Positions 1 through 64,000 of a stretch of DNA of 64,000 nt are shown one piece after another (position 1 is the first letter of the stretch; each line of letters opens with the position of its first letter). The notes beneath the pieces were generated by a model. The model did no database searches. It was given only the letters and a program-made list of their open reading frames with translations, and was not told the origin of the DNA. The stretch lies in contig JACAEQ010000034.1 of NCBI GenBank assembly GCA_013388755.1, positions 1-64,000 on the forward strand, written 5' to 3'. The DNA is from Chloroflexota bacterium (GTDB lineage: Bacteria > Chloroflexota > Chloroflexia > Chloroflexales > Roseiflexaceae). Both the position numbers and the translations under genes were made by a program.

Positions 1-50
1 CAGCGGGGGGATCTGGGGGTGTATCGCGCCTTATTTGCAAGGTATTGGTC
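1..50. repeat. Partial family-A MITE-like repeat cut by the window edge
   Basis: The reverse complement of this stretch matches the left part of the complete family-A element at 38743-38866 almost base for base, including the terminal motif CCAATACCTTGCAAATAAG and the C-rich ACACCCCCA interior. Here the motif lies at about 29-49 in reverse. The rest of the copy is outside the window. It directly abuts a family-B element that starts at 54, so the two families are neighbours here as they are near 38.9 kb. Confidence 0.8.
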
Positions 51-53
51 TTA

Positions 54-206
54 GAGCCTATCCGAATAACGGACTGGTGTCATTGCGAGCGAAGCGAAGC
101 AATCTCCTCTCGCGCCGGTCGATTGCGTCAGCCACGCTGCGCTCGCTGCAGGCGGTCGCTGGCGCTCCGCGCAATGACAGCAGCCCATGGGTTTTCGGAT
201 AGGTAC
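54..206 (+). repeat. Family-B MITE-like element, copy 1
   Basis: This 153-bp element begins GAGCCTATCCGAATAACG and ends with the imperfect inverted form TTTTCGGATAGGTAC. Inside it is a second inverted pair: GTCATTGCGAG near the left, and GCAATGAC near the right. It is flanked by TTA on both sides (51-53 and 207-209), which fits a 3-bp target duplication. The right TTA is the reversed stop codon of the pucC-like gene, so the element sits exactly at that gene's 3' end. No transposase is encoded. Related copies lie at 30230-30387 and 60312-60469. Confidence 0.85.
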
Positions 207-1511
207 TTACCCGCGCGTCTCGCTGGCCAGCGCCGCCAGTTCGCCCACCGAGGGCGGCGCCTGGTCGCGAAAACGGGCAACACTGATGCGCGGCAACAGC
301 ACCAGCGAGACGGCCATCGCAGCCGCCTGGATCAGAAACACCACCACATAACCGAGCGCCCGATCCTCCAGCACATCGGTCACAACGTCACGGGTCACGC
401 CGCTCAACACCGTTCCCAGTAGGCGCGCCAGCGCATCCGCTACCCCCCAGGCGCCAATGAATGTGCCAACCTGGCCGGGAACCGTCATGTCCAGCATTAA
501 CGCCAGGTTGGCAGCGGTCGAAATGCCACTGCCGAACCCGAAGATAACCAGGCTGGGAATGAACATCACGGGCATTCGCAGTACACCACTCAATGCAATC
601 AGCACCAGGCCGAGGGTTACCAGCGCAGCGCCGATCCCGGCCGCGCGCGGCTTGCCCAGACGGCGCGCCAGCGGGCTCGTCACTAGCAGTGCGACCAGCA
701 ACGCCGCCCCCCAGATGGAGGTATAGCGCGTTGTCACGTCCACCGGCACGCCAAATACGTCGGCGGCAAATGGCTCAAGCAGCACATCCTGCCCGAGAAT
801 GGCCACCAGCAGTAAGACCAGGTACAGAAAGAACAGTCGCGCCTGCGGCGTACCCGCAACCGTCGCGATCATCTGGCGATAGCTGCGCCGGTCGCGAACA
901 GGGGGGGCCGCTGCGCGCGGCTCGAGCCCTGCAAGCGCGGCGCTGCCAAGCACGAACGCTACACCGCACACGGCATAGAACGCGGCAAACAATGCTGCCG
1001 GCGTATAGTCGCTCAGCATGCGCGACAGGGTCACACCTGCAAAAATCACGCTCAAAATGAGCATGAACCACATGATGCCAATCGTGCGCGCACGATGCTC
1101 TTCACCCGCCAGTTCGGTTGCCAGCGAAAGATATGCAACCGTTGCGAAATTGAACCCCATGCCCCAGGCGCCAAACGCCAGTAACGCGAGCGGTAGACCA
1201 CGCCAGACGTCATCGGCCAGGGCAAACGCCGCTGTAGGAGCAAGCGCCGAACCACCGGCGCACAGCAGCAGGCCAATGACGATATATGGCGTGCGCCGCA
1301 GGCCGGCCAGCGGATGGCGATCCGAGAATGAGCCGATCCAGATCTGAATTGGCGAAAATGCGTAGGGAAAGGAGATGAGCAACGCGACAAGCGAGGCCGG
1401 TAGACCGAGTTCACTGATCATGACGCGATTGAGCGTACTGTCGATCGGTACGGCGGTCAACGCAACGGCAACATTGATCAGGCCCAGACGAACGATGGTA
1501 GCGAATCTCAT
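207..1511 (-). CDS. PucC-family MFS transporter (bacteriochlorophyll delivery family)
   Basis: A 434-residue polytopic membrane protein with about 12 hydrophobic segments, the normal size for major facilitator proteins. The loop after the second segment reads SDRHPLAGLRRTPYIVIG, the signature of the BCD/PucC/LhaA branch of the MFS. Those proteins assist assembly of light-harvesting or reaction-centre complexes in chlorophototrophs, probably by handling bacteriochlorophyll. The gene stands alone, divergent from the small membrane protein at 1662, and no bch or puf genes are in the window. Family membership is well supported; the exact substrate is inferred from the family. The reversed stop codon is part of a MITE target duplication. 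Confidence 0.85.
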   Translation of the reverse strand: MRFATIVRLGLINVAVALTAVPIDSTLNRVMISELGLPASLVALLISFPYAFSPIQIWIGSFSDRHPLAGLRRTPYIVIGLLLCAGGSALAPTAAFALADDVWRGLPLALLAFGAWGMGFNFATVAYLSLATELAGEEHRARTIGIMWFMLILSVIFAGVTLSRMLSDYTPAALFAAFYAVCGVAFVLGSAALAGLEPRAAAPPVRDRRSYRQMIATVAGTPQARLFFLYLVLLLVAILGQDVLLEPFAADVFGVPVDVTTRYTSIWGAALLVALLVTSPLARRLGKPRAAGIGAALVTLGLVLIALSGVLRMPVMFIPSLVIFGFGSGISTAANLALMLDMTVPGQVGTFIGAWGVADALARLLGTVLSGVTRDVVTDVLEDRALGYVVVFLIQAAAMAVSLVLLPRISVARFRDQAPPSVGELAALASETRG

Positions 1512-1596
1512 TGCCAGGTATACAGGTTAACACCGCGTTGATTGCGGTTCGGCGATCGAGTTGTTACTGCGCTGCTACTCGCGGCAGTATCGTCAG

Positions 1597-1609
1597 GGTA
1601 TATTATACC
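1597..1609 (+). promoter_or_regulatory. Palindromic -10/operator-like site GGTATATTATACC
   Basis: A perfect 6-bp inverted repeat around one central T lies in the divergent gap between the pucC-like gene and the small membrane protein. It contains TATATT and TATTAT, either of which could serve as a -10 box, and it is 53 bp before the ATG at 1662. I saw no convincing -35 box. It could be a promoter, an operator or both. Confidence 0.35.
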
Positions 1610-1661
1610 TGTGAAATGCGATCGGAAAACGGCACATGCCCGATCGCTGGAGATATGTACC

Positions 1662-1940
1662 ATGAAGTCACAACACTCCCCTGACAATGCCACTGAGACA
1701 CCAATCTACCTCTCGATCATTGGCCTCGCAGCGCTGCTTTGCTTCGCATTTATGCTCACAGCGAGCTTCTGGATGACCATGGTCGTGCTGATGCTTGGCT
1801 GCCTGCACCTGGCGCGGCATTTCCCTGTTGCCGACGAGATCGTTCGCAACGATATCGCGTTGCGCTGGCTTCGCCGGCTGACGCCGCTGATCGTCGTGGC
1901 GATTTTCGCGTTCCAGTTGATGGTCAACCGCGCACTGTAG
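1662..1940 (+). CDS. Small two-helix membrane protein, unknown function
   Basis: A 92-residue protein with two hydrophobic stretches (about residues 17-48 and 74-89) joined by a short charged segment. I do not recognise a family. The ATG at 1662 is preferred over an upstream in-frame ATG at 1542 because GGAG lies nine bases before it and the longer form adds 40 residues that look like translated intergenic DNA. The last 17 bases overlap the 3' end of the helicase gene on the other strand. The gene is divergent from the pucC-like gene and may share its regulatory gap; no functional link is shown. Confidence 0.6.
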   Translation: MKSQHSPDNATETPIYLSIIGLAALLCFAFMLTASFWMTMVVLMLGCLHLARHFPVADEIVRNDIALRWLRRLTPLIVVAIFAFQLMVNRAL

Positions 1941-4434
1941 CATCGCGTTCGAGCGCCAGTTGCATCTTACGTACCCGATCGGCCAGCTTCTCGGAACTGA
2001 GGCTCGCGCGCAACCGATCCACCAGCAACGGAAAGGCGAAAGGCGTCGGTCGCACCGTATCTGCCACAACGATACGTGCGGCTGCCATGCGCCGCAGTGC
2101 CGCTGCCAGGCGGCTCTGTTCCAGCTGGCGTTCCAGCACCTCGCGCTGCGCCTGCTCCAGCAGACGGTTCTGCGGGTCGTACCGTGCGAACATGTCATAC
2201 ATCAGGCTGCTGGAGGCCTGGATCTGGCGCGCGCTCTTCTCGCCGGGGTATCCTTCATACACCAGGCCGGCAATCCGTGCAATCTCGCGAAACTGGCGCT
2301 TTGCCATCTCGGTGGCGTTCATGCTGGCAGCGATATCATCAACCAGATGTTCATCACTGAAGAGTGGGTGGCGATCGCCGGATGCGGGCGGCTGTACACC
2401 CCCAGGCTCCGGCGCCATCGTGCCAAGCGCTTCTGCCAGTGGTGCCGGCTCTGGCGCAAGCAACTCAAACCCATAATCATTCATCGCCAGGGTGAAACTG
2501 ATTGGACGCAAGCGACTGAGCCGGTAGGCAATCAAGGCCGCCAGCCCTTCATGTACCAGGCGCCCTTCGAAGGGGTAGAAGAACAGATGATACCCTTCGC
2601 GAGTACGCGTGCGTTCGATCAATAACTCATCGGCGCCCGGCAGTTGCGACCAGCGCGCCTGGAGATCCAGCAGCGGACGTACCGCTTCCATCTCTGCGCC
2701 ACGAAACCTGCCACCACGCGCTTCATCGATCCGTGCCCGGATTGCACCAGCCAGTTCCGTTGATAACGGCATGCGCCCGCCCATCCAGCGTGGCGTCACG
2801 CCCTGTCGCCGCTCCGCCTTGCGTACACGCACGGTCAAGTCGCGAACCTGGACGAACTCGAGCGCCTTGCCGGCAAAGAAAAAGATGTCGCCCGGTTTCA
2901 GGCGCGCCGCAAACGACTCCTCGACCGTCCCCAGCGTTCCGCCACGCGCGTATTGCACCTTGAGCAATGCCTCGCCAACGATTGTGCCGATGCTGACACG
3001 ATGACGGCGCGCCACTGCCTCGCTCTCCACGGTGTACTGCCCATCTCGTTCCACCACACGATGAAACTCAGGATAGGCGCGCAGTGATGGCCCGCCCCGC
3101 GTCACGAAGTCGAGCGCCCATTGCCAGGCTTCGTCGCTCAGCGCGCGAAATGCGCGCGTTGACCGCACCTCGGCCAGTAATGCGTCGGCGACGAATCCGC
3201 CACCCAGGGCACAACTGACCAGGTGCTGGGCAAGAACATCGAGCGGCGCATTCACCGGCAGCCGTTCTTCCAGACGCCCGGACGCCATTGCGTCACGCGC
3301 GGCGGCAATCTCGATCAACTCGAGGACGCTGGCCGGCGCGCATGTCACCCGACTGGTCGCATCCGGGCGATGCCCGCTGCGCCCGGCGCGCTGCACCAGA
3401 CGAGCGACCCCTTTCGGGCTGCCAACCTGTATCACGCGATCAACCGGTGCAAAATCCACGCCCAGGTCGAGGCTTGACGTGCAGACAACGCAGCGTAGCC
3501 GCCGCTCACGTACAGCATCCTCGACCCACTCGCGCACCGTGCGATCCAGCGAGCCATGATGCAATGCCAGCAGACCGGCCCACTCCGGGCGCGCATCCAG
3601 CAACGCCTGATACCAGATCTCCGCCTGAGCACGCGTATTTGTGAACAGGAGTGCCGTTTCGCCTTCTTCGATCGTGGCGATGACCTGCGGCAGGAGTTTG
3701 AGGCCCAGGTGCCCGGCCCAGGGAAATCGTTCGATGACATCCGGGATCAGGGTCTCAACCACAACCGGCTTCGGCACCAGGCCGCGAATCAGCCGCCGGC
3801 GCGTGCCAGGCGCCGGCAGCAAGGCATCGAGCGCAAGTTCGAGGTTCCCCAGCGTCGCTGAAAGCCCCCAGATACGCAGATCCGGCCGCAGGCCACGCAG
3901 CCTGGCCAGCGCCAGTTCCACCTGGACGCCGCGCTTGGTAGACAGCAACTCATGCCATTCGTCAACGACGACCAGGCGCATCTCGGCAAACAACGAGCGC
4001 CACTCAGGCCGGGTCAGCAGTAACGACAGGCTTTCGGGGGTGGTGACGAGTGCAGTCGGCAGGCGACGGCGCTGCCGGGCGCGGGTTGCTGCCGGCGTGT
4101 CGCCCGTGCGCATCTCAACCGTCCATGGTAACGCCAGGGCGTCGAGCGGCTCGCGTAGCGCCCCGACCGTGTCGGCGGCCAGAGCGCGCAGGGGTGTGAG
4201 CCACAGTACGCGCAACGGCGGAGCCTCAGTTGCAGGCGTTTCCGGCGCAACACTCGCGAGCCACTCCGCCACGGCGCCCAGCCATGCGGCATACGTCTTG
4301 CCTGCGCCCGTCGTTGCATGGATCAGGCCGCTCTCACCTGCCAGGTAGGCATGCCATGCTTCATGCTGGAACGGAAATGGTTCCCAGCCGCGATCGGCGA
4401 ACCAGCCAGTAATGCGATCGAGAGCCATGGTCAT
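1924..4434 (-). CDS. Lhr-like DEXH-box DNA helicase
   Basis: A superfamily 2 helicase of about 836 residues. Visible motifs are the P-loop ATTGAGKTY (near residue 41), the DEXH box VVDEWHE followed by the Lhr-typical LLSTKRGVQVELAL, a GLSATLGN motif III, and QRAGRSGHR motif VI. The length and the long C-terminal domain fit the Lhr-core/ligase-associated DEXH helicases, which unwind DNA or DNA-RNA hybrids during repair. No DNA ligase or nuclease partner is next to it. The ATG at 4434 is chosen over a TTG at 4440; ATG 4428 is also possible. Its 3' end overlaps the small membrane protein gene by 17 bp. Confidence 0.88.
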   Translation of the reverse strand: MTMALDRITGWFADRGWEPFPFQHEAWHAYLAGESGLIHATTGAGKTYAAWLGAVAEWLASVAPETPATEAPPLRVLWLTPLRALAADTVGALREPLDALALPWTVEMRTGDTPAATRARQRRRLPTALVTTPESLSLLLTRPEWRSLFAEMRLVVVDEWHELLSTKRGVQVELALARLRGLRPDLRIWGLSATLGNLELALDALLPAPGTRRRLIRGLVPKPVVVETLIPDVIERFPWAGHLGLKLLPQVIATIEEGETALLFTNTRAQAEIWYQALLDARPEWAGLLALHHGSLDRTVREWVEDAVRERRLRCVVCTSSLDLGVDFAPVDRVIQVGSPKGVARLVQRAGRSGHRPDATSRVTCAPASVLELIEIAAARDAMASGRLEERLPVNAPLDVLAQHLVSCALGGGFVADALLAEVRSTRAFRALSDEAWQWALDFVTRGGPSLRAYPEFHRVVERDGQYTVESEAVARRHRVSIGTIVGEALLKVQYARGGTLGTVEESFAARLKPGDIFFFAGKALEFVQVRDLTVRVRKAERRQGVTPRWMGGRMPLSTELAGAIRARIDEARGGRFRGAEMEAVRPLLDLQARWSQLPGADELLIERTRTREGYHLFFYPFEGRLVHEGLAALIAYRLSRLRPISFTLAMNDYGFELLAPEPAPLAEALGTMAPEPGGVQPPASGDRHPLFSDEHLVDDIAASMNATEMAKRQFREIARIAGLVYEGYPGEKSARQIQASSSLMYDMFARYDPQNRLLEQAQREVLERQLEQSRLAAALRRMAAARIVVADTVRPTPFAFPLLVDRLRASLSSEKLADRVRKMQLALERDATVRG

Positions 4435-4471
4435 CGGCAATCCATCGAACCGTCACACAACGCGTGCCAAC

Positions 4472-4499
4472 TTACACTCCAGCGCCACAATGCTACAAT
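4472..4499 (+). promoter_or_regulatory. Candidate sigma-70 promoter for the Eis-like gene
   Basis: TTACAC, a 16-bp spacer and TACAAT lie in the gap between the divergent helicase and acetyltransferase genes. The expected leader to the chosen ATG at 4631 would be about 125 nt. Confidence 0.4.
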
Positions 4500-4630
4500 G
4501 TACACCATGCATTTCCTGCGCGATTGTCGCCCGGCTGCACTTCAGTGGCCTGGCCTCCACGTGGGGCGTATGCCTCGGCGAGAGGACCATGCGCCGCCCG
4601 GTAGCGGGACATTGTACAGGATCGCCAGGT

Positions 4631-5857
4631 ATGAGTAGCGGATTCAGGCTTATGGTCGCCGGCCACACCGTTCGCTCCGCTGAAACGCCCGCTGAACTCG
4701 ATGCCTTCTTTCGTCTGAAGGTGGAAACGTTCATGCCTGCCGCTCCGCCTGATGCTGCCATGCGCTGGCGCGCGCATACCGAACGGTCACCTGACTACAT
4801 CGCCGGCCAGATACGCTGCATATTTGACGGTACCAGGCTGGTTGGCGGCTATATCCTTACCGAGCGAACGCTACGTATTGGCTCGCGCACCGTTCCAACC
4901 GGCTGCTTTGGCAGCCTGGTGACACATCCCGGCTGGCGTGGCCGTGGTATTGCCAGAGCGCTTATGCACGATGCCGCAGCCCGCGCCACCGAACGGCGAC
5001 TGGGCCTGGTGTTGCTCGATGGTATTGCCGGCTTTTACCACCGCTTCGGCTATACTGATGTGCTCGATCTCACACGCCATACCGTGAGCCGTGCCCATGT
5101 CCTTGCGTTGTCACCATCCAGTTACCTGGTTCGCCCTGCAACCGGCGCGGACGCTCCGGCACTGCTGGAGCTGTATCAGCGGCACTATAGCGGCTTCACC
5201 GGCAGCTTCGTTCGCGATGCCGCCTGGCAACACCACGATCTCGCCACGCGCCTGCCTGATAACCCGCCTCTGATCGCACTCGACGCGCACGGACGGGCGC
5301 GCGGTTACCTGATCCTGCCCTGGTATGCGCCACGCACCCATGCCGTCGAGGTTGCAGCCGATGACTGGCCGGCAACGCTGGGATTGTTGCAGCAGCACGC
5401 TCGACTGGCGGAGGAGGCAACAGAACTCGACTGGCCATTGCCACCCGATTCGCCGGCGTTTTATGCGCTTGCCGATCACCTGTACGTGACCAGCCGCTCA
5501 CATCATCATCCCGACGAGGGATGGATGGCATGCCCTGCACATCTTCCAACCCTGTTTGATTGTATCAAATCGCTCCTTGAAACTCGCCTCCGGCGCGCTC
5601 AGACGCCAGCCAGCGCACTGCGGCTGCGCGTCGGCACCGAAGGGCCGGCGTTCGGCATCGGGCCGGGCTGCGACGCGCCGGAGACGCCAACAATTATGTT
5701 GAGTTCAGCGGCGCTGGCGCAATTACTATTCGGCTTTCGACCCGCGCACTGGATCGCCGGCCAGCCATGCGTCGAAGTTGATCCGGCGCTTGTGCCGGCG
5801 CTCGATGCGATCTTCCCGATCGGCCATGTATGGGTGCCCGGCTCTGACGCGTTCTAA
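4631..5857 (+). CDS. Eis-like GNAT N-acetyltransferase
   Basis: A 408-residue protein with the layout of the Eis family: an N-terminal GNAT domain, a second GNAT-like fold and a C-terminal sterol-carrier-like domain. The acetyl-CoA loop is visible as VTHPGWRGRGIARALM, followed by LVLLDGIAGFYHRFGYTD, a characteristic Eis-type block. Such enzymes acetylate lysines or aminoglycosides; the substrate here is not evident. The in-frame reading continues upstream to 4412, but those residues are non-conserved-looking and the N-terminus at 4631 matches the family. The stop is four bases before the start of the cyclase fusion, so the two are probably co-transcribed. Confidence 0.85.
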   Translation: MSSGFRLMVAGHTVRSAETPAELDAFFRLKVETFMPAAPPDAAMRWRAHTERSPDYIAGQIRCIFDGTRLVGGYILTERTLRIGSRTVPTGCFGSLVTHPGWRGRGIARALMHDAAARATERRLGLVLLDGIAGFYHRFGYTDVLDLTRHTVSRAHVLALSPSSYLVRPATGADAPALLELYQRHYSGFTGSFVRDAAWQHHDLATRLPDNPPLIALDAHGRARGYLILPWYAPRTHAVEVAADDWPATLGLLQQHARLAEEATELDWPLPPDSPAFYALADHLYVTSRSHHHPDEGWMACPAHLPTLFDCIKSLLETRLRRAQTPASALRLRVGTEGPAFGIGPGCDAPETPTIMLSSAALAQLLFGFRPAHWIAGQPCVEVDPALVPALDAIFPIGHVWVPGSDAF

Positions 5858-5861
5858 TGCT

Positions 5862-8800
5862 ATGACGCTTGACCTGCTCGCAGAACTTGCTGCATACATC
5901 CCGCGCGACCGTGTTGAAGCTCTGCTGCGCGGTACCCCGCTGGCTCACGAGGGAGTCGCGTCGATCGCCGACATTTCCGGGTTTACGCCGCTCACCGAGG
6001 CGCTGACCAGCGGCTTGAGCGCGGACCAGGGCGCCGAGGCATTGACCCGCGCGCTCGACAGTGTGTTCACACCATTGATCGCCGAAATTCACGCATCTGG
6101 TGGTAGTGTGATCAAGTTTGGCGGCGACGCATTGATTGTGTGGCACCCACGCCCGCCACGCGCCCGTCGCATGACAGTACTGCGCGCCGCGTTGACCGCC
6201 GCATGGCGCATGCAGCACATGATGGCCACTCACGGACGTATTCTCACTCCGATCGGCCCGGTGATGTTGCAGATGAAGATTGGTATGGCGTTCGGGCCGG
6301 TACGGCGCTTTGCCGTGGGATTGCCGGAGTACGGCATCGAAGATGCGCTGGTTGGCCGCACCCTCGACCGGATGGCCGAAGCCGAACATCATGCCAGACC
6401 CGGCGAGATTGTGATTGATGCGGACTCGCTGGCGATTGACCCGCTGGCGGTCGAAGTTGCGACCGAGCGCGATGGGTTCGTGGTCGTTGGTCGTGTGCTG
6501 CGTCCATTGCGACGACGCCCCTGGCCGCCACTGCTGCGCGAGGCCGGGCCTGATACGCTGGTGCCATATGTGCCCGAGCAGGTGGCGCGCGCGCTCGCCG
6601 CCGGGCATCCTCATATCGGTGAGTTGAAGCCGGTCGTCAGCATGTTCGTCCAGTTCCACGGCCTCGACTACGACGGCGACGATGATGCCGGTGCGAAATT
6701 GCAGCTCTATTTCGCCATGGCACAGCGGACCGCCGGGCGCTTTGGTGGTAGGGTGAATCGCCTGATCACCGGCGACAAGGGGAGCCTGCTGCACGTCATC
6801 TTTGGCGCGCCACAGGCCGTGGAAGAACAGGAGACGCGCGCCGTGCATTGCGCGCTTGCGTTACTGCGCGAAGGCGGTAGCCTGCCGTTCATTGCGCGCC
6901 AGCGGATCGGCATGACCGCCGGGCGGGTCTTCGCCGGGCCGGTCGGTGCGCCTCAGCGCCACGACTATACCACGATGGGCGATGCAATCAATCTGTCGGC
7001 ACGGCTCATGCAGGCGGCGGCAGATCATCAGGCGCTCCTTGATGGCACCATGTGCGCCCGCCTTGACGATCGCTTCGATATCGCCGACCTGGGCATGATC
7101 CGGGTCAAAGGTAAAGCCGAGGCGGTGCATGTCCATGCGGTACTCGGGGTGCGCGCCGCCCATCGCCCTGTCGCCTGGCCGGCAGCACCGGCGCTCTCCG
7201 GCCGTGAACGCGAGCGGAATCTGCTGCAGATCCGGCTGACGACGGGCGGTACGCACGTTCTCGTCGGCGAGGCCGGTGCCGGGAAGACACACCTGATCGC
7301 GGTATTGCGCGCTGGCTCCGATCAGCTATGGGCCGGCGCGGCGGCACAGGCCTATGGTGCACAGCGTAGCGGCGCCCTGATTGCCGATGCGCTGCGTGAC
7401 CTGCTGGGCCTGGCAACCGACGACGATGGCCCGGATGGCACGCAACGCCTCGCACAGCTGTGCGATCGCGCGTTTGGCGCGCCCATGCGCAGTGCCACCT
7501 TTCCGTACCTTGCCCGCTTCCTCGGCCTGCCGCTCACATCCGCCGATGAGCACCGCATCCAGCAACTGGCGGGCGAGAGCTTTCGCTGGCGCCTGTTCGA
7601 AGTGGTACGCGACCTGTTCCGCGCCCTGGCGCAGCAGCACGCCGTTGTGCTGGCGCTCGACGACGTGCAGTGGGCCGATGCGACTTCGCTGGATATGATT
7701 GAGTCTCTGGCGCCGGTCACTGCAGAAACGCCGCTCACCGTGCTCCTGGCACTACGCCCCGACCGCGATACGCGTGCCTGGGGCGTCATTCGGCGCATTC
7801 TGGACGGAACCATGCAGGCAACGGAGCTCATCCTTAGCGGGCTCGATCCTGCCGCTGCCGCCGAACTCGTCGCCCGGCATGCGCCCGGCCTGCCAGAACG
7901 CCTGGTAGCGCAGATCGTCGAGCGTGGCGGCGGTAACCCTCTCTTTCTGGTCGAACTGGCGCGTACCCTCCACCTCCGCGGGCCAGCGGTCGCCCCACCG
8001 GATGCCGACCTGACGGCGCTTGATCTGCCCGATACATTGCAGGGGCTCCTGCTGGCCCAGATTGACCAGTTGCCCGTCAGGGCGCGCCAGACGCTCCAGA
8101 TGGCAGCGGTGATTGGCCGGACCTTCTCGCACCGTGTTCTGACGGCGCTGGCTGGTGACGATCCCCAACTCGACACCCATCTGGCCGATCTTGAACATGG
8201 CGCATTCATCACGCAGCTTGATCGATCATCCGAACGCGGCTATGCGTTTCGGCATACACTGGTCCAGGAGTGTGCCTACAGCACATTGCTGTACGAGCGC
8301 CGCCGGCCACTGCATCGCAGTGTTGCCCGGGCGCTGGAGCAACTGTTCCCGCAGCAGGTGATCGACCAGGCGGCCACGCTCGGTTTCCACTATGAGCGCG
8401 CCGAGGATTACGGCATTGCAGCGACGCATGTGCTGCGCGCCGGCGATAGTGCTCGCCTGATCGCCGCCGATGAGGAAGCTCAGGCATTCTATCGCCGCGC
8501 CCTGACCCTTCTCGATCGCGATCAGCAGGGCGCACAAACCGATCAACGGCGTGCTCATGCATACCTGCGCCAGGCACAGGTGTGCGCCAACCGGCTCGAT
8601 TTCGCCGGTGCGCAGGAACACTACGAACAGGCATTCTCACTCCTTGAGATAAACGAAGCCCGGCACACGCGCCACCATGCACGAGCCGGGCGCCGCCATA
8701 CGATCCGCCTCGGTATATCCGAGCATGGCCCGGCAACACTCGATCCCGGCTTGATTGAGACGGTTGGTGACGAGGAGATCGTCCCGGATCTCTTCGAGGG

Positions 8801-10211
8801 CCTGGTTGAGCTTGATGCTGAATTGAACGTGCTTCCCGCCCTGGCGCGCCGCTGGCAGATTGATGATCAGGGGCGACGTTATCGTTTCGAATTGCGGCCT
8901 GGCCTGCGCTGGAGCGATGGCGTACCACTTACTGCCCATGATGTTGTCTTTGCCTGGCGCCGTAACCTCGACCCGGCGACCGACGCAGCCATGGCCGATC
9001 TTCTCGATGTTGTCGCGGGCGCAGTGGAATACCGCACGGGCGCGGTGACGAATCCGGAGCATGTGCGGGTGAAGGCGATTGATGATCTCCATCTGGAGTT
9101 TGAGCTCCATACACCGCTCGCACACGCTCTCTATCTCCTGGCCGACCCGATCACGTTTCCGCAGCCCCGCCACGCCTTCGCACGCCATGGTGCCGCCTGC
9201 TTCACGCCGGCATTCCTGGTCTGCAATGGCCCGTATCGGGTGGCTGCGTGGCATGACGGCAGTGAAATTGTGCTGGAACGCAATCCCTACCGGAGTATCG
9301 CGCCAGACAGCGTCGAACGTGCTCTGCTGCGCTTCGTGCCGCCAACCTACGACTATTACGCATCCGGGCGCATTGACATGTGCCGGGTCGAAGATCGCGG
9401 CGACATCCTGGCACACCACCCGGACGAGGGTTTTGTGCGCCAGTTTCTCTCGACGTATTTCGTGGCATTTAACTGCGCCCACCCGCCATTCGACGATCCG
9501 CACGCCCGTCGGGCACTGGCGCATGCCGTCGATCGGCACGCGCTTGTTGCCAGGTGCTGGGCAGGCGTCCAGAAACCGGCCGATGGCGGTGTCGTTCCAC
9601 CGGGTATGGCGGGCCATTCACCCGAGATCGGGCCGCGCTTCGACCCGCGTATCGCGCTGCAGTTGCGCGATCACACGCGCCTGCGCCATGGTGGACGGTT
9701 GACGCTCGCAGCGCTGCCCGGCTTCGGCAGCGTGCCGCGGTTTCTCGCCACTGCCTGGCATGAGTATCTCGATCTCGATGTGGCACTGGTCGAGGACGTA
9801 CCGTATGACAGGCTGCTCAACGGATTGCACACAGGCATGTTTCAGATGGCGTTGCTTGGCTGCGACGCCGAAGCGCCGGAACCGGGAAACATGCTTGGTG
9901 GCTTTGCTGCCGGTGCCAGTTTCACCGCCGGCTGGCGCAGCACGGCGTTTGAAGCATGCCTGCGCGCGGCAGCGCTGCGTCTCAATGTACAGGAACGGCT
10001 CGCACTCTACCACCAGGCGGATCACATCCTGGTAACCGACGAGGCCGCGATCATCCCACTCTACTACTATCAGGCATACGGCATGCTGCGGTCGGGGCTG
10101 CGCCTGGCCGGCGGCAAGGTCGTACGCGGCGGCCAGGTTCGCCTGAAGCAGATCCGCGTCGCGCCTCACGGTAGCGCACCACAATTGCCTGTGTTCGGAA
10201 TCACCGAATGA
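5862..10211 (+). CDS. Tandem class III cyclase - AAA ATPase - oligopeptide-binding (SBP_bac_5) fusion protein
   Basis: A 1449-residue multidomain protein. Residues about 15-170 form a class III cyclase domain with both metal-binding aspartates visible (ADISGFTPL and GGDALIVW). Residues about 250-440 form a second cyclase domain in which the first aspartate position is substituted (MFVQFHGL) but YTTMGDAINLSARL is kept. This resembles the C1/C2 arrangement of soluble adenylyl cyclases. An ATPase domain follows (Walker A GEAGAGKT near 467, Walker B VLALDDVQWAD near 597), then a helical linker. Residues about 945-1435 match family 5 oligopeptide-binding proteins (GPATLDPGLIE, LRWSDGVPLTAHDVVFAW). 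No signal peptide is present, so the solute-binding domain is apparently cytoplasmic. The start ATG at 5862 fits the cyclase fold better than the upstream ATG at 5778. Confidence 0.88.
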   Translation: MTLDLLAELAAYIPRDRVEALLRGTPLAHEGVASIADISGFTPLTEALTSGLSADQGAEALTRALDSVFTPLIAEIHASGGSVIKFGGDALIVWHPRPPRARRMTVLRAALTAAWRMQHMMATHGRILTPIGPVMLQMKIGMAFGPVRRFAVGLPEYGIEDALVGRTLDRMAEAEHHARPGEIVIDADSLAIDPLAVEVATERDGFVVVGRVLRPLRRRPWPPLLREAGPDTLVPYVPEQVARALAAGHPHIGELKPVVSMFVQFHGLDYDGDDDAGAKLQLYFAMAQRTAGRFGGRVNRLITGDKGSLLHVIFGAPQAVEEQETRAVHCALALLREGGSLPFIARQRIGMTAGRVFAGPVGAPQRHDYTTMGDAINLSARLMQAAADHQALLDGTMCARLDDRFDIADLGMIRVKGKAEAVHVHAVLGVRAAHRPVAWPAAPALSGRERERNLLQIRLTTGGTHVLVGEAGAGKTHLIAVLRAGSDQLWAGAAAQAYGAQRSGALIADALRDLLGLATDDDGPDGTQRLAQLCDRAFGAPMRSATFPYLARFLGLPLTSADEHRIQQLAGESFRWRLFEVVRDLFRALAQQHAVVLALDDVQWADATSLDMIESLAPVTAETPLTVLLALRPDRDTRAWGVIRRILDGTMQATELILSGLDPAAAAELVARHAPGLPERLVAQIVERGGGNPLFLVELARTLHLRGPAVAPPDADLTALDLPDTLQGLLLAQIDQLPVRARQTLQMAAVIGRTFSHRVLTALAGDDPQLDTHLADLEHGAFITQLDRSSERGYAFRHTLVQECAYSTLLYERRRPLHRSVARALEQLFPQQVIDQAATLGFHYERAEDYGIAATHVLRAGDSARLIAADEEAQAFYRRALTLLDRDQQGAQTDQRRAHAYLRQAQVCANRLDFAGAQEHYEQAFSLLEINEARHTRHHARAGRRHTIRLGISEHGPATLDPGLIETVGDEEIVPDLFEGLVELDAELNVLPALARRWQIDDQGRRYRFELRPGLRWSDGVPLTAHDVVFAWRRNLDPATDAAMADLLDVVAGAVEYRTGAVTNPEHVRVKAIDDLHLEFELHTPLAHALYLLADPITFPQPRHAFARHGAACFTPAFLVCNGPYRVAAWHDGSEIVLERNPYRSIAPDSVERALLRFVPPTYDYYASGRIDMCRVEDRGDILAHHPDEGFVRQFLSTYFVAFNCAHPPFDDPHARRALAHAVDRHALVARCWAGVQKPADGGVVPPGMAGHSPEIGPRFDPRIALQLRDHTRLRHGGRLTLAALPGFGSVPRFLATAWHEYLDLDVALVEDVPYDRLLNGLHTGMFQMALLGCDAEAPEPGNMLGGFAAGASFTAGWRSTAFEACLRAAALRLNVQERLALYHQADHILVTDEAAIIPLYYYQAYGMLRSGLRLAGGKVVRGGQVRLKQIRVAPHGSAPQLPVFGITE

Positions 10212-11500
10212 TCAGGGTTGGCTACCAGAATACACATCTGTGTTGCACCGAATGGCCGGTCGCGCAGACTGAAGCCAGTGAACGGGCTGCTGCCGGCATA
10301 CATGTACCAGCCAGCCGGATCAGCGGGAACCCCCGCCTGATCGGGCGGCACCGTGTCGAAAAAGAAATGGACATGCAGTCCGGACATCTGTGGCGTGAAG
10401 CCGCTGGTGGTAAATGCCACATTGTAGGTATTGCCGGTGCGCGTTATGCCAGTAATGGCGGCTGCAGGGCCGCTTGCGCCGGTCACCAGCGGCAGAAAAC
10501 CGGCACGGTTGACCTGGTACATGGTCAGGCCGCTGCCGCTTTGCGACAGATTGGCGCCGCTGCTTGCATTGTTGCCGGCGATCACGGTATTGATCAACCA
10601 GACTTCTGCTTTGCCCGTGGCGCCTGCCGGGCGCTCGATGCGTAATCCGCCGCCTGCACCTGCGGGTGCGCCGTTCCCACTGAACACACTGTCTCTGATA
10701 ATGACGGTGCCGCTGAAGAGCCGGATCCGTCCGCCGCCCCCGCCGCCGGCGCCATCCGCCGTATTGTTCGTGACGGTGACCCTGTCGAGCGTAAGCGTGC
10801 TGTCACCCCGTACGTCAATCTCGAAACCACCGCCGCTTTCCGCACGCAGACCGCTGAAGCGACTGTTCCTGATCGTTACATTCGACCCGCCATCTATCGC
10901 GAGAAACAACCCGCCGCCGCGCCCGCTCACATCCGGCGTGTCTCCCTCATCGTTGCGGAAGATCACATTCTCAAAACGCAACCGCGCGCCATTCAACGCC
11001 GGGCCAGAAACCCCGCCGCCGTCGCCGGTCACCCCGCCCTGTGGCTCAAAGAAGACATGCAGAACATCCAGGTTCTTTACCGTCGGCGCAAGTGTCACGA
11101 CCGGCTCGCCGAAATTGAACAACCCGCCGCGTTGCGCCGGCGCGGTGAACGTAAAACCGGCATCCACGAATGCCGCCTCGCTATTGAAGACGACATTACC
11201 TGCCGCAGCACAGCCACCGGGTGGCGGCAACCATCCGCCTTCGAGCAGGAGGGTCGTGGTAATTGTGGCGCTCTCGGAGTTACGGCCAAATTCCGGATCG
11301 CTCGGGTCAACCATGACGACGATCGCATCACCGTCAACGGCGGCCCCGACAACATCTCGGAACTGGCCACAACCGCCCGCCCCACTCGTGCGCGCCCGGC
11401 GCGCCGCCGCCTCGGGCGTCCAGACGAGACCGGCAACCATCAACGCGAGGATCAGCGGTACGGCAAGCAGGCGCGTAGAGCGTAGCTGGTGCGAAAACAT
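10166..11500 (-). CDS. Secreted right-handed beta-helix (parallel beta-helix) repeat protein
   Basis: A 444-residue exported protein. Residues 1-33 form a Sec signal peptide (basic start, LLAVPLILALMVAGL core, cleavage near AAA). The middle (about 90-310) has repeated short strands rich in Asn, Thr and Gly, such as NVTIRNSRFSGLRAESGGGF, typical of polymorphic outer-membrane-type and pectate-lyase-like beta-helices. The C-terminal 100 residues form a different domain ending in a cysteine pair (MCILVANPD, NTGNCGALP). The function is unknown; a surface or extracellular role is inferred. Its last 46 bases overlap the 3' end of the cyclase fusion on the other strand, and it is divergent from the CHAT gene. 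Confidence 0.75.
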   Translation of the reverse strand: MFSHQLRSTRLLAVPLILALMVAGLVWTPEAAARRARTSGAGGCGQFRDVVGAAVDGDAIVVMVDPSDPEFGRNSESATITTTLLLEGGWLPPPGGCAAAGNVVFNSEAAFVDAGFTFTAPAQRGGLFNFGEPVVTLAPTVKNLDVLHVFFEPQGGVTGDGGGVSGPALNGARLRFENVIFRNDEGDTPDVSGRGGGLFLAIDGGSNVTIRNSRFSGLRAESGGGFEIDVRGDSTLTLDRVTVTNNTADGAGGGGGGRIRLFSGTVIIRDSVFSGNGAPAGAGGGLRIERPAGATGKAEVWLINTVIAGNNASSGANLSQSGSGLTMYQVNRAGFLPLVTGASGPAAAITGITRTGNTYNVAFTTSGFTPQMSGLHVHFFFDTVPPDQAGVPADPAGWYMYAGSSPFTGFSLRDRPFGATQMCILVANPDHSVIPNTGNCGALP

Positions 11501-11754
11501 GGCAACCTCCCATCAGTTCGTCGAAGGGCCAGCAGCAGCAGGAGCACGGCAAGAGAAGACCGGTTTGGCACATGATCGCCCGGAAACAGTCTACCACCAG
11601 CACCATGCGGAGGCTGGTGAGGCATGAGACGCGCCGGGTCCGGGTGAAACACCCTTATGATACCGTATGCTGCAAGTCATTTACATATGCATGCGCGTAT
11701 GCTATGCTGGAGGAACACGCAACGAATGTGCACGCCAGCCGGCATCTCCCTCCT
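11501..11754. other. Divergent intergenic region before the CHAT island
   Basis: A 254-bp gap between the beta-helix gene and the CHAT gene. It contains the repeated hexamer GTATGC (near 11665 and 11697) and an ATATGCATGCGCGTATGC block, but I see no convincing -35/-10 pair. GGAGGA at 11709-11714 is 13 bp before an in-frame GTG at 11728, an alternative start for the CHAT protein. Confidence 0.4.
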
Positions 11755-14700
11755 ATGTCGTTCCAGATACTGCACATCCGATTCACGGACGTCGGCGTCT
11801 ATCAGCCGTCGCGAAAGCAGCACCACCCGCCCGGCGGGTTGCGGTTCGTCTTTGATGTGACGCTTGATGGACAGACACAGGGCGGCGTGTATATACTGCC
11901 GTTCTTTCCCGATGATGTCCCTCACCTTCAACTCTTGCTTGCGCGCTGCCAGGAGGGCGGGCCGGTATACTTCAATCTGGCAACCTGCACACCCGAAGAG
12001 CAAGAGGCGTTTGCCCGCGCCGGGCTGGTGACGGCTGACGCGATGGTGTACGATGACCCCGCAGCCCTGCTTGGCCGGGAACTTCACAAGAGCCTGGCAA
12101 CGGCACGAGGCGTACGCCCGGTGTGGGACATGTTTCTTCAGCGCCTCCCGCCAGCTCCACCTGCCGGTGCGCCGCCTGCGGCCTGTGTGTTGCTCGATTT
12201 CAGCCCGCTGTATGACGATCCAGCGGACGATGTCGAATATGCTGACTACCTGCTGGCGCTTCCCTGGGAAATGTTGCGCGTTGCAGACGCCGCCGTTCCG
12301 CTGCAGGAAGACGGGGTCGTCATTGTGCGCCGGATTGCCATCGGTCACGTACCGGCCCGGGCGCCACTCGTGCCTTCAGTGATTGCCGTGCGCCCGCAGT
12401 TTGCTGTGACTCCTACCATCCGGCAATTTGATGAGCGTGCATTACCGCAGCCATCGTACGGCGATGCGCCATTCTGGTGCTCGTTGCACGTCGAACCGCC
12501 GGGCCTCACCGTCACGCGGCTCCAGGAGATGATCAGGGGCTATGAACCTCACATCCTTCACTATTTCGGGCATGGCGACACCCTCACCGGCGCGATAGGC
12601 GACCTGCGCGACGTGGCGCTGCTCCTGGATGCCCCCGGCGCATCGGCCCCCGATCCGTTGCGCGGCCTTCCTCTGCGTCTCGATCTGCAGGGCATCGATC
12701 TGCGCCTCCTGGTATTGTTCGCATGCCAGGGCGCCGATCCGCTGCCTGACCCGGATCGGCTGGACCGGTACGGCACCGGCTCGCTGGTGCGTCTGCTCAC
12801 CGGGCAGGTGCCGGCAATCCTGGCAATGCAAACGGTCATACAGGCTCCGGCGGCGGCGGAAGCAAGCCGTGCGCTCTACCCGGTTCTGGCCGAGGGCCGC
12901 ACGCTGTTCGATGCCGTGCTGCAGATGCGGCGCGCGCTCTACCGCTTCGCCCAGGAATCGATCAACCAGTATCACGGGAACCGACATGCCTGGTGGGTGC
13001 CGGCGCTGTATATCTCCGATCCGGCGGTTGATCGCCCACTGGCACGGCCGGCAGACCGGGCATTCCTCGATCCACTCGATGCGCCGCCGCCATCGCGGCT
13101 CATTGACCGGCGACCGCTGCTCGAGCAGCTCCTGACGGCTGTCAACAACACCCAGATTGTCGAGGTTATCGGCGATCGGAACAGCGGGCGGACGACACTG
13201 CTACAGCGCGCACTGGCCGAACTGCGCCAGCAACAGGTGCAGTGCATTGCATTGCGGGCTCGCCCGCCACGCACCGAGAGTGCGTCCGAATATGTCAAAA
13301 TCCTCCAGCGCGAGATTGTCTGTTATGTCAATCAAAATCAGCCGCCGCCGCCATACTGGGCAGACGCCCACGAAGCGTATGTGGCAACCCTGGCTTCCTG
13401 TTCGGGGCATGACTCGCCACTGTACATACTGCTCGACAACCTGGACGATCTGCTTGCTACCGAACCACGGGCACTCAAGTGGTTGATCCCTGACCCCTTG
13501 CCGTGCGGTGTGCGTTGTGTCATCACCCGCAAACGTGAGCCATTGCCCGGCCTGGCCAGTGGAGACATCGTTGAGGTACCGCCGTTTACCCGGGCGCAAC
13601 TCGAAGAAATCACGCGCCACACGTTTGGCGATTACCTGCAACGATTTGCTGCCGAACGCATGCAGCCTGCATTTGAGGCGGTTGAGACCATCCTGTTCAC
13701 CCTGCCCGGCCCATTGCCGAAGGTGACGGTCGTTGATCTGGCGCACGAGATGCACCCGGGGTCAGGCATACAGGAGGTAACGGGCATTCTGCAACAACTG
13801 GTTGACGCCGGTTTTGTACAGATCGATCAGGACACCTACACACTGGCCAGTGAGCGGTATCGCAAGGGATGGTGGCTCCTCCCCGATACCGACCTCATGC
13901 GTCATCGCTTGCTCCCACTCGTGCGTGATCATCTGCAGCGCCCCGGCTTGTCCACTGAGAAACGTTACCCTGCCGAAGTATTACACACACTGGCGGACCC
14001 GCTGCTGCTTGACGACCGGCAGGCTCGCAGCGACCTGCTGCCGCCGCCAGACTCGCTGGATTTCCAGCGCCCACCCCGACCCTATCGTGTCTGGCACAAC
14101 CTGGCACGTGCATACCAGCAACACGGGATGAGCAATGCCTTCCGTTACCCGGCACGCGCGGCACAGCACACGTTCCGCTGTAGCGCCATGGACCGGGCGG
14201 TGCTCGAATTGCTCATCTTCCTGCTCAGCGAACAACGCCCCGTTCCCCGGCGCGATGCGCTCTGGGGCGCAATCTGCGACGATCGTCGCTCACTGCTGGC
14301 CACCTGGCTCGAAGAAAACAGCAATGACCCGCTGGCGATCGTCTTCAAAGCGGTACAACGGATCAGTCGCGACGAAGCGCCTCCTGATTCGCTTATCACT
14401 GCACTGAACACCTGCCCGGCGGATACTCGTACGCTGGCGCTGCACTGGGTGGTTGCGCCGTTGCTCGCCGCGCGCTGGCCAACCGGCATCACGGAGGCTC
14501 TGAATGCGCTGCTCGATAATCACGCGCGTTTGCAGCTTGCGTTGATACTTGCCGCGGCGGCGCGCGGCTCACCGGCCCACCCGGCTCTGGTGCAGGCACG
14601 ACGCTGGTTCGAACAACTGCGGGGCAGCGAACCGGATCCTTCAGCAAACGACGCGCTTCGCGCGCTCTGGATCGCCATCTTGCCGGCATTCGACATGCAG

Positions 14701-15561
14701 GCGGAAGCGAAGGCGTTCCATGAGATCAATCGCGACATGTTGCGCCGGAGTCGCACAATGCCGGATCCACCGCCTGAACGGCGCGCTATGCGTATTGCCG
14801 AAGAAATTGTACTGCGCCACGTCGCAGAGACGGAGATTCCCGAGCCATGGCCATTCTCCGAAGGATGGATCGAGACAACGTTCGTTGCACCGGCGTTACG
14901 CCTCGAGACGGACGATGAGATCGATTCCTTCTGGCGCGGGTTCGTCGCCGGGTTGCGCGATGAAGGCAGGTATCGCCCCGAGACGCTCGACCGCGCCGCC
15001 CTGGTATATGTGCTGTGCTGCACCCTGCTCAACCGCGCGCCACGCGGAACGGAGATGCACCGCCACCTGGCAGAACGTATCACTGAGCTCCGGCCATACA
15101 CCGCGGAGGTGATAGCCGCACTTGGACGCTGGCTCCACGACGACTCCCATGTGCAACGCACGCTGGCCGGGGCTGCGCGCGAACTGCTTGCCACACCGCT
15201 GGGGTTCGATCCCGCAGATCCCGCCCTTGTCTGGCTGCCGCGCATCATGATCACAGCACCACAGTTGTGCGGTATATGGTACGATGCATTTCAGGAGGCC
15301 GCGCGCACCATGGCGACCACCAGCGGTCCCGAAACGATCCTCGACACAGACCTGAGTGCCAGTAATCCGCATCTGGACCGGGTGATCGAGAGCCGCCTCG
15401 ATGAGTTGCTCGACTCGAGCGATGAATATCTGCAGCAGATGTATCGGAGCCATGACGATTTCGATCTGCCTGATGAAGATGGCATGCGAAACTGGATCAA
15501 TATCTGGAAACAACGTACGGAGCGCTTTGTGCGCGATCTGCTCGCGACTGGACTAAGGTGA
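11755..15561 (+). CDS. CHAT (caspase-like) domain protein with STAND-like ATPase module
   Basis: A 1268-residue protein. The N-terminal third is a CHAT caspase-fold domain: the catalytic His is in HYFGHGD (residue 273) and the catalytic Cys in LLVLFACQGAD (residue 324), followed by the usual GTGSLVRLL and VPAILAMQ strands. A P-loop ATPase begins near residue 473 (GDRNSGRTTLL). Its Walker Lys is replaced by Arg, while the Walker B LYILLDNLDDLL is intact. The remaining 650 residues are largely helical and unrecognised. CHAT proteases cut protein targets in conflict or cell-death systems; here the protein leads a same-strand set of three more ATPases and a radical SAM protein. A GTG at 11728 with GGAGGA upstream is an alternative start. 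Confidence 0.85.
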   Translation: MSFQILHIRFTDVGVYQPSRKQHHPPGGLRFVFDVTLDGQTQGGVYILPFFPDDVPHLQLLLARCQEGGPVYFNLATCTPEEQEAFARAGLVTADAMVYDDPAALLGRELHKSLATARGVRPVWDMFLQRLPPAPPAGAPPAACVLLDFSPLYDDPADDVEYADYLLALPWEMLRVADAAVPLQEDGVVIVRRIAIGHVPARAPLVPSVIAVRPQFAVTPTIRQFDERALPQPSYGDAPFWCSLHVEPPGLTVTRLQEMIRGYEPHILHYFGHGDTLTGAIGDLRDVALLLDAPGASAPDPLRGLPLRLDLQGIDLRLLVLFACQGADPLPDPDRLDRYGTGSLVRLLTGQVPAILAMQTVIQAPAAAEASRALYPVLAEGRTLFDAVLQMRRALYRFAQESINQYHGNRHAWWVPALYISDPAVDRPLARPADRAFLDPLDAPPPSRLIDRRPLLEQLLTAVNNTQIVEVIGDRNSGRTTLLQRALAELRQQQVQCIALRARPPRTESASEYVKILQREIVCYVNQNQPPPPYWADAHEAYVATLASCSGHDSPLYILLDNLDDLLATEPRALKWLIPDPLPCGVRCVITRKREPLPGLASGDIVEVPPFTRAQLEEITRHTFGDYLQRFAAERMQPAFEAVETILFTLPGPLPKVTVVDLAHEMHPGSGIQEVTGILQQLVDAGFVQIDQDTYTLASERYRKGWWLLPDTDLMRHRLLPLVRDHLQRPGLSTEKRYPAEVLHTLADPLLLDDRQARSDLLPPPDSLDFQRPPRPYRVWHNLARAYQQHGMSNAFRYPARAAQHTFRCSAMDRAVLELLIFLLSEQRPVPRRDALWGAICDDRRSLLATWLEENSNDPLAIVFKAVQRISRDEAPPDSLITALNTCPADTRTLALHWVVAPLLAARWPTGITEALNALLDNHARLQLALILAAAARGSPAHPALVQARRWFEQLRGSEPDPSANDALRALWIAILPAFDMQAEAKAFHEINRDMLRRSRTMPDPPPERRAMRIAEEIVLRHVAETEIPEPWPFSEGWIETTFVAPALRLETDDEIDSFWRGFVAGLRDEGRYRPETLDRAALVYVLCCTLLNRAPRGTEMHRHLAERITELRPYTAEVIAALGRWLHDDSHVQRTLAGAARELLATPLGFDPADPALVWLPRIMITAPQLCGIWYDAFQEAARTMATTSGPETILDTDLSASNPHLDRVIESRLDELLDSSDEYLQQMYRSHDDFDLPDEDGMRNWINIWKQRTERFVRDLLATGLR

Positions 15562-15579
15562 GCACGAGGTCCATTGCCT

Positions 15580-17031
15580 ATGCCGGTACGCATCCAGCGC
15601 TGGATCGAGTTGCAGGGCTTTACCAGCAATCCATTTGAGTACTGGGAAGCCGACCGTGAGACGACACTCTCCGGTTATTTTGTGCAGGCCGAGTGGTTCG
15701 ATGCACTGCGCGGCGACACGCGCCAGCCACGCAGCGCCGTGTTGTTTGCACCGCGCGGCCACGGCAAGAGCAGCCACCGGATTCAGATCGCGCGCCTGTG
15801 CGGTGGCGCCGCGAGCGACCCTGCGCTGATTGTGCCGATCACCGAATACGACTGGCTGCCGCCGCCTGGCACCGAGCGCATTACCGAGCAACACTATGTG
15901 CGCTATATCGCGTTTCGCGCCGCGCTGGCACTCCGGGATCGCCTCCAGCAGCATCCGGCAACACGCATGCGCTTCGATGCCGTACCGCAGAAACTCCTGC
16001 AACTCCACGCATTCCTGCATCTTGCGGCCCTGCGCGACCCGTGGCGCCTGCCCGAACTGGCGCTGAACGATGCCGATCGCGCCGAACTCGCGCGCTGGCT
16101 ACGCCTGCCGCATCAACCGGCGCCTGAACCTCACCTCCTGTTGGAAACCATGACACACAGCTACGCCCGCGCCACCCAGTCCGACATCCTTGACGATCTG
16201 GTGGATCTGGCACGGTTCGCCGGCTTTGCCAGCATCTACATCCTGGTTGACCGGGTGGACGAGGATCGGTTGACCGAACATGATACCAGCGCGGTGCTGG
16301 AACGGATCCACCCGCTCATCAGTAATCTGCACCTGCTGGAACATCCCGGCATCGCCTGTAAGTTCTTCCTACCTGACCATCTGCATGATGCCATGATCGC
16401 GCGGCGCATCAGCCGCATTGATGAACGGCTGCCAGTGTACACGCTCTCCTGGAGCGATAATGATCTTGCCGAGCTTCTGCGACGCCGGCTGGCATTCTAT
16501 AGCCATCCGGTTGGTGCCATCAGCGGCGTGCCGGCAGTCACCACCTTTCAGGACCTGTGCGAACCCGGAAGCGATGCCGATCGTCGCCTGGTTGCTGCAG
16601 CGCGCGGTTCGCCACGCCGTATGATCATTACCGCCGCGCGGCTCATTGCCCGTCACTGCGCCAGAATTGATGATGCCAGGCAGCCCATCGGCAAGGAGAC
16701 GCTCGATGCCCTGCTGGGCCAGACGATCCCGGCACTGTACCTCGATTCCGCCGGTTATCTCTGGATGGGCGGCGTCCGGCAGCACACGCGCCTGCCGCGC
16801 CTGCCACGCCTGGTCCTCGAGTATCTGTGGCAACATCGCCGGCGCTACGTCACTCGCGATGAACTGGCCGCCACTTTCTACACGCGCGACCAGCAACCGG
16901 AGTCGATTCAGCGCGTGATTACGCGCCTGCGCGCCCTGATCGAGCCGGATGTGAAGAACTCGAAACATTATATTGACTTTGTTGAGGGTCTCGGCTACCG
17001 GCTGGTCAATTTCGAAGATGAGATCGCCTGA
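15580..17031 (+). CDS. P-loop ATPase with C-terminal winged-helix DNA-binding domain
   Basis: A 483-residue protein. Residues about 10-75 carry QGFTSNPFEYWEADRE and a P-loop APRGHGKSS; Walker B is IYILVDRVDED. The N-terminus resembles the Sll1717-type P-loop ATPases (my recollection of that family, not tested). The last 100 residues read as an OmpR/PhoB-type winged helix (LPRLVLEYLWQHRRRYVTRDE through FVEGLGYRLV). An ATPase fused to a transcription-factor-like helix suggests a nucleotide-switched regulator. The ATG at 15580 has GAGGT nine bases upstream; a TTG at 15574 would sit too close to it. The gene starts 18 bp after the CHAT stop. Confidence 0.8.
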   Translation: MPVRIQRWIELQGFTSNPFEYWEADRETTLSGYFVQAEWFDALRGDTRQPRSAVLFAPRGHGKSSHRIQIARLCGGAASDPALIVPITEYDWLPPPGTERITEQHYVRYIAFRAALALRDRLQQHPATRMRFDAVPQKLLQLHAFLHLAALRDPWRLPELALNDADRAELARWLRLPHQPAPEPHLLLETMTHSYARATQSDILDDLVDLARFAGFASIYILVDRVDEDRLTEHDTSAVLERIHPLISNLHLLEHPGIACKFFLPDHLHDAMIARRISRIDERLPVYTLSWSDNDLAELLRRRLAFYSHPVGAISGVPAVTTFQDLCEPGSDADRRLVAAARGSPRRMIITAARLIARHCARIDDARQPIGKETLDALLGQTIPALYLDSAGYLWMGGVRQHTRLPRLPRLVLEYLWQHRRRYVTRDELAATFYTRDQQPESIQRVITRLRALIEPDVKNSKHYIDFVEGLGYRLVNFEDEIA

Positions 17032-17068
17032 TGTCGCTGATATGTCGGTGCGTTGTCGCCAGATGTTC

Positions 17069-17097
17069 TTGAGAGGTCGCCCCTGTGGCGCTATACT
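17069..17097 (+). promoter_or_regulatory. Sigma-70-type promoter inside the island
   Basis: TTGAGA, a 17-bp spacer and TATACT lie in the 106-bp gap before the third gene of the island. This gives the second half of the island (17138-22045) a possible promoter of its own. Confidence 0.55.
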
Positions 17098-17137
17098 GGC
17101 GCTGTAGACCATGCGCCGGTAGATTGGCAGGTCATCG

Positions 17138-18871
17138 ATGCCATTCACCCAGCCATCATTTGTTGGTCGGGAGGCGCTGCTTGCCGAGTATCGCGAGACG
17201 ATCAGCCGGTATGCACAGGGTGAGGAGAGCCATGCAATCCTGAACCTGCATGCCATGACCGGCATGGGCAAGACGTGGTTCGCGCGCCGCCTGTTTGAGG
17301 ATGCCAGCGTACGTCGCCAGTGCGCCTGTGCCTGGCTCAGTTTCGAGCCCGGCGCTTCGCTGCCCGGTGATGCTTCCGGTGTGTTGCCGCTGACCGCAGC
17401 GGTAGCCTTCGAGGAACTCCTGAAGCAGGCAACTCCGCCGGACAAGCAGGCACCCGGCCTCCAGTTACCACCGGCGCTCGGCGACCTGCCAGTCGGATTT
17501 GAGTTCGTGCCCGGCCCCGCTGAGCACATGGTCATTTTCCTCGATGCGCTCAATATGATTGAACAGCGCCTCGACGCGGCAACCAGTGAAGAAGCCTGGG
17601 ACGCGTTACAGGAGCAAGTCATCAGCCGCCTGCTTGAATGGAACAGACTGGTCCTCGCCATCAGCCAGGGGCCGCTGGTCTGGACACTGTGGGAACTCAA
17701 TCAGGCCGGTCGATCAGGGCTGCGACCGTTGCCACCCTTTGAACCCGAAGAGACGGCCCGGCTTGCCGAACGATACGGGCTCGAGTCGAGCGCCGGCCTG
17801 ATCCAGGAGCTGACATTCGGCCATCCGTCATCAATCACGGCGATTATTCGCCATCATCTGGAGCCGGACGCACGCCCACCCCTTGACTGGCCGGCGCTGG
17901 CCACGCCCGAACAGGAGTTGCGCCAGCGAATCGAGCGTCTTGACGCCTCAACGCAGCGAGTCATCTGGCGCATCGGTGTGGTGCGCTTCGTTGACGTCGC
18001 AACGATCCGCGCGCTTCTCGAACGCCTGGAATTGATCGAGGCAACCGGCAAATCTCAGCCCTTCCATGAATTGCTCACGGCGCTTTCCCGGCAAGGCCTG
18101 GTGACGCGTGATCCTGCAGGAAAGATTTACCGCTTCGATCCCGGCCTGCGGGTGATGGTGCGCCGTGAGCTCCGCCGCCCCGAAAACCTCGAGGAGTTCA
18201 GCCGGATCTGCGATATCCTCGTCGACTGGTACCTGCCGCAAAGCCAGATGCCGGGTGTGGCGCGCAGGCATGCGATTCTGTACCCGGATAACCTGGTCGA
18301 ATGGGCCTACTTCCTGCTCAATGGACTCAACGCGCGCCTGATAGCCGGCGAAACCCGGCCAGAGGATGCTAACCGCTGGCAGAACGAGCTCCCGGCCATC
18401 TGGCGCGCGATCGAGGATCCTGACCGGCGTCAGGCGTTCGGCAATGCGCTGCTGAATGACCCCGAAGTGCGTGACTTGCTCGAATCCCTCGGCCTGCACC
18501 GCATAACATACACCGAGCTTGGACGCGACCTCGACCTGCAACAGGAACACACGGAACGCTACCTGCGCATTGCCTACGACGCGCTGGTGAGCCAGCGCCT
18601 GACCCACCGCATCGCTGAACGCGATGTCTGTGTGCTTGCATTACTTGCGCGGCGCGCCGACGGCTTCGATCGCGATGATCTGGCGCATGCCGTCAAGGAG
18701 GTGTATGGCACACATCCAGCGCCGCAACAGGTGCGCGCGTACCTGGCGCTGTTCAGCCAGGCGTTTGCGATTGCCTATCGCTCCGATACGCGCCGCTTTG
18801 TCGTTAATGAGTGGCTGCAACAGTTCCTCACCCGCCTGGTGGACAAGGGTGTTGTGTCAATGGGAGGGTAA
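17138..18871 (+). CDS. STAND-like AAA ATPase
   Basis: A 577-residue protein starting with the FVGREALLAEY box common to STAND NTPases. It has Walker A HAMTGMGKTWF (near residue 40) and Walker B VIFLDALNMIEQ. The middle and C-terminal parts look helical, with a winged-helix-like stretch near 470-560 (ALLARRADGFDRDDLAHAVKEV). No effector or repeat domain is evident, so it is more likely a signalling or adaptor ATPase than a complete sensor. Its own start codon follows a good promoter, and the next ATPase begins three bases after its stop, so the two are almost certainly translated together. Confidence 0.8.
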   Translation: MPFTQPSFVGREALLAEYRETISRYAQGEESHAILNLHAMTGMGKTWFARRLFEDASVRRQCACAWLSFEPGASLPGDASGVLPLTAAVAFEELLKQATPPDKQAPGLQLPPALGDLPVGFEFVPGPAEHMVIFLDALNMIEQRLDAATSEEAWDALQEQVISRLLEWNRLVLAISQGPLVWTLWELNQAGRSGLRPLPPFEPEETARLAERYGLESSAGLIQELTFGHPSSITAIIRHHLEPDARPPLDWPALATPEQELRQRIERLDASTQRVIWRIGVVRFVDVATIRALLERLELIEATGKSQPFHELLTALSRQGLVTRDPAGKIYRFDPGLRVMVRRELRRPENLEEFSRICDILVDWYLPQSQMPGVARRHAILYPDNLVEWAYFLLNGLNARLIAGETRPEDANRWQNELPAIWRAIEDPDRRQAFGNALLNDPEVRDLLESLGLHRITYTELGRDLDLQQEHTERYLRIAYDALVSQRLTHRIAERDVCVLALLARRADGFDRDDLAHAVKEVYGTHPAPQQVRAYLALFSQAFAIAYRSDTRRFVVNEWLQQFLTRLVDKGVVSMGG

Positions 18872-18874
18872 CCA

Positions 18875-21800
18875 ATGGAGCCGCTCATTCCACGCTCCCC
18901 GCACTATGTTGGGCAGGAAGCCGTCCTGGAGGTGTTGCACCATCACTTCGCCGAGGTCTGTACCAGCCCTGTCTGCCGCGTGGTGTATATTGAGGCGCCG
19001 GGTGGCATCGGTAAAACGTTTCTGCTGCAAAAGCTGCCGGACCTGATCGGTCGCGAACACAACCCTGCCATCGCACGCATCATCGATCTGAGCGATGTTG
19101 ATGCGCGTATCGGCAGCGCCATCGAGGCACGCATTATCGCCGGGCTTGCGATAAATGATCCTGACCGTCAGTGGTACCGCCTGCCGGATACGACCATTGA
19201 TGCCACATTCAAACCGTATCGCCAGTTTCGCCAGCGCTACGAACGCGAACGCGGCCAGGTGACCAAGCGCGAACGCGACGCGATGGCAGCCGAGTCACGC
19301 CGCCTCTTTGTCGAAAATCTGAACGCCCTGAGCGCCGAACGCCCCGTTGTGCTACGCTTCGATACCGCCGAAGCGGTTGTCGGCGAATCGCCGCTGCCGG
19401 AACTGGAGTTCATCCAGCAGGAGTTTCCAACATCCGCCGGCCTGATCGCTCAATGGATGGTCGGCGATCAGCCCGCTACTGAACATGGTGAGCGCTCCCT
19501 TCCGACCCATCTGGCTGGTTCGCTCGCCGGGGTCCTGCCAGCATTACAACACGTGCTGGTCGTTATTTGCGGGCGCCCGGTAGGTGAACGTGTATCGTTG
19601 TACGATGCATGCGCGCCGGTTACCAGCCTGGATTCCAGGCGCTGCACCCTCGCTCCGCTCTCGCCCGCCGATACTGCCGCCTATCTCCGCCTTGAGTTCG
19701 CCCAGACAATGGCTGATGCCGATGCCGTGCAACACGCAGCAACTCTGGCGGAGGAAGCCTATCGCCAGACCGATGGCCACCCGCTGCTCCTGGCATGCTT
19801 TGCCCAAATGCACCGCGACCCGGCCGGCCTGCCGCTTTCCGCTGCGTATATCGAGAACCGTGCCGCATTCGAGGAACACCTGGTGACAACGGTGCTTAAC
19901 CCGATTGCACAGCACACACCGTTCGCCCGCCGGACACTGATCTATTGCCTGTATATCCTGAACTATGCGCGACGCGGGTTGCACCCGGCTGAACTACGCA
20001 CATGCCTGGAACAACTGGCGTACCCCCGACCTCACGATACGTTCAGCGCCGCAGAACGGGAACAGTATGAGCAGACATTACAGACGTTGCCCGGCGTGGC
20101 GCTGGTGAAGGAGTGGCCAGGTACCGATCTCCTCTATCTCCATGACGAAATGCACCGCATTATTGACGAGAGCCGCATGCCCGACACCCTCGGGATGCGC
20201 GATGAAGTGCTCGATTTCCTGGTCAACCTGGCGCAGCAACGCCAGCGAGACGCAGAGGCGCTCCTTGTCACGCAGATCGATGCGGCAACTCAGGTACTGC
20301 TCACGACGGCAAACCGGATCTACTACGAATTGACGCGCCGCCCTGATGCCGGTTATGAACGCTACCTTGCAACAATGCTGCAATGGCTCAATCAGCGCGA
20401 GTGTGAACATGCCCTGATCCTGCGTGATGAACTCTGGCGCTGGATGAATGTCTCGGCCAGCGACCTCACTGGCTCACCCGGCGAGAAGCGCTGGCCCAAT
20501 CGTGAACGTTTCCGCGCCGTCTCTCGCCGCGAGTTGCGCGACCTGGCGGGCGACGATGTGGTATGGCTGGTGAAGTATTACCTGTGCCGCGACGAACCCG
20601 ACCGCGCACGCCGCATCGCGTCTCTGGCGCGTGAATACCTCGCCGCCCAGCTTAAGCGTGATGATTTCTTCCGCGTCGAACTCGATATCGCCGAAGGGCG
20701 CGCACTGTCACGCCTCGGCCAGGAACCGCAGCACGCCCTGGACCTCTTCGATGATGTGAAGGCGCTGCTTGAGCGAGATACGGTGTTGCATCCGTTTCTG
20801 GCCCCGCGAGCCAGCTACTACCTCGGCGACGCCTATACGCTCTCGGGGTACGTCCAGCGCACCCTGCGCGAGTATGACCGGGCCACCGCCGACTATGCGA
20901 AGGCGCGTAAGTACCTGGCCGCCTACCAGCGCCAGCCCGGCGCCGATATTGATGTGACTGAAATGCGTGCTCAGGCATCGATCAATCTGGCATACCTGGA
21001 CGTGCAACAGGGTAACTTTGATCGCGCGCAACGCCTGATGCGCCAGTTGACATCACCGGACGAATTGAGCGATCTGTCGCCATATTACCAGGCGCTGGCG
21101 CTGAATGTACGATCGATTGTTGAGATGAACATTGGCGATCGTGATCTGGCGCGCACGCTTGTCACCGAAGCCTGGAAGATCGCCGGGCAGATCCGGCAGC
21201 AGCGCCTGCTCGGCCTGGTCAGCCGCCAGTATGGTGTGGTACTGCACGAGTTGATGAAAGGGTCGCGCCAGCCGGATGAGCAGGCCAGCACGTATTTTGC
21301 TGATGCCGAGCTGCTCTTCAGCAATGATGCTCCGAACCTGATCGAAACACTTGATGAGCGGAGCAAATACGAGCGCACCATGGCCATGGTGTTCCGCGAG
21401 CGCGGCGATGTCGGTGTCGCCGATGAGTGGCTGGCGCACGCCGAGGAGCATATTAACGCTGCTGAACGGTTGCTCGCCAGTCGTGAGCCAAATGTGATCC
21501 AGGCGCAAATGCGCCAGGGCAAGGCGTTCATCTACCGCATCCGCGACGACCTTACTACCGCGGAAACGTTGCTCGCCGAAGCTGCTACGATCCTGCGCGC
21601 CGCGCGTATGCCGCGCTATGCCCTGATCATTGCCGGATCGGTCGCCTTCGAGTATTCCCAGATCGCGATGCGCCGCGCGGCCATCGCTGCACAGGCCGTG
21701 GATGCCGATCCCACGCAACGCGATGTCTTACGCCGCCAGGCGCGCCTGGCAGCCAGTTATTACGCCGATGCCCTCGCTCATTGCTTCGTGTTCGCCGACG

Positions 21801-22045
21801 ATAGCCGCACCCGGCGGATCTTTGAACGCCTGATCAATACGGATTTCGATACCATGCACGATGAAGCACTACTCACAGTGCGTGACTGGCTTCGATCCGG
21901 CGCTCCGCCGTTGACCGATACCGGAGCGGATCTTGTCGTCAATCAGCCCACCCCGGCGCGCTGGGAGAGCGCGCGCAGCCTCGCGATCGCCTTTCTGAGT
22001 CGCGTCTGCACTGCTGTTATCGAAACGCGCGATCATCTCCTCTGA
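18875..22045 (+). CDS. Large STAND-like ATPase with C-terminal TPR-like helical repeats
   Basis: A 1056-residue protein with an N-terminal YVGQEAVLEVL box, Walker A EAPGGIGKTFLL (near residue 42), a Walker B-like VVLRFDTAEAV, and a long helical region. Residues about 560-960 have repeated helix pairs with Ala/Tyr/Leu spacing of the TPR kind (for example YYLGDAYTLSGYVQRTLREY and INLAYLDVQQGNFDRAQRLM). This N-terminal switch plus C-terminal repeat layout is that of STAND sensors, in which the repeats recognise a ligand. No effector domain is fused, so the CHAT protein is the obvious candidate effector. That link is inferred from gene order only. Confidence 0.82.
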   Translation: MEPLIPRSPHYVGQEAVLEVLHHHFAEVCTSPVCRVVYIEAPGGIGKTFLLQKLPDLIGREHNPAIARIIDLSDVDARIGSAIEARIIAGLAINDPDRQWYRLPDTTIDATFKPYRQFRQRYERERGQVTKRERDAMAAESRRLFVENLNALSAERPVVLRFDTAEAVVGESPLPELEFIQQEFPTSAGLIAQWMVGDQPATEHGERSLPTHLAGSLAGVLPALQHVLVVICGRPVGERVSLYDACAPVTSLDSRRCTLAPLSPADTAAYLRLEFAQTMADADAVQHAATLAEEAYRQTDGHPLLLACFAQMHRDPAGLPLSAAYIENRAAFEEHLVTTVLNPIAQHTPFARRTLIYCLYILNYARRGLHPAELRTCLEQLAYPRPHDTFSAAEREQYEQTLQTLPGVALVKEWPGTDLLYLHDEMHRIIDESRMPDTLGMRDEVLDFLVNLAQQRQRDAEALLVTQIDAATQVLLTTANRIYYELTRRPDAGYERYLATMLQWLNQRECEHALILRDELWRWMNVSASDLTGSPGEKRWPNRERFRAVSRRELRDLAGDDVVWLVKYYLCRDEPDRARRIASLAREYLAAQLKRDDFFRVELDIAEGRALSRLGQEPQHALDLFDDVKALLERDTVLHPFLAPRASYYLGDAYTLSGYVQRTLREYDRATADYAKARKYLAAYQRQPGADIDVTEMRAQASINLAYLDVQQGNFDRAQRLMRQLTSPDELSDLSPYYQALALNVRSIVEMNIGDRDLARTLVTEAWKIAGQIRQQRLLGLVSRQYGVVLHELMKGSRQPDEQASTYFADAELLFSNDAPNLIETLDERSKYERTMAMVFRERGDVGVADEWLAHAEEHINAAERLLASREPNVIQAQMRQGKAFIYRIRDDLTTAETLLAEAATILRAARMPRYALIIAGSVAFEYSQIAMRRAAIAAQAVDADPTQRDVLRRQARLAASYYADALAHCFVFADDSRTRRIFERLINTDFDTMHDEALLTVRDWLRSGAPPLTDTGADLVVNQPTPARWESARSLAIAFLSRVCTAVIETRDHLL

Positions 22046-22068
22046 ACCGACGGAGGCCACGCGGTTGG

Positions 22069-22136
22069 GCGTGCAGGTGTGCACGCATAACAGGCGCCAC
22101 CGGCAAGCCAGCCTGGGCGCGTGCTTCTTCGCACGC
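22069..22136 (+). other. Two hairpins between the ATPase genes and the radical SAM gene
   Basis: GCGTGCA (22069-22075) pairs perfectly with TGCACGC (22080-22086) over a four-base loop. GCGTGC (22119-22124) pairs with GCACGC (22131-22136). Neither is followed by a T-run, so they are weak as intrinsic terminators. They lie in the 143-bp gap before the radical SAM gene, in which I found no convincing short precursor-peptide frame. Confidence 0.4.
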
Positions 22137-22188
22137 CGATTGAACGACCGCGTTCATCTTCTGATCTGAGACTATAAAGCGGGCACCG

Positions 22189-23637
22189 ATGATCATCTCA
22201 CCTCACCCGATTGTGCTCTACGATCCCGACACATGGTCGGCGCAGTCTGATTGTGATTGTGCCTGCCCGTCGGCACCGCCCGTACCACACCCACCGCTCG
22301 ATCGGCCGTTGCGACTTCGTTCTCACCCTCTGCTCCGGCACATTCCACTCAATACAGAATACTCCGTTGCCTTTGTGCCCTCATTCAGCCGGGTGGCCGT
22401 GCTGAACCGTGCCGCACGCACCATGCTCGCTCTACCCGTTGAACTGAACAACGACCAGCGTGATGATCAACGCGACGGGATGATTACTCTCTGCTACCGG
22501 CTTGGCCTTCTGACGGAGAATGACGGCGCGCTTCCGCTGCCGCCGCGACCCGATACGCTGTCGGCCTGGCTGCATGTCACCAACGCCTGCAATTTGCGCT
22601 GTACATACTGTTATGTAGCGAAAAGCGACGAGGCGATGACGGAGGAGATCGGCCTGGCGGCGATTGACGCAGTGTTCCGTTCGGCGCTGGCCAACGACTA
22701 TCGCGCCGTCTGGCTCAAGTATGCCGGTGGCGAAGCCAGCCTCAATCTTGCGCTGGTTGATCGGATGCAGCGGCATGCGCTGGGCCTGGGCACCCGGCTT
22801 GGCATCGCCGTCCATGGCAAGGTGCTGAGTAACGGCACGGTGCTGACTACGCGGCGGTTGCAGCATATCCGCGATCTTGGGCTTGGCCTGATGGTCTCGC
22901 TCGATGGTATGGAAGCGATCCACGATCAGCAGCGCCCGACGATCGCCGGTCGCGGATCGTTTCGCCTGGCCCTCGCCAGCCTGGAGCGCGCACTTGCGCT
23001 CGGATTGTGCCCGGATGTCTCGATCACGGTCACCGGCGCCAGCGTTGCCGGGCTCCCTGAGCTGCTGCGCTGGATTCTGCCGCGCGACCTGCCGTTTTCG
23101 ATCAACTTCGTTCGTCCACTGGAGCGTGGCGTCTCGCGCCAGGAACTCCAGCTCGATGAGCGCCGCATCATTGACGGGATGCGCGCCGCCTTCGCGGTCA
23201 TCGCCGAGAATCTGCCGCATCGCAGCCTGCTCGGCGCACTACTCGACCGGGCACACTTCGGGGCTGCCCACGAACGCACATGCGCGGCGGGCCAGAACTA
23301 CCTCGTCATCGATCATCAGGGGCGGATTGCAACCTGCCAGATGGAACTGGCCCACCCCGTCGCAGATCTGTCCACGCCCGATCCACTGGCATTGATTCGC
23401 GCCGACCGGTCGGGAGTGCAGAATCTACCGGTCGATCAGAAGGAAGGGTGCCGCACGTGCGAGTGGCGCTACTGGTGCGCCGGTGGTTGCGCGGTGGCAA
23501 CATACCGCGCAACCGGGCGCTACGATGTCCGGTCGCCGAATTGCGGCATCTACACCGCACTGTACGGCGATGTGCTGCGGCTAGAGGGATTGCGGCTGCT
23601 CCAGCAGAGCACGGGAAGGATAAGACGTGAGGAATAA
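22189..23637 (+). CDS. Radical SAM/SPASM protein, peptide-maturase type
   Basis: A 482-residue protein. The radical SAM cluster is CNLRCTYCY with cysteines at residues 134, 138 and 141. A C-terminal SPASM region carries CRTCEWRYWCAGGC and nearby cysteines for auxiliary iron-sulfur clusters. Residues about 60-125 (VAFVPSFSRVAVLNRAARTML) look like a PqqD-type peptide-recognition segment. The extreme N-terminus contains a short Cys-rich run (SDCDCACPSAP). Proteins with this layout modify ribosomal peptides or mature sulfatase- or dehydrogenase-like partners. No precursor is obvious nearby. It lies 143 bp downstream of the ATPase genes on the same strand and may belong to their system. The start has no clear ribosome-binding site. 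Confidence 0.85.
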   Translation: MIISPHPIVLYDPDTWSAQSDCDCACPSAPPVPHPPLDRPLRLRSHPLLRHIPLNTEYSVAFVPSFSRVAVLNRAARTMLALPVELNNDQRDDQRDGMITLCYRLGLLTENDGALPLPPRPDTLSAWLHVTNACNLRCTYCYVAKSDEAMTEEIGLAAIDAVFRSALANDYRAVWLKYAGGEASLNLALVDRMQRHALGLGTRLGIAVHGKVLSNGTVLTTRRLQHIRDLGLGLMVSLDGMEAIHDQQRPTIAGRGSFRLALASLERALALGLCPDVSITVTGASVAGLPELLRWILPRDLPFSINFVRPLERGVSRQELQLDERRIIDGMRAAFAVIAENLPHRSLLGALLDRAHFGAAHERTCAAGQNYLVIDHQGRIATCQMELAHPVADLSTPDPLALIRADRSGVQNLPVDQKEGCRTCEWRYWCAGGCAVATYRATGRYDVRSPNCGIYTALYGDVLRLEGLRLLQQSTGRIRREE

Positions 23638-23659
23638 GCCATACGAGCAGTTCGAATGA

Positions 23660-24343
23660 TTACACCGGCAACTTCTTGAACGATTCCGCGGCGGCAAAAC
23701 CGTGCTCTTGCCCCAGTTCCGCCATGCGCTGGCGCACGCGCTCCTCCCAGCCCTGCGCCCGATCCAGTTGCGTATGGTGCTCGCGCAACGCAGCGATCTT
23801 GAGATCGACATACGCCGAAACATCCTCGACATGATCCGGTTGCTCAGCGCCCCAGAGATATAACGACTCCGGTCGCCACACGCCAATGCCTATCTGCCCC
23901 AGGCCCGGCATGAACAGGTGATCGCGCGCGCTGACAACCCCTTCGATCACCGCAAAACCAACGGCGCGATGGTCGGGATGGAGCATGTAGTGTTTCCATG
24001 GATCATGGGTAAATAGCACATGCGGTTTGAAGTGGCGGATGTAGAGCGCAAACTCGGCGCGCAGCGCAGGCGTGGGCTCCAGTTCACCATCGTTGTTCCG
24101 CAGAAAGATCACGCGCCGAACCCCCAGAATCTCGGCAGCGGCGCGCTGCTCCTGCTCACGAATCTCCGACAGGCGAAACGACGACATGTCGGGATCGTGG
24201 CTGCCTTTGTTGCCATTGGTTGCGATGATGAAGGTGACTTCCCATCCCTGTGCGGCAAGCTTTGCGATCGTGCCACCGGCGCCAAACTCATTATCATCAG
24301 GGTGGGCGCCGATCACCAGTGCACGCTTTGTTTCATCGTTCAT
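23660..24343 (-). CDS. PIG-L family deacetylase (LmbE-like)
   Basis: A 227-residue zinc-dependent N-acetylglucosamine-type deacetylase. The metal motif is visible as VIGAHPDDNEFGAGG near the N-terminus, and the third ligand region is HYMLHPDHRAVG. In bacteria the family deacetylates GlcNAc conjugates, for example in bacillithiol or mycothiol synthesis, or antibiotic precursors; the substrate here is not evident. The ATG at 24343 is chosen because GGAGG lies five to six bases upstream; a longer form begins at 24361. It converges on the radical SAM gene (23-bp gap) and follows the SARP regulator gene on the same strand. Confidence 0.85.
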   Translation of the reverse strand: MNDETKRALVIGAHPDDNEFGAGGTIAKLAAQGWEVTFIIATNGNKGSHDPDMSSFRLSEIREQEQRAAAEILGVRRVIFLRNNDGELEPTPALRAEFALYIRHFKPHVLFTHDPWKHYMLHPDHRAVGFAVIEGVVSARDHLFMPGLGQIGIGVWRPESLYLWGAEQPDHVEDVSAYVDLKIAALREHHTQLDRAQGWEERVRQRMAELGQEHGFAAAESFKKLPV

Positions 24344-24379
24344 GCCGGCCTCCGAATGCACAGAGCGAAACGCGCGCCA

Positions 24380-26557
24380 TTATACCGGAAATTGCAATCG
24401 CTCAAGACGTTCGGCAGCGCGGGGGCAATCACCTGCGTTCGCGCTCAGCGCACGCCGATACCAGGCCGCCGCCTCCCCCGGCTGATCGAGCCGCTCATAC
24501 AGCCCCCCCAGCGCCAGCAGGGCTTCGATGTACATGTCGCGGAGTTCGTTGCGCCGCACCTCGACGTAGGACGAGTCGCCGTAAAAGGGGCAATCATCCA
24601 TGTAGTCGCCCCGGTAGTGCGCCAGCGCCTCGGCAAACGCGGCGCGTGCAGCTTCCGTCTCGCCGCGCCGGGCCAGTGTGTGCCCACGCTCCATGGCCGC
24701 CGTGAAAGCATCAATATCGCACCAGGCAATCACCCCCGGATCGAGCCAGTAACGCTCATGGTGAAACATGATCGCCCGGCTTTCATTGCCGCGCCGCAAT
24801 CCAGGTTCAAGGGTGCGCCGCAAGCCGGAGATCGTCCGGTGAAACGCCATGTCGGCGCGTTCGATCGGTAGATCGGGCCAGATCACCTCGGCAGCTTCAT
24901 CTTTTGTGACGCCGCGCCCCCGCCGGTCGAACAGAAATGCAAACAGCGCTTCCGCCTGGTACGTACCGGCCTTGTCGCCACCCCAGCGCTCGATCGGCAC
25001 GCCGCCACGTTCGACACGCAACGGCCCCAGCGCCAGGACGCGCAATCCGTCGCTCCGCTTTTCGGATTGTGCCGCTTCACGCGTAGCCGCCGCCTGCAAT
25101 GCCAGCACCTCCTGCTCGCGGTGTAACTGCCGGCTTTGCTCCGCTAACACGGCCATAGCGAGTTCCTGCTCCTGCTGGCGATGGGCATGCCGGATCGTCA
25201 ATGAGAGATAGCCGCCAAGTGAGTTGAGGAGCGCCTGTTCCGCCGTGGAATACGGTTCACCGGAGCGTTTCATGCCAAGTGCCAGCAGGCCGAGTACCTC
25301 ATCACCCTGACGGAGCGGCAACAGTAGTCGCGCGCCTGGCCAGGCGTCCCATGCATCAACGCATACCTGCGCCACGGCAGGCGGCGCCATCACCGCAAGG
25401 CGTTCGGCATAGGGCACGCCATGTCCATGGCGTGCCAGGGCGCGCAACCCTGGCCCATCACGCACCGCAACAAAACCGGCGTCAATGTCAAGCGTCCGGC
25501 AGATGGTCGCCAACGCTGCGTGCAGTTGCCCGGCCAGGTCGCCGCGCTCGAACAGGTCGTCACCAACGGCTCGCAACAGTCGCCCGTAATCGAACTCACG
25601 GTGAAACAGGGCGCGATCCAGCCAGTCGCCCGCCCAATCACGCAACGGGCCCGAGAGTGCCGCAAGCGCCACCAGCGCCAGCGGCGCCACCAGCGGCACA
25701 CCGAGCCCCAGCGCGCGCTCGGTGGCTGGAGCGAGCAGCACCAGCGCTCCGGCATAGATACTGGTCAGGACGCCACCCAGCAGCGAGCGCAGGAATGCGC
25801 GCTGCGCCACGCGCGCCGGCAACAATGCGCGGTACGCGAGCACTGCATAGGCGAACAGTACCAGCGACAGCGCCATCAACAGGTGCCCCGGCGCTGGTGA
25901 CAGGCCAATCTCGCGTCCGGTGATGATCCACAGCGCGCCAGCGACGCCAATGATAGCCGCGACGCCGATCAGCGCCAGTCGCCGGCGCTCCAGATCATCG
26001 CGGCGAGTGCGACGATAGCTATCGAAAAGCAACACCAGCCCGAGGAGCAGCGGCACAATGCGCAACGCCAGCCAGAGCGCGACAAGTGGCCCCGCAGGAA
26101 ACCGGAGCGTGCGCCAGCCATCCATCTCCACCAGCGCCATCGCCGGCGATAGCAGAGCGTACAACACCAGCGCCACACTGCCGGCGTAGAGCCCGGCAAG
26201 CGCCCACAACGGTACAGCACGCGGCCATACCTGGCGCATCGCGCTCCCGCGCGATCGCGCGCCGATCAGCACGGCAATGAAGTGCAGAAAGATGGGCGTC
26301 AACAGTACCGATTCTGCAGCGTTGAGGCGCAGGAACCCATCAGCAACCCCTGGCGATACAGTCACCTGGGGGAGTGCCGCCGAGAGGCCGTAAAGCGTCA
26401 GATGCAGGCACAACCAGGCAAACAGGCGAGCCGGCGGCTCGCGTGGCGCGCGCGCCAGCAGGCTCAACCCGAGCCAGCAGGCAAGTACCGCCATGATCAG
26501 TGCGGGCAGGTAAGTGAACATGCCCAGAGTATACCATTGCCTGTCGTAGAGCGACAA
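24380..26557 (-). CDS. Membrane-anchored GAF-SARP (BTAD) transcriptional regulator
   Basis: A 725-residue regulator. Residues 1-290 contain about eight hydrophobic segments, like the membrane sensor half of some histidine kinases. A GAF domain follows at about 320-470 (CRTLDIDAGFVAV, LLLPLRQGDEVLGLLAL), then a short coiled coil. The C-terminus from about 515 is a SARP-type winged helix (RVLALGPLRVERGG, WPDLPIERADMAFHRTISGL) plus a bacterial transcriptional activation domain with TPR-like helices (YRGDYMDDCPFY). There is no kinase domain, so membrane sensing appears to be coupled directly to DNA binding. The start could also be ATG 26521. Confidence 0.8.
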   Translation of the reverse strand: MSLYDRQWYTLGMFTYLPALIMAVLACWLGLSLLARAPREPPARLFAWLCLHLTLYGLSAALPQVTVSPGVADGFLRLNAAESVLLTPIFLHFIAVLIGARSRGSAMRQVWPRAVPLWALAGLYAGSVALVLYALLSPAMALVEMDGWRTLRFPAGPLVALWLALRIVPLLLGLVLLFDSYRRTRRDDLERRRLALIGVAAIIGVAGALWIITGREIGLSPAPGHLLMALSLVLFAYAVLAYRALLPARVAQRAFLRSLLGGVLTSIYAGALVLLAPATERALGLGVPLVAPLALVALAALSGPLRDWAGDWLDRALFHREFDYGRLLRAVGDDLFERGDLAGQLHAALATICRTLDIDAGFVAVRDGPGLRALARHGHGVPYAERLAVMAPPAVAQVCVDAWDAWPGARLLLPLRQGDEVLGLLALGMKRSGEPYSTAEQALLNSLGGYLSLTIRHAHRQQEQELAMAVLAEQSRQLHREQEVLALQAAATREAAQSEKRSDGLRVLALGPLRVERGGVPIERWGGDKAGTYQAEALFAFLFDRRGRGVTKDEAAEVIWPDLPIERADMAFHRTISGLRRTLEPGLRRGNESRAIMFHHERYWLDPGVIAWCDIDAFTAAMERGHTLARRGETEAARAAFAEALAHYRGDYMDDCPFYGDSSYVEVRRNELRDMYIEALLALGGLYERLDQPGEAAAWYRRALSANAGDCPRAAERLERLQFPV

Positions 26558-26685
26558 GGCGCCAGCAAGCGTAACTGTTCACATCCGGGGCAAACGCCAC
26601 CCTGAGCACGGGTGTTCCGCTCTCGTTGCGGCATACGAGGGCAAGCTGCCCCCCTCTCAGGAGACGTGTGCATATGGACAGGCAG

Positions 26686-26699
26686 GCTTCCGGGAAGCT
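26686..26699. promoter_or_regulatory. Palindrome GCTTCCGGGAAGCT, copy 1
   Basis: A near-perfect palindrome lies in the divergent gap between the SARP regulator and tatA, about 50 bp before the tatA -35 box. The same sequence (AGCTTCCGGGAAGCT) occurs at 53500-53514 in another divergent promoter gap. Its placement suggests a shared operator, but two copies are weak evidence. Confidence 0.35.
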
Positions 26700-26750
26700 C
26701 TATCCAGTGGAGGCATGCGCCTGAGAGCCCACCTGCGTGCCGATGCTTGT

Positions 26751-26778
26751 TTGACAGCCCTTCCTGGTGAGGTATAAT
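26751..26778 (+). promoter_or_regulatory. Near-consensus sigma-70 promoter for tatA
   Basis: TTGACA and TATAAT, both perfect consensus hexamers, are separated by 16 bp. The tatA start is 103 bp downstream. This is the strongest promoter I see in the window and suggests high basal expression. Confidence 0.75.
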
Positions 26779-26881
26779 ATCGGGGTAGTAGATTCCCACG
26801 GCGCGACCATACGAAGCCGGCACAGGCGGTGCCGCATCACGATGTCGCACACTACGTGTCAGGCGTAAAGGAGCGCATACC

Positions 26882-27082
26882 ATGCAACTCGGCGTACCAG
26901 AGCTTTTGATCATTCTTGTGATCGTTCTGCTGCTGTTTGGCGCATCGCGGATCACTGGCGTCGCGAGTGCGCTTGGAGGCAGCATCAAGGCATTTCGGCG
27001 CGCAGTGAAGGACGACGAAGCGCCTGCCAGTAAGGCCGAGCCGGGTGAGTCAGCCGAGACGAAGGCTGAGACAAAGATCTGA
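26882..27082 (+). CDS. tatA: Twin-arginine translocase subunit TatA
   Basis: A 66-residue protein with the TatA/E layout: a short N-terminal start ([20 protein letters not shown]), one membrane helix, the hinge FGASRI, an amphipathic helix ([15 protein letters not shown]) and a charged acidic-basic tail. TatA oligomers form the passage for folded proteins with twin-arginine signals. AAAGGAG lies ten bases upstream of the ATG. No tatC is nearby. TatA and TatB cannot be separated with certainty by sequence this short, but the FG motif favours TatA. Confidence 0.9.
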
Positions 27083-27213
27083 TGCGCAGGGCGCCATGGG
27101 CATGGCGCCACGCCCCGGTGCGGCCCACGCGCTGGAGCGCGGTCCGAGCGCAGACGAGCCGGCGCCAGCCGCAGTGTGATCCGTTCGCTCTGTGGCTGGC
27201 GTCGTTGTGTTGA

Positions 27214-28551
<1,338 letters not shown>

Positions 28552-28560
28552 AGCACGGCG

Positions 28561-30093
28561 TTGTCTGAGAGGGGGCCGGCTGTGGAGGAAATAACGGAGG
28601 TCGCGCCAGCCCGACCCTCACAGCGCATATCCTTCCGGGCACGGCGGCGCGTCGCGCAGACCGGTGCACTGCTGGCGCTCGTTGATGTGTGCTTGATCCT
28701 TGCGGGTTTTGCCGTCGCCTACTGGATGCGGTATGAAGTTGCCTGGCCGGCGCCATTCGACCGGCTGGTGCGTGAGGTGCTCGCGCGGAACTTTGTGCCG
28801 ATCAGTGCCTTCGTACCGTTCGGCCTGTTACTGGCAGGTCTGTTGCTGGCACAATTCGCCATGCGCGGCCTGTATCGCCTGCCACGCACCGCCGGCGTGC
28901 TTGATCATGCCAGTATCATCACAGGTTCGACAACAACCGGTATCGCCATCCTGATCGTCGTCGTGTTTCTCTACCAGCCGTCGGAGTTCTATTCTCGCCT
29001 GATCTTTGCCTTTGCCTGGGGGACGATCGTTATCCTGCTCGTCGGATGGCGCGCGCTGTTGATCGGCATCCAGCGCTGGCGCTGGGTGCGCGGCATTGGG
29101 CGCGAACGAGTGCTGGTGGTTGGAAACACCGGCCTGGGGCGCGAGGTGATGGAAAGCCTGGTCGCGCAACCCGATCTGGGGTATGCCATGGTCGGCTATC
29201 TTGATGATCGCGAAGCGGTGGCAGGGGCCAATCAACGCACCGTTCATTTCCGCCGGCTCGGACGGATCAGCGATCTTGAGGTGTGCCTGCGTGGCGGCGA
29301 TATTGACCTGGTGATTATTGCGCTGCCCTTCTGGGAACACCATCGCCTGCCTGACATTGTGATGGCGTGCCGGATTGCCAGCGTCGAGTTTCGCGTTGTG
29401 CCCGATCTGTATGAACTCAGCTTCGACCGGATCGATATCGGCAATCTGAGCGGCATTCCATTGATCGGCCTGAAGGAAGTGTCGTTGCGCGGCTGGAACC
29501 TGGTGGTCAAACGCGCCATGGACCTGGCGCTGGTCGCGCTGGCGGCGCCGCTGGTGATTCCGATTGCGCTGGCGCTGGCTGCTGTCATCCGCCTTGACTC
29601 GCCCGGCCCGGCGATCTTTCGGCAACGCCGTATCGGGCGTGATGGCCAGCCATTCGTCTGCTATAAGTTCCGCACCATGGTGGTCGATGCCGAAGCGCGC
29701 AAGGCTGAACTGAAGGCGCTCAACGAGGCAGACGGGCCGCTGTTCAAGATCCGTGATGACCCGCGTATGACGCGCATCGGCCGGCTGTTGCGCCGCTATA
29801 GCCTCGACGAATTGCCGCAGCTATGGAACATTTTGCGCGGCGAAATGAGCTGGGTCGGCCCGCGCCCGGCCACCGGCGAAGAAGTGGCACAGTATGAAAA
29901 CTGGCATTATCGTCGCCTGACCGTTGTGCCCGGGCTGACCGGCCTCTCACAGGTGCTCGGGCGGAGTGACATATCGTTTGATGAAATGGTGCGCCTCGAT
30001 ATTTTCTATACCGAGAACTGGTCACCCGGCATGGATGTGCGTATCCTGTTGCAGACAGTGCCAGCCGTCATTTCTGGCCGCGGCGCGTATTAG
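28561..30093 (+). CDS. Polyprenyl glycosylphosphotransferase starting exopolysaccharide synthesis
   Basis: A 510-residue membrane protein of the WbaP/CpsE type. It has four N-terminal membrane helices, a Rossmann-like middle domain (RVLVVGNTGLGREVM), a fifth helix, and the C-terminal catalytic domain (FRQRRIGRDGQPF, YKFRTMVVDAE, RRYSLDELPQLWNILRGEMS, WVGPRPA). It transfers a sugar-1-phosphate to undecaprenyl phosphate, the first step of repeat-unit assembly. The gene opens a same-strand polysaccharide cluster. The TTG at 28561 is the longest start; a GTG at 28582 preceded by GAGAGGGGG is equally plausible. Confidence 0.9.
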   Translation: MSERGPAVEEITEVAPARPSQRISFRARRRVAQTGALLALVDVCLILAGFAVAYWMRYEVAWPAPFDRLVREVLARNFVPISAFVPFGLLLAGLLLAQFAMRGLYRLPRTAGVLDHASIITGSTTTGIAILIVVVFLYQPSEFYSRLIFAFAWGTIVILLVGWRALLIGIQRWRWVRGIGRERVLVVGNTGLGREVMESLVAQPDLGYAMVGYLDDREAVAGANQRTVHFRRLGRISDLEVCLRGGDIDLVIIALPFWEHHRLPDIVMACRIASVEFRVVPDLYELSFDRIDIGNLSGIPLIGLKEVSLRGWNLVVKRAMDLALVALAAPLVIPIALALAAVIRLDSPGPAIFRQRRIGRDGQPFVCYKFRTMVVDAEARKAELKALNEADGPLFKIRDDPRMTRIGRLLRRYSLDELPQLWNILRGEMSWVGPRPATGEEVAQYENWHYRRLTVVPGLTGLSQVLGRSDISFDEMVRLDIFYTENWSPGMDVRILLQTVPAVISGRGAY

Positions 30094-30184
30094 CTCGGGG
30101 AATCGTAAGCACCAGCATCGCGCATGCCGGCAAGATGCCCATGCTCCCAGAAGATGCCTGTACCGATACGTGAATAGTTGCTAC

Positions 30185-30226
30185 GTGCCTATCCGAAGAA
30201 CGGGTGGTTGGATGTCATTTAGGCAC
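30185..30226 (+). repeat. 42-bp deletion derivative of the family-B MITE
   Basis: The left 35 bp of a family-B element (GTGCCTATCCGAAGAACGG onward) is joined directly to the end TAGGCAC, so the unit keeps a 7-bp terminal inverted repeat. It is flanked by TAC on both sides (30182-30184 and 30227-30229), the same triplet that flanks the full copy immediately to the right. Confidence 0.75.
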
Positions 30227-30229
30227 TAC

Positions 30230-30387
30230 GTGCCTATCCGAAGAACGGATGGTTGGATGTCATTGCGAGCGAAGCGAAGCAATCTACCGGCGTGAGAGGC
30301 GATTGCTTCAGCCACGCTGCGCTCGCTGCAGGCGGTCGCTGACGCTCCTCGCAATGACAGGAGGCGTAGCGTTATTCGGATAGGCTC
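30230..30387 (+). repeat. Family-B MITE-like element, copy 2
   Basis: A 158-bp element with ends GTGCCTATCCGAAGAACGG and GTTATTCGGATAGGCTC and the inner inverted pair GTCATTGCGAG / CTCGCAATGAC. It is flanked by TAC at 30227-30229 and 30388-30390. It lies in the promoter region of the UDP-glucuronate decarboxylase gene, 24 bp before the ATG, so that gene is either read through the element or uses a promoter within it. The rest of the 30094-30411 gap holds only the deletion derivative. Confidence 0.88.
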
Positions 30388-30411
30388 TACAAGCAAGGAG
30401 ATGCTCGCCAT

Positions 30412-31365
30412 ATGCGCATTCTCATTACCGGCGGCGCCGGCTTTCTTGGCTCTCACCTGTGTGATCGTTTCCTCGCCGAGGGACATACCGTGGTCGCAAT
30501 GGATAATCTGATCACGGGCAACACCGATAATATCGCGCACCTCGCCGGGCACCCGGGGTTCAGCTTCATCAAACACGATGTCACGAACTATATCTTTGTG
30601 GAAGGGCCGCTCGATGCGATTCTGCATTTCGCCTCGCCCGCTTCGCCGGTTGATTATCTCGAACTGCCGATCCAGACACTGAAGGTCGGCGCGCTGGGCA
30701 CCCACAAGGCGCTTGGCCTCGCAAAAGACAAGGGGGCGCGCTTTCTCCTGGCGTCAACCTCCGAGGTGTACGGCGATCCACAGGTTCACCCACAACCGGA
30801 GAGTTACTACGGCCACGTCAATCCGATCGGCCCGCGTGGCGTGTATGATGAAGCCAAACGCTTCGCCGAGGCAATGACGATGGCCTACCACCGGTATCAC
30901 GGCGTCGAAACCCGGATTGTGCGCATCTTTAATACCTATGGCCCGCGCATGCGCCTGCGCGATGGCCGCGTCGTGCCAAACTTCATCCAGCAGGCGCTGC
31001 GCGGCGAGCCCCTTACAGTGTATGGCGATGGTTCGCAGACCCGCTCGTTCCAGTACGTTGATGACCTGGTGGATGGCGTCTATCGCCTGTTGTTTTCGAA
31101 CGAGATCGAACCTGTGAATATCGGCAACCCCGGTGAGTTTACCATCAAAGAATTCGCCGAACTGGTCAATCAACTGACCGGCAACCGTGGCGGGATTGTC
31201 TACCGCGATCTCCGCACCCAGGACGACCCGCAGGTTCGCCAGCCGGATATCACACGTGCGCGTGCGATTCTTGGCTGGGAACCACGTATCGATCTCGCGG
31301 AAGGGCTACGCCGCACCATCCCCTGGTTTCGCGAAGAGTTACGCAAACGCGGCGAGGTGCCGTGA
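30412..31365 (+). CDS. UDP-glucuronate decarboxylase-like SDR (UDP-xylose synthase)
   Basis: A 317-residue extended short-chain dehydrogenase. The NAD loop is [11 protein letters not shown] at the N-terminus; the catalytic block is [14 protein letters not shown] with YDEAK as the YxxxK pair; [18 protein letters not shown] is the substrate loop typical of the UXS group. It converts UDP-glucuronate to UDP-xylose or a 4-keto intermediate, supplying sugar donors. AAGGAG lies eleven bases upstream of the ATG. The next gene starts with GTG overlapping its stop codon. Confidence 0.9.
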
Positions 31366-32879
31366 ACAGCGGTGAGCCGCCAGCAGTGAACAGCGAACGA
31401 CGCCTGGTTGCCGCCAACGGGCGAATACGCGCGATTCTTGCCTGGCTTGCTGCCGCCGGTCTCGGTTTCGTCGTGGTCATCGTGCCGCTGGAGCAACTGG
31501 CGCTGGTGAGCGGCGCGATCCTCGTACTCGCGTCGGCGCTGGCGCATCCGGTGCTTGCTGTCTGTCTCGTCGTGCTTTCGGTGCCGGTTCAGGAACTGGT
31601 GACATTGCCCGCCGGGCTGACGTCTACGCAGGCTGCAACGCTCCTGGCATGCTTCAGCTGGTTACTGCACACGCTGGCGCACCCCGAGCGCGCCATGCTG
31701 CCCGGCGGCATTCTGCCGCTGTGGGGAACGTTTCTCTGTGCCCTGTTGCTGTCAGCAGGGCTGACGCCATACGCGCGTGCCGAGGCGATCCGTGAGACGT
31801 TACGCTGGTCCGTGGCGGCAATCATCTGGCTGATAGCCGCCGGCACGGCCACGCGCCGCTGGCACATGATCTGCTTGCTGGCATGTCTCCTGCTGGCCCC
31901 GGCAGTATGTGCGGCTATCGGAGTGGTGCAATTCGCAACCGGCGATGGCCCACCCGCATTTCGTATCGCGCCCAACCTTCCCTATGTGCGCGCATACGGA
32001 ACGATCGGCCAGCCCAATTCATTCGCCGGCTATATGAACATGGCGTGGCCGCTTGGTCTGGCGCTGGCAATGGTCGCCACTCGTTTCGCCTGGCGTCGCC
32101 CGGCGGCACCCACTCTGCACCCGCTGCTGCACATCGGCGGTCGCTGGTTGCTCACCGGTCTCCTCTGGGCCGCGACGGCACTGCTGCTGGCGGCACTGCT
32201 GGCCTCATTTTCACGCGGAGCATGGCTTGGCGCACTCGCCGGCGCACTGGGGCTGGCGTTGGCGCTGGAGCGCCGGGTATGGCGCGCACTACTGATGATG
32301 GCGGTCGTGGCAATGATCATGCTGCTCCTGGCCGCTGCCGGATTGCTGCCCGGCGCACTGGCAGCACGACTGGCAAGCATGGCGCACAGCCTGACATTCT
32401 TCGATGCGGCAACGGCGCACGTAACGCCAGAGAATTTCGCGGTTGTCGAACGTATGGCGCAAATGCAGGCAGGCTGGGCAATGTTTCTCGCCGCACCGCT
32501 TACTGGCATCGGGCCGGGAAACTATGCCGTCGCATACCCGGAGTTCGCAGTTGGCGCATGGTACAGCGGGCGCGGCCATGCGCACAATTACTACCTGCAC
32601 CTGGCCGCAGAGACCGGGATCATCGGCCTGCTGGCGTATCTGGGGTTGATCGGCGGCCTGATCCGGCAGACGATGATCGCACTTCGATGCACAACCGATC
32701 CGTTTCTGCGCAGCGTCGTTGCCGGTAGCTGTGGTATCATCACAGCAGTAGCAGGGCACAATCTCTTCGAAAATCTGCACGTGCTCAACATGGGTATGCA
32801 ACTTGCCACGATATGGGCCGTGCTGCACATTATCGCCCGATCGGCGGCGAATCCCCGGGGACCATCATGCGGTATCTGA
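31362..32879 (+). CDS. O-antigen ligase/polymerase-like (Wzy/WaaL fold) membrane protein
   Basis: A 505-residue polytopic protein with about 12 hydrophobic segments and the large periplasmic or extracellular loop near residues 330-410 typical of the Wzy_C/O-antigen ligase family ([31 protein letters not shown]). In a Chloroflexota setting it most likely polymerises or transfers exopolysaccharide or glycan units on lipid carriers. The GTG start overlaps the previous stop as GTGA, showing translational coupling. Its 3' end overlaps the next epimerase gene by 13 bp. Confidence 0.85.
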
Positions 32880-33853
32880 TCACCGGTGGCGCCGGCTTCA
32901 TTGGCAGTCACCTGGCCGACACGCTGCTGGCGCGCGGCGACGAAGTCATATGCGTCGACAATTTCAATGACTATTATGCGCCGGTCCGCAAACGGCGCAA
33001 TATCATGCATGCGCTGGCTCAACCCGGCTATACGCTGGTCGAGGCGGACTTCCGCGACAACGAGGCCATGGAGCGGGTCTTCTCGCGGTATCAGCCGGAG
33101 AAGGTGGCGCACATCGGCGCGATGGCCGGCCCTCGCCCGTCAATGCAGAACCCGGCGCTCTATGAAGATGTCAATGTGCGCGGAACATTGACCTTGCTCG
33201 GCATGGCCGGTCGTCATCACATCCATAGCCTGGTGCTGGCATCCACGTCGTCGGTCTATGGTCTGGCGCCGACGCCATGGTCGGAAGAATCACCAACGGA
33301 TCGTCCATTATCATATTATGCGGCAACCAAGAAAGCCGCCGAGGTACTGGCCTATACCGCGCACCGACAGTACGGCACGCCGACGCGTATCGTACGCTTC
33401 TTCACCGTCTACGGCCCGCGTGGTCGGCCTGATATGACGCCGTATCTTTTCGTTGATCAGATGATTGCCGGGCATGAGGTGACATTGTTCAATGGCGGAA
33501 CCGGCGTGTACCGCGACTGGACGTATGTTGACGACATTGTGGCGGGGATCGTGGCCGCGCTTGATGCCGACTATGCCTTCGAGATATTCAACCTGGGGAA
33601 TTCAAACCCGATCCAGTTGATCGACTTTGTCGCCGCGCTCGAACGGGTCACCGGACTGCATGCCAGGATTGCCACCCGGCCATTGCCGGCAGCCGACCCG
33701 CCGGCAACCTACGCGAATATTGAGAAAGCTGGGCGGATGCTGGGCTTTCGCCCTCGTACACCACTTGAGGAAGGGCTCAACCGCTTCTGGGAGTGGTACC
33801 GGCGCGAGGTTGCGCCCGAACGGGGCAGCGACGCGCCCATTGCAAGCACATGA
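32867..33853 (+). CDS. UDP-glucuronate/UDP-glucose 4-epimerase family SDR
   Basis: A 328-residue extended SDR with TGGAGFIGSHLADTLL for NAD binding, the catalytic ASTSSVYGLAPTPW block, YYAATKKAAE as YxxxK, and FTVYGPRGRPDM as the substrate loop, the pattern of UDP-glucuronate 4-epimerases. It would interconvert UDP-glucuronate and UDP-galacturonate for the polysaccharide pathway. The ATG at 32867 begins exactly at the conserved [10 protein letters not shown] start and overlaps the upstream polymerase gene; in-frame codons back to 32813 are inside that gene. Confidence 0.9.
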   Translation: MRYLITGGAGFIGSHLADTLLARGDEVICVDNFNDYYAPVRKRRNIMHALAQPGYTLVEADFRDNEAMERVFSRYQPEKVAHIGAMAGPRPSMQNPALYEDVNVRGTLTLLGMAGRHHIHSLVLASTSSVYGLAPTPWSEESPTDRPLSYYAATKKAAEVLAYTAHRQYGTPTRIVRFFTVYGPRGRPDMTPYLFVDQMIAGHEVTLFNGGTGVYRDWTYVDDIVAGIVAALDADYAFEIFNLGNSNPIQLIDFVAALERVTGLHARIATRPLPAADPPATYANIEKAGRMLGFRPRTPLEEGLNRFWEWYRREVAPERGSDAPIAST

Positions 33854-33888
33854 AGGTTCCGACGAATCGACAAGAGGACGACACATTG

Positions 33889-34962
33889 ATGATGAACGAA
33901 CGAACCGGCGAACTTGGCGCCGAAGATGTGGCCGTAGGCGCCGAGGCGCCGGAAGTCCAGGAAGTCGAGCGCCAGGGATTTTCGCTGGCGAAGGCGCTGC
34001 GCAGTCCGCGCACCCTGATCTCCTTTGCACTGGCAATCGCCATCGTAGTGTTTGCCGTGCGTGGCCTCGATATCGACGTGCGGCAGACATGGCAGTATAT
34101 TCGCGGCGCGAATATCTGGTTGCTCTTGACCGGGTTCGGCGTCTTCTACCTGACGTTCCCGCTACGTGCCTTGCGCTGGCGTGTCCTTCTGGAGAACGCA
34201 AATGTACCAGTACGCGACGGCCGCCGGAGCTGGGCGTCGTTGCCGGCGCTGATGGAGTATATCTACCTCTCGTGGTTCGCCAACTGCGTGGTACCTGCCA
34301 AACTCGGCGACGCCTATCGCGGCTACCTGCTGAAACATAACGGGCGCGTGTCGTTTTCGGCCACATTTGGAACGATCTTCGCTGAACGTCTCCTTGATAT
34401 GCTTGGCCTCTTCGCGCTGCTGGTACTCTCGGCATGGGTGACGTTTGGCGCGCAACTGCCCGAGAGTACGCGCATTGTGTTTGGCTTCGGGGCGCTGCTG
34501 GTGGTTGCAATTGTCAGCGGGTTGGCAGGGATGCGCTGGCTCAGCCCGGTGATCCGCCGGTTCATTCCACAACGGCTGCTGGGTGTCTATGGCAGCTTCG
34601 AACATGCCGCGTTGCGCTCGTTCCGCCCGGCCATTCTGCCACGACTCATTGCGCTGACCAGTTGCGTCTGGCTGCTTGAAGGGTTGCGTCTCTATTTCGT
34701 GATCGAGGCATTGAGCCACGAAGGGCTGGCGCTGCCGCTGTCGGCGATCATCTTCGTTGCACTGGCCTCATCATTGCTGACCGCCATTCCATTCACGCCC
34801 GCCGGCCTCGGGATCGTCGAGACGGTTATCACCGGTGTATTGACCTTCTTCCGCGTCGGAACCAGCCTGGGAGGCGCCGTGACGCTGCTTGACCGGGTAA
34901 TCAATTTCTGGAGCATTGTGGTGCTGGGCTTTCTGCTCTACCTGGTCAGCAAACGCCGGTGA
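33889..34962 (+). CDS. Lysylphosphatidylglycerol synthase-type (UPF0104) membrane protein
   Basis: A 357-residue membrane protein with about eight hydrophobic segments and the family blocks PLRALRWRVLLENA, VVPAKLGDAYRGYLLK and FAERLLDMLGL, followed by PFTPAGLGIVE near the C-terminus. The family shares the transmembrane half of MprF and is often found in polysaccharide or lipid gene clusters, where a lipid or glycan transport role has been proposed. The aminoacyl-transferase half of MprF is absent. AGAGGA lies about twelve bases before ATG 33889; ATG 33850 is an alternative. Confidence 0.82.
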   Translation: MMNERTGELGAEDVAVGAEAPEVQEVERQGFSLAKALRSPRTLISFALAIAIVVFAVRGLDIDVRQTWQYIRGANIWLLLTGFGVFYLTFPLRALRWRVLLENANVPVRDGRRSWASLPALMEYIYLSWFANCVVPAKLGDAYRGYLLKHNGRVSFSATFGTIFAERLLDMLGLFALLVLSAWVTFGAQLPESTRIVFGFGALLVVAIVSGLAGMRWLSPVIRRFIPQRLLGVYGSFEHAALRSFRPAILPRLIALTSCVWLLEGLRLYFVIEALSHEGLALPLSAIIFVALASSLLTAIPFTPAGLGIVETVITGVLTFFRVGTSLGGAVTLLDRVINFWSIVVLGFLLYLVSKRR

Positions 34963-35018
34963 TGAGGCGTCACCGGCATCACCGGTGCGTTGCTTCCTGA
35001 ACCGTACCATCCGATACC

Positions 35019-36215
35019 ATGCATGTTGGCATCGATTTCACCGCTGGCGCCTGGCAGGGAGCCGGCATTGGCCGTTATACGCGCGAACTGATCGGCGCGG
35101 TGATGGCGCTCGGAACCGATCACCGCTTTTCGCTCTTCTATGCCGCCGGTTTCCCCGGTGCCGCTCCCCCCCCCTATCTTGACGACCTGCAACGACTCTG
35201 CGACGCGCATCCGGATGCGCGTGCCGTCCCGATCCCGCTACCACCGCGACGCCTGACGCAACTCTGGCACCGGCTGCGCGTACCCCTGCCAATCGAGTGG
35301 TTCACCGGCCCGCTTGACCTGCTGCATGCTCCCGACTTCGTCCCTCCGCCAACGCGCGCCCGCACCATTGTGACCATCCACGATCTGTCGTATATGGTGC
35401 ATCCGGAGTGTGCCGTACCGGGCGTCGCCGCCTACCTGCGCGATGCGGTACCGCGCGGGCTGGCACGAGCCGACACGATCTTTGCCGACTCGCAAGCCAC
35501 GCGCCATGATTTGCAGCGCCTGCTCCATATTGCGCCGGAACGCGTTACGGTCGTCTATCCTGGAGTGGGATCGCACTTCCGGCCACTACCCGCCGATGTG
35601 TGTGAGCCAGTGCGTCGCAAGCTGCACTTGCCGCAGCACTTCATTCTGTTTGTCGGCACACTTGAGCCGCGCAAGAACCTGGTGCGCCTGCTGGAGGCAT
35701 TCGCGCGCATCGATCGCGCCGATGTGCGCGCCTGTTGCGGCGATGACGATCTCCATCTGACGGTTGCCGGGCGGCGCGGCTGGATGTACGAACCGGTCTT
35801 CGCCGCAATTGAGCGGCTTGGCCTGCACAGGCGCGTCCACGTCCTTGATTTCGTGGACGATGCGGACCTGCCCATGGTGTATAATCTGGCACGGGCATTC
35901 GTCTATCCCTCGATCTATGAGGGGTTTGGCATCCCCCCTCTGGAAGCGCTGGCGTGCGGCACGCCCGTGCTGACAGCCAGTAACTCAAGCCTCCCGGAAG
36001 TTGTGGGCGATGCCGCACTGCTGGTGCCCGCAGACGACACGGAGGCGATTACGGACGGAATCATTCGCCTGCTGAATGACGCGGCGCTCCGCACCCGGCT
36101 ACGCGACGCAGGCCTCGATCGAGCGCGCTGTTATCGCTGGGAGGAATCTGCCCGGCAGGTGATGGCACACTATGACTCGTTATCGACGGGAGCATTCCAT
36201 GACACAACAATCTGA
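35019..36215 (+). CDS. Glycosyltransferase, GT4 type
   Basis: A 398-residue GT-B enzyme. The N-terminal acceptor domain starts MHVGIDFTAGAWQGAGIGRY, and the C-terminal nucleotide-sugar domain contains FVGTLEPRKNLVRLLEAF and the EX7E-type motif EGFGIPPLEALACGTPV. Such retaining enzymes transfer mannose, rhamnose or similar sugars to lipid-linked glycans at the cytoplasmic face. The 3' end overlaps the PAP2-like gene by 17 bp, so the two are coupled. Confidence 0.9.
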   Translation: MHVGIDFTAGAWQGAGIGRYTRELIGAVMALGTDHRFSLFYAAGFPGAAPPPYLDDLQRLCDAHPDARAVPIPLPPRRLTQLWHRLRVPLPIEWFTGPLDLLHAPDFVPPPTRARTIVTIHDLSYMVHPECAVPGVAAYLRDAVPRGLARADTIFADSQATRHDLQRLLHIAPERVTVVYPGVGSHFRPLPADVCEPVRRKLHLPQHFILFVGTLEPRKNLVRLLEAFARIDRADVRACCGDDDLHLTVAGRRGWMYEPVFAAIERLGLHRRVHVLDFVDDADLPMVYNLARAFVYPSIYEGFGIPPLEALACGTPVLTASNSSLPEVVGDAALLVPADDTEAITDGIIRLLNDAALRTRLRDAGLDRARCYRWEESARQVMAHYDSLSTGAFHDTTI

Positions 36216-36834
36216 GCTCTCGCCCGAGACGCTCGATTCAAACGAGATCGAAAGCTGGAGTCTGGCGCTTGCCAGAATGCTGTCACAGATCTTTAATCCC
36301 ATCTTTGTGACGATCGCCAGCTATCTCTTGATCGGTTTGCAAACACCGGGCGAGACCAGTCTGGCCTGGGCCGGTGGCATCATAGCCATTGAGGCACTGC
36401 CATCCGCCGCCTATTACCTGGTGCGATTACGGCAGGGGGCATTCAGCGATGCCGATGTGTCGGTACGCCACGAACGCAATGAGTTGTATCTCTTCGGCAC
36501 CGTTACCGTGCTGGCAACCATCGGGCTACTGCTGGCATTCGATGCGCCGCGTCCCTTTCTGGCGCTCACGGTCGGCATGCTTGGCCTCGGGATCATCTGC
36601 GGGCTGGTCAATCTGAGCTGGAAGATCAGCATGCATGGCGCTGCCATCGGCGCACTGGCGACGGTTGCACTGTTGTATTCGAATGTGCTGGGGATGGCAC
36701 TGTGGGCATGCGCTGTCGCCGTGGCATGGGCGCGCGTGCGCACGCGCAATCATACGCCGCGACAGGTACTGGCCGGGTTCGTGGCGGCTGCCGCGGTCAT
36801 GACCACCGCATTTCTGACCCTCGCATCACGATGA
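36199..36834 (+). CDS. Divergent PAP2-like membrane phosphatase
   Basis: A 211-residue protein with six hydrophobic segments. Near the C-terminus WKISMHGAAIGAL and ARVRTRNHTPRQVLAG resemble the second and third motifs of the PAP2 superfamily (SxH and R-H-x3-D-like), in which the final Asp is replaced. Family members remove phosphate from polyprenyl or phosphatidyl lipids; here recycling of undecaprenyl carrier is plausible. ATG 36199 has GGGAG upstream and is favoured over 36172. Its stop overlaps the next start as ATGA. Confidence 0.65.
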   Translation: MTQQSELSPETLDSNEIESWSLALARMLSQIFNPIFVTIASYLLIGLQTPGETSLAWAGGIIAIEALPSAAYYLVRLRQGAFSDADVSVRHERNELYLFGTVTVLATIGLLLAFDAPRPFLALTVGMLGLGIICGLVNLSWKISMHGAAIGALATVALLYSNVLGMALWACAVAVAWARVRTRNHTPRQVLAGFVAAAAVMTTAFLTLASR

Positions 36835-37226
36835 GCGCATCTCCGGGCGATACTGAGCTCTATGAGCGTATTTATCAGGTCGTGATGCAGATCCCGCACG
36901 GCGCTGTGGCAACATACGGCGATGTGGCGCTGATTGTCGGCGGGGGATGCGACGGTCGCATCGTTGGCCATGCCCTCAGCGAGCTCTCGCCCGAGCGCGC
37001 CCTCGCGGTGCCATGGCAACGGGTGATCAATCGCGAGGGTGGCATCAGCACCGCCGGCCTTGCCCAACGACAGATGCTCGAAGCTGAAGGTCTCATTTTT
37101 AGCACCGATGGCCGTGTGTCACTGGTGCGCTATCGCTGGCATGGCCCCGATGCCGCATGGGCCGAGGCGCATGGATGTCGTACGCTGCCGCCACGCGAAG
37201 AAGGCGAGCAGTTGAGCCTGTTTTGA
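36831..37226 (+). CDS. Alkyltransferase-like (ATL) DNA-binding protein, MGMT family
   Basis: A 131-residue protein matching the DNA-binding domain of O6-methylguanine methyltransferase (IPHGAVATYGDVALIVG, GHALSELS). The active-site PCHRV is replaced by VPWQRVINREGG, with Trp at the cysteine position. This is the hallmark of alkyltransferase-like proteins, which bind O6-alkylguanine and hand it to nucleotide excision repair rather than removing the alkyl group. The start ATG overlaps the previous stop (ATGA), and the FGGY kinase starts two bases after its stop. Confidence 0.9.
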   Translation: MSASPGDTELYERIYQVVMQIPHGAVATYGDVALIVGGGCDGRIVGHALSELSPERALAVPWQRVINREGGISTAGLAQRQMLEAEGLIFSTDGRVSLVRYRWHGPDAAWAEAHGCRTLPPREEGEQLSLF

Positions 37227-37227
37227 T

Positions 37228-38742
37228 ATGATGGCATCGTCGTCAATTAACGCCAGAGACGCGGTTGCGCCGCTCATCCTGACACTCGATATCGGCACAT
37301 CGTCGGTGCGCGCGCTCATGTTCGACGCACAGGGCCGGCGCGTGGTAAGCGTTGCAGCACGCGAACCGGTCGAGCTGCGCTCTTCGTCGGATGGCGCATC
37401 TGAAATCGATGCGGATGACCTGTTTCGCGCGATCGGGCGATGCCTCGATGCGGCGCTGGCACAGGCCGCGCCGGTCGCATCCGCCGGGGCGATCGGTGCC
37501 GTTGCGGTCGCAACGCTGGCAACCACGATGCTGGCACTCGATCACCGCGGGCGCCCGCTGACACCGATCTTCACGTATGCCGATACGCGCTGCGCCAGTG
37601 ATGCGGCAGCCCTCCGCGCCCGCCACATCGAACATGAGATCCACCAGCGCACAGGGTGCCTCTTGCGTACCAGTTACTGGCCGGCACGGCTCGCCTGGCT
37701 GCGCCGTACCCGCCCGACGATCTTCCGCCAGGCAGCCGCATGGGCGACCCTCGGCGAATTTCTGGAACTGCGACTCTTCGGGCAACGCCGGATCAGCTAT
37801 TCTGCAGCCGCATGGACCGGCTTGCTCGACCGTGTGTCTCTCTCGTGGGATCTGCGCCTGCTGGGCGAACTTGGCGTACGACCGGGGCAGATGGCGCCGC
37901 TGGTTGACGTGGATGAGCCCCTCCAGGGATTACTACCCGATCACGCAGCGCGCTGGTCCGAACTGGTTGATGTGCCGTGGTTCCCGGCAATCGGCGACGG
38001 TGCGGCCGCCAACATCGGCAGCGGCTGCGCTACGCCGGCATGTGCAGCGATTACGCTGGGCACGACCGGTGCACTACGCGTGATCCTGCCTGATGCGCCG
38101 CACGTTCCACCCGGCCTCTGGTGCTACCGGGTTGATCGGCGACGCGCATTGCTGGGCGGCGCAACCAGTGAAGGTGGAAACGTCTATGCCTGGCTACGCG
38201 AGACGCTCCGTATTGACGAGAGTCCTGCAAGGCTGGAACATGCGCTCGCGGCACTCCCACCCGATGGCCACGGTCTGACGGTGCTGCCATTCTGGGCTGG
38301 CGAACGCAGCCCTGGCTGGGCCGGCGATGCGCGTGCCTCGATCGCTGGCCTGTCATTGGGGACCACCCCGCTCGACATCCTGCGTGCCGGAATGGAAGCT
38401 GTCGCCTACCGTTTTGCGCTGATTCTTGAACAGGTCGAACGCGCGGGAGTGACACCGCAAACATTCGTTGCCGGCGGCGGCGCGTTGCTCGCATCGGCAA
38501 CCTGGATGCAGATTATGGCCGATGTTCTGGGGCGGTCACTGACCGTCGCCACCGAAACCGAGGTCAGCTCCCGTGGTGTGGCCTTGCTGGCGCTGGAAGC
38601 GCTGAACATCCACATAAGCGATGATCATACCGCTGTGAGCCCGACCAGCTTTGCACCGGATGCAGAACGACACGCGATCTATCGCGCGGCCATCGAACGC
38701 CAGCAGACGCTGTACCGCAAGCTGATCGGCGAGTATCGCTAG
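37228..38742 (+). CDS. FGGY-family carbohydrate kinase (gluconokinase/xylulokinase-like)
   Basis: A 504-residue sugar kinase of the ASKHA fold. The phosphate-binding start is LTLDIGTSSVRALMFDAQG, and the second half shows the adenosine motif FVAGGGALLASATWMQIMADVLGR cut into the usual blocks. Length and the WAGERSPGW segment favour gluconokinase or a related FGGY member over glycerol kinase. The substrate cannot be fixed by eye. It is two bases downstream of the ATL gene. The stop codon is part of a 7-bp direct repeat flanking a family-A element. Confidence 0.88.
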   Translation: MMASSSINARDAVAPLILTLDIGTSSVRALMFDAQGRRVVSVAAREPVELRSSSDGASEIDADDLFRAIGRCLDAALAQAAPVASAGAIGAVAVATLATTMLALDHRGRPLTPIFTYADTRCASDAAALRARHIEHEIHQRTGCLLRTSYWPARLAWLRRTRPTIFRQAAAWATLGEFLELRLFGQRRISYSAAAWTGLLDRVSLSWDLRLLGELGVRPGQMAPLVDVDEPLQGLLPDHAARWSELVDVPWFPAIGDGAAANIGSGCATPACAAITLGTTGALRVILPDAPHVPPGLWCYRVDRRRALLGGATSEGGNVYAWLRETLRIDESPARLEHALAALPPDGHGLTVLPFWAGERSPGWAGDARASIAGLSLGTTPLDILRAGMEAVAYRFALILEQVERAGVTPQTFVAGGGALLASATWMQIMADVLGRSLTVATETEVSSRGVALLALEALNIHISDDHTAVSPTSFAPDAERHAIYRAAIERQQTLYRKLIGEYR

Positions 38743-38866
38743 AGCCAATACCTTGCAAATAAGGAGCGATACACCCCCAACTCCCCCCGCTGGGAGAGAA
38801 GCCGGTCTCCCGCCCCCGCTGGGGGCGGGCTGGGGTGGGGGCGAAGAGCTTATTTGAAAGGTATTG
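38743..38866 (+). repeat. Family-A MITE-like element, complete copy
   Basis: A 124-bp element with 18-bp terminal inverted repeats, CAATACCTTGCAAATAAG (38746-38763) and CTTATTTGAAAGGTATTG (38849-38866), matching at 17 of 18 positions. The interior is C- and G-rich (CCCCCGCTGGGGGCGGG hairpin). The direct repeat TCGCTAG lies at 38736-38742 and 38867-38873, which fits a 7-bp target duplication that includes the kinase stop codon. No protein is encoded. A second, truncated copy opens the window. Confidence 0.8.
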
Positions 38867-38878
38867 TCGCTAGTGCTG

Positions 38879-39013
38879 CCACCTTGCACATAAGAGCATG
38901 TCCGAATCGCGGATGGCTGAATGTCACTGCGAGCGAAACGACGCCATCTACCGGTACGAGCGGATTCTCTCCCCCGCTGCGGGAAGGCCGGGGTGGGGGT
39001 GAAGGGCTCATTG
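38879..39013 (+). repeat. Degenerate A/B repeat mosaic
   Basis: ACCTTGCACATAAG resembles the family-A end. From 38894, GAGCATGTCCGAATCGCGG leads into CACTGCGAGCGAAACGACG, a mutated left half of family B. From about 38964 a CTCTCCCCCGCTGCGGG and GGGGTGGGGGTG block resembles the interior of family A. No right end is recognisable. With the complete A copy this fills the gap between the kinase and holB. Confidence 0.6.
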
Positions 39014-39039
39014 CAGTGCCGCAGCACAAACGTCAGTCT

Positions 39040-40098
39040 TTACCTGCGAACACCTCGCCGTTCCGGCAGCGCGAGCAGCGTCCCCTCGATTGCAAGCTGC
39101 GGGTTCACATTATCACGTAAGCGCTGCACTGTCAGGCCAATGCTCGTCAGGAAGGCATGAACGTCCGCGACGGCGTAGTGTGACGCTGCGGTCGTCACTT
39201 CGTCACGCCGATCGATATGCACAATGGCCTGCGGGCAGCCGGCGGCCGTTAGCAAGACATCCCGCCACCAGCTTTGCCACAATGCGAGCATGTCCATCAC
39301 TGCCGCCTGTTCACCGGCGCGGTATTCTTTCGCGCGTTCTTCGGCCCAGCGCAGCCGCGCTGCAATCGGTTGCTCAGCCAGCGACAGCAACGCCGCAAGC
39401 TGTTCCTGGCGCGCCTCGAGTTCCTCCGGCGCATCAGCCATGCGCAACGCCCAGCCGATCCGTCCGCCACTCCAGGCGGCCAGCAACTCGGCATCGCCAG
39501 CTATCAGGCCGCGCATCTCACGCAACGCCGCGGCGACCTGCGCGCGCGGCACCGGGCGCAGACGCAACAGCTGGCAACGCGACACAATCGTCGGCAACAG
39601 GCTGCCCGCCGTGTGCGCCACCAGTATCAGGGTTGCATATGGCGGCGGCTCCTCCAGCGTTTTCAACAGAGCATTCGACGCCGCTTCGGTCAACCGTTCT
39701 GCGTCATGCAGGATGAAGATGCGCCGGCGACCCTCGTACGGCTTCAACGTGACATCACGCTGCCACTCACGCACCGTATCGATCCGTAACTCCTTCTGGC
39801 GGGCAGCCTCGTCGGGCTTCAAGCCGGCAGCCTGCGTGGCCATCCCCACGACTCGAACATCCGGATGATTGCCATGCGCGATTCGCTGGCACGCCCGGCA
39901 TTGCAAACAAGGATCCACCCCGGCCCTATCACAGTTAAGCGCCTGCGCCAGCCGCAACGCCAGCAGTGCCTTCCCGATCCCTTCAGGCCCGCCGATCACA
40001 TATGCATGCGCCATACGGTCGCCGGCTATCGAGCGGCGTAAGAACGCAACGGCCCACTCATGGCCAATGATTCCCCAGTTGGTTAACGAATCTGTCAT
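39040..40098 (-). CDS. holB: DNA polymerase III delta-prime subunit
   Basis: A 352-residue clamp-loader subunit of the AAA+ type. The P-loop is GGPEGIGKALLA, the zinc module CLQCRACQRIAHGNHPD, the Walker B region IFILHDAERLTEAASNALLKTLEEPP, and the SRC motif IVSRCQLL. As in other delta-prime proteins the ATPase core is followed by a helical collar domain. It works with the tau/gamma and delta subunits to load the sliding clamp. ATG 40098 fits the family N-terminus (WGIIGHEWAVAFLRRSI); in-frame codons up to 40422 overlap the divergent receiver gene. Confidence 0.93.
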   Translation of the reverse strand: MTDSLTNWGIIGHEWAVAFLRRSIAGDRMAHAYVIGGPEGIGKALLALRLAQALNCDRAGVDPCLQCRACQRIAHGNHPDVRVVGMATQAAGLKPDEAARQKELRIDTVREWQRDVTLKPYEGRRRIFILHDAERLTEAASNALLKTLEEPPPYATLILVAHTAGSLLPTIVSRCQLLRLRPVPRAQVAAALREMRGLIAGDAELLAAWSGGRIGWALRMADAPEELEARQEQLAALLSLAEQPIAARLRWAEERAKEYRAGEQAAVMDMLALWQSWWRDVLLTAAGCPQAIVHIDRRDEVTTAASHYAVADVHAFLTSIGLTVQRLRDNVNPQLAIEGTLLALPERRGVRR

Positions 40099-40175
40099 AT
40101 GTGGACAAACCGTATCTTTTTCAGCCGTATTCAGGTTTGATTCTGGTAGAAACGCTGTGAACGGTGAGGTTACGC

Positions 40176-40559
40176 ATGGCGCCCCACACCATCCTGATCG
40201 TGGATGACACCCCCGATCATCGCGACATTCTGGCCCGTCTGCTGCGCGCCACCGGCTATCGCGTGCTCGAGGCAACGCCTGCCGAAGTGCTCGACCGGGC
40301 GAATGGCGAGCGCCCCGACCTGATTCTGTTCGCCCTGTCGTTACCCGGCCAGCACGCCTGGGAGACAGCACGCCAGTTGCATACCATACCTGCTCTAGCA
40401 GCAACGCCGATCCTGGGATCAACCCTGTATCCTACGCTCATCAAGCGCTCACGAGTGCATACCATCGGCTGCGTTGACTACATCGACAAGCCATTCGATC
40501 TGGACGATCTGCTCGATCGCATCGCTGGCCTGCTCCGCACGACGGCACTGGCCGCCTGA
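40176..40559 (+). CDS. Stand-alone receiver domain lacking the phosphoacceptor Asp
   Basis: A 127-residue single CheY-like domain. The acidic pair (LIVDDTPDHRD) and the conserved Lys (VDYIDKPFD) are present. At the phosphorylation site the sequence reads DLILFALSLPG, where the usual Asp is Ala. It should therefore not be phosphorylated at the normal site and may act as a constitutive or ligand-gated interaction module. GGTGAGGT precedes ATG 40176. It is divergent from holB, with no histidine kinase nearby. Confidence 0.85.
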   Translation: MAPHTILIVDDTPDHRDILARLLRATGYRVLEATPAEVLDRANGERPDLILFALSLPGQHAWETARQLHTIPALAATPILGSTLYPTLIKRSRVHTIGCVDYIDKPFDLDDLLDRIAGLLRTTALAA

Positions 40560-40609
40560 CCAGGCGTCGTGCGCGCGATGGCGTACGAAACACAAAGGTT
40601 CAACCGGCA

Positions 40610-42049
40610 CTACACGATCCCGCTCAGGCGGCGCAGCACCAGCACCCCGTTAATTCCGCCAAAGCCAAACGAGTTCGACACTGCAATCTCAATCGCGGCC
40701 GGGCGCCCCCGCTGTGGCACATAATCCAGATCACACTGCGGATCGGGCGTTGTCAGATTGATGGTTGGTGGTATGTACCGGTGGTGCATCGCCAGCAGGG
40801 TTGCAGCCGCTTCAACCGCGCCGGCCGCACTGGTCAGGTGACCGATCATTGATTTCGTTGCGCTGATCGGCACACTATACGCATACTCCCCAAAGGCTGT
40901 TTTGATTGCCAGCGTCTCGGCAATATCGCCGGTAGGCGTACCCGTCGCGTGGGCATTGATATAATCCACCTGTTGCGGCGTTATCCGCGCCCGCGCCAGC
41001 GCGCGAATGATGGCGCGCGCTGCACCATCGCCGGCAGGATGCGGCGCCGTCACATGATACGCATCACAGGTCGAGGCATACCCGGCAACCTCGGCATAAA
41101 TGCGCGCACCACGTCGCCGGGCATGGCCAAGTGGTTCCAGCACCAGCACACCCGCGCCCTCACCAAGGACAAAACCATCGCGCGCGGCATCAAAGGGGCG
41201 CGACGCGCCTGCCGGATCATCATTGCGCGTGGATAACGCCCGGATGGCGCTGAAACTTGCCAGCGTCAGGCGGCAGATTGGCGCCTCGGTGCCTCCCGCC
41301 AGCATGATCGTCGCATCGCCGCGCCGGATGACTTCCGCCGCTTCGCCGATCGCCTGGGCGCTCGCGGCACAGGCAGTGGCAATCGCAGTGTTATAACCCA
41401 TCAGGCCAAGCTGGATCGCGACCTGGCACGAGGGCATGTTTGGCAGCGAACTGGTAATATAGAATGGGTTTATCCGCCCCGCACCGCGCTCAAAAAGCGT
41501 CTTTGCCGCCACTTCGGTATCCGGCGGCGAGGTACTGCCGCAGGCGATCAGCGCCCCGGCATCATAACGATTACTCTCATCAATAACCAACCCGGCATCA
41601 TCAAGCGCCATGCGCGCCGCGGCGACCGCGAACTGGCTGCCCCGCGAGATCCGGCGTGCCTCCTTCGCGTCCATGTAGTCGCGCGCCTCAAAGCCGCGCA
41701 CCTCGGCTGCAATGGTTACCGGCGCATCTCCCGGATCGCAGAGTGTTACCGGCCCGACACCGCTCCGCCCTGCTTCCAGGCCCTGCCAGAATGGCGCCAG
41801 GCCAATGCCTAGCGGTGTCACCACGCCCATGCCGGTGACAACGACCCGGCCATCTTCTTCGTCCTCGTCGATCGCGGCAGGCTCTGGCTGCAGCACCGGC
41901 TCATCTTCGAAGACTTCGGCCAGCAACTGATCGACCTTCAACGCAATGGCATCCGGCCCGGTCAGCACGTTGTGCTCACCGATAAGCGCCAGAAACCTTT
42001 CGCGCAATCGTGCGCGACGTGCCGAAGCATCGCGAGAGATGGGCTGCAT
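40610..42049 (-). CDS. fabF: 3-oxoacyl-[ACP] synthase II with N-terminal extension
   Basis: A 479-residue ketosynthase. The thiolase-fold core starts at about residue 68 (VVVTGMGVVTPLG) and has the full catalytic set: Cys in ATACAASAQA, His in NAHATGT and His in MIGHLTSAAGA, plus the C-terminal NSFGFGGINGVLV. It condenses malonyl-ACP with acyl-ACP in fatty acid elongation. About 67 residues ahead of the core are not part of FabF: a helical stretch (RLRERFLALIGEHNVLTG) and an acidic linker. GGGAG precedes ATG 42049. No other fab genes are adjacent. Confidence 0.9.
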   Translation of the reverse strand: MQPISRDASARRARLRERFLALIGEHNVLTGPDAIALKVDQLLAEVFEDEPVLQPEPAAIDEDEEDGRVVVTGMGVVTPLGIGLAPFWQGLEAGRSGVGPVTLCDPGDAPVTIAAEVRGFEARDYMDAKEARRISRGSQFAVAAARMALDDAGLVIDESNRYDAGALIACGSTSPPDTEVAAKTLFERGAGRINPFYITSSLPNMPSCQVAIQLGLMGYNTAIATACAASAQAIGEAAEVIRRGDATIMLAGGTEAPICRLTLASFSAIRALSTRNDDPAGASRPFDAARDGFVLGEGAGVLVLEPLGHARRRGARIYAEVAGYASTCDAYHVTAPHPAGDGAARAIIRALARARITPQQVDYINAHATGTPTGDIAETLAIKTAFGEYAYSVPISATKSMIGHLTSAAGAVEAAATLLAMHHRYIPPTINLTTPDPQCDLDYVPQRGRPAAIEIAVSNSFGFGGINGVLVLRRLSGIV

Positions 42050-42154
42050 TGCTCCCTCTCCTCTCCAAAACATGGTCGCATCAATGATCCGCGTCGCGCG
42101 CCTGCCTTGAACCGGGACGAAGAGACGTGCCGCCCACCGCGTAACTTACGTCAC

Positions 42155-43075
42155 TTACAGCCGCCCGGTAGCAACCAGCGCCAGTATCACCACGCCGGCA
42201 ATGATACGATACATGCCGAAGGCCACAAAACTGTGGTTGGCAACATAGCGCAGCAGCCAGCCAATGCTCAACCACGCCACAACCAGCGAGACGACCAGCC
42301 CGAGAAACAGCCGGCCCATGTCGCCGGGGGTCAACTGGTCGAGGCTGGTCAACAGATCGACAATCGTGGCCGCGCCGAGTGTAGGTATCGCCAGATAGAA
42401 GGAGAACGCCGTAGCCGCGCGGCGGTCGAGCCCTGCCAGCATGCCGCCAACGATCGACGCGCCCGAACGCGAGACACCCGGCACCAGTGCCAGTACCTGC
42501 GCGATGCCGATGCCAATCGCCTGCCGCAGCGACACATGCAGAACATTGTGGACCGCGGGCGCCCGCTGCGGCAATCGTTCAACGGCAATCAGCACCAGGC
42601 CGCCAGCGATCAGCGCAACACCGATTACCGGCGGCGAGAACAATACTGCTTTGATCCAGCTATGTAACACCAGGCCAATCGCTGCTGCGGGAACAAACGC
42701 AATACCAACGGCTATCCAGAAACGACGCACCTGTGGGTCGTGCGGCACGCCCCGGGCCTGGCGCAGCAACTCCGGCGCGTAAAAGCCGACAACCGCGATC
42801 ACTGCACCAAGTTGAATGAAAATCTCGAATGTGCCGCCAAGGCTGCCCTCGAAACCCAGCAGATCAGAGACAATCAACAAATGACCGGTTGAAGAGACAG
42901 GAAGAAATTCGGTCAGGCCTTCGACTACACCAAGAATCACTACCTGCCACCAGTTAGCGGCAGTCGGAACTGCAATAATCAGCGCAATCGCCAGCAACGC
43001 GACGGCAGCGGCAATCAAGGTAGCACCGCGGCGGGAACGCGTTGAGGCAACGGCAATTGATTCTGAGGAGCGCAT
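42155..43075 (-). CDS. uppP: Undecaprenyl-diphosphatase UppP/BacA
   Basis: A 306-residue polytopic enzyme that dephosphorylates undecaprenyl pyrophosphate to recycle the carrier for peptidoglycan and polysaccharide synthesis. Both catalytic blocks are visible: VEGLTEFLPVSSTGHLL and LVPGVSRSGASI. The N-terminus has an extra 40 or so residues, including one additional hydrophobic segment, before the family start. Start ATG 43075 is preferred to 43135. It fits functionally with the upstream polysaccharide cluster and with the dgkA homologue at 49.0 kb. Confidence 0.93.
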   Translation of the reverse strand: MRSSESIAVASTRSRRGATLIAAAVALLAIALIIAVPTAANWWQVVILGVVEGLTEFLPVSSTGHLLIVSDLLGFEGSLGGTFEIFIQLGAVIAVVGFYAPELLRQARGVPHDPQVRRFWIAVGIAFVPAAAIGLVLHSWIKAVLFSPPVIGVALIAGGLVLIAVERLPQRAPAVHNVLHVSLRQAIGIGIAQVLALVPGVSRSGASIVGGMLAGLDRRAATAFSFYLAIPTLGAATIVDLLTSLDQLTPGDMGRLFLGLVVSLVVAWLSIGWLLRYVANHSFVAFGMYRIIAGVVILALVATGRL

Positions 43076-43374
43076 GAGGCGCCTTCGCTTTCCGCTTCGT
43101 TCAGTGCCAGCATGCGCCCGGCAACCACACGGCATGCGGCATCAGGTGCGCAACCCTGCCCGGTTTCTGTCGCGCTCCCGCATTATACCAGACAGCAGAC
43201 GTTCCAGGCCCTGTGATCCATGCTACAGGGGCGATCCGATGCAGAATAGACGCTCCTGATGATAGGCGATATTGTGAATGCTAGCGACATACCTTGCCGA
43301 ATCCATCCTATGTTGCACAATCCATATCTATCAGGGCGTTTGGCGGCGTCAGTGATGAGCGTTCAACACCGAGC

Positions 43375-43409
43375 AATCAACAATCAGCAATCAACCATCA
43401 ATGATCAGC
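43375..43409. repeat. Tandem heptamer repeat, five units
   Basis: The units AATCAAC, AATCAGC, AATCAAC, CATCAAT and GATCAGC follow one another without gaps. The surrounding gap (43076-43638) is unusually AT-rich for this DNA and otherwise holds the promoter at 43445. A short open frame at 43259-43507 spans the repeat but has no ribosome-binding site and looks non-coding. Confidence 0.6.
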
Positions 43410-43444
43410 AACATTTGAGGTCACGGTACATGATCGTTGTTGCC

Positions 43445-43473
43445 TTGCAAGAAACGAAACCTTGCGCTAGAAT
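43445..43473 (+). promoter_or_regulatory. Sigma-70-type promoter for the AT-hook gene
   Basis: TTGCAA, a 17-bp spacer and TAGAAT. The start codon at 43639 leaves a leader of about 160 nt. The heptamer repeat ends 35 bp upstream of the -35 box. Confidence 0.55.
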
Positions 43474-43638
43474 AACTATTGATGGGATGTACAGGGTGTT
43501 TGTGTGAGGTTGGGTGTGAACGTCCTGTTGTCAGGGTCATATTCTATCATTGTGCCAGCCTGACTGCTGCAATGGTCTTTGTCGTGTGGTATCAATTCAC
43601 ATAGAAAAGCAAAGGATGATTGGAAAGGAAGGCAATGT

Positions 43639-44019
43639 ATGCCACGAGTACGTAAACTATCGCCCGATGAAGTGCGAACAATCGAAAACAGAGGCAAGGG
43701 CATGAGGAAACTCGTCGCCGAACAATATGACGCTTTTCTCGCTGACTATGCAGTTGGAGACTATGGGGAAGCGGAACTTGAGGGCAATGAGAAACGCCTC
43801 ACCGTGCGCAATCGCCTGAAGGCCGCCGCGACGCGCCGTGGGTTGGAGATCGGGTTTTTCCGCACGCGCGGATCGACCATCCGTTTCAGGGTTATTGAAG
43901 CCCCACGCGAGGTTGTCGAGCATCCGGTTGTGGCGGCCGCGCCGCCACCGGCAATGCCGACGACCGAAAGTGAACCCGCGCGGAAGCGACCGGGGCGGCC
44001 GCGTAAAAAACCAGCATAG
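43639..44019 (+). CDS. Small basic protein with C-terminal AT-hook
   Basis: A 126-residue protein. The N-terminal 85 residues are mixed helical with basic patches (MPRVRKLSPDEVRTIENRG, RLTVRNRLKAAATRRGLE). A Pro/Ala linker follows and then KRPGRPRKK, a canonical AT-hook that binds the minor groove of AT-rich DNA. A chromatin-organising or regulatory role is inferred. The chosen ATG has GGAAAGGAAGG just upstream and fits better than 43579. It converges on the phospholipase D-like gene with a 14-bp gap. Confidence 0.75.
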   Translation: MPRVRKLSPDEVRTIENRGKGMRKLVAEQYDAFLADYAVGDYGEAELEGNEKRLTVRNRLKAAATRRGLEIGFFRTRGSTIRFRVIEAPREVVEHPVVAAAPPPAMPTTESEPARKRPGRPRKKPA

Positions 44020-44033
44020 CTGCACCGACCAGT

Positions 44034-45161
44034 TCAGTTGCAACGTGATGGTTCACGCGCTTGCTGGCGAATACGCTGATACTCTGCGGCAAATAGCCTG
44101 GCGATCGTTCGATCGTGAATGATCGTCAGGTTTTCATCGTTGTCGCGTTCAGCGCTGCTGGTAAAGTTATACGAACCGCTGATAACGATCCGTTCGTCAA
44201 TAATCATCACTTTGTGGTGCATGATATAACAGTTACCATCTGCCACTATATCCACACCCTCAGCGTGTAATTGCTCGAAGACCGACCCCGTGCCGCGGGC
44301 ATTCTGCTGCTCTATGACCCCTTCAATATGCACGCCGCGCCTGGCCGCCTCCACCAGCGCCTCCGCGATCGGCGTCGAGGTGAACGAGAAGGCCAGAAAC
44401 ACAATACTCCTGCGCGCCTGCCGGACCTGTTCGAGAATCGATGGTAGCGCCTGCTCTCCTGGCGTGAAGTACACCTCGACCATTGCCTGCCCGGCATACG
44501 TTGCAGGCCGTGGCAAACCGCTGCGCTTGGTGGTGCCGAAGGCGCCGGTCAGCATCTGCTCAAACTCGCGCTGGTACGCGCCCGCAATCTGCCGGTTCGC
44601 AAAACGAATCGCATTGTTGTTGTTGCGGAAGGTGCAGTTTTCGGTCAGGTTCCACGAACCGGTCCATACGATCGTCTCATCAATCACAAGAAACTTGTTG
44701 TTCATGAAGGCTGCGCGTTTGTCAACAACAAGCGGGATCCTCCAGTCCTGCAACTGACCGGATAGCATGGAAACGGCAGGTGTATCGAGGTTCTCGCCAT
44801 CGATCACAACCCGCACCATCACCCCGCGACGCCTGGCGGCGAGTAGTGCGTCAACCAGCGGCTCAAGATCCAGATCGAACGCGGCCACGTCAATCGTTGC
44901 ACGCGATCGCGCAATATCTGCAAGCACTGCTTCCAGCAACGGTGGGATTGTGCGGCGCGCCGGGATATCAGGGTAATGCAGGGTGGGCGTCGTGAAGAAG
45001 ATACGGACCGTCTCAGCGACACCAGCGGGCGGCTGCAATGCTGCGGCATTACTTCCAGACGGTAACCTGGCAGGCAGGGCGTACAGTACAACCAGGCCCA
45101 GTAGCGCAAGCAGCACAACCCCGAGCGGGATCGGGCGACGACGACGTTGGCAGGTCATCAT
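44034..45161 (-). CDS. Exported phospholipase D-like protein with one degenerate HKD motif
   Basis: A 375-residue protein with an N-terminal RRRR stretch and hydrophobic signal or anchor (LGVVLLALLGLVVLYALPA), then two PLD repeats. The second HKD motif is intact (MHHKVMIIDERIVISGSYNFT). In the first, MNNKFLVIDETIVWTGSWNLT, the catalytic His is Asn. PLD enzymes normally use one His from each repeat, so activity may be altered or may depend on dimerisation. Substrates could be phospholipids or nucleic acid outside the membrane. A GTG/ATG start at 45209/45206 is also possible. Confidence 0.83.
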   Translation of the reverse strand: MMTCQRRRRPIPLGVVLLALLGLVVLYALPARLPSGSNAAALQPPAGVAETVRIFFTTPTLHYPDIPARRTIPPLLEAVLADIARSRATIDVAAFDLDLEPLVDALLAARRRGVMVRVVIDGENLDTPAVSMLSGQLQDWRIPLVVDKRAAFMNNKFLVIDETIVWTGSWNLTENCTFRNNNNAIRFANRQIAGAYQREFEQMLTGAFGTTKRSGLPRPATYAGQAMVEVYFTPGEQALPSILEQVRQARRSIVFLAFSFTSTPIAEALVEAARRGVHIEGVIEQQNARGTGSVFEQLHAEGVDIVADGNCYIMHHKVMIIDERIVISGSYNFTSSAERDNDENLTIIHDRTIARLFAAEYQRIRQQAREPSRCN

Positions 45162-45326
45162 TCCTGATTCTCTATCACAGTTGTGCAGGTTACGCTGGCG
45201 CTCCATCACCCTCCATCGTTCTGAACCGTCGTGGTGATCGCCACGTTACGCGGTTGGCATACATGCGTCGCTATGGTACCCTGATAGGGCACAACGGCAT
45301 TTCGGCGCTTGAGCGAGGGGCACACT

Positions 45327-47723
45327 ATGAGCGATTATGAGAAGCTTGGCCTGTTCTACCTCGGCAAGTCGTACGACCTCGCACAGGGGAAACGTGGCGA
45401 GGATCTCATCCTGTACGATGCAAAGGATCTGACGACCCATGCCATGATCATTGGCATGACTGGTAGCGGCAAGACCGGTCTCGGAATCGCGATGATCGAG
45501 GAAGCCGCCATTGACCGTATTCCCGTGATCGCTGTCGATCCGAAGGGCGATCTGACCAATGTGCTGTTGACGTTTCCCGACCTGGGTCCGCAGGATTTCC
45601 GGCCGTGGGTCAGTGCGGAAGAGGCGGCCGCCAGAGGCATCAGCCTCGACACTCTCGCCGAACATACGGCAGGCGTCTGGCGCAAGGGATTGGAAGAGTG
45701 GGGCCAGAGCGGCGAACGCATCCGCCGGCTGCGCGAGACGGTTGATATGACGATCTACACGCCCGGGAGCACTGCCGGTGCACCGATTTCGGTGTTACGC
45801 TCCTTCGCGCCACCCCCACCACAATTGCGCGACGATAGTGAACTGTATCGCGAACACATTCAGGCAACGGCCAGCAGTGTCCTTGGCCTGCTCGGCATTG
45901 ACGCCGACCCGCTGACCAGCCGTGAGCATGTGCTGATCGCCACTATTCTGCACCATGCCTGGGATCAGGGGCAGGCGCTCGACATCGCCGGCCTCATCCG
46001 CGCGATCACCGAGCCGCCATTTCGTAGCATCGGCGTGATGGATGTCGAGTCGTTCTTCCCTTCAAAGGAGCGTTTCGCGCTGGGAATGCGCCTCAATACC
46101 TTGCTCGCAGCACCAGGCTTCGATGCCTGGCTGCAGGGCGAACCACTCGATACGGGGCGCTTTCTCTACACTGATGCGGGCAAGCCGCGCATTGCGGTCA
46201 TCTCCATCGCGCACCTTGGTGATCGCGAACGCATGTTCTTTGTGTCAATGCTGCTCGGTGACATGATGAGCTGGATGCGCGCGCAGCCAGGTACCGGTAG
46301 CCTGCGCGCGCTCTTCTATATGGATGAGCTGTTCGGTTACATGCCGCCACTGGCCAACCCGCCATCCAAGACGCTGCTGTTGACCCTGCTCAAGCAGGCG
46401 CGCGCCTTTGGTCTGGGGCTGGTGCTTTCAACCCAGAACCCCGTTGATCTCGACTACAAAGGTCTCTCAAACATTGGCACCTGGTTCATTGGCCGCCTGC
46501 AGACGGAACGTGACAAGTTACGGGTGATGGACGGGCTGGAAGGCGCGGCAGGCGGCGGACCGTTCGATCGCCAGGCAATGGATCGCATCCTGGCGGGGCT
46601 GGGCAAACGTATCTTTCTGATGCGCAATGTTCACGAGGACGAGCCGGTGGTCTTCACGACGCGCTGGGTCATGTCGTACCTTGCCGGGCCATTAACGCGC
46701 GACCAGATCAAGACGCTCATGGCCGCGCACCCGGTGAAGTCGCCAGCACCCGCCACGCCCGCAGTCGCCGCAACACGCGCCATCAACACCGTACCTGCGG
46801 GTGGGCCACCGGTGCTGCCGGCGGAGATTCCGCAATACTGGATCCCTGCCCGGCCCGGCGTGACCAGCCCGATCTATCTGCCGCACGCCATCGGCGCTGC
46901 CGATGTCACCTTTGTCAACGCGCGCTTCGATGTACAGGTCGCGCGGCGGGTGGTCTCCATCGCGCCAATCAGTGATGGACCGGTGACCGTTGAGTGGGGT
47001 GAGGCCCGCGAACTGACCATGGATGTCGCCAGCCTGCAGCGTGCCGGCCTGGCAGACGCCACGTACACCGACCTGCCGGAAGCGGCGCGCCGTCAGAAGA
47101 GTTATGATGAGTGGGCCAGGGCATTCGCCCGCTGGTTGCGCAGTAGTCAGGAGCTGCGCCTCTACCAGAGCCTCACACTCAAGGATGTTTCGCGTCCTGG
47201 CGAGACCGAGCGCGACTTTCGCATCCGCCTGCAACAGCGCGCGCGTGAGCAACGCGACGACAGGGTCGAGGCATTGCGCCGGAAATACGCGCCACGCCTC
47301 GGATCGCTCAGGGATCGCCTGGCACGCGCCGAAGCCAGTCTGAAACGCGAACAGGCACAGCAACAACAACAGCAGTGGGGCACAGCAGCCTCCGTTGGAT
47401 CAACGCTGCTGGGGGCACTCATGGGCCGCAGAATGCGCGGCGGCGGTAATATCGGGTCGAGTATCGGGCGGATGCAACGCGAGGCCGCCGATGTCCAGCG
47501 CGCTGAAGCGAGCGTTGCATCTATCGAGGCGCAGATTGCTGAACTCGAGGCGGAATTGCAGAGCGAGATTGCGCGCATTGAAACAAGCTTCGACGCCCTG
47601 ACCGAACCGCTCGATACGGTGACGGTTGCTCCGCGACAAAACGACGTGTCCGTGCGCTTCGTCGGGCTGGCTTGGGCACCACACGCTCGCGATGCACACG
47701 GAAATCTCGTGCCGGCATGGTAG
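45327..47723 (+). CDS. HerA/DUF87-type ATP-binding protein
   Basis: A 798-residue FtsK/HerA-superfamily ATPase. The P-loop is IIGMTGSGKTGLGIAMIEE near residue 40, followed by VIAVDPKGDLTNVL. The Walker B is ALFYMDELFGYMPP and the sensor region LVLSTQNPVDLDYKGLSNIGTWFIGRL. The C-terminal third has a long coiled coil (about 660-750) with a poly-Gln stretch and a glycine-rich turn. Relatives are double-strand DNA pumps or helicases, often with nucleases; no nuclease partner is adjacent. AGGGG precedes ATG 45327. Confidence 0.85.
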   Translation: MSDYEKLGLFYLGKSYDLAQGKRGEDLILYDAKDLTTHAMIIGMTGSGKTGLGIAMIEEAAIDRIPVIAVDPKGDLTNVLLTFPDLGPQDFRPWVSAEEAAARGISLDTLAEHTAGVWRKGLEEWGQSGERIRRLRETVDMTIYTPGSTAGAPISVLRSFAPPPPQLRDDSELYREHIQATASSVLGLLGIDADPLTSREHVLIATILHHAWDQGQALDIAGLIRAITEPPFRSIGVMDVESFFPSKERFALGMRLNTLLAAPGFDAWLQGEPLDTGRFLYTDAGKPRIAVISIAHLGDRERMFFVSMLLGDMMSWMRAQPGTGSLRALFYMDELFGYMPPLANPPSKTLLLTLLKQARAFGLGLVLSTQNPVDLDYKGLSNIGTWFIGRLQTERDKLRVMDGLEGAAGGGPFDRQAMDRILAGLGKRIFLMRNVHEDEPVVFTTRWVMSYLAGPLTRDQIKTLMAAHPVKSPAPATPAVAATRAINTVPAGGPPVLPAEIPQYWIPARPGVTSPIYLPHAIGAADVTFVNARFDVQVARRVVSIAPISDGPVTVEWGEARELTMDVASLQRAGLADATYTDLPEAARRQKSYDEWARAFARWLRSSQELRLYQSLTLKDVSRPGETERDFRIRLQQRAREQRDDRVEALRRKYAPRLGSLRDRLARAEASLKREQAQQQQQQWGTAASVGSTLLGALMGRRMRGGGNIGSSIGRMQREAADVQRAEASVASIEAQIAELEAELQSEIARIETSFDALTEPLDTVTVAPRQNDVSVRFVGLAWAPHARDAHGNLVPAW

Positions 47724-47743
47724 CGGTGCCAGGCCTGGCGAAC

Positions 47744-49018
47744 CTACTGGTATGCCGCTTCCAGCCGCGGAACGATGGATGCCCAGTCGTACCGGGCGCG
47801 GACCAGGTCACGGCCTGCCGCGCCCAGTTGGCCGCCGAACACCGGGTCATCGAGCAGTCGCAGCACGGCAGCGGCGAACTGATGCGGCGTGTCAGCCAGC
47901 AGACAGTGAACGCCATCGCACAACCCGGCTACACCCTCTGCGCCAAGCGACGTACTGACGGTCGGCGCCTCGAGTGACAGTGCTTCGAGCAGTTTCAGCC
48001 GGATGCCGCCGCCGATCCGCATCGGCACGACATAGACCGTGGCCGCGGCAATGTATGGCCGCGCATCGGCCACCTCGCCGGTAAGCGTCAATGCTCCCTG
48101 CGCGGCAAGGCGTTGCAGGGCGGGGGCCGGGCGGCGGCCAACGGCGAGCAGCCGCGTATCGGGGCGTTTCGTCCGGATCAGGGGCAGCACCGCTTCGGCA
48201 AACCAGGCAAGCGCATCAATGTTGGGGCGAAAGTCGAGCGTACCACTGAACACCAGCGTTGGCGCGCCGAACGCCAGGGGCCCACTCCGCTCGACTGCCA
48301 GCGCGGTACGGCTGAAATGCGCTACATCAACGCCATTCGGCACGATCGCACAACGCACCATCACACCGAGGCGCTCCAGTGCGCGGCGATCCTCATCGGA
48401 AACCGCTACCATCACATCGCACGCCTGCATTGCTTGCCGTTCATAGCGCGCCAGTTTCAGCCACTGGACCGTCGAATAGATACCACCGGCGATGCGGCGC
48501 GCCATGGTGCCAGGCCGTGCCAACCCGACTGCCGCGCGCAGATCGGTCAATGCGGCGCGCTTCTGTAACACATACTCCGCATTGAACTGGTCGAGCACCA
48601 GCAACGGCCGGCCACGCCGGGCGCCGATCGTAGCGTACTGGTGCCCGGCAGCGTGCAGATAGGCGGCCAGTTCGATACTCTCAGCCTGCACAACGTCAAA
48701 GTCTTCCCGGGCAAGCAAGCTCCGCACGGCGGCTGTATAGGCTGGTGAGACGTTGCGTAACGCCATGTCGGGGAGCGGAGAAACGATGGTCGTCCACGCG
48801 CGATGGAGCATGGATCGCCCTGCCGGGCCACGAACGGCGATCAGATGACAAAGATCGCGAAGGGGCGCGAGTGCGGCTTCAGAGGTATCATCCGGCGCGA
48901 ACGTCAGGCAGGTGACCGCATGGCGCTGCGCCAGCCAGCGCACAATCTGATAGATGCGCATGGCGCCGCCGCCACGCGGCGGGTAAGGCGGGTAGGGTGA
49001 AAGAACAAGGATCTTCAT
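47744..49018 (-). CDS. Glycosyltransferase, GT4 type
   Basis: A 424-residue GT-B protein. The N-terminus is MKILVLSPYPPYPPRGGGAMR. The donor domain carries LVFSGTLDFRPNIDALAWF and the motif VPMRIGGGIRLKLLEALSLEAPTV split over the EX7E region, the style of the group that includes PEP-CTERM-associated sugar transferases. It probably adds a sugar to an envelope or extracellular glycan. It is the last gene of the minus-strand gmk-yqeY-pgpH-ybeY-dgkA run, seven bases after dgkA. Confidence 0.87.
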   Translation of the reverse strand: MKILVLSPYPPYPPRGGGAMRIYQIVRWLAQRHAVTCLTFAPDDTSEAALAPLRDLCHLIAVRGPAGRSMLHRAWTTIVSPLPDMALRNVSPAYTAAVRSLLAREDFDVVQAESIELAAYLHAAGHQYATIGARRGRPLLVLDQFNAEYVLQKRAALTDLRAAVGLARPGTMARRIAGGIYSTVQWLKLARYERQAMQACDVMVAVSDEDRRALERLGVMVRCAIVPNGVDVAHFSRTALAVERSGPLAFGAPTLVFSGTLDFRPNIDALAWFAEAVLPLIRTKRPDTRLLAVGRRPAPALQRLAAQGALTLTGEVADARPYIAAATVYVVPMRIGGGIRLKLLEALSLEAPTVSTSLGAEGVAGLCDGVHCLLADTPHQFAAAVLRLLDDPVFGGQLGAAGRDLVRARYDWASIVPRLEAAYQ

Positions 49019-49025
49019 GCAGGCA

Positions 49026-49526
49026 TCAGCGCGCGCCTGCCAGTAGCGGCCCGGCGAACGCCCATAGCCGCGGCAAGAACACGATCAGACCGACAGCGAC
49101 CGCACCGATCGCCGTCAGCAGAACCGTGCCCGCCGCCACATCCTTTGCCACTCTGGCAAGTGGATGGAAGTCGGGCGACGCAAGATCGACCACCGCCTCG
49201 ACAGCAGTATTGACACCTTCAGCAGCCAGCACCAGCGTGATCGTCAGCGCCAGCGCCAGCCATTCGCCACGCTCGATGTTCAGCAGGAATCCCAGCGCCA
49301 CAGCAACGCTGCCCAGCACCATGTGAACCTGGGCGTTCCCCTGTGTACGCAGCAGGTGACCGATACCCGCGAAGGCGAACGGAAACGAGCGTAGCCGCGA
49401 CCGGAGCCAGTGCTGCGCCCGTTGCCACGACGCCCCACTGGAACGGTGATGCAGCCGCACGATCACCCGCTGATCGGGGCCGGCAACGTGCTGCTCAGAA
49501 ACCGACGGTTGACGATTCGTCGTCAT
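49026..49526 (-). CDS. dgkA: Prokaryotic diacylglycerol/undecaprenol kinase
   Basis: A 166-residue integral membrane kinase of the DagK family, with about 40 extra N-terminal residues before the core (RSFPFAFAGIGHLLRTQGNAQVH). The catalytic and metal-binding blocks are LVLAAEGVNTAVEAVVDL and AKDVAAGTVLLTAIGA. In Gram-positive-like bacteria this enzyme phosphorylates undecaprenol, which would complement UppP in supplying carrier lipid. Its start overlaps the ybeY stop by four bases. Confidence 0.9.
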   Translation of the reverse strand: MTTNRQPSVSEQHVAGPDQRVIVRLHHRSSGASWQRAQHWLRSRLRSFPFAFAGIGHLLRTQGNAQVHMVLGSVAVALGFLLNIERGEWLALALTITLVLAAEGVNTAVEAVVDLASPDFHPLARVAKDVAAGTVLLTAIGAVAVGLIVFLPRLWAFAGPLLAGAR

Positions 49527-50011
49527 GGCAATTCCTCACGATCAAGGCCGAGCACGCCAAGGATCGCTTCTTCGTGCGTGCGCATCTCGGCCTCGTCTCC
49601 GGCTCCGCGCTCATGGTCGTAGCCCAGCAGATGGAGCACACCGTGGACAATCAGAAAGGCGAGTTCCCGTTCGCGCGAGTGCCCATATTCTGTTGCCTGC
49701 GTGATGACGCGATCATACGAGACGGCAATATCTCCCAGATAGCGCGGCACACCAGGCGGACGCACAAATGCCGCGCCACTCTCCTCATCGGCGAACGACA
49801 GCACATCCGTCGGTGCGTCAATACCGCGATAGCTATGGTTGAGCCGCTGCAACTCGACATCATCGGCAATCAATACACCAACCTCGACCGGGCCAGGGAC
49901 TCGTTCGGCGCGCAACGCCACCTCTATCACGCGCTGAACAAGCGTGACGTCAACGTTGGCCGCGAACCGTGGATCAACCTGAACATCAATTGTCATAGAA
50001 GACTCGGACAT
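49523..50011 (-). CDS. ybeY: Endoribonuclease YbeY (rRNA maturation)
   Basis: A 162-residue metalloprotein with the zinc motif VHGVLHLLGYDHERG near residue 125 and the conserved LNHSYRGIDAPTDVLSF block. YbeY is needed for 16S rRNA 3'-end processing and ribosome quality control. It is followed with a four-base overlap by dgkA and preceded by the pgpH-like gene, the same order seen in many bacteria. The start may be ATG 49996 rather than 50011. Confidence 0.95.
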   Translation of the reverse strand: MSESSMTIDVQVDPRFAANVDVTLVQRVIEVALRAERVPGPVEVGVLIADDVELQRLNHSYRGIDAPTDVLSFADEESGAAFVRPPGVPRYLGDIAVSYDRVITQATEYGHSRERELAFLIVHGVLHLLGYDHERGAGDEAEMRTHEEAILGVLGLDREELP

Positions 50012-50021
50012 AGATGTGCCG

Positions 50022-52199
50022 TCACACCACTTTTCCAGGCGTATAGTCGACTCGCGGATGGTAAATACCCTGCAACGTGTTGACGAATGCCTGGCGGATA
50101 CGCGCCAGATCGTTCAAGGTCAACGGGCATTCGTCGAGCTGGCCGCTGCGAACCCGTTCATCAATGATTGCCGTCACCAGCTCTTCGAGCGTCTGGCTAT
50201 CGCTGCGCACCCGGCCATTCTCATTATTGCCCTCCCGCGCCGAAACAACCGCGCCTGCCTGCATCTTTGATCGTACCGTCGCCTCGACCGAGTCGGCCAG
50301 CATCATGATCGCCTGCTCGCGCGTCCGTGGCCGAGGACCGGGATAGCGATACTCGTCCACATTGACCGAATCATGTTGCTGGAGCGCGCGCTGATAAAAA
50401 TACTTGATCACGCTGGTGCCATGATGTGTATTGATAATATCAACGATCTGGGAGGGCAGACCAGCGGCAATCGCCATTTTGCGCCCTTCACGCACATGAT
50501 CGGCGATAATCTGGGCGCTGGTATGCGGATCAAGTTCATCATGCACATTCTCGCGATCGCTCTGATTATCGGTAAAGAAGAAAGGCCGCACCGTTTTGCC
50601 AATATCATGGTAATACGAGGCGACACGGAGCAGGAGCGCATCGGCGCCGATCGCCTCGGCGGCACTCTCGGCCAGATTGCCGACCGCGACACTATGATAA
50701 TACGTCCCGGGCGCCTCACGAATCAGGCGGCGCAACAACGGCTGCGCCGGATGCGCCAGTTCCATCAGGCGCAGCGGCGTCACGACCCCGGCAAGCTGGC
50801 CAGCCAGGTTATACAGCCCGAGCGCCAGAATCGCCGAGAGCGCGCCATTGATTCCGCCAAGCAACAGAATCGCCAGCACCTGTTCAAGTGCCGGCGCCTC
50901 GAAGCCGATAAGATAAAAGGCCAGTTGCGTTGCCGAGGTGACCAGAAACACGGCGGCGCCGCCGATGAGAAAGGAAAGCGACCGCTCGCCACGCCCGATC
51001 AGGAACGCGCCGCTGATACCGCCGAGCAGGAGTACGATCGCCGTGGACAGCTGGCCATCGCCAAGAAGTGCAATCACCATACCAAGCAGGCCCATCGCCA
51101 TGATCGACAGGCCGATATTGAACAATGCCGCAAGCAGCATACCAATCAGCGCCAGTGGGAAGACATGGATCCAGGTAACACCGAACGGAACAACGAGCCG
51201 CGCGGCGAAAGCCGCCAGCGCCACCAATCCAAAAACCAGCAGTAACGCCCGGATACTGGGCAGGGTTTCCCGCTGCGCAACCGCAATGTAGATACCGAAG
51301 GTTCCTGCGAGCAACAATGCCAGCAGCGCCTTCCCCCCCAGCGCCAGCCAGTTCGTCTTCGTTCGCAGCGCACCAAGCGCTTCCAGCTTCTCCTGAACGT
51401 CAGGGGTGACCACGTCACCCTGGCGCACAATGCTTTCACCCTCAAGGATCCGGACCGTCACCGGCCGTACGGCGTCGCGTACCTCTTGCTTGCGTCGTTG
51501 CGTTGCTTCCTCATCAATAAACTGGTTGGTTTTCAAAAACGAGCCGCTGAACAACACGATCAGGTCAGTTTGCGCCGCATTCGCCTCCAATGAGGCCCAG
51601 TACGGCAGTGAGAATGATCGGAGTTCGGCGATCTTCTGATCATTGAGCATGTAGCTATTGTCACTGAGCGCCCGATCGTAGAGCGCCAGCGACAGACGGC
51701 TGATCGTCGCCCATGACTCGTCGCTCTCACGGGCAATCGCGCTTGCCAGTTCGGGGGAGATAATGAGTGTACTGTTGGGAAGGCTGGTGAGGCGTTCGCG
51801 CTCCTGGGCCTTGGTCAGCGTCGGGTCATCCCGGATCTGGGTGATCGTCTGCAGCAGATCCTTCAGTTCGGCACGCTGCTGGATGGGAATCGTCAGATCG
51901 CGCCGGTAGACGACCGTATCGGCTGAACTTTCCGCACGAGCGCGCTCCTGCTCGGTGCGCCACTCACTGACATACGAGACCGTACGATCGGCCTGAATAT
52001 CACGCGGGCTCGGGCGACCCGGCTGAAGCCCCGGCGCGGAAGCCGTCTGCCAGGTCAGAGTAACCCAGATGATCACGGCAAGGCCAAGACTGATAATCGC
52101 CAGCCTGCCGCGCCAGGATCGTTCGAGATGCCGGGCCGATTGTTCGCCGGATTGGTTCTGGGCACGGACACCCAGTCGATGCAGCCACCGAGAAATCAT
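50022..52199 (-). CDS. PgpH-like 7TM-HD cyclic-di-AMP phosphodiesterase
   Basis: A 725-residue protein with the PgpH layout: one N-terminal membrane helix, an extracellular 7TMR-HDED-like domain (about 60-290), seven membrane helices (about 300-480) and a cytoplasmic HD domain. The HD signature is visible as RVASYYHDIGKTVRPFFFTDNQ, with HVREGRKMA and INTHHGT further on. Family members hydrolyse c-di-AMP and control cell wall and osmotic responses. No c-di-AMP cyclase is in the window. It lies in the conserved ybeY neighbourhood. Confidence 0.92.
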   Translation of the reverse strand: MISRWLHRLGVRAQNQSGEQSARHLERSWRGRLAIISLGLAVIIWVTLTWQTASAPGLQPGRPSPRDIQADRTVSYVSEWRTEQERARAESSADTVVYRRDLTIPIQQRAELKDLLQTITQIRDDPTLTKAQERERLTSLPNSTLIISPELASAIARESDESWATISRLSLALYDRALSDNSYMLNDQKIAELRSFSLPYWASLEANAAQTDLIVLFSGSFLKTNQFIDEEATQRRKQEVRDAVRPVTVRILEGESIVRQGDVVTPDVQEKLEALGALRTKTNWLALGGKALLALLLAGTFGIYIAVAQRETLPSIRALLLVFGLVALAAFAARLVVPFGVTWIHVFPLALIGMLLAALFNIGLSIMAMGLLGMVIALLGDGQLSTAIVLLLGGISGAFLIGRGERSLSFLIGGAAVFLVTSATQLAFYLIGFEAPALEQVLAILLLGGINGALSAILALGLYNLAGQLAGVVTPLRLMELAHPAQPLLRRLIREAPGTYYHSVAVGNLAESAAEAIGADALLLRVASYYHDIGKTVRPFFFTDNQSDRENVHDELDPHTSAQIIADHVREGRKMAIAAGLPSQIVDIINTHHGTSVIKYFYQRALQQHDSVNVDEYRYPGPRPRTREQAIMMLADSVEATVRSKMQAGAVVSAREGNNENGRVRSDSQTLEELVTAIIDERVRSGQLDECPLTLNDLARIRQAFVNTLQGIYHPRVDYTPGKVV

Positions 52200-52229
52200 G
52201 GCAATGCGAGATGGGGAGCGTGGCGGGGC

Positions 52230-52775
52230 CTACCCCTCGACACTGCCCGTCTGGCGGCGCGGCTGGCTCAACACATCCCGCGCCACCTGGTTGATCAGAC
52301 GTCCATCGGCCCGCCCCTTGAGTCGCTGCATCAGCACCGGCATCACTTTATTCATCTCGGCCATACCGGAAGCGCCGGTCTCCACGATGATTGCCTCGAC
52401 CAGCGGGCGCAATTCCTCAGCCGAGAGCTGGTGCGGTAAGTAAGCCTGCAAGATTTCCGCTTCGGCATCTTCCTTCTGCGCCAGATCCATCCGATTGCCT
52501 TTGCGGTATAGCTCCGCCGCCTCACGCCGGCGCTTCACCTCTCTGGCAATAGTTTCCTGTTCCATCGTCTCATTGAGCGCTGCGTTGCGATCCACCGCCG
52601 CCAGCGCGGCAGCATCGGCGGCTTCGCCGCCGGCGGCATCGAAAGCCGCTTTCACCTGTGCCATCTGCGCTTTTTTCAGCGCATCGATCGCCATACGAAT
52701 CGTGTCGATACGCAGGCGATCGCCGCCACGCATCGCTGTTTTGAGGTCATGCTGCAATTGTTCAAGGAGTGCCAT
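52230..52775 (-). CDS. GatB/YqeY domain protein
   Basis: A 181-residue protein matching YqeY, the free-standing version of the tRNA-binding tail of GatB. The N-terminal block is LLEQLQHDLKTAMRGGDRL and the C-terminal block LPHQLSAEELRPLVEAIIVE plus MNKVMPVLMQRLKGRADGR. An Ala-rich insert (about 50-72) is unusual. The precise cellular role of YqeY is unknown, although it is widespread. AAGGAG is close upstream of ATG 52775. It follows gmk on the same strand. Confidence 0.9.
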   Translation of the reverse strand: MALLEQLQHDLKTAMRGGDRLRIDTIRMAIDALKKAQMAQVKAAFDAAGGEAADAAALAAVDRNAALNETMEQETIAREVKRRREAAELYRKGNRMDLAQKEDAEAEILQAYLPHQLSAEELRPLVEAIIVETGASGMAEMNKVMPVLMQRLKGRADGRLINQVARDVLSQPRRQTGSVEG

Positions 52776-52826
52776 ACGATAGCTCACTTCCACGACGGCT
52801 ACGGCGAGTTGCCGTGCGCCTCGCCT

Positions 52827-53459
52827 TCACAGAACAACGCGTCGCGGATGGACACGCGCCTTTTCGGCAGCGACGATGGACTGAATCTGATCAACGGCTT
52901 CGTCCAGCCGATCGGCACGGTTCAACACCACATATTCAAACTGGTTGAGCGCCTCCATCTCGTGTTGTGCCACGCTCAACCGGCGATCAATCTCTTCGCG
53001 CGTTTCGGTGCGGCGCCATTCGAGACGATGGCGCAGCTCAGCAAGGCTCCCCGGTGCTACAAAGATCAATACCGCCTCTGGCGCCAGGCGCCGGATCGTT
53101 GCCGCCCCCTGCACATCTATTCGCAGGACCACATCACGACCCGATGCCAGCGCATCACGCACCTCGAATGTCGGAATACCCTTGTAGTGCCCATAGACTT
53201 CGGCCCACTCGATGAGTTCGCCACGGTCAATCATCTCAACAAACCGTTCCCGCGTAACAAAATGATAGTCATAGCCGTCACGTTCGCCCGGGCGCATCGG
53301 GCGACTGGTTGCAGTCACCACAAAGTGAAACGGCACCTCCAGTTCACGCATCCGGATCAGGATGGAGTCCTTTCCCACCCCCGACGGGCCGGAAATGACG
53401 ATCAGCAACGGATAGGCCGGGCGACCATCGAGTACCGGATTACGATCCGCGACGGGCAT
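52827..53459 (-). CDS. gmk: Guanylate kinase
   Basis: A 210-residue kinase converting GMP to GDP. The P-loop ISGPSGVGKDSIL and the GMP-binding TATSRPMRPGERDGYDYHF are intact, as is IDVQGAATIRRLAPEAVLIFV. GGAGGAG lies right before ATG 53459, which makes this start clear although the reading continues upstream to 53555. It opens the minus-strand housekeeping run and is divergent from rqcH. Confidence 0.95.
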   Translation of the reverse strand: MPVADRNPVLDGRPAYPLLIVISGPSGVGKDSILIRMRELEVPFHFVVTATSRPMRPGERDGYDYHFVTRERFVEMIDRGELIEWAEVYGHYKGIPTFEVRDALASGRDVVLRIDVQGAATIRRLAPEAVLIFVAPGSLAELRHRLEWRRTETREEIDRRLSVAQHEMEALNQFEYVVLNRADRLDEAVDQIQSIVAAEKARVHPRRVVL

Positions 53460-53499
53460 ACTCCTCCTTTGCCGGCGCTGCGTGCAGGTGTCACCGAAC

Positions 53500-53514
53500 A
53501 GCTTCCGGGAAGCT
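53500..53514. promoter_or_regulatory. Palindrome AGCTTCCGGGAAGCT, copy 2
   Basis: A 15-bp palindrome between the divergent gmk and rqcH genes, identical in 14 bases to the site at 26686-26699. Both lie in divergent promoter gaps. Confidence 0.35.
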
Positions 53515-53562
53515 TGCTCCTGGCAGGCCCACGCACAACATAACATTGCACCCACGGCGTGC

Positions 53563-53568
53563 TATAAT
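53563..53568 (+). promoter_or_regulatory. TATAAT box for a likely leaderless rqcH mRNA
   Basis: A perfect TATAAT ends only eight bases before the rqcH ATG at 53577. If used, transcription would begin at or within a base or two of the start codon. I found no convincing -35 box at the right distance. Confidence 0.45.
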
Positions 53569-53576
53569 CAGGCACC

Positions 53577-55343
53577 ATGCACTTCGATGCCCTGACACTT
53601 TCCGCCGTTGTTGAGGAATTGCGAGCGACGATCGTCGGCGGGCGCGTGCAACGTGTATTTCTGCCGAGCGCACTCAGTGTGGCCCTGGAAATCTACACCA
53701 ATCACCAGCGGTATCACCTGCTACTGTCCGCCCATCCGCAGTTTGCGCGGGTCCATCTCAGTTCGGCGCGTCTCTCGCGTGGCACCGAGGCGACACCACC
53801 ATTGCTCTTGCTGCTGCGCAAATATGTGAACCGCGGCAGAGTCGTTACAGTCGAGCAACCCGATCTCGAACGCGTACTCTTGCTTAGTATAGTCAAACGT
53901 TCGTCGCAGCGCAACCACGACGACGAAACCGGCGATATCGCGTGTGATGATGCAATCGAGGAGCATGACGATAGTGAGGCGCTCCGCTGCGAGCTCGTCG
54001 TCGAGATCATGGAGCAGCGCAGCAACATTGTGCTGGTAGGCGACGACAATGTCATTCTGGCGGCGGCGCGCCATATAACGCCGCGTATGAGTCGCCGCCC
54101 TGTGCTACCGCATGAACCGTACGAATTGCCACCGCCGCAGCAGAAACGCGATCCGCGCACGGCAACGGCTGAAACCGTGCGTGCAGCTGTCGCTGCCGGC
54201 CAGGCCGACCTTACGCGGGCGCTGGTTGCCGGCTTTCGCGGCCTTTCACCGATCGCGGCGCGCGAGGCGATCTATCGCGCCACCGGCCGCACCAGCGTGC
54301 CGATCGACGCCGATCTTCCCTGGGAAGGCCTCGCTGGCGCGGTGCGCAGCCTGTGGTACAGCGCGCACGAGCCAACCCTGGTTGTTGACGAGAGCGGGCC
54401 GGTAGCTTTCGCGCCCTATGTGCTCACACACCTGCGGCAGGCCCATCCATACCCCTCCATGAGCGCCGCGCTCGAAGCGTATTACGCCGGGCGTGAACAA
54501 CTCACGGCTCACCAGCAGCGTCGAGACGCGCTCTATGCACGCTTGAGCGACACACGCGAACGGCTGGTGCGTCAGCAATCGGCGCTGCGTACTGAACTGC
54601 AACGCGCCGCCGATCTCGATCGCCTGCGCTGGGAAGGCGAGATGATCTTCGCGTTCCTGCACACGCTTGCACCGGGGCAGGAACGACTGGAGATCGAGGA
54701 GCGAAGCATCGCACTCGATCCGCGTAAGTCGCCGGTTGAGTGCGCACAGGATCGGTTCCGCGCCTATGAAAAAGCCAGAGGCGCGCTTGCCGGTGTACCC
54801 GAACGACTGCGCGCCGTTGAACTCCGGCTGGCGGGCCTCGACGAGACCCTGGCGCTGCTGGCGCTGGCTGAGGGCTACGAAGCAATCGAGATGATTGCGC
54901 GTGAAGCAATGGCCGAAGGGTACCTCGGCAATGATGCGGGCAGCCGCGCCAGCCCGCATCGCGCGCGCGCCATGCCGCCACTACGCCTGGAGTCGAGCGA
55001 CGGGTTCATGATCTACGTCGGTCGCAGTGCATTGCAGAACGAGCAGGTGACCTTTCGCCTTGGCACTCCCGACGATCTCTGGCTGCATGTGCGCGGCGCA
55101 CCCGGTGCGCACGTGATTATCAAATCCGGCGGGCGCGATATTCCTGAGCGCACCATCCGCGAGGCTGCGGCGCTGGCCGCATACTACAGCAGCCAGCGCG
55201 GCGCCGACGGTGTCGAGGTGGAAATTGCGCGCCGGCGCCAGGTGCGCAAAGTGCGCGGCGGACCGGCCGGCCTCGTCACATACGCAGCGGAACGGGCTGT
55301 GCGCGTCGCCCCGCGCCCACCCTGGCAGACAGGCCAACAATAA
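53577..55343 (+). CDS. rqcH: Ribosome quality control protein RqcH (NFACT/Rqc2 family)
   Basis: A 588-residue NFACT protein. The N-terminal NFACT-N domain starts MHFDALTLSAVVEELRATIVGGRVQRV, a helix-hairpin-helix region follows (LVAGFRGLSPIAAREAIYRATG), then a coiled coil (about 300-440) and the NFACT-R domain (IYVGRSALQNEQVTFRLG, DDLWLHVRGAPGAHVII). RqcH binds stalled 50S-peptidyl-tRNA and adds Ala tails to mark the chain for degradation. An acidic insert around 105-135 (HDDETGDIACDDAIEEHDD) is unusual. Confidence 0.93.
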   Translation: MHFDALTLSAVVEELRATIVGGRVQRVFLPSALSVALEIYTNHQRYHLLLSAHPQFARVHLSSARLSRGTEATPPLLLLLRKYVNRGRVVTVEQPDLERVLLLSIVKRSSQRNHDDETGDIACDDAIEEHDDSEALRCELVVEIMEQRSNIVLVGDDNVILAAARHITPRMSRRPVLPHEPYELPPPQQKRDPRTATAETVRAAVAAGQADLTRALVAGFRGLSPIAAREAIYRATGRTSVPIDADLPWEGLAGAVRSLWYSAHEPTLVVDESGPVAFAPYVLTHLRQAHPYPSMSAALEAYYAGREQLTAHQQRRDALYARLSDTRERLVRQQSALRTELQRAADLDRLRWEGEMIFAFLHTLAPGQERLEIEERSIALDPRKSPVECAQDRFRAYEKARGALAGVPERLRAVELRLAGLDETLALLALAEGYEAIEMIAREAMAEGYLGNDAGSRASPHRARAMPPLRLESSDGFMIYVGRSALQNEQVTFRLGTPDDLWLHVRGAPGAHVIIKSGGRDIPERTIREAAALAAYYSSQRGADGVEVEIARRRQVRKVRGGPAGLVTYAAERAVRVAPRPPWQTGQQ

Positions 55344-55405
55344 AGCGCCCGCGGTATGCGGGCGCCGTGAACAAACAAACGATTGCGTAAACCGAAATCA
55401 GCCGA

Positions 55406-55633
55406 TCACGTGGGCCAGCGATCAAGGATACGCTGATACCACAGCCCGCTCACCGTGTGCCCCATCACGCTGACGATACCAATGACAACCAGGACGATCA
55501 GTGCAAGGAGCAGCGAGTACTCCACCAGCCCCTGGCCAGAACTGTGTGCCAGCCATTGCGCATGCACTCGCGCCACCGGCTGCCGCATCGCGTCGTTGAC
55601 GGCATCACGCAGCGACGACAGCCACTGCATCAT
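55406..55633 (-). CDS. Flp/Fap-type (type IVb) pilin-like protein
   Basis: A 75-residue protein whose core GQGLVEYSLLLALIVLVVIG is the Flp pilin signature, with the Glu at position 5 of the mature helix and cleavage expected after Gly. A 34-residue basic-amphipathic leader precedes it, which is longer than usual. A strong AGGAGG lies eight bases before ATG 55633. No tad, rcp or prepilin peptidase genes are nearby, so assembly genes must be elsewhere. Confidence 0.8.
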   Translation of the reverse strand: MMQWLSSLRDAVNDAMRQPVARVHAQWLAHSSGQGLVEYSLLLALIVLVVIGIVSVMGHTVSGLWYQRILDRWPT

Positions 55634-55939
55634 GGGCGCTCACCTCCTTTTCAATCCATTGTTGAGTCTGACGTCGAAGGAGAACGACAGCGTGCCGTGA
55701 TGCGCGAGCGACGATCTCTGGCCTGATGCATTGATCGAAGCTGCAGCCGTTCCACAACGGCATGTTCTGTCAAGACAAATTATACCAACCGCTGCAATAG
55801 GCCGACGGTACCTTCAGCGGCGGTACTATCCGATGGCGTATGAGCGTGTCTCGTTATGCGTGTTGCCGGTAACCATGCTTTCAAGAATGTCATCACTGCG
55901 GAGGCGAAGCATATTGCACCCATACCCGGGTGTCATTAT

Positions 55940-55967
55940 TTGCGCCTGTAACCGCCATGCATATAAT
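55940..55967 (+). promoter_or_regulatory. Candidate sigma-70 promoter for the carboxylase genes
   Basis: TTGCGC, a 16-bp spacer and a perfect TATAAT, 35 bp before the ATG at 56003. The rest of the 55634-56002 gap shows no gene or repeat that I can recognise. Confidence 0.55.
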
Positions 55968-56002
55968 GGAAACCACTCACCGCTAAAGCACACAGGGGTG
56001 CT

Positions 56003-56269
56003 ATGAGCTATAATCCCGCACCACGCCCCGCACGCGCCGACGACGACCTCATTGCTGCGGCGCTGGCCGCAGTTCAACTGTACCTGGAAGCCGAGCAGAC
56101 CGACATGGCCGAGGATGCGTCGCGGCGCACAGCCTGGCAGGCGGCGGCACTGGCGGCTGCACAGGGAGTATCGCCGGTGCGCGGTGCCACCGCGTCAAAC
56201 TGGAGAACGATCGAGCGGGCGGGCCGCGCGGCGCGCTGGAGTGCCGGCATGCTGGGGACCTTCGATTGA
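56003..56269 (+). CDS. Small protein coupled to biotin carboxylase
   Basis: An 88-residue Ala-rich protein with an N-terminal helix (DDDLIAAALAAVQLYLEAEQ) and a C-terminal basic-aromatic tail (NWRTIERAGRAARWSAGM). That helix plus W/R tail pattern resembles short accessory subunits found beside acyl-CoA carboxylase genes, such as epsilon-type subunits; this is an inference from context and pattern. AGGGGTG precedes the ATG. The biotin carboxylase start is 21 bp after its stop. Confidence 0.65.
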   Translation: MSYNPAPRPARADDDLIAAALAAVQLYLEAEQTDMAEDASRRTAWQAAALAAAQGVSPVRGATASNWRTIERAGRAARWSAGMLGTFD

Positions 56270-56289
56270 TTGTGCGCGATGAGGCTGTT

Positions 56290-58065
<1,776 letters not shown>

Positions 58066-58082
58066 GCAAGGGTAGAGACACG

Positions 58083-58949
58083 ATGCCAGAACTTTTCGCT
58101 GCCAGCGTCACGCCATTCACGGCGCCATCCGGCGCGGTGGACCATGCCTATATTGTCAGGCACCTGCGCTGGCTGGAAGCGCATGGGGTTGACGGCGTTG
58201 CACCATGCGGCACGACCGGCGAAGGCCAGTCGCTCAGCGTTGCCGAGCGCATGGCGATATTCGACACAGTGTTGCAGCATCGCGGCAGGTTACGGGTGTT
58301 TGCGGGAACCGGTTGTGCCGCGTTGAGTGATACGATCACACTCTCGCGGTATGCCGTCGAGCGTGGCGCCGACGCGGTCATGGTGCTGCCACCGTTCTAC
58401 TTCAAGAACCTGACCGATCAAGGCTTACTTGGCTACTACCGTGCACTGTGCGACGCCCTTCCCACTGGTACGAAGGTCGTGCTGTACCACATTCCGCCCA
58501 TGAGCCAGATCCCTATTGCGCCAGCGGTGATTGAGGGGCTCTACCAGAGTCATCCGGACATGGTCTATGGCCTGAAGGATAGTGGCGGTGAACCGGCCTA
58601 CCTGGCAGAATTGACCCGGCGTTTTCCCGCCCTGCGCGTGTATGTCGGTGGGGCGCCGCTCCTGGCGCAGGCACTGCGCGACGGCGCCGCAGGCGGTATC
58701 TTCGCACTGAGCAATGCCTACCCAGGCGAGATGCGCACAGTGATAACGGCGCACACCACAGGCGGCGATGTCGAAGCGGCGCAACGGCGGGTAACTGCGC
58801 TGAGCAACGCACTGAAGGGGTACGCCAACCCACCGGCACTCAAATCACTCCTGACGCGCCTGGCCGACCTGCCACGCGCCGCATCGCGCCTGCCGCTGGT
58901 CGATCTCACGGATGCACAGGCTGACGCGCTATGGGATGCGGTGCGATAG
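58083..58949 (+). CDS. DapA-family (dihydrodipicolinate synthase-like) aldolase/lyase
   Basis: A 288-residue TIM-barrel class I aldolase. The substrate motif is APCGTTGEGQSLSVAER, the conserved Tyr is in VVLYHIPPMS, and the Schiff-base Lys is in MVYGLKDSGGE. The family includes dihydrodipicolinate synthase, sialic acid lyase and keto-deoxy-sugar aldolases; Pro/Met in place of the usual NVPGRT-like segment argues against true DapA. A GTG at 58062 overlapping the previous stop is an alternative start. The 3' end overlaps the convergent glycosyltransferase by 21 bp. Confidence 0.85.
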   Translation: MPELFAASVTPFTAPSGAVDHAYIVRHLRWLEAHGVDGVAPCGTTGEGQSLSVAERMAIFDTVLQHRGRLRVFAGTGCAALSDTITLSRYAVERGADAVMVLPPFYFKNLTDQGLLGYYRALCDALPTGTKVVLYHIPPMSQIPIAPAVIEGLYQSHPDMVYGLKDSGGEPAYLAELTRRFPALRVYVGGAPLLAQALRDGAAGGIFALSNAYPGEMRTVITAHTTGGDVEAAQRRVTALSNALKGYANPPALKSLLTRLADLPRAASRLPLVDLTDAQADALWDAVR

Positions 58950-60152
58950 GCGCGCCGCGCGGGCGAGCACATCGGCATAGATCGCATCAATCTCGCGCGC
59001 GGCGCGCTCCCACGACAGCTCGCGTTGTGCGCGTTCGCGCCCGCACTTCCCGCGCTCCTCCGCCAGGGCCGGCTGATCCAGCGCCAGTTCTACCTTTGCC
59101 GCCAGATCGCCGACACTGCCATAGGCAGCGTAGATGCCGCAATCGCCGAGTATCTCACGCGCAACCGGAGTATCGAACGCAACCACCGGCAACCCCATCG
59201 CCATATAATTACTGATCTTGCCATTCCCTTCAGTGAGGCTCATCTTCGGCGCAACCGCCACCTCGCCAAGCGCCAGGTAGGCATGCAGGTCGCGATAGAA
59301 AATGCGCCCCGGCAACGTTACATGTCCGGCCACACCGAGCGATTCGGCATAGGCCCGGTAGCTGGCCGGGTCAGGATGGCCCATAATAAGAAAGTGAACA
59401 TCAGGGTGGCGCGCCGTCACCAGTTGCGCCGCCTGAATGAGCGCATTCGTTCCCTGGTAGGGCGCGAGCAGACCAATATAGACCACGATCCGCCGCCCCG
59501 CCGGGATGCCAAGCTGGCGGCGCAACTCACAGCGTTGCGCCGCCCATTCCGGCGAACCGTCAAACGGGCGAAAGCGTTGCGTGTTGACACTATCAACGAC
59601 CACGTGCAGGCGATCGGGCGCGATTGCATCATCACGCCGCAGCAGCACGGCCGCATGATGTGTCGAGGTAATCACCGCATCAGCGCTGCGATTGATCAGC
59701 CGTTCGAGGCGCGTCAACGGCAAGAACAACGGGCTGGTGCGCCGGAGGAACCCGTGATCGAGCATTTCGCTGGTCATGCTCCCCTGGTAATCCAGGATGA
59801 GCGGAATGCCGAGCAGACGTTTCAGCGCCAGCCCGATCGCCGCCGCTTCGTGTGTATGGGCATGAATGAGTGTAGGACGGAGCTGCAACGCAACCCGTAG
59901 ACTGCGCCAGGAGAGTGCAACATCAAGATACAACTTATGGCGCGACGATCCAACCACCGCGCGACGAATCCAGGGAACGTCCCACGAACGCCGGATATCG
60001 AGACCGGGCATGTCGTCGCCATTGTGATACGTCGCCAGCACCAGGCGATGGCCCAGTTGCTGGATGGCTTTCGCCTCCTCCCAGATGCGCACGTGGTTGC
60101 CATAGTCCGAGAAAAAACTGGTTGACGCCAGCATCAGAATAGTGTAGGGCAC
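58929..60152 (-). CDS. Glycosyltransferase, GT4 type
   Basis: A 407-residue GT-B enzyme. The N-terminal half has ILMLASTSFFSDYGNHVRIW and PTLIHAHTHEAAAIGL. The donor half has VVYIGLLAPYQGTNALIQA, VHFLIMGHPD and GNGKISNYMAMGLPVVAFDTP at the EX7E position. It likely adds a sugar to a surface glycan or lipid. It follows the broken HAD gene on the same strand by 12 bp, so it may once have shared a transcript with it and with glcF. Confidence 0.88.
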   Translation of the reverse strand: MPYTILMLASTSFFSDYGNHVRIWEEAKAIQQLGHRLVLATYHNGDDMPGLDIRRSWDVPWIRRAVVGSSRHKLYLDVALSWRSLRVALQLRPTLIHAHTHEAAAIGLALKRLLGIPLILDYQGSMTSEMLDHGFLRRTSPLFLPLTRLERLINRSADAVITSTHHAAVLLRRDDAIAPDRLHVVVDSVNTQRFRPFDGSPEWAAQRCELRRQLGIPAGRRIVVYIGLLAPYQGTNALIQAAQLVTARHPDVHFLIMGHPDPASYRAYAESLGVAGHVTLPGRIFYRDLHAYLALGEVAVAPKMSLTEGNGKISNYMAMGLPVVAFDTPVAREILGDCGIYAAYGSVGDLAAKVELALDQPALAEERGKCGRERAQRELSWERAAREIDAIYADVLARAARLSHRIP

Positions 60153-60164
60153 AGAAGTCTCACG

Positions 60165-60642
60165 TCAATCACAGGCGATACCCGCACGATTCGCCAGGCC
60201 GGCGACATACCCCGGCACCTCGCCAATGTGCCGCAATTGCACATAACTCATTTGCGGTTTGTCGCCAGCCGGGACAACTTCGTGCTCCCAGGTCAGATGA
60301 TACGGCACATAGAGCCCATCCGAATAACGCCACGCCTCCTGTCATTGCGAGGCGCGCGAGCGACCGCCTGCAGCGAGCGCAACGTGGCTGAAGCAATCTC
60401 CGCTCGCGCCGCTCGATTGCGTCGCTTCGCGCGCAATGACATCCAACCATCCGTTATTCGGACAGGCTCATAGACGGCGCGCCCGCCCGCAGCAACGACC
60501 GGCAACACATCGGACCTGAGCGAATTGCCGATCATGAGAAAGCGGTGCGGTTCGACCGCATAGCGGTTCAACAGCGCAACGAATACAGCGTTTCGTTGCG
60601 CCACAGCGTATCATCGGCATCGAATACAATCAGGTCCAGCAT
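60165..60642 (-). pseudogene. HAD-superfamily hydrolase remnant, internally deleted and split by a MITE
   Basis: The 5' end encodes MLDLIVFDADDTLWRNETLY, the DxD start of a HAD phosphatase. The frame then shifts straight into the C-terminal third (FVALLNRYAVEPHRFLMIGNS), so most of the cap and core are missing. That part is broken again after GGRAVY by the family-B element at 60312-60469. Removing the element plus one target copy restores AVYVPYHLTWEHE and reads on to a stop at 60165. An intact family member would be roughly 230 residues. The gene is therefore inactivated at least twice. Confidence 0.88.
60312..60469 (-). repeat. Family-B MITE-like element, copy 3, inside the HAD pseudogene
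   Basis: A 158-bp element in the opposite orientation to copies 1 and 2. Its plus-strand left end is GAGCCCATCCGAATAACG and its right end CGTTATTCGGACAGGCTC. ATA flanks it on both sides (60309-60311 and 60470-60472). The inner inverted pair GTCATTGCGAG / CGCAATGAC is retained. The 161-bp insertion (element plus target copy) shifts the host frame. Confidence 0.92.
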
Positions 60643-60691
60643 ACGAAGCCGGCCATCGCCGGCGGGACATCTATCGCCTCGCGTCTCCTGG

Positions 60692-62029
60692 CTATCGTTC
60701 CGTCCCACGATACGCCTCGTCAAGCACTTCGACAATATGGCGAACGCGGATTGCTGAGCCACGGCGCCGCAGGCCACTTTCGAGTTGCAGGTGACAACCC
60801 GGGTTGGCGGTAACGATGATATCAGCGCCGGTGGCTGCGGCATGCTCAAGTTTACGCTCCCCAAGGCGGGCGGCCATCTCCGGCCGGGTGACATTGTAAA
60901 TGCCGGCGGAGCCGCAGCAGAGCGAAGACTCCTGCATCTCACGCAGCGTCAGACCGGGGACGGCACGCAACAACATACGCGGCTGTGCGCTGATGCGCTG
61001 CGCATGCGCCAGGTGGCATGGCTCCTGGTATGTCACGGTCACATTGAGCGGACGCAGATCTGCGACATTCAGGTCAATAGCGGCCAGAAACTCGGTAACA
61101 TCTTTTACTCTGGCTGCGAAGCGTCCGGCGCGGGATGCCCACTGCGGATCATCGTGCAACAGATGACCATACTCCTTGAGCGTGGATCCACAGCCGGCCG
61201 CATTCACAATGATCGCATCAAGGCCAAGACCTTCAAACGCAGCAATGTTCCGGCGCGCCAGTGCACGCGCGCCCTCCAGATCGCCGCCATGTGCATGCAA
61301 CGCGCCGCAGCACCCCTGCGCCGGCGGCAGAATAACCGTACAACCGTTTTTGCGCAACACGCGGATCGTTGCCTCATGCACCTCGGCAAAGGCAGTAGAC
61401 ATGATGCAGCCCGTCACCAGCGCCACCGTAAAGCGCTCGTGTCCCTCCGCCGGGAACGTCTGGCCCTGAGGAACGCTAAAACGGTCACTTATCGGCGGCA
61501 GCAGCGCCTCGGTTTCGTTGAGTTGCAGCGCCTGGAGCAGGCCACTCCGGCGCGCCAGCGTCTGCGCGCCACTTTTCTGGTAGAGCCACATCAGACGCGA
61601 AAACAGGCGAAACAGCGATAGGCGACGAAACAGGATGCCGAACGCCCCGAAGCGCAACAGGCGAACCGGCCATGGATGCGGTGCCAGACGCCCGCCGGAC
61701 CTTGCCTGCTCGATCTGCGTGCGCGACGACTCAAGGATCTGGCCGTACAACACGCCGCTGGGGCAGACGGCTTCACACGCGCGGCAATTAAGGCACGCAC
61801 CCATCTGCTCCTGAAAGACTTCGCTCTCCATACCAATGCGCCCATCCGCCACTGCTTTCATGAGGTAGATTCGGCCACGCGGCGAATACTGCTCCAGGCC
61901 GGTTTCACGGTACGTCGGGCACGCAGACAGGCACAGACCACAGTGCACGCATGCATTGATCACAGCGTCGCTCGGAATATCGGCGCCGGAAAATGGAACT
62001 CTGGCACTGATCTCATGTTCGGCGATCAT
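60692..62029 (-). CDS. glcF: Glycolate oxidase iron-sulfur subunit GlcF-like
   Basis: A 445-residue protein with two 4Fe-4S ferredoxin-type clusters (CVHCGLCLSACP and CLNCRACEAVCP) and two CCG domains (GCCGALHAHGG and SLCCGSAGIYN), the full layout of the electron-transfer subunit of glycolate dehydrogenase. It passes electrons from the FAD subunits to the quinone pool when glycolate is oxidised to glyoxylate. No glcD or glcE is in the window. ATG 62029 is favoured over a GTG at 62065 that sits directly on a TAGGAG. Heterodisulfide-reductase-like or lactate-utilisation roles are less likely. Confidence 0.88.
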   Translation of the reverse strand: MIAEHEISARVPFSGADIPSDAVINACVHCGLCLSACPTYRETGLEQYSPRGRIYLMKAVADGRIGMESEVFQEQMGACLNCRACEAVCPSGVLYGQILESSRTQIEQARSGGRLAPHPWPVRLLRFGAFGILFRRLSLFRLFSRLMWLYQKSGAQTLARRSGLLQALQLNETEALLPPISDRFSVPQGQTFPAEGHERFTVALVTGCIMSTAFAEVHEATIRVLRKNGCTVILPPAQGCCGALHAHGGDLEGARALARRNIAAFEGLGLDAIIVNAAGCGSTLKEYGHLLHDDPQWASRAGRFAARVKDVTEFLAAIDLNVADLRPLNVTVTYQEPCHLAHAQRISAQPRMLLRAVPGLTLREMQESSLCCGSAGIYNVTRPEMAARLGERKLEHAAATGADIIVTANPGCHLQLESGLRRRGSAIRVRHIVEVLDEAYRGTER

Positions 62030-62099
62030 GGGCGCTTTGCTCTCCAGGCTGTACAGGCGATCCACCTCCTACTATAGCATATGCTCTGGCGAGGGGCGC

Positions 62100-62420
62100 A
62101 GCGTGCCGGTTGAAACGCAGGGCTGCTGCAAAGAAAGATAGTGCTGGCAAACTCCGTTCTTCCCACGCCGGGTGCGCGGGCATTCCGCTGACGCAGCCTG
62201 CTGCGTCCCATACCTCTCTGCGGAAGGCAAGAAGCCAGGTTACCGGCTGCCAGCGATAGCAAGCGCTGCACTCGCACGGAAAAAGTGCAGCGGGGGAGCT
62301 CACGCAGTACCGTTGTGCCGGTGGAAGGCGCGAGCGGATGAAGGCAGCAAACGCCACGCGCCTGAGGGAAACCAGGGGCACCCGAAACGGCCATGGGGCT
62401 GAACGATCCCTTGCACAGTG
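62100..62420. other. Hairpin-rich, non-coding intergenic region, possible structured RNA
   Basis: The 404-bp space between glcF and the response regulator gene holds no convincing reading frame but several perfect stems: GACGCAG/CTGCGTC (62190-62207), GCTGCACT/AGTGCAGC (near 62264-62291) and AGGCGCG/CGCGCCT (near 62326-62364). A GAAGCCAGGTTACC block lies between them. Either strand could be transcribed; on the minus strand this would be the glcF leader. I could not match it to a known RNA class by eye. Confidence 0.4.
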
Positions 62421-62470
62421 CGACCGGAACAGGCGCACGGGTGGCGCCGTACGCCCGCAAGATTCGCGTG

Positions 62471-63154
62471 CTACGGAACGAACGTATAGCCCACATTACG
62501 CACCGTCAGAATATGGCGCGGCTGATCGGCGTCATGTTCGAGTTTGGCGCGCAAGCGCCAGACCGACGTCGCGACGATACTACGCGACTGGCGGGCCGTA
62601 TAGCCCCAGACGTGGTGCACGATCTGCCCGGTGGTGCACACCTGGCCGCTGCGCTTCATCAAGAAAGACAGGAGGTGCACCTCACGCGGGGTCAACTCCA
62701 CTGCGGGCCGGTCGGCAGCCACGCAAATCTGGCCGGCTGGATCGAGCGTCCAGGCGCCGCAGTTCAACCTTTCGGTTGGCGGGCGACGTGCACGCTCACA
62801 GCGCCGCAGCACCGCACCAACGCGCGCCGCCAGCTCAGCACTCGGTATATCCTTGGGGACGTAGTCGTCGGCACCAAGGCGCAGGCCCAGGATACGGTCC
62901 TCGGTTCGTGCTCGCCAGCTATAAAAGATGACCGGAATATCAGAGCTGCGTCGAATGCGGCGTAATACCTCGAACCCGTCCTGGTCGGGCAGCTCCGCTT
63001 CCAGGATCACCAGATCCGGCAGACTGCCGAACACGGTGCGTAATGCATCACGCCCCCCATTCGACTGGCTGACATGATAGCGCGCACGCTCGAGCAATGC
63101 TGCGGTGGCGGTCAGGGCCGTGCTGTCGCTGTCCACAAGATGGATGTGAGGCAT
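62471..63154 (-). CDS. OmpR/PhoB-type response regulator with Glu at the phosphoacceptor site
   Basis: A 227-residue two-domain regulator. The receiver (1-115) has HLVDSDSTA and the conserved Lys in DDYVPKDIP, but the phosphorylation block reads DLVILEAELPDQDGF, with Glu (codon GAA) at the usual Asp. The C-terminal half is a winged helix (LTPREVHLLSFLMKRSGQV, VWRLRAKLEHD, TVRNVGYTFV). Asp-to-Glu often mimics the phosphorylated state, so constitutive DNA binding is plausible. No histidine kinase is adjacent. Confidence 0.9.
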   Translation of the reverse strand: MPHIHLVDSDSTALTATAALLERARYHVSQSNGGRDALRTVFGSLPDLVILEAELPDQDGFEVLRRIRRSSDIPVIFYSWRARTEDRILGLRLGADDYVPKDIPSAELAARVGAVLRRCERARRPPTERLNCGAWTLDPAGQICVAADRPAVELTPREVHLLSFLMKRSGQVCTTGQIVHHVWGYTARQSRSIVATSVWRLRAKLEHDADQPRHILTVRNVGYTFVP

Positions 63155-63542
63155 AGTGCCAGGCTCCTCTTGTATATGAAGTTACGAGTGGTCGTTACGT
63201 TTTCGTGCGCACGCTGTACAACCGCTTTTTTACCATGCTGCCGCGGCGCGCGTCTATCAGGTAGTGCCCACGTTCCGTTCAGGTCTATAGGTGTTCCATA
63301 TCTTGTGCGCTGTAATGCAGGGTAACGACTCTGCCAGTCATCGTTCTTACTGACTTATTGTGCGTTTTTGTCCCATATTTTTATGCTCTCATCTTATTGT
63401 GGCATATATTCTCATGTTTTTGTGCCTCAACCATGGCTGCGGGGTAGCCGGGTGCAGCCATATCAGGGAACCCATGCGGTCGCTGCGTGCCATGGCGGCA
63501 ACCAGGCCAGACGGTGTGCCCTGAATTCGGTTGCTACCGTCT
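63155..63542. other. AT-rich divergent intergenic region
   Basis: The gap between the divergent response regulator and lipoprotein genes. The segment near 63340-63425 is much richer in T than its surroundings (TTTTTGTCCC, ATTTTTATGC, TGTTTTTGTG). I see no gene, repeat or clear promoter in it apart from the site at 63543. Confidence 0.4.
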
Positions 63543-63573
63543 GCTACGATCATCTATCGTAGCGCGGTATAAT
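63543..63573 (+). promoter_or_regulatory. Inverted repeat and TATAAT upstream of the lipoprotein gene
   Basis: GCTACGAT (63543-63550) and ATCGTAGC (63556-63563) form a perfect 8-bp inverted repeat with a five-base centre. A perfect TATAAT follows at 63568-63573, 45 bp before the ATG. The repeat covers the -35 position, which suits a repressor or activator site; no good -35 hexamer is present. Confidence 0.5.
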
Positions 63574-63617
63574 GCGCGCGCGGCCATCGCTGGCGCGCGC
63601 GTGGAGCGTAACGAACG

Positions 63618-64000
63618 ATGGAGAAACGATCTCAGATAATCGCGCTTCGGATCCGGGTCGTGACACTGGCTGCACTGTTAGCGGCCGGATGTGCGCGCGG
63701 TGATGAGCCGTCGCCGACACGGATCATTCCGACGCGGATGCCAACGATTGCAGTCGCGCCTGCCAGCAACCCCACGCCTGAGAGCGATAGCGGCTGGGTC
63801 GCCGCCGACCCGGGTATTGAGTTGCGCACACTGCAGGTGGCCGACATTGTGCCAGGTGCAATGACCCCGGTGCACGTACTGCGCCTTGATCCGGCAGCCG
63901 TGCGGTTACGTGTGATCTACGACCCCGGCGCGCCCCGGCCACTACGAAGCTGGGTTATGGCGCAACGGCCACTGGCGGCCGTCAATGGCGGTTTTTTCAC
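63618..64000 (+). CDS. NAGPA-type phosphodiester glycosidase lipoprotein, 5' part only
   Basis: The reading frame is open to the window edge (127 codons visible). The N-terminus is a lipoprotein signal peptide with lipobox LAAGC at about residues 21-25, followed by a Pro/Thr/Ser-rich linker. The sequence then enters a domain with LRVIYDPGAPRPLRSWV and AVNGGFF, the characteristic start of the NAGPA/DUF2233 phosphodiester glycosidase family. Family members cleave GlcNAc from phosphodiesters, or are uncharacterised exopolysaccharide-associated proteins in bacteria. The C-terminal part is outside the window. Confidence 0.75.
   Translation, partial: MEKRSQIIALRIRVVTLAALLAAGCARGDEPSPTRIIPTRMPTIAVAPASNPTPESDSGWVAADPGIELRTLQVADIVPGAMTPVHVLRLDPAAVRLRVIYDPGAPRPLRSWVMAQRPLAAVNGGFF

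Follow-up and report, generated by a model that had tools for sequence, protein, structure and literature searches.

A gene on the forward strand (5862–10211) of the 64,000-nucleotide stretch of DNA analysed here, hereafter the window, encodes a 1449-residue protein in which two class III cyclase domains, a STAND-type AAA switch, TPR-like helical repeats and a complete family 5 solute-binding domain (SBP) follow one another in a single chain. This dual-cyclase-SBP protein belongs to a real, conserved and unusual gene family, which varies the known theme of STAND signalling and does not amount to a new kind of system; full-text literature searches returned no report of its architecture. In uptake, solute-binding proteins normally act as receptors outside the cell; the SBP inside this cyclase-STAND protein is most plausibly a putative ligand sensor.

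A cyclase pair, a STAND switch and an SBP in one chain

The reading frame starts with an ATG at 5862 and ends with a stop at 10211; the open frame reaches upstream to a TTG at 5778, and the assigned start is backed by its alignment with the starts of orthologs (MTLDLLAELAAYIPRDRV versus MTADLMAQLAAYIPRDRV). Pfam matched Guanylate_cyc (residues 311–421, 4e-10), AAA_16 (446–626, 5e-16) and SBP_bac_5 (990–1278, 6e-51), and together with a PDB sequence search this bore out the sequence-only reading of the DNA, which had proposed two class III cyclase domains, an AAA module and a full family 5 SBP in one chain lacking a signal peptide. The same reading placed the chain in the cytoplasm, and this withstood an export test: the protein has neither a signal peptide nor a membrane segment, its best hydrophobic mean (1.27) lies below TM-like values, and most stand-alone control SBPs score higher, ruling out export. 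Since the AAA module is followed by TPR-like repeats, the join in the window protein is AAA-TPR-SBP, which corrects the earlier description. A joining error near 8.65–8.70 kb, raised there as a possible flaw, was not found; an assembly error or frameshift is ruled out by orthologs that share the same join, namely those of an Anaerolineae MAG (L073), an Oscillochloris MAG (L034/L074) and L064, as well as that of Oscillochloris ZM17-4 (L065/L075), which has a masked gap.

The three uninterrupted full-length orthologs are 45–49% identical to the window protein and retain the whole architecture, including the catalytic residues and the SBP. One of them, L064, lies in a single-contig finished genome of 5,258,541 bp that we take to be Chloroflexus aurantiacus J-10-fl, a cultured model phototroph, making the protein directly testable. 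A sixth dual-cyclase copy (L035) is cut at a contig end, so that the SBP half alone is visible, and the apparent shortness of the G272 copy (921 residues) stems solely from a stretch reading N.

The two cyclase domains, C1 (residues 30–206; 5949–6479, +) and C2 (residues 236–431; 6567–7154, +), both align with human soluble adenylyl cyclase (sAC) in the PDB sequence search; C1 itself falls below Pfam detection. An AlphaFold model of the pair, of modest confidence (pLDDT 62), gave human sAC as all of its top 24 Foldseek matches, with an E-value of 8e-22 across both domains. In our alignment, sAC D47, K95 and D99 correspond to D37, K85 and D89 of C1, and sAC K334, T405, N412 and R416 to K306, T370, N377 and R381 of C2, so that every catalytic residue checked is kept, divided between the two domains. 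The metal-Asp positions of C2 read as Q264 and S308 in the alignment, in agreement with the earlier claim that the first domain keeps its metal aspartates and the second does not, like soluble adenylyl cyclases; a single active site is therefore expected at the C1/C2 interface, as in sAC. Judged by its residues, the cyclase pair is an intact sAC-type engine with predicted activity. The bicarbonate-site arginine of sAC, R176, is a trait of mammalian sAC regulation and not of the catalytic type; the corresponding residue in the window protein is alanine, suggesting that sAC-like bicarbonate control is not to be expected. The C1/C2 pair with one intact site, followed by AAA and TPR modules, resembles ADCY10 sAC and bacterial cyclase-AAA-TPR proteins; the C-terminal SBP and the alanine at the R176 position set the window protein apart from ADCY10.

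The AAA_16/STAND NTPase module (7197–7739, +), placed by Pfam and motif positions, has intact Walker A (GEAGAGKT, 469–476) and Walker B (LALDD, 597–601) motifs. TPR-like helical repeats (residues 792–943; 8235–8690, +) lead from it into the SBP, giving the arrangement that defines STAND proteins, a NOD with Walker A and B followed by a helical arm or TPR. These repeats were delimited with a junction profile (A2) and are all-helical in the AlphaFold2 model; Pfam scored TPR (TPR_12) in orthologs, and for the window protein listed no TPR at E 0.1. The SBP (residues 947–1433; 8700–10160, +) is a full-length, OppA-like SBP_bac_5 domain according to Pfam, the PDB sequence search (OppA matching residues 958–1406, 170 bits), AlphaFold and Foldseek. 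The AlphaFold model of residues 457–1449 (pLDDT 83.8, pTM 0.81) contains, in order, the AAA module, helical repeats, a short low-confidence hinge (940–942) and a complete SBP, which Foldseek matched to OppA over its whole span (E 3e-32, target TM-score 0.81); OppA and DppE were its best matches, with target TM-scores of 0.81–0.85.

An SBP shared by several regulators

To trace the fusion further, a TPR-SBP junction profile was searched against 400 Chloroflexota genomes, in which fused proteins scored 218–354 bits and everything else at most 120 bits over half the profile. Fused copies occur in 9 of these genomes, so the architecture recurs in Chloroflexota, where it is rare and patchy. The phyla to which a cyanobacterial-lineage MAG, a Rubellimicrobium and a Cohnella belong, sampled with 244, 299 and 249 genomes respectively (792 together), yielded no fusion in searches that scored some candidates per genome and carried no positive control. 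One long open frame, in G105, was rejected as a fused protein because it encodes a lipoprotein SBP of the usual kind, accompanied by a permease.

The same SBP stands behind AAA-TPR modules with several other N-terminal effectors: a single cyclase (L067, L071, L077 and L080, and by reading L196, L197 and L199), SARP/BTAD (L068, L069, L082), a Ser/Thr kinase (L078, and by reading L198) and CHAT plus cyclase (L070), as well as with no effector (L066). Set against 49 stand-alone SBPs, among them SBPs from the fused proteins' own genomes and that of the transporter next to L068, the fused SBPs come out as a single clade with support of 100/98 (99/98 in a first tree). Presence of the fusion was itself the criterion for grouping, so the test is not blind. 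Effector type changes at least eight times on this SBP tree. For the AAA modules of these proteins a single clade is rejected (9 changes; AU p = 5e-7); they tend to group with AAA modules from proteins that share their output. This pattern, one SBP clade on AAA modules that are not one clade, fits an SBP sensor cassette that moved among regulators, and a single origin of the cassette with later transfer among STAND regulators is its simplest reading. The TPR tree is intermediate (5 changes), leaving the limit of the cassette upstream of the SBP unsure. Such a cassette family across regulators is new to us.

The fused cyclase-SBP gene of L077 lies beside another cyclase-AAA-TPR gene (8407–13488, −), which adjoins a PBP_like_2 lipoprotein; the single-cyclase SBP gene of L197 sits, by eye, between a caspase-like gene (879–2453) and an nSTAND/WD40-like gene (6294–10001).

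Ligand pocket and neighbouring genes

In OppA, D419 binds the peptide amine. The aligned residue of the window protein is E1337 (codon 9870–9872, +), a conservative change, and OppA R413 is replaced by leucine. Among fused SBPs, 15 of 21 have D or E at the D419 position and 6 lack it, compared with 26 of 26 stand-alone SBPs carrying one, implying that the fused-SBP pocket is related but altered. The sequence-only reading, that an SBP had been recruited as an internal peptide or ligand sensor controlling cyclase activity, is partly supported: the recruited internal SBP is most plausibly a ligand sensor, its control of the cyclase is a prediction, and peptide as the ligand is not assured, given Glu1337 in place of Asp419 and the loss of Arg413. 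Many SBP-typical columns and the full fold are kept across effector types. No permease or transporter gene was present next to the window gene among the neighbours scanned. At L068 (8992–12793), the BTAD-AAA-SBP gene is followed by a second Opp/Dpp-type SBP and two permeases, the best hint that the ligand may be a transported solute.

The 3′ end of the cyclase-SBP gene overlaps a convergent gene (10166–11500, −) encoding a right-handed β-helix protein whose N-terminus carries a hydrophobic segment for export. This gene adjoins the dual-cyclase SBP gene in all six members, and among 21 genomes chosen by hand, a full-length homolog was found in 6/6 with the dual-cyclase fusion and 0/15 without it; 14 of the latter had no match, and one had the C-terminal 113 residues only, within another secreted protein. 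That protein, encoded at L209 (8743–12660, −), has 1306 residues, is by eye subtilisin-like and shares these 113 residues at 62% identity. Upstream lies a GNAT gene whose end is 4 nt from the ATG; it is not conserved beside orthologs. Just past the β-helix gene, the window encodes a protein that joins a CHAT domain to an AAA/NACHT-like module (11572–15561, +). At two of three loci in G050, the fused gene also adjoins a gene for an exported protein of very large size, with FG-GAP or DUF11/PMP repeats.

A broader proposal is that Chloroflexota 'SBP-STAND' proteins constitute a distinct intracellular receptor class, in which one ancestral OppA-derived cassette was repeatedly grafted onto unrelated outputs (cyclase, SARP, kinase, CHAT) and whose dual-cyclase form is paired with the exported β-helix surface protein, reporting envelope-linked peptides or fragments; we regard this as speculative and, taken as a whole, unlikely.

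A proposed mechanism and its alternatives

STAND proteins are built from an effector, a NOD, an arm and a sensor; contacts made by the arm and sensor keep them inactive until an inducer binds the sensor and switches them on (PMC6468293). On this logic, we consider it fairly probable that the window protein is a cytosolic STAND-type signalling enzyme whose C-terminal SBP binds an intracellular small ligand, releases the NOD and turns on the C1/C2 cyclase. The ligand bound by the SBP would probably be a peptide taken up by the cell or another solute of the OppA class, and SBP closure or repositioning would relieve autoinhibition of the AAA (NOD) module by the TPR/arm. Nucleotide exchange and assembly would then switch on the N-terminal cyclase, whose one sAC-like active site would produce cAMP. 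Its downstream targets may be cNMP-binding proteins, 15 matches to such domains being present in the genome as possible readers of the product. We infer each of these steps, from ligand binding through release of autoinhibition to the cAMP product and its targets, from the domain arrangement.

The closest functional precedent is SgrR, which together with DsvR uses SBP_bac_5 inside the cell, both being cytosolic regulators with this domain at the C-terminus (PMC13060122); there, the output is an HTH and neither an AAA/TPR switch nor a cyclase is present, whereas the N-terminus of the window protein is a cyclase. MalT and AfsR share the order of NOD, arm and C-terminal sensor, and in AfsR (SARP-NOD-TPR) the effector is also N-terminal (PMC6468293, PMC10936776). 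In those proteins, however, the TPR is the end sensor, while the window protein adds an SBP and a cyclase output. OppA and DppE share the full fold, but are exported where the window protein is cytosolic, without the changes at D419 and R413 and the lack of adjoining permeases seen here. If portable cytosolic SBPs do serve STAND switches, they would offer a general design for receptors that sense metabolites or peptides inside the cell, and the SBP would provide a sAC-like cyclase with a sensor that can be tested in vitro.

Alternatively, the SBP could have lost small-ligand binding while retaining the OppA fold, and act as a scaffold or docking domain for another protein, such as a component of an ABC transporter or a protein derived from the envelope. 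Proteins are frequent cues for TPR/STAND proteins, and the non-acidic residues at the D419 position in fused but never in stand-alone SBPs, together with the R413 replacement, point in this direction; retention of the fold and of many SBP-typical columns across effectors, the acidic residue in most fused SBPs and the Opp transporter adjoining one member argue against it, and we consider docking possible, if improbable.

The ligand-sensing reading must also be weighed against an anti-phage conflict role, in which an Avs/Pycsar-like STAND protein would convert an invader cue into a cyclic nucleotide alarm. We give this little credence: the STAND build, the nearby CHAT-AAA gene, the CHAT domain of L070 and weak PADLOC matches to Pycsar cyclases are consistent with it, but those matches cover the generic cyclase core only, no Pycsar effector, such as the cCMP/cUMP effector adjacent to PycC, occurs among the neighbours scanned, and the conserved neighbour encodes the exported β-helix protein. 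Assignment as a defence system was accordingly rejected. Nor does the rarity of the fusion make it credible, beyond a very slight chance, that this is a degenerate or inactive protein or that its parts were fused by neutral accident, since its architecture, catalytic residues and SBP persist in orthologs that have diverged to less than half identity.

A plasmid scan of the DNA gave no match, and a plasmid origin was set aside. Elsewhere in the window, a gene at 24380–26557 (−) encodes a 7TM-GAF-TPR/BTAD-like protein in which no output domain was recognised, and a PucC-family gene (207–1511, −) suggests a phototrophic host.
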